Shown here: positions 1 to 12,945 of the stretch, piece after piece | Layout: each line of letters begins with the position of its first letter | Position numbering within the stretch: position 1 is the first letter of the stretch | Source of the DNA: Yoonia sp. | Lineage (GTDB): Bacteria > Pseudomonadota > Alphaproteobacteria > Rhodobacterales > Rhodobacteraceae | Assembly: GCA_020627605.1 (NCBI GenBank) | Contig: JAHDGO010000014.1 | Span: 1-12,945, forward strand | DNA length: 12,945 bases | Direction: 5' to 3' | Notes under the pieces: model-generated | Database searches by the model: none | The model's input: the letters and a program-made list of their open reading frames with translations, nothing else | What the model was told of the DNA's origin: nothing | Translations under genes and position numbers: made by a program

Positions 1-1
1 C

Positions 2-1054
2 GAACCTGGTCAGACCCACTACCATCCAAGTTTTGATGGCTTTCTCAAAAAGCTCTGGAAAAAGGCGAAAAAGGTCGCCAAGAAGGTCGGCAAGGCGGCT
101 GTCACGTTGGGCCTCGGCCCGGTCCTGAAAAAGCACGCGCTGTCGATCATTCCGCTGATCCTTCTGGTCTATATGATTTTGGGTGGCTGGACGCCCGACT
201 ATGCCGCCGTTTACGGGATCGTTGCCTGTATTGTGGTCGGTTTCATCAACCCCAGTGATCGGCTGACGATACCGGACTTGTGGCACGCATTGGCCGCTGG
301 CGCGAAAAGCACCCTTGCCGTCGGTGCGGCGGCTGCGACGGTTGGCATCGTCGTTGGCGTGGTTACCCTGACGGGGATCGGTTTCAGCCTTGGCAACACC
401 GTCATTCTGTTGGGCCGTGACATGGGCGAGTTTGTCAGCACGCTTTGGCCGTTTTCGTATTTTCTGGTTGATCAGTGGGCACTGTTCTTTTCGCTGATCC
501 TGATCGCGGTCGCCTGTATCCTGATGGGGGCAGGCATTCCAACAACGGCGACATATATCATCCTTGTGGCCGTGGCCGCACCGATCCTGCAAAGTCAGGG
601 GGTAGAGCCGCTCGTCGCGCATTTCTTTGTGTTCTACTATGGCGTTCTGGCAGATATCACGCCGCCGGTGGCGTTGGCGGCCTATGCGGCGTCAGGCATT
701 GCGGGGTCAAATCCGTTCAGGACGGGCAACACTGCATTCCGGTTGGGGATCGCCAAAGCGCTTGTGCCATTTGTATTTATCTACTCGCCAGCGCTTTTGC
801 TTGTGACGCAGGACTTCACATGGTCGGCTTTCGTGGTGACGTTGACGGGGGCCATGCTGGGTATTGCCGGCCTGGGCGTGGCCTTTTCCGGCTATCTGCT
901 GGCCCCGATGACGCGGTTGGAAAAGTGGTGGGTCGGGCTTGCATCGCTGTTGTTTATTGCGCCGGGGTTGATGACCATGGCGGTGGGCATACTACTGATC
1001 GCCCCGGTCCTTGTGCTGCAGATTTCCAAGTCACGGGCAAGCACGCCAGCCTGA
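2..1054 (+). CDS. TRAP transporter fused permease, TAXI type (3' part, start outside window)
   Basis: The reading frame is open from the window edge, so the N-terminal part (the small DctQ-like portion and early DctM helices) lies upstream. What remains is the C-terminal part of the large permease subunit, which moves organic acids across the inner membrane with a sodium or proton gradient and a periplasmic TAXI binding protein. The family is recognised from the late DctM block: AGIPTTATYI, then HFFVFYYGVLADITPPVALAAY and the SNPFRTGNTAFRLG stretch, followed by several hydrophobic helices and a short polar tail (SKSRASTPA). A lysine-rich segment (KKLWKKAKKVAKKVGK) near positions 47-97 is probably a cytoplasmic linker between the two halves. 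The TTG at 107 is internal and is not the start. The substrate cannot be read from sequence. No GntR-like palindrome is near it, so it is probably outside the sugar regulon downstream. Confidence 0.9.
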   Translation, partial: EPGQTHYHPSFDGFLKKLWKKAKKVAKKVGKAAVTLGLGPVLKKHALSIIPLILLVYMILGGWTPDYAAVYGIVACIVVGFINPSDRLTIPDLWHALAAGAKSTLAVGAAAATVGIVVGVVTLTGIGFSLGNTVILLGRDMGEFVSTLWPFSYFLVDQWALFFSLILIAVACILMGAGIPTTATYIILVAVAAPILQSQGVEPLVAHFFVFYYGVLADITPPVALAAYAASGIAGSNPFRTGNTAFRLGIAKALVPFVFIYSPALLLVTQDFTWSAFVVTLTGAMLGIAGLGVAFSGYLLAPMTRLEKWWVGLASLLFIAPGLMTMAVGILLIAPVLVLQISKSRASTPA

Positions 1055-1082
1055 CCTCATTGCGATGACTGTTTGGGTTTGA

Positions 1083-1108
1083 CCTCGCCGCGCGTTTGCG
1101 CGGCGGGG
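1083..1108 (+). terminator. GC-rich hairpin after the TRAP permease
   Basis: An 8-bp perfect stem (CGCCGCGC / GCGCGGCG) with a GTTT loop starts about 30 nt after the TRAP stop codon. A G:U pair and two further C:G pairs can extend it. No T-run follows on either strand, so it is a weak or U-tract-less terminator, or simply a 3'-end stabilising hairpin. The remaining bases up to 1268 hold no gene that I can support. They include a short palindrome TTGGCGCCAA at 1149-1158 and presumably the promoter of the peptidase gene, which I could not place with confidence. Confidence 0.45.
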
Positions 1109-1268
1109 GAAACAATGTAGTCATTTCTGAAAAACTGTTTCGCAGATTTTGGCGCCAATGCCCTTGCAGGCCTAAAATTGGACGCGCGTGCAGTTTTTTC
1201 ATGGCATTCATCTACCATTAATGTTTGATTGCCTTGGCGTGCCCTGTGGTGGGTGCGGACTTGAAGAT

Positions 1269-1272
1269 GAGG
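1269..1272 (+). promoter_or_regulatory. Shine-Dalgarno that sets the peptidase start
   Basis: GAGG lies 6 nt before the ATG at 1279. The upstream in-frame alternatives (TTG at 1225, ATG at 1267) have no comparable site, so 1279 is preferred. Confidence 0.6.
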
Positions 1273-1278
1273 CCAGTA

Positions 1279-3705
1279 ATGAGTTCCACGACGATCACCG
1301 GGCAATCGACCGCCCCAACCAGCAACGATACCTCATCCGACGATCCAACCGTATCACCAAGCTTTATCGGCCCGCACGTCAGCAGTTGCGGTTGCCCCGG
1401 ATGCCACGTTGCTGCCGATGATGGCACCGGATCTTTTGATCGTGGCACGGTTTTTGCGGCAGAACCAGATGGCGTCATCGACTTCGGGGTGACGCCCGGC
1501 ACAGGCGTGGGCCTGTCAGGCAACCCGCTGATTGATGGATTGCTCGGCGGTGGACGCTGGATCGATCCAGAGGTGACCTACAGCTTTCTCGACGATGAAT
1601 CGGACATTTCCTACGAAAACACCGAGTACGCCCAAAGCTTTTACGAAACCTACTTTCGCGGATTTAGAGCCGTCTCGGACGAGTCAGCGGCCGCTTTGCG
1701 GCTGGCACTTGACGAATATGCGAATGTATCCGGGCTCAGCTTTGTAGAGCTTGATGGGCCAGAAGGTGCGTTGGACGAAGATCAGGAAGCCACCATGCGG
1801 TTTTCGCAATGGGACGCTAGCCGCTTTAACGGGTTTGGTGGTTTTCCCGTATGGAATACCGAAGACGCGGGCCAGGTCCGCCTGTCCAATGATTTCCAGA
1901 ATTTTGACATGGGGTCCTATGGGTTCTTTCTGGCGTTGCACGAAATCGGGCACTCGCTGGGGTTTTTGCACACGTTCCACGGCACGCGGATTCCCGATGA
2001 ATATGACACGATCGAATACAGCGTGATGACCTATGATTTCCGGCCAGAGGAAGACGCCGGTTTCATGCAGTCGCTGATGCAGGTCGATATCGCCGCGATC
2101 CAGTACATTTATGGTGCCAACTTCGACTACAACGCCGATGATACCGAATACACGTTCGATATCCGCACCGGCGAAATGTCCATCAATGGGGTCGGGCAAG
2201 GCACGCCTGCTGACAATGTGATCATGCGGACCGTCTGGGATGGCGGCGGCGTCGATCACTACAACTTTGGCAATTACCAGACCGATATGATGATCGACCT
2301 CAATGCCGGTGGCTCTGTCGAAGTCAGCGTCAACGACAATTTCCAGTCGGTGCGGATCGGCGATCAGGACTTTGAGTGGGAGTATGTCGATCAGGTCTAC
2401 AATGCGTTCCTGTACGAAGACGACCTGCGCTCTTTGATTGAAAACGCGACGGGTGGCAGCGGGTCAGACACGTTGATCGGCAATCAGGTCGACAACGTTC
2501 TGAACGGCGGGGCCGGCAATGACGTTCTGCGCGGCGGGCTTGGCAACGACACGCTGGTCGGCGGTGCGGGCAATGACAGGCTTTATGGCGCTGCAGGCGC
2601 AGATATGGCGGCTTTTGCCTATGGTGTTGGCGAATATGTCGTGACGGTCGCCGCGGATGGGCTGGCGATTTTGGGCGAAGGCTTTGACCGCGTTGCCGAT
2701 GGCGTGGAATCCTTCTTGTTTGGAACAGAGACACTGTCGCGGCAGGACCTGCGCGATCTGGCGATCGCCGAAGGCAACGTCCTGAGCGAAAGCGATGAGG
2801 GCAATTGGCGGTTCAACGTGCGCATCGACGAAGGGCAAGCCGCATCAGGCGATATCAGTTCCGGGACGGTCATCGCCATCAATGGGCGGACCTTCGCGGT
2901 GGGCGAACAGATGACGCTCGACTCTGGTGCTCTGCTGACCCTGAACGCTGACGGTACTTACGCCTATGACCAGAACGGGGCGCATGATGATCTTGAATTT
3001 GGCCAAATGGCTGTGGATTCGGTCGTTTACTCATTTATTTCGACACGGGGCGATGTGCGCACCTCTGAGCTGGCCATCAATGTGCGCGGTGTGGGCGACG
3101 GGCCCGTCGCCAACGACGATGTCCTGACGTTCAACCCTGCATGGGTGGCGCAATCGACCAATCTGCTCAGCAATGATTTGGGCGAGGGGCTCAGCGTGCG
3201 CACTTATGACGGCATATATCAGGGTGTCTATTTCTCGATCCGCAGTGATGGCACGATGTACACCAGCGACCGGGGGGCGTTCAGCAATATGGCTCCGGGT
3301 GAGACACGCACCGTCACACGCGACTACGAGATCGTGGATGCCGCAGGCAACACCGACACCGCACAATTCACGTTGACCTTCACGGAAGAGGCGCCCGCGA
3401 CCGGACCAACCGCCAACGACGATGCCTTTGTGTTCAACCCGGCCTGGGTCCCGCAGGCGGGCAATCTGCTGGCGAACGATGTCGGCGATGGGCTGTCGGT
3501 CAGAAAGTTCGATGGCACGCATGATGGCGTCTATTTCTCGATCCGCAGTGATGGCACGGTCTACACCAGCGACAGGGGCGCGTTCAGCAATATGGCCCCG
3601 GGTGAAACGCGCACCGTCGTGCGCGAATACGAGATCATCGACGCGCTGGGCAACACCGACACCGCCCGGCTGGAGCTGACCTTCACCGAAGAGCTGTTTG
3701 CCTGA
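1279..3705 (+). CDS. Secreted serralysin-like M10 metallopeptidase with RTX block and tandem C-terminal repeats
   Basis: This 808-residue protein is probably a calcium-stabilised zinc endopeptidase exported by a type I secretion system. The zinc site is HEIGHSLGFLH at residues 221-231 (ligands H221, H225, H231; general base E222). It is followed by the Met-turn SVMTY around M250. A short RTX nonapeptide block (GGAGND / GGLGND type) lies at about 395-434. Further on come a VCBS-like region (about 525-609) and two cadherin-like repeats at 610-710 and 711-808. There is no Sec signal peptide. The extreme C-terminus (EELFA) has the acidic-then-hydrophobic ending common in type I substrates. All three cysteines sit in one N-terminal motif (C37, C39, C42, followed by H43). 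No ABC exporter, membrane fusion or outer membrane partner gene is in the window, so the exporter must be elsewhere. Its natural target is unknown; nutrient scavenging is only a guess. Confidence 0.9.
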   Translation: MSSTTITGQSTAPTSNDTSSDDPTVSPSFIGPHVSSCGCPGCHVAADDGTGSFDRGTVFAAEPDGVIDFGVTPGTGVGLSGNPLIDGLLGGGRWIDPEVTYSFLDDESDISYENTEYAQSFYETYFRGFRAVSDESAAALRLALDEYANVSGLSFVELDGPEGALDEDQEATMRFSQWDASRFNGFGGFPVWNTEDAGQVRLSNDFQNFDMGSYGFFLALHEIGHSLGFLHTFHGTRIPDEYDTIEYSVMTYDFRPEEDAGFMQSLMQVDIAAIQYIYGANFDYNADDTEYTFDIRTGEMSINGVGQGTPADNVIMRTVWDGGGVDHYNFGNYQTDMMIDLNAGGSVEVSVNDNFQSVRIGDQDFEWEYVDQVYNAFLYEDDLRSLIENATGGSGSDTLIGNQVDNVLNGGAGNDVLRGGLGNDTLVGGAGNDRLYGAAGADMAAFAYGVGEYVVTVAADGLAILGEGFDRVADGVESFLFGTETLSRQDLRDLAIAEGNVLSESDEGNWRFNVRIDEGQAASGDISSGTVIAINGRTFAVGEQMTLDSGALLTLNADGTYAYDQNGAHDDLEFGQMAVDSVVYSFISTRGDVRTSELAINVRGVGDGPVANDDVLTFNPAWVAQSTNLLSNDLGEGLSVRTYDGIYQGVYFSIRSDGTMYTSDRGAFSNMAPGETRTVTRDYEIVDAAGNTDTAQFTLTFTEEAPATGPTANDDAFVFNPAWVPQAGNLLANDVGDGLSVRKFDGTHDGVYFSIRSDGTVYTSDRGAFSNMAPGETRTVVREYEIIDALGNTDTARLELTFTEELFA
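3106..3705 (+). repeat. Tandem ~303-bp repeat encoding two cadherin-like domains
   Basis: Unit 1 spans 3106-3408 and unit 2 spans 3409-3705, in register and inside the peptidase gene. By eye about three quarters of residues are identical. Two blocks are unchanged in protein: GVYFSIRSDGT and YTSDRGAFSNMAPGETRTV. The DNA is also nearly identical across these blocks (for example TTCTCGATCCGCAGTGATGG in both), indicating recent duplication or gene conversion between copies. Confidence 0.9.
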
Positions 3706-3724
3706 AGCGCAGCGCAGGTTTTTT
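3701..3724 (+). terminator. Possible weak terminator at the end of the peptidase gene
   Basis: CCTG at 3701-3704 can pair with CAGG at 3715-3718 across a partly paired interior (CG/CG), and six T residues follow at once. It overlaps the stop codon. The stem is short, so the terminator call rests mostly on the T-run. Confidence 0.35.
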
Positions 3725-4019
3725 GACAGGTGATGCGGGTTCAAGCCGTTGGAACTTTTCGATTGGCGCTGGTCCTCTGTCGGATCGCGGGACCTCATCA
3801 CCACGGGGGTAGCCAGCATCCCGCCGCCACGCCGCAACCTGTGCGACAATCAAAGAATTTGGTTGGATTTTGGGTGGTCGGCCAGGGGTGCAGCCCTGAA
3901 CCGACCGGCTGTTCCACACACTTGCAAAGGGAGGAACCGCACCCCTTTCTATCTTGCCACCAGCCAATCACAAGTGTTGGCAACAGCAATGGTTGCAAGC
4001 CTGTGGTACCTGGGCCAGA
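3725..4019 (+). other. Gene-free stretch with hairpins upstream of the repressor
   Basis: I see no supportable gene here; small frames crossing it have no family resemblance. It holds a two-part hairpin at 3876-3906: outer stem GGTCGG/CCGACC (6 bp) and inner stem CAGGG/CCCTG (5 bp), separated by a small internal loop. Just downstream are two competing pairings, GTTCC 3911-3915 with GGAAC 3933-3937 and AAAGGG 3926-3931 with CCCTTT 3943-3948. Between them lies an AAAGGGAGG sequence that looks like a ribosome binding site but has no start codon at a usable distance. It may be a leader, a remnant of a lost gene, or chance. Confidence 0.5.
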
Positions 4020-4035
4020 CTGTGACCGATAACAC
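4020..4035 (+). promoter_or_regulatory. GntR-like operator before the repressor gene (probable autoregulation)
   Basis: CTGTGACCGATAACAC is an imperfect palindrome of the same design as the sites before the ABC operon and gnd. It ends 4 nt before the GGAG ribosome binding site of the repressor, so a bound repressor would sit over its own promoter or leader. It is the weakest of the four sites. Confidence 0.6.
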
Positions 4036-4049
4036 AGCCGGAGCCATCT

Positions 4050-5108
4050 GTGGACGAAGAAAACAAGTCCGTCACAACAGTGACCATGCGCGATGTCGCA
4101 AAGGCGGCAGGGGTCTCCCGCATGACGGTGTCCCGTGCCCTCAAGAAAGACAGCCCGGTTTCCAAAGATACGCGTGAGAAGATTTTGCGCGTGGTGCGCG
4201 AGATGAATTACGTGCCTGATCAGATGGCCGGAAGCCTGACGACGAAGAAGTCGGGGTTTGTTGCGGTACTGGTTCCGTCGCTGAACAACCTGCACTTTGC
4301 CGAAACCATTCAGGCACTGACGGAAGAACTGGAAACCTGTGATCTTCAGATTCTGCTCGGCCATACCGACTATTCCCCCGACCGAGAGGAAGAACTGGTA
4401 GAGGCGATGCTGCGGCGCAGGCCAGAGGCTATCGTGCTGTCATACGACGGCCATACAGAACGGACGCGTGACCTCTTGAAGGGTGTGAACGTGCCGGTGA
4501 TCGAGTTGTGGGAGCGTCCGACCGCGCCCATCGGTCACACGATTGGCTTTTCAAACCGGGCCGCCGCCGCAGAGATGACGCGCGCACTGATTGCAGATGG
4601 TTACAGCAACATTGCCTTTCTGGGTGAGGAGGCTGACGACTGGACACGTGGTGCACAACGACGCGCAGGGTTTCGGGACGCCATGTTGGCGGCCGGCCTC
4701 TCTGACCACCGGCTTTTGCAGACCGGCAAGCCGCCAATGTCAATCGAAGACGGTGCCGCCGCCGTGCCACTGCTTCTGGACCGGTTCCCTGACACGGATG
4801 CAATCTTTTGCGTGTCTGACGCCCCGGCCTTTGGTGTCCTTGCTGCGCTCAAGATGGCGGGGTTGTCGGTCCCAGACGACATAGGGGTTGCGGGTTTCGG
4901 AAACTTTGAGGTTTCGCGGTTCGCGACGCCGACCATTTCAACCGTGATCGTGGATCCAAGGCGCATTGGTGCTGAAGCAGGGCGACTGATCAGTGGCCTG
5001 CGTGCGGCCACTTTGCCAACCGATGTCATGCAGCGCGTCGATGTGACCCCGGTTGCCGAACTGCGGCAAAGTACAAAGCAAATGGACAAGCCAAAAAACC
5101 CGCACTGA
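4050..5108 (+). CDS. LacI-type transcriptional repressor, gluconate repressor (GntR)-like
   Basis: This 352-residue protein has the standard LacI layout. The DNA-binding helix-turn-helix is at residues 13-33 (MRDVAKAAGVSRMTVSRAL), the hinge helix at about 56-68, and a periplasmic-binding-protein-like effector domain follows from about 70 to the end. The start is the GTG at 4050, with GGAG at 4040-4043, 6 nt upstream. Within the effector domain, stretches such as LVPSLNN, PVIELWE, IGFSNRAAAAEMTRALI and IAFLGE resemble E. coli GntR as I remember it. The recognition helix (RMTVSR) resembles GntR's KMTVSR. The operators found nearby also match the GntR type. The inducer is therefore inferred to be gluconate or a related aldonate, not proven. 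It is transcribed toward the ABC operon, with 75 nt between them, and may control it, itself and the gnd divergent promoter. Confidence 0.88.
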   Translation: MDEENKSVTTVTMRDVAKAAGVSRMTVSRALKKDSPVSKDTREKILRVVREMNYVPDQMAGSLTTKKSGFVAVLVPSLNNLHFAETIQALTEELETCDLQILLGHTDYSPDREEELVEAMLRRRPEAIVLSYDGHTERTRDLLKGVNVPVIELWERPTAPIGHTIGFSNRAAAAEMTRALIADGYSNIAFLGEEADDWTRGAQRRAGFRDAMLAAGLSDHRLLQTGKPPMSIEDGAAAVPLLLDRFPDTDAIFCVSDAPAFGVLAALKMAGLSVPDDIGVAGFGNFEVSRFATPTISTVIVDPRRIGAEAGRLISGLRAATLPTDVMQRVDVTPVAELRQSTKQMDKPKNPH

Positions 5109-5124
5109 ACCCAAATTAGGGCTT

Positions 5125-5164
5125 GTGTTACCGGTCACACACGTGTCAATGTGACCGGTAACAA
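5125..5164 (+). promoter_or_regulatory. Twin GntR-like operators before the ABC operon
   Basis: Two sites, GTGTTACCGGTCACAC (5125-5140) and ATGTGACCGGTAACAA (5149-5164), have centres 24 bp apart. Each is a near-palindrome around ACCGGT. Together they form a perfect 14-bp inverted repeat (5126-5139 with 5150-5163) around a 10-nt spacer. The second site ends 3 nt before the ribosome binding site of the ATPase gene. A repressor bound here would block initiation. The inverted repeat could also fold in the mRNA leader if transcription starts upstream of it. Confidence 0.8.
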
Positions 5165-5167
5165 ATT

Positions 5168-5173
5168 GGAGGG
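5168..5173 (+). promoter_or_regulatory. Shine-Dalgarno that sets the ABC ATPase start
   Basis: GGAGGG lies 10 nt before the ATG at 5184. The in-frame GTG at 5151 falls inside the operator and is upstream of this site, so it is not the start. Confidence 0.6.
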
Positions 5174-5183
5174 CACCGACGGA

Positions 5184-6272
5184 ATGCCGGCGATACATCT
5201 AGAAAAGCTCGTGAAACGCTACGGCAACGTCGAAGTGCTGCACGGTGTCGAACTCGAAATGGCCGACAACGAATTCACCGTGCTGGTTGGTCCGTCGGGC
5301 TGCGGGAAATCCACGACGCTGCGGATGATCGCCGGTCTGGAAGAGGTGTCAGACGGCGAAATCTGGGTGGATGGAAGACCTGTCAGCAAGCTGGAGCCGA
5401 AAGAACGCGATCTTGCGATGGTGTTTCAGGACTACGCGCTTTACCCGCATATGAACGTCGCACAGAATATTTCGTTTGCCTTGCGATTGGCCCGCCGCCC
5501 CAAGGCAGAGATTGACAAGAAGGTCCGTGATGTCGCCGAGATGGTCGGCTTGACCGACTTTCTTGCGCGCAAACCGGCCGCATTATCCGGCGGCCAACGG
5601 CAGCGTGTGGCTATGGCGCGCGCGCTGGCCAAGGACTCGGGTATTTTTCTGTTTGATGAGCCGCTGTCGAACCTTGATGCAAAGCTGCGCGGCCAGATGC
5701 GCGCCGAACTGGCATTGATGAGCCAGCGCGTCGAGAAGAACATGATCTACGTCACGCACGACCAGATCGAGGCGATGACGCTGGCCGATCGGATTGTGGT
5801 GATGCACGGCGGCTATATTCAGCAACAGGGCACGCCGGAGGAGCTGTTCAAGCGTCCGGTGAACAAGTTTGTCGCAGGCTTTCTGGGCATGCCGCCAATG
5901 AATTTCCTTGATGGGGAACTCGTCGAACGCGATGGCGATGTCTTTGCCAAAGGTGCGGGCTACGATTTGCGTTTGTCCGATGACAAGGCAGCTGCTGCCC
6001 GCGCCCACAACAGCCGGGACATTGTGCTTGGCGTGCGGCCGTCAGACCTGCGCTATGACGCTGGGGCGGCGGCTGACCGGGCCCTGCGTCTGGAAGTGAA
6101 AATATCAGAATATGTTGGTGCGCAATCGGTGCTGCTGTGCAGAAGCGGCCCCGATCAGGTGACGGTGGAGGTGGCATCAGACACCCCCTTGGCACTTGGT
6201 GAAACGCTGACATTCGCGGTGGACCCCAACAGGGTGCATCTTTTTGATCGCAAAACGGAAGTCGCGATCTGA
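5184..6272 (+). CDS. Sugar ABC transporter ATP-binding protein (MalK/UgpC type)
   Basis: This 362-residue protein is the cytoplasmic motor of a carbohydrate importer. It hydrolyses ATP as a dimer bound to the two permeases encoded downstream. Motifs appear in order: Walker A GPSGCGKST at residues 36-44, a Q-loop in MVFQDYALYPH, the signature LSGGQ at 134-138, Walker B LFDEP with D158 and E159, and the switch histidine H192 in VTHDQ. The last ~120 residues form the TOBE/MalK-like regulatory region typical of CUT1-family ATPases (GVRPSDLRY is visible). The length is normal for the family. It is the first gene of the operon, directly behind the twin operators. The binding protein gene follows after 24 nt. 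Substrate specificity cannot be taken from this subunit. Confidence 0.94.
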   Translation: MPAIHLEKLVKRYGNVEVLHGVELEMADNEFTVLVGPSGCGKSTTLRMIAGLEEVSDGEIWVDGRPVSKLEPKERDLAMVFQDYALYPHMNVAQNISFALRLARRPKAEIDKKVRDVAEMVGLTDFLARKPAALSGGQRQRVAMARALAKDSGIFLFDEPLSNLDAKLRGQMRAELALMSQRVEKNMIYVTHDQIEAMTLADRIVVMHGGYIQQQGTPEELFKRPVNKFVAGFLGMPPMNFLDGELVERDGDVFAKGAGYDLRLSDDKAAAARAHNSRDIVLGVRPSDLRYDAGAAADRALRLEVKISEYVGAQSVLLCRSGPDQVTVEVASDTPLALGETLTFAVDPNRVHLFDRKTEVAI

Positions 6273-6296
6273 CAAAAACAGCAAAGGGAGGAAACC

Positions 6297-7613
6297 ATGC
6301 TTAAAAGATTTCAAGCTGCAACCGTGGCGACTTTGATGGCGGGAACGGCGCTCGCCAATCCATATGCCGACTATGAGGGCACGACACTGATCGTGAACTT
6401 CCCGGCACATCCGCATTACGATGCGGTCATGCAAATTCTGCCGGAATTCACGGCGCAAACCGGTATCGAGGTCGAGGTGGATCAGCTGCCTTACCTGAAA
6501 ATGCGCGAGCGGCAGACGCTGGAACTTGCGCAGGATGAAGGCGAATATGATCTGATCGCATATGTCGTCTTTTCCAAGGCGGATTACGTTTACGCCGACC
6601 AGCTGGAAAACCTCGCCAAATACTTCATGAACCCGCGTCTTGCCGACCCGAACTACGACGCCGATGACCTGATTGATGGCTACGTCTACAACATCGGCTT
6701 TGCCGGGGGTGAGCGTGGCTATCTTGAGGGTGCAACGGGGTCATTGTTCGGTATTCCATACGGGTCGGAAACCTCTGTTCTGGGCTATCGGACGGATATC
6801 TTTGAAAAGCACGGGTTGGACGTACCAGAAACCTACGAGGAGATGCTGGAACTCGCTTGCCGCATTCCCCAGCTTGAGCCCGGCATGGGTGGTCTGGCAT
6901 CGCGTGCGGCCTCTGGTCACCATGCGGCGCATGCATTCCTGCTTCACCTGAACCCACTGGGCGGCGGCATCTTTGATGACAATTGGGAACCCATCGTCAA
7001 CAATGCAGCAGGCGTACAGGCCGCTGAGGCGCTGAAGCAGATCATTGATTGTGGGCCAGAGGGCGCTGTGAACTTCGGCTTTGGCGAGGCGCTGGGCAGC
7101 TTCCTGAATGGTGACACCGCGATGTATCTTGATACCACCGTTGTATCGGGTCAGGTGAACGACCCTGACAAGTCACAGGTTGTCGGCAATGTTGGATGGG
7201 CCCTGCACCCGATGGGCGTAGAGCGTGCAAGCCAAACCGGCGGTTTCGGCATCGGCATCCCGGCGAACGCCGAAAACAAGGAAGCCGCGTTCCTGCTGAT
7301 GCAATGGCTTACCTCGCGCGAAGGCGACAAGCTGGTGGCACTGGCTGGCGGCAACCCGTCTCGCTTCTCCACCCATGCTGATCCCGATGTCAACGCGGCC
7401 TTCCCGCATATGGCGACTTTCGGGGAGGCCCTGCAATATGCCGATCCTGACTGGCGTCCGATCATCCCAGTCTGGGGCAAGATCAACGCTGACCTCGGCA
7501 CGACATTGTCCAAGGTCCTGACCGAGGACCTCGATATCCAGGAAGCCCTTGACGGCGTCGCCGAACGCAGCCGCGCTGTCATGGACGAGGCCGGCTACTA
7601 CACCTGGCAGTAA
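6297..7613 (+). CDS. Periplasmic sugar-binding protein of the ABC importer (family 1)
   Basis: This 438-residue extracellular solute-binding protein captures the substrate in the periplasm and delivers it to the two permeases. The N-terminus is a Sec signal peptide (MLKRFQAATVATLMAGTALA), with likely cleavage after residue 20 before NPYAD. There is no lipobox cysteine, so the mature protein should be soluble. A strong ribosome binding site (GGGAGG) lies 5 nt before the ATG. Family 1 features include the early strand TLIVNFPAHPHY, the QTGIEVEVDQLPYLKMRE segment, GSLFGIPYGSETSVLGYRTDIFEKHGLDVPETYEEM, and the late FLNGDTAMYLDTT and FGIGIPANAENKEAAFLLMQWL. The length is typical. Position in the operon with a lactonase suggests a sugar, sugar acid or polyol ligand, but this is inference. 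Confidence 0.93.
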   Translation: MLKRFQAATVATLMAGTALANPYADYEGTTLIVNFPAHPHYDAVMQILPEFTAQTGIEVEVDQLPYLKMRERQTLELAQDEGEYDLIAYVVFSKADYVYADQLENLAKYFMNPRLADPNYDADDLIDGYVYNIGFAGGERGYLEGATGSLFGIPYGSETSVLGYRTDIFEKHGLDVPETYEEMLELACRIPQLEPGMGGLASRAASGHHAAHAFLLHLNPLGGGIFDDNWEPIVNNAAGVQAAEALKQIIDCGPEGAVNFGFGEALGSFLNGDTAMYLDTTVVSGQVNDPDKSQVVGNVGWALHPMGVERASQTGGFGIGIPANAENKEAAFLLMQWLTSREGDKLVALAGGNPSRFSTHADPDVNAAFPHMATFGEALQYADPDWRPIIPVWGKINADLGTTLSKVLTEDLDIQEALDGVAERSRAVMDEAGYYTWQ

Positions 7614-7655
7614 CCCTCCCCGGCGCTGCGTCTCTTTGAAAGGGCGCGGCGTCTC

Positions 7656-7679
7656 GGCCCATCGCCCCGGCGGTGGGTC
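7656..7679 (+). terminator. Intercistronic stem-loop between binding protein and permease genes
   Basis: CCCATCGC (7658-7665) pairs with GCGGTGGG (7670-7677) with one G:U pair and loop CCCG. A G:C and a G:U pair can extend the base. There is no T-run, so it is not a full terminator. Such hairpins after binding-protein genes, as in the malE-malF gap, commonly protect the upstream mRNA or reduce read-through, so that the binding protein is made in excess. Confidence 0.5.
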
Positions 7680-7713
7680 ACCTTACCAAGTCTAATTTTC
7701 CGGAGCCCCGCAG

Positions 7714-8625
7714 ATGTCGCTTGCCCGCGCCAATCGTTTGACACCCTGGCTGTTTCTCGGCCCTGCCGCTGTCATTATGGCCATCGCGCTGCTGTACCCC
7801 TTGGGGTACATGGTCTGGGGTTCGTTTCGCGACTGGGACCCAAGCCAGACCATCGGTGAGGCGGAATTTGTTGGCCTCAAGAACTACATCACGCTCTGGA
7901 ACGACCCCAACTTTCGCGAAAGTCTTGGTGTCACGCTGAAATTTGCGTTCTTCTGCGTTTCTATCGAGATGGTCATCGGCGTCGGGCTTGCCCTGCTGCT
8001 CGACCGCAACATACGCGGCATGTCGTTGCTGCGGACCATGTTCATTTTGCCGATGATGATCGCCCCCGTCGTTGTGGGCCTGATGTGGCGCTATATGTAT
8101 CACCCGACGGTCGGCACCTTTAACCGGTTCCTGGAAAGTGTTGGCCTGCCCGATGTGGATTGGCTGGGACAGCACGCGCTGACCAGCGTCATCATTGCCG
8201 ACATCTGGCAGTGGACCCCTTTCATTTTCATTCTGTCGCTTGCCGCACTGCAATCATTGCCGCGATCTGCGCTGGAGGCTGCGCGCATTGATGGGGCGAC
8301 CCCATGGCAGCAAATCTGGCATATCAAGCTGCCGCTGATGATGCCGGTCCTGATCGTCACATGCCTGCTGCGCCTGATTGACGCGTTCAAGGTGCTCGAG
8401 GTGATCCTTGTCCTGACCGAAGGCGGCCCCGGCCTTTCGACTGAAATCCTCGCCCTGCGCATTTCGCGCACTGCGACCGAATTCAGAGAGCTTGGCGTTG
8501 CCGCCGCCATGTCAAATTACCTGCTGATGCTATTGCTCTTGCTGACCGTCGCCATGTTTGCCTTCACCAGATGGCAAGAGGTCCGCGCTGCACGCATCCG
8601 CCAAGCCGCCGAGACTGACCAATGA
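7714..8625 (+). CDS. Sugar ABC transporter permease 1 (MalF/UgpA type)
   Basis: This 303-residue inner membrane protein is one half of the translocation channel. About six hydrophobic segments are visible, starting with WLFLGPAAVIMAIALLYPLG. The EAA loop that docks on the ATPase is EAARIDGATPWQQIWHIKLP at residues 188-207, with the expected E-A-A and D-G residues. GGAG lies 8 nt before the ATG. A 100-nt gap carrying a stem-loop separates it from the binding protein gene. Its stop codon overlaps the next start by 4 nt (ATGA), so the two permeases are translationally coupled. Length and loop sizes are ordinary, in contrast to the next gene. Confidence 0.94.
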   Translation: MSLARANRLTPWLFLGPAAVIMAIALLYPLGYMVWGSFRDWDPSQTIGEAEFVGLKNYITLWNDPNFRESLGVTLKFAFFCVSIEMVIGVGLALLLDRNIRGMSLLRTMFILPMMIAPVVVGLMWRYMYHPTVGTFNRFLESVGLPDVDWLGQHALTSVIIADIWQWTPFIFILSLAALQSLPRSALEAARIDGATPWQQIWHIKLPLMMPVLIVTCLLRLIDAFKVLEVILVLTEGGPGLSTEILALRISRTATEFRELGVAAAMSNYLLMLLLLLTVAMFAFTRWQEVRAARIRQAAETDQ

Positions 8626-9557
8626 ACCAGCCCTACGACAAGCAGAACCCCGCCTTCTACGCGCTTCTTGCGGCACTCGCCTTCATGGCGGTCGGTCCGG
8701 TCGCGCTGATGTTCATCAACAGTTTCAAACTGGACGTGGATATCATTTCAGGCACCTCCGGGCTGCTGTTCCTGCCGACGATCCAAAACTACGAAACCGC
8801 ACTTTGCGACGTGCTCTGGTATGAGCCGGACCATATTGATTTCTGTTCGCTGAAATTTGGCGGGGCCTTCATCAATTCGCTGATCATCGCGCTGGTCTCC
8901 ACGGTCCTGACGCTCGTGATCGGGTGCATGGCCGCTTACGCACTTGTGCGGTTCCGCTTTATGGGCCGCGATACAGTGTCACTGACGACGCTGATGGTGC
9001 GGATGGTACCCCCTGCGGTGCTGTTGGTGCCTGTGTTTGGTCTGTGGAACAACGAATTCTGTCTGGACCGCGATGGATTTATCGGCGGGCTGATCCGCGA
9101 TACCTTTGGCGGGCGCGGTGATGTCTGCCTTGCTGGCACACACTCAGGCATCATCCTTGTCTATGTCGCCATGAACCTGCCCTTCGTGATCTGGATCTTG
9201 CAAAGCTTTATCGTGCAGGTCCCAAGGTCGTTGGAAGAGGCCGCGCGCGTCGACGGCGCCGGACCATTTCAGGTCTTTTTCCTTGTGGTCCTGCCACTGA
9301 TCAAACCGGGCCTTGCGGCCGCCGCGATCTTTACCTTCCGCATTGCATGGAACGAATACCTGCTGGCATCCGCTCTCAGCGACCGCAACACAAAGACTGT
9401 TCCGATCCTGATCGTGAACAACATGTCCGAGTTCAACGTGGAGTGGGGCGTGATCATGGCCACCGGCATGTTGCTGGCGATACCACCCATCATCTTCACA
9501 TTGCTTGCCAGTCGCCAGATCATCACCGGCATGACCGCAGGGGCCGTGAAGGGCTGA
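8622..9557 (+). CDS. Sugar ABC transporter permease 2 (MalG/UgpE type) with enlarged cysteine-bearing periplasmic loops
   Basis: This 311-residue protein is the second half of the importer channel and pairs with the preceding permease. It shows about six membrane segments, the RMVPPAVLLVPVFGLW third helix typical of MalG-like proteins, and the EAA loop EEAARVDGAGPFQVFF at residues 205-220. Two loops predicted to face the periplasm are longer than in the MalG-type sequences I know. The first, before helix 2, carries C62 and C75. The second, between helices 3 and 4 (about 143-175), carries C147 and C169. C102 lies within a helix. The extra loops could form disulfides or contact the binding protein; this is inference. 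It overlaps the upstream gene by 4 nt and the next gene by 1 nt (TGATG). Confidence 0.93.
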   Translation: MNQPYDKQNPAFYALLAALAFMAVGPVALMFINSFKLDVDIISGTSGLLFLPTIQNYETALCDVLWYEPDHIDFCSLKFGGAFINSLIIALVSTVLTLVIGCMAAYALVRFRFMGRDTVSLTTLMVRMVPPAVLLVPVFGLWNNEFCLDRDGFIGGLIRDTFGGRGDVCLAGTHSGIILVYVAMNLPFVIWILQSFIVQVPRSLEEAARVDGAGPFQVFFLVVLPLIKPGLAAAAIFTFRIAWNEYLLASALSDRNTKTVPILIVNNMSEFNVEWGVIMATGMLLAIPPIIFTLLASRQIITGMTAGAVKG

Positions 9558-10267
9558 TGGAGTGGCTCCTCGCCCCCATCGACCCGTCACGCGCGCATGA
9601 GGTCGGATTTGCCGTTTCATGGCATGCACGGGTGATGGTCCTGGCCTGGGTCATTCTTGCGCCACTTGCAGTCATCGTTGCCAGATATTTCAAGGTGCTG
9701 CCTAAACAGGATTGGCCACAGGTGCTTGATAGTCAGGTCTGGTGGCGCAGCCACTGGATGGGCCACAGCTGCGTTGTTGTGCTGAGCATCTTTGGCCTTG
9801 GGGTCATTCTTAGCACCGGGCGGGCCACAAACCTGCACAGTCTGCTGGGTTATGGTGTGCTGTTGCTGATGGGTATCCAAGTCGTCTTTGGCATCCTGCG
9901 CGGCAGCAAGGGCGGACCTACGGCACCGGCGCGCGATGGCAGCCTGCGCGGCGATCACTACGACATGACCCTTTGGCGCGTCATCTTCGAATGGGTGCAT
10001 AAGGTGGTTGGCTACGTAACATTGGTCCTTGCCGCTGTCGTCACCAGCCTGGGCCTATGGACCGCGAATGCGCCGCGCTGGATGTGGTTGGCTATCTTGT
10101 TCTGGTACGTTGCTATCCTTTTGCTTGCCGTGATCCTGCAAAGACAGGGGCGCGCCGTCGATACGTATCAGGCCATCTGGGGCCCGGATCCGCAGCATCC
10201 GGGCAATCAACGCAAGCCGATTGGTTGGGGCATCCGTCGCCGTGATACCCGCCAGCCTGGTGAATGA
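9557..10267 (+). CDS. Cytochrome b561-like membrane protein, probable diheme transmembrane electron carrier
   Basis: This 236-residue membrane protein resembles the b561 / ferric reductase transmembrane family, including the kind found next to DOMON domains in other organisms. These proteins pass electrons across a membrane through two b hemes held by paired histidines. Candidate ligands lie in or near helix ends: H23 (SWHARVMVLAW), H66 or H70 (RSHWMGHS), H94 (NLHSLLGYG) and H148 (WVHKVVGY). About five hydrophobic segments are visible, then a polar tail rich in arginine and proline. The chosen start at 9557 overlaps the permease stop by one base, and its end overlaps the in-frame upstream ATG of the lactonase frame, so it is clearly an operon member. 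A longer upstream frame exists but runs through the permease gene. No DOMON or other periplasmic partner is encoded here. Its electron donor and acceptor are unknown. Confidence 0.8.
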   Translation: MEWLLAPIDPSRAHEVGFAVSWHARVMVLAWVILAPLAVIVARYFKVLPKQDWPQVLDSQVWWRSHWMGHSCVVVLSIFGLGVILSTGRATNLHSLLGYGVLLLMGIQVVFGILRGSKGGPTAPARDGSLRGDHYDMTLWRVIFEWVHKVVGYVTLVLAAVVTSLGLWTANAPRWMWLAILFWYVAILLLAVILQRQGRAVDTYQAIWGPDPQHPGNQRKPIGWGIRRRDTRQPGE

Positions 10268-10270
10268 ATG

Positions 10271-10277
10271 AGGGGGG
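10271..10277 (+). promoter_or_regulatory. Shine-Dalgarno that sets the lactonase start
   Basis: A G-rich AGGGGGG lies 7 nt before the ATG at 10285. The alternative ATG at 10264 would overlap the b561 stop by 4 nt and add seven residues (MNEGGSR), but it would place this site inside the gene. 10285 is preferred, though coupling through 10264 cannot be excluded. Confidence 0.5.
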
Positions 10278-10284
10278 CAGCAGG

Positions 10285-11208
10285 ATGTATGGCGTGATCG
10301 AAGGAACCGGGTTTGAAGTTATCGCCCCCGCCTTTGCGGACTGTTTTGTCGGCCATGCACGGGTGGAGCGTTTGTGGACTGGCGCGCGATGGTCAGAGGG
10401 ACCAGTATGGCACGCCGCTGGCCGTTATCTGCTCTGGTCCGATATCCCCAATAACCGGATATTGCGCTGGGATGATTCCGATGGTCATGTGTCGACCTTT
10501 CGGCAACCGTCGCAAAACGCGAACGGCCAGACGGTTGACCGGCAGGGGCGTCTGATCACTTGCGAGCATCTGACCCGCCGTGTCACCCGCACCGAATTCG
10601 ACGGATCCATCACTGTTATTGCAGACAGGTTTCAAGGTAAGCGCCTGAATTCTCCTAATGATGTGGTGGTCAAATCAGATGGTTCGATCTGGTTTACCGA
10701 CCCCAGCTATGGCATCCTTATGGACTATGAAGGAGAGCGCGCAGTGCCAGAACAGGACGGCTGTCATGTCTACCGTGTTGCAGCGGACGGCACGATGACA
10801 CAGGTGACGCAGGACTATCTGAAACCAAACGGGCTGGCATTTTCACCTGACGAAAGTCTGCTTTATATCGCAGACACTGGCGTCACCCACCATAATGACG
10901 GGCCGCAGCATATTCGCCGCCACACCGTCAATGCCGATGGCACCCTTTCGGGGGGGGAGGTCCTTGCAACCTGCACCGAAGGATTGTTTGACGGGTTCAG
11001 GGTCGATACTGCGGGCCGGATCTGGAGTTCTGCCGCCGACGGGGTCCATTGCCTGTCGCCTGAGGGAGAATTGATCGGCAAGGTCCACATTCCGGAAATC
11101 GTCGGGAACCTCTGTTTCGGCGGCGCCAAGCTGAACCGTCTGTTCATCTGCGGCACTACCTCGCTTTATGCGGTCTACCTTAACGTCAACGGCATTTCAC
11201 CGGTCTGA
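10285..11208 (+). CDS. SMP-30/gluconolactonase family lactonase
   Basis: This 307-residue six-bladed beta-propeller enzyme is expected to hydrolyse a sugar lactone such as gluconolactone to the aldonate with a divalent metal ion. Metal ligands expected for the family are visible: E38 in the SEGPVW motif, N182 in PNGLAF and D236 in DGFRVD. The substrate-side motif NSPND is at residues 122-126. Repeated propeller-blade motifs such as GRLITCEH, GSIWFTDPSYG and ESLLYIADT run through the protein. There is no signal peptide, so it should act in the cytoplasm. It is the last gene of the operon and runs tail-to-tail with gnd, 18 nt away. With a GntR-like repressor and gnd it makes an aldonate route likely. 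The dehydrogenase that would make the lactone is not in the window. Confidence 0.92.
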   Translation: MYGVIEGTGFEVIAPAFADCFVGHARVERLWTGARWSEGPVWHAAGRYLLWSDIPNNRILRWDDSDGHVSTFRQPSQNANGQTVDRQGRLITCEHLTRRVTRTEFDGSITVIADRFQGKRLNSPNDVVVKSDGSIWFTDPSYGILMDYEGERAVPEQDGCHVYRVAADGTMTQVTQDYLKPNGLAFSPDESLLYIADTGVTHHNDGPQHIRRHTVNADGTLSGGEVLATCTEGLFDGFRVDTAGRIWSSAADGVHCLSPEGELIGKVHIPEIVGNLCFGGAKLNRLFICGTTSLYAVYLNVNGISPV

Positions 11209-11226
11209 CGCGGCGCGGCACCTCCC

Positions 11227-12651
11227 TTATTCACTCAGGTGCTGGTTCAGCCAAGGGCCGTGATACCCCGTGCCCGCCCGGTCGGTCCTGGCAAAACCAT
11301 GCGCGCCGAAGAAGTCACGCTGACCCTGAATCATGTTGGCGGTGCCACGCGCTTGCGTCAAAGTATCAAAGTAGGTCAGTGCCGCCGCCATCGCCGGTAC
11401 AGGTAGGGCAGCGCCAACAGCGGCACCGACCACCTGGCGCAGGGCAGGCAGTTTTCCGGCAATCAAGTCCGCAAAATACGGCGTGAAAATCAGATTGTCC
11501 GGTGCTGTGGCAAGTGCGGTTGCCATGTTATCCAACATCGCGGATCGAATGATGCAGCCCGCCCGCCAGACCTGCGCAATCGCCGGCATGGGCAAATCCC
11601 ATCCATGTTCTCTGGCCGCTTTGACCAGCAGATCAAAGCCTTGCGCATAGCACAGGATTTTCCCGGCGATCAGCGCGTCTCTTAAGGTGTTCTCTCCCAA
11701 GGAGATTGGGGTAGACTCAGCGTTTTCTCGCCTGAATAGGGCCTCACCTGCGCGCCGCAGGGCAGGGTTGGAAGACAGGTTGCGCGCAGCCACTGCAGCC
11801 TCGATCACGGACACCGGTGCACCCAGCATCTGTGCTTCGATCGCCGTCCAGCGACCCGTGCCCTTCTGGCCTGCGCTGTCCTGAATGATGTCCAGCATCG
11901 GCTGGCCTGTCTCCGGGTCTGTTGCTTCGGCGACCTTGCCAGATATCTCGATCAGATAGCTTTGCAGCAGCCCGCCATTCCAGCGGTCAAAGACGTCGGC
12001 CACTGCGGCCGGGCGCATGTGCAACCCGTCGCGCATGATGCCAAAGGATTCCGCTATCAGCTGCATATCGGCGTATTCGATCCCGTTGTGGACCGTCTTG
12101 ACGAAGTGACCCGCACCGCCCTCACCCATCCAGGTCGCGCAGGGCTGACCTTCGTATTTGGCGGCGATGGCCGACAGCATAGGCGCGACCCTGTCCCATG
12201 CCGGACGCGGCCCACCACCCATGATGGACGGCCCAAACCGCGCACCTTCTGCGCCGCCTGACACCCCAATCCCAAGAAAGGGAAAACCCGCCTTGCGGGC
12301 CTCAACAGCGCGCCTGGCAGAGTCGTGAAAATTCGCATTACCAGCGTCGATGATCAGATCATCTGCCTCCAGCAGCGGGCGCAATGCTGCAATCTGGTCG
12401 TCCACGGCTTGCCCTGCGGGCACCATCAGAATGATATTGCGCGGCGGCTTGAGGGCGGCCACCAGATCAGCCAGCGACGGGCAGGGCGTCAACCGATGCG
12501 CCAGATCGCCTGCCTCCTCCAGAAATTCACCGATCCGCGCTGTTGTCCGGTTGTGGACCGCCACCCGAAATCCGTTGTCCGCGATGTTTAAGGCGAGCAT
12601 GGCCCCCATCGTGCCCAGCCCGATCAAACCGAAATCCGCCTCAGATGCCAT
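11227..12651 (-). CDS. gnd: 6-phosphogluconate dehydrogenase (decarboxylating)
   Basis: This 474-residue enzyme converts 6-phosphogluconate plus NADP+ to ribulose 5-phosphate, CO2 and NADPH in the pentose phosphate pathway. It is the long (E. coli / animal) form by length. Visible features are the Rossmann motif GLGTMG at residues 11-16, N34-R35-T36 as expected for NADP+ use, N105 in IDAGNANF, the SGG at 131-133, and the family signature GHFVKTVHNGIEYADMQ with catalytic K185 and E192. Also visible are GCIIRSAMLD and the C-terminal QRDFFGAHGFARTD tail. The ATG at 12651 is chosen over an upstream TTG because AAGGA (12658-12662) lies 6 nt before it. A GntR-like palindrome sits about 30 nt upstream of the start. 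Tail-to-tail with the lactonase gene, it probably serves the same sugar-acid route. Confidence 0.96.
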   Translation of the reverse strand: MASEADFGLIGLGTMGAMLALNIADNGFRVAVHNRTTARIGEFLEEAGDLAHRLTPCPSLADLVAALKPPRNIILMVPAGQAVDDQIAALRPLLEADDLIIDAGNANFHDSARRAVEARKAGFPFLGIGVSGGAEGARFGPSIMGGGPRPAWDRVAPMLSAIAAKYEGQPCATWMGEGGAGHFVKTVHNGIEYADMQLIAESFGIMRDGLHMRPAAVADVFDRWNGGLLQSYLIEISGKVAEATDPETGQPMLDIIQDSAGQKGTGRWTAIEAQMLGAPVSVIEAAVAARNLSSNPALRRAGEALFRRENAESTPISLGENTLRDALIAGKILCYAQGFDLLVKAAREHGWDLPMPAIAQVWRAGCIIRSAMLDNMATALATAPDNLIFTPYFADLIAGKLPALRQVVGAAVGAALPVPAMAAALTYFDTLTQARGTANMIQGQRDFFGAHGFARTDRAGTGYHGPWLNQHLSE

Positions 12652-12657
12652 GGGGTG

Positions 12658-12667
12658 TCCTTTCCTC
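12658..12667 (-). promoter_or_regulatory. gnd: Ribosome binding site of gnd
   Basis: Read on the minus strand this is GAGGAAAGGA. Its AAGGA end lies 6 nt before the ATG at 12651, which supports that start over the in-frame TTG at 12669. Confidence 0.55.
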
Positions 12668-12679
12668 AATCTTCACACT

Positions 12680-12695
12680 ATGGTATCGGTAACAT
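12680..12695 (+). promoter_or_regulatory. GntR-like operator shared by gnd and the divergent glcG-like gene
   Basis: ATGGTATCGGTAACAT is a 16-bp palindrome with two mismatched pairs, of the same type as the sites before the ABC operon. It lies 28 nt from the gnd start codon (minus strand) and 25 nt from the glcG-like start codon (plus strand), so a single bound repressor could cover both promoters. Confidence 0.72.
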
Positions 12696-12720
12696 ATTGA
12701 GTCAATGAAAGGAACTCCGA

Positions 12721-12945
12721 ATGGCAGCGTTTGTTGAAAAATGTCTTAGTCTCAGCCACTTGGCAGTGCTGAAGATGCTTGAGGCAAGCGTCGGGAAAGC
12801 CTCTGAGATCGGGCAACCACAATGCATCGTTATTGTGGACGCCAGCGGCGAACCTCTGGGCGAAATCCGCATGTCCGGCGCAAAGTATCTCAGCCGGAAA
12901 AGCGCCCGAGCCAAGGCGCGCACGGCTGCCTCTATCGGGGCGCCG
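12721..12945 (+). CDS. GlcG/HbpS-type (DUF336) putative heme-binding protein, 5' part
   Basis: The first 75 codons of this gene are inside the window and the frame is still open at the end. AAAGGA at 12708-12713 precedes the ATG by 7 nt. The protein begins directly with the family's usual opening: a helix (LAVLKMLEASVGKASEIG), then a strand and turn (CIVIVDASGEPLGEIRM), then GAKYLSRKSARAKARTAAS. This matches GlcG/HbpS proteins, some of which bind or degrade heme. There is no signal peptide, so it should be cytoplasmic. It faces away from gnd across a 69-nt gap that holds one operator. The C-terminal half, where specificity might show, is missing. A minus-strand frame over the same bases is a shadow. 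Confidence 0.82.
   Translation, partial: MAAFVEKCLSLSHLAVLKMLEASVGKASEIGQPQCIVIVDASGEPLGEIRMSGAKYLSRKSARAKARTAASIGAP

Follow-up and report, generated by a model that had tools for sequence, protein, structure and literature searches.

A predicted LacI-type regulon for L-idonate, ketogluconate and gluconate catabolism at a locus of Yoonia sp.

Genes and operator sites of the locus

The analyzed stretch of DNA (the window) comprises 12,945 nucleotides of a Yoonia sp. contig and carries the following genes:

4050..5108, plus strand: lacI1, LacI-family repressor with the helix VSRMTVSR (residue 17 = R); PF00356, PF13377
5184..6272, plus strand: ATPase of an ABC importer (UgpC/MalK-like); NF008653, 441.1 bits against a cutoff of 432
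6297..7613, plus strand: solute-binding protein of the importer; PF01547, nearest solved relatives 5iai and 4rya (sorbitol)
7714..8625, plus strand: ABC permease; PF00528
8622..9557, plus strand: ABC permease; PF00528
9554..10267, plus strand: cytochrome b561-domain membrane protein; PF03188
10264..11208, plus strand: SMP-30/gluconolactonase-type lactonase; PF08450, 3e5z and 3dr2
11227..12651, minus strand: gnd, decarboxylating 6-phosphogluconate dehydrogenase; TIGR00873, 546.6 bits against a cutoff of 426.7
12721..12945, plus strand: GlcG/HbpS-like gene, continuing beyond the window to C224:13152; PF03928

An assembly gap of 10 N lies directly beyond the window. The contig (C224) extends 2.9 kb past the window and carries there an idnD-like gene, one for a 2-hydroxyacid dehydrogenase and the first part of one for an IdnO-like reductase, the last preceded by two abutting sites (C224:15168-15181 and 15182-15195). 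The idnD product came closest to L-idonate 5-dehydrogenase, at 353.6 bits against a cutoff of 469; identity to the E. coli counterpart is 42% for IdnD and 47% for IdnO. The closest solved relative of the 2-hydroxyacid dehydrogenase, 4lsw, presumably comes from the genus Ketogulonicigenium. Another contig of the same genome (C85) holds the end of idnO, followed by a gluconokinase scoring above its model cutoff, a 3-hydroxyisobutyrate-dehydrogenase-type protein and, as the last gene, a LacI paralogue (LacI2) 44% identical to LacI1. C85 seems to continue C224, since the end of idnO is common to both, though some bases differ. A similar order is annotated on the Tateyamaria omphalii plasmid pDOK1-4-2 (idnO, gluconokinase, dehydrogenase, monooxygenase, LacI); lacI1 and its operon follow at a distance of 10 kb.

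The sequence-only reading had described four near-identical 16-bp palindromes just upstream of start codons, and a pattern scan found all four where it had placed them. The putative operators, each with its enclosing 16-mer, and a promoter-like pair at the last of them are:

4021..4034, plus strand: TGTGACCGATAACA, before lacI1, C/T halves; 16-mer CTGTGACCGATAACAC at 4020-4035
5126..5139, plus strand: TGTTACCGGTCACA, left half of a mirror pair before the ABC operon, C/C; 16-mer GTGTTACCGGTCACAC at 5125-5140
5150..5163, plus strand: TGTGACCGGTAACA, right half of the mirror pair, 24 nt from the first, C/C; 16-mer ATGTGACCGGTAACAA at 5149-5164
12681..12694, plus strand: TGGTATCGGTAACA, between gnd and the GlcG-like gene, T/C halves; 16-mer ATGGTATCGGTAACAT at 12680-12695
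12677..12705, minus strand: promoter-like pair TTGACT-17-CATAGT reading towards gnd, a consensus match only (0.1 expected)

The first site stands upstream of GTG 4050 (lacI1), the mirror pair upstream of ATG 5184 (ABC ATPase), and the last in the gap from which gnd (start 12651, minus) and the GlcG-like gene (start 12721, plus) diverge. The likeness of the sites was confirmed in a shared inner 14-mer; their 16-bp palindromy had been overstated, as 5, 7, 6 and 6 of the 8 pairs, in coordinate order, are self-complementary, which makes them imperfect palindromes. The conserved unit of the putative operator is this inner 14-mer, about TGTTACCGGTAACA. Exactly four 14-mers of the window matched it with ≤2 mismatches, namely these sites, so that the claim of no further sites in the window also stood. 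With the 16-mer ATGTTACCGGTAACAT at ≤3 mismatches, three matches were counted in the window (0.03 expected; none of 200 shuffles reached 3), the weaker site at 4020 being absent among them.

Scanning whole genomes gave a divided outcome. All 11 places with ≤1 mismatch fell inside the regulon, 3/3 in the window's genome (G000, 72% complete) and 8/8 in three relatives (G020, G125, G146). Looser thresholds were not enriched over a reversed control: at ≤3 mismatches G000 gave 53 matches versus 128, and at ≤2 mismatches G020, G125 and G146 gave 9, 11 and 4 versus 6, 13 and 19.

Within the promoter-like pair, the gnd operator sits in the spacer and shares two bases with the second hexamer, an arrangement that would fit repression by occlusion. 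The same scan found no such pair at the lacI1/ABC and idnO regions. A three-mismatch match at C85 144-157 was considered as a gntK operator and dropped, as the final part of the idnO reading frame covers it.

Conservation of the sites and known relatives of the system

From 57 collected loci, 54 were kept and, together with the window's contig, gave a set of 55; L101-L103 (28-32% identity) were dropped, and L100, with a partial LacI, was counted for sites and left out of the trees. A gene was scored as having a site if a match with ≤2 mismatches lay within 350 nt upstream. Such sites preceded the ABC operon in 51/52 loci, gnd in all 10 loci that include it, idnO in 10/11, the 2-hydroxyacid dehydrogenase gene in 3/3, idnD in 8/12, lacI1 in 29/55 and the GlcG-like gene in 10/28, and the internal control gene (binding protein) in none of 52. 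Conservation upstream of orthologues, named beforehand as the refuting test, was thus found, and the link proposed over 7.5 kb to the opposite-strand gnd and to glcG was borne out as well, by the 10/10 count at gnd. Site-less GlcG and idnD genes were often positioned behind another regulon gene.

The individual sites are imperfect and loose matches are common genome-wide, as would be expected if the palindromes had arisen by chance in a GC-rich genome. That explanation is scarcely credible and was rejected: the sites are conserved ahead of one set of genes across 55 loci. These loci contained 172 sites with ≤2 mismatches (17 of them not before regulon genes), whereas 200 permuted palindromes averaged 2.4 and never exceeded 22.

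The sites of the ABC operon form a mirror pair with outer halves TGTTACC and inner halves TGTGACC, exact in 36/55 loci and spaced by 22 nt (29 loci), 23 nt (6) or, in the window, 24 nt (1). As the sites were picked by pattern, the informative parts are the flanks and the spacer, which carry 0.2-1.2 bits per column. Spacing of this kind is a sign of cooperative dimers according to the available part of a RegPrecise survey of LacI-family regulons (Ravcheev 2014, PMC4052901).

The comparison also showed how the gene set varies. Among 13 genomes, gluconokinase was present in nine, and gnd was present once in ten and absent from three; five of the ten single gnd genes lay in the locus with a site, four had nothing closer than 4 mismatches, and one unlinked gnd (G153) had a 2-mismatch site, TGTTAGCGCTAAAT, 32 nt upstream. 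Membership of gnd in the regulon is thus variable. In several genomes gnd and gntK are missing or lie away from the locus. The circuit proposed earlier (repressor, ABC-b561-lactonase operon, gnd and GlcG-like gene) is supported by the conserved sites; the predicted set is larger than had been claimed, taking in idnD, the 2-hydroxyacid dehydrogenase, idnO and probably gntK.

LacI1 clearly belongs to the LacI/GalR family (PF00356, 69.6 bits, cutoff 27; PF13377, 94.1 bits, cutoff 26.5). The description of the repressor as GntR-like held as a resemblance only: LacI1 is equally far from E. coli GntR and IdnR (32% identity) and scored below the model cutoffs for GntR (NF011563, E. coli, 165.4 of 433; NF052440, Pseudomonas, 260.6 of 400) and IdnR (NF047913, 210.7 of 500). 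The proposed resemblance to the GntR-type operator was corroborated, one motif being present at E. coli gntK and at the window's sites. The regulon is therefore IdnR/GntR-like in operator and content and a member of neither equivalog by the curated cutoffs.

The E. coli gnt system (GntI: GntR, gntKU) has the motif TGTTATCGGTAACA with an overlapping TGTTACGGGTAACT before gntK, the pair being 13 nt apart, compared with 14 nt in the idnO double site here; position 17 of the GntR helix is K, a basic residue like the R of LacI1. Unlike gnt, the present locus is without a GntT/GntU-type permease. In the E. coli idn system (GntII: idnDOTR, idnK, IdnR/GntH), as is predicted here, idnD, idnO and a gluconokinase go with a LacI-type repressor, and a divergent promoter lies beside idnD, whereas in the present regulon an ABC importer takes the place of IdnT and a lactonase, b561, gnd, GlcG, a 2-hydroxyacid dehydrogenase and a second repressor are added. 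The presence of idnD, the 2-hydroxyacid dehydrogenase, idnO and probably gntK brings the predicted content nearer to idn than to gnt. The E. coli idnD-idnK promoter had no match at ≤3 mismatches.

Local sugar regulons with even palindromes around a central CG and with double and overlapping sites, as here, also occur among the RegPrecise LacI-family regulons, among which the available part of PMC4052901 counts seven gluconate/idonate groups. The present regulon is not named in that portion of the text and may already be listed in the RegPrecise database or supplement; nor is it described in the corresponding portions of PMC5507952, PMC6293013 or PMC2978694.

Repressor residue 17 and the operator core

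Residue 17 of the LacI1 recognition helix (VS-X-MTVSR), which we take to follow LacI numbering, is R in 50/55 loci and S, S, P, N and V in the other five. Among the 52 loci with ABC sites, all 47 R17 loci have at least one C/C site and all five non-R loci have none. After addition of four plasmid loci the rule holds in 50/50 R17 and 6/6 non-R loci, that is, in 56/56. The sixth non-R locus, of Martelella, has T17, and its sites near the genes of the set are T/T except for two weaker matches (C/T, G/T). Some R17 loci (Roseibium, Granulosicoccus) carry T-containing sites beside the C/C one. Each of the two traits changes only twice on the tree, so the statistics of this covariation are weak.

Near LacI1 paralogues, T or A is the usual core base of the sites. 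There the rule was broken by L023 (P17, C/T) and L025 (P17, C/C 35 nt upstream), and L031 (P17) has A/C; it is therefore claimed only for the LacI1 group. The study of the LacI recognition code by Camas (2010, PMC2978694) assigns operator specificity to the same pair of helix residues, but its code concerns NT-4 and NT-5, whereas the covarying base here is the second from the centre.

The covariation bears on the question of which protein reads the sites. For Rhodobacteraceae, the accessible portions of PMC5507952 and PMC4052901 describe a LacI-type regulator (GapR/CceR type) that senses 6-phosphogluconate and controls central carbon metabolism globally. Similar sites were seen by eye elsewhere in the genome before gap- and pyk-looking genes, and the unlinked gnd of G153 with its upstream site would also suit such a reader. 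The gap/pyk-type sites, however, carry G in the core, compared with C or T in the regulon, and the presumed GapR/CceR proteins, themselves assigned by inference, have E at residue 17 where LacI1 has R with core C. LacI1 thus departs from the E17 and G-type core of the presumed members, the ABC operator core tracks LacI1 residue 17, and the closest genome-wide matches all belong to this regulon. We regard reading by the global regulator instead of LacI1 as very improbable. LacI1 itself very probably binds the operators.

Predicted circuit and the second repressor

We consider it likely, with good confidence, that the locus forms a local regulon under LacI1 for the catabolism of L-idonate, ketogluconates and gluconate. 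The circuit of repressor, sites and gene set is supported by footprinting, with the binding predicted. A LacI1 dimer would bind each 14-bp operator, two dimers probably together at the mirror pair. Within the window, LacI1 would thereby repress lacI1 itself, the operon for the ABC importer, b561 protein and lactonase, and gnd/glcG; further along, it would repress two divergently arranged operons, idnD-2-hydroxyacid dehydrogenase and idnO-gntK-dehydrogenase-lacI2. One of the pathway's acids (idonate, 5-ketogluconate, gluconate or 6-phosphogluconate) would enter by the ABC importer and release LacI1.

The gene content reads as idonate/ketogluconate catabolism served by an ABC importer: IdnD would convert L-idonate to 5-ketogluconate, IdnO the latter to gluconate, GntK gluconate to 6-phosphogluconate, and Gnd this to ribulose-5-phosphate, with putative roles for the b561 protein and the lactonase. 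The 2-hydroxyacid dehydrogenase could supply 2-keto acids, e.g., 2-keto-L-gulonate, to the route. According to the available part of PMC6293013, 2-keto-L-gulonate can reach idonate and 6-phosphogluconate in Ketogulonicigenium by a gluconate 2-dehydrogenase. In R. pomeroyi a 62% identical repressor lies within a different sugar-acid cluster, so the substrate is not readable from the repressor. The ABC-b561-lactonase cluster of many Roseobacter-type and some other marine bacteria hereby gains a probable substrate class and a regulatory rule.

The second repressor, LacI2, was encoded in 39/56 genomes searched, at the end of the idnO operon (called at E ≤1e-85, which more distant copies would escape). 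Most of these genomes have two sites before idnO, 14 nt apart and largely with mixed T/C halves. A T half was present there in 38/38 genomes with LacI2 and in 0/7 without it, where five had C/C and two had A (Fisher p 2e-8, relatedness ignored). G146 and G175 share the same stretch, which reduces the 38 genomes to 37. The comparison covered 49 genomes, including four LacI2-negative ones outside the 38 and 7: G174, G178 and G181, with no site, and G179, a fragment without the promoter. Second idnO copies in G173b (T/A site) and G168b (no site) were left out.

The presence of LacI2 and its accompanying T halves could mean that the sites are read chiefly by LacI2. Yet 10 of the 17 genomes without it retain C/C sites before the ABC operon, and in the 14 loci, out of 30, where LacI2 was located, its helix carries P in 13 and S in one. 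We therefore hold this reading to be unlikely and retain LacI1 as the probable main regulator; LacI2 may share the idnO sites.

Only tentatively, and with the odds somewhat against it, we propose that the two paralogues share the regulon by a half-site code. LacI1 with R17 would read TGTTACC and LacI2 with P17 TGTTATC, the importer operon being C/C for LacI1 and the idnO-gntK-lacI2 operon mixed or pure T, so that uptake and catabolism would answer to two ligands. Mixed sites would be bound by both proteins or by a heterodimer, and without LacI2 the idnO operator would lack the T half. The residue-17 and LacI2 covariations might be what a specialist finds new; they offer a natural experiment in joint repressor/operator change, one of residue 17 with the core base and one of paralogue presence with T half-sites.

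The Thalassococcus S3 plasmid locus may be an exception to this pairing, having T halves before idnO and no LacI2 within the 25 kb examined. In the other locus of G179 (L080, LacI1 with P17), the idnD-idnO gap has TGGTATCGATACCA, which is T/T without LacI2, and G158 and G176 have mixed sites before lacI1 although they are without LacI2. On the LacI1 tree (44 rows), the T half and LacI2 each change five times; only three independent pairs lie on supported branches, and all of them agree (p 0.25). In one close pair, L054 has neither LacI2 nor the T half, whereas L072 has both.

Sites at a second sugar ABC cluster

Among the 172 motif matches found in the 55 LacI1 loci, 12 of the 17 not located before regulon genes adjoined a second sugar ABC cluster, which encodes a separate LacI (12 loci). 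The site there was CGTTACCGGTAACT in L053, L058, L060, L081 and L083-L085, and TGTTACGGGTAACT in L059, L067, L069, L071 and L091. In the copies where the residue was read, the LacI of this cluster carried K17 in the recognition helix. These sites represent an operator distinct from, though related to, that of the regulon.

Sites of other putative regulators

The following G-core sites were found elsewhere in the Yoonia genome (G000):

C269:3869, C252:2570 and C238:5746, before genes resembling gap, pyk and alpha-glucosidase (by eye)

They presumably belong to the GapR/CceR regulon. Upstream of the unlinked gnd of another genome, G153 (L143), TGTTAGCGCTAAAT was present, with four mismatches versus the regulon motif; this gnd may be controlled by the global regulator instead.

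In Ruegeria pomeroyi DSS-3, a repressor whose sequence matches PDB chain 3e3m over the first 100 residues compared is encoded at:

L229 14037-15041, SPO_RS21045

The genes around it form a sugar-acid cluster of a different kind, made up of TRAP, dehydratase, aldolase-type, aldehyde dehydrogenase and lactonase genes, and TGTGACCGGTCACA sites were present in this locus.

Flanks of the regulon in and just beyond the window

2-1054, + strand, end portion of a fused TRAP transporter permease
1225-3705, + strand, serralysin-like M10/RTX metalloprotease-type protein with bacterial Ig-like domains (score below the NCBIfam cutoff)
L011 447-456 (C224:12946-12955), run of 10 N

The metalloprotease-type gene, which precedes the regulon, was absent from all other loci compared, and the permease fragment has, as far as seen, no relation to the regulon. 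Immediately beyond the window end, the N run interrupts the GlcG-like gene.
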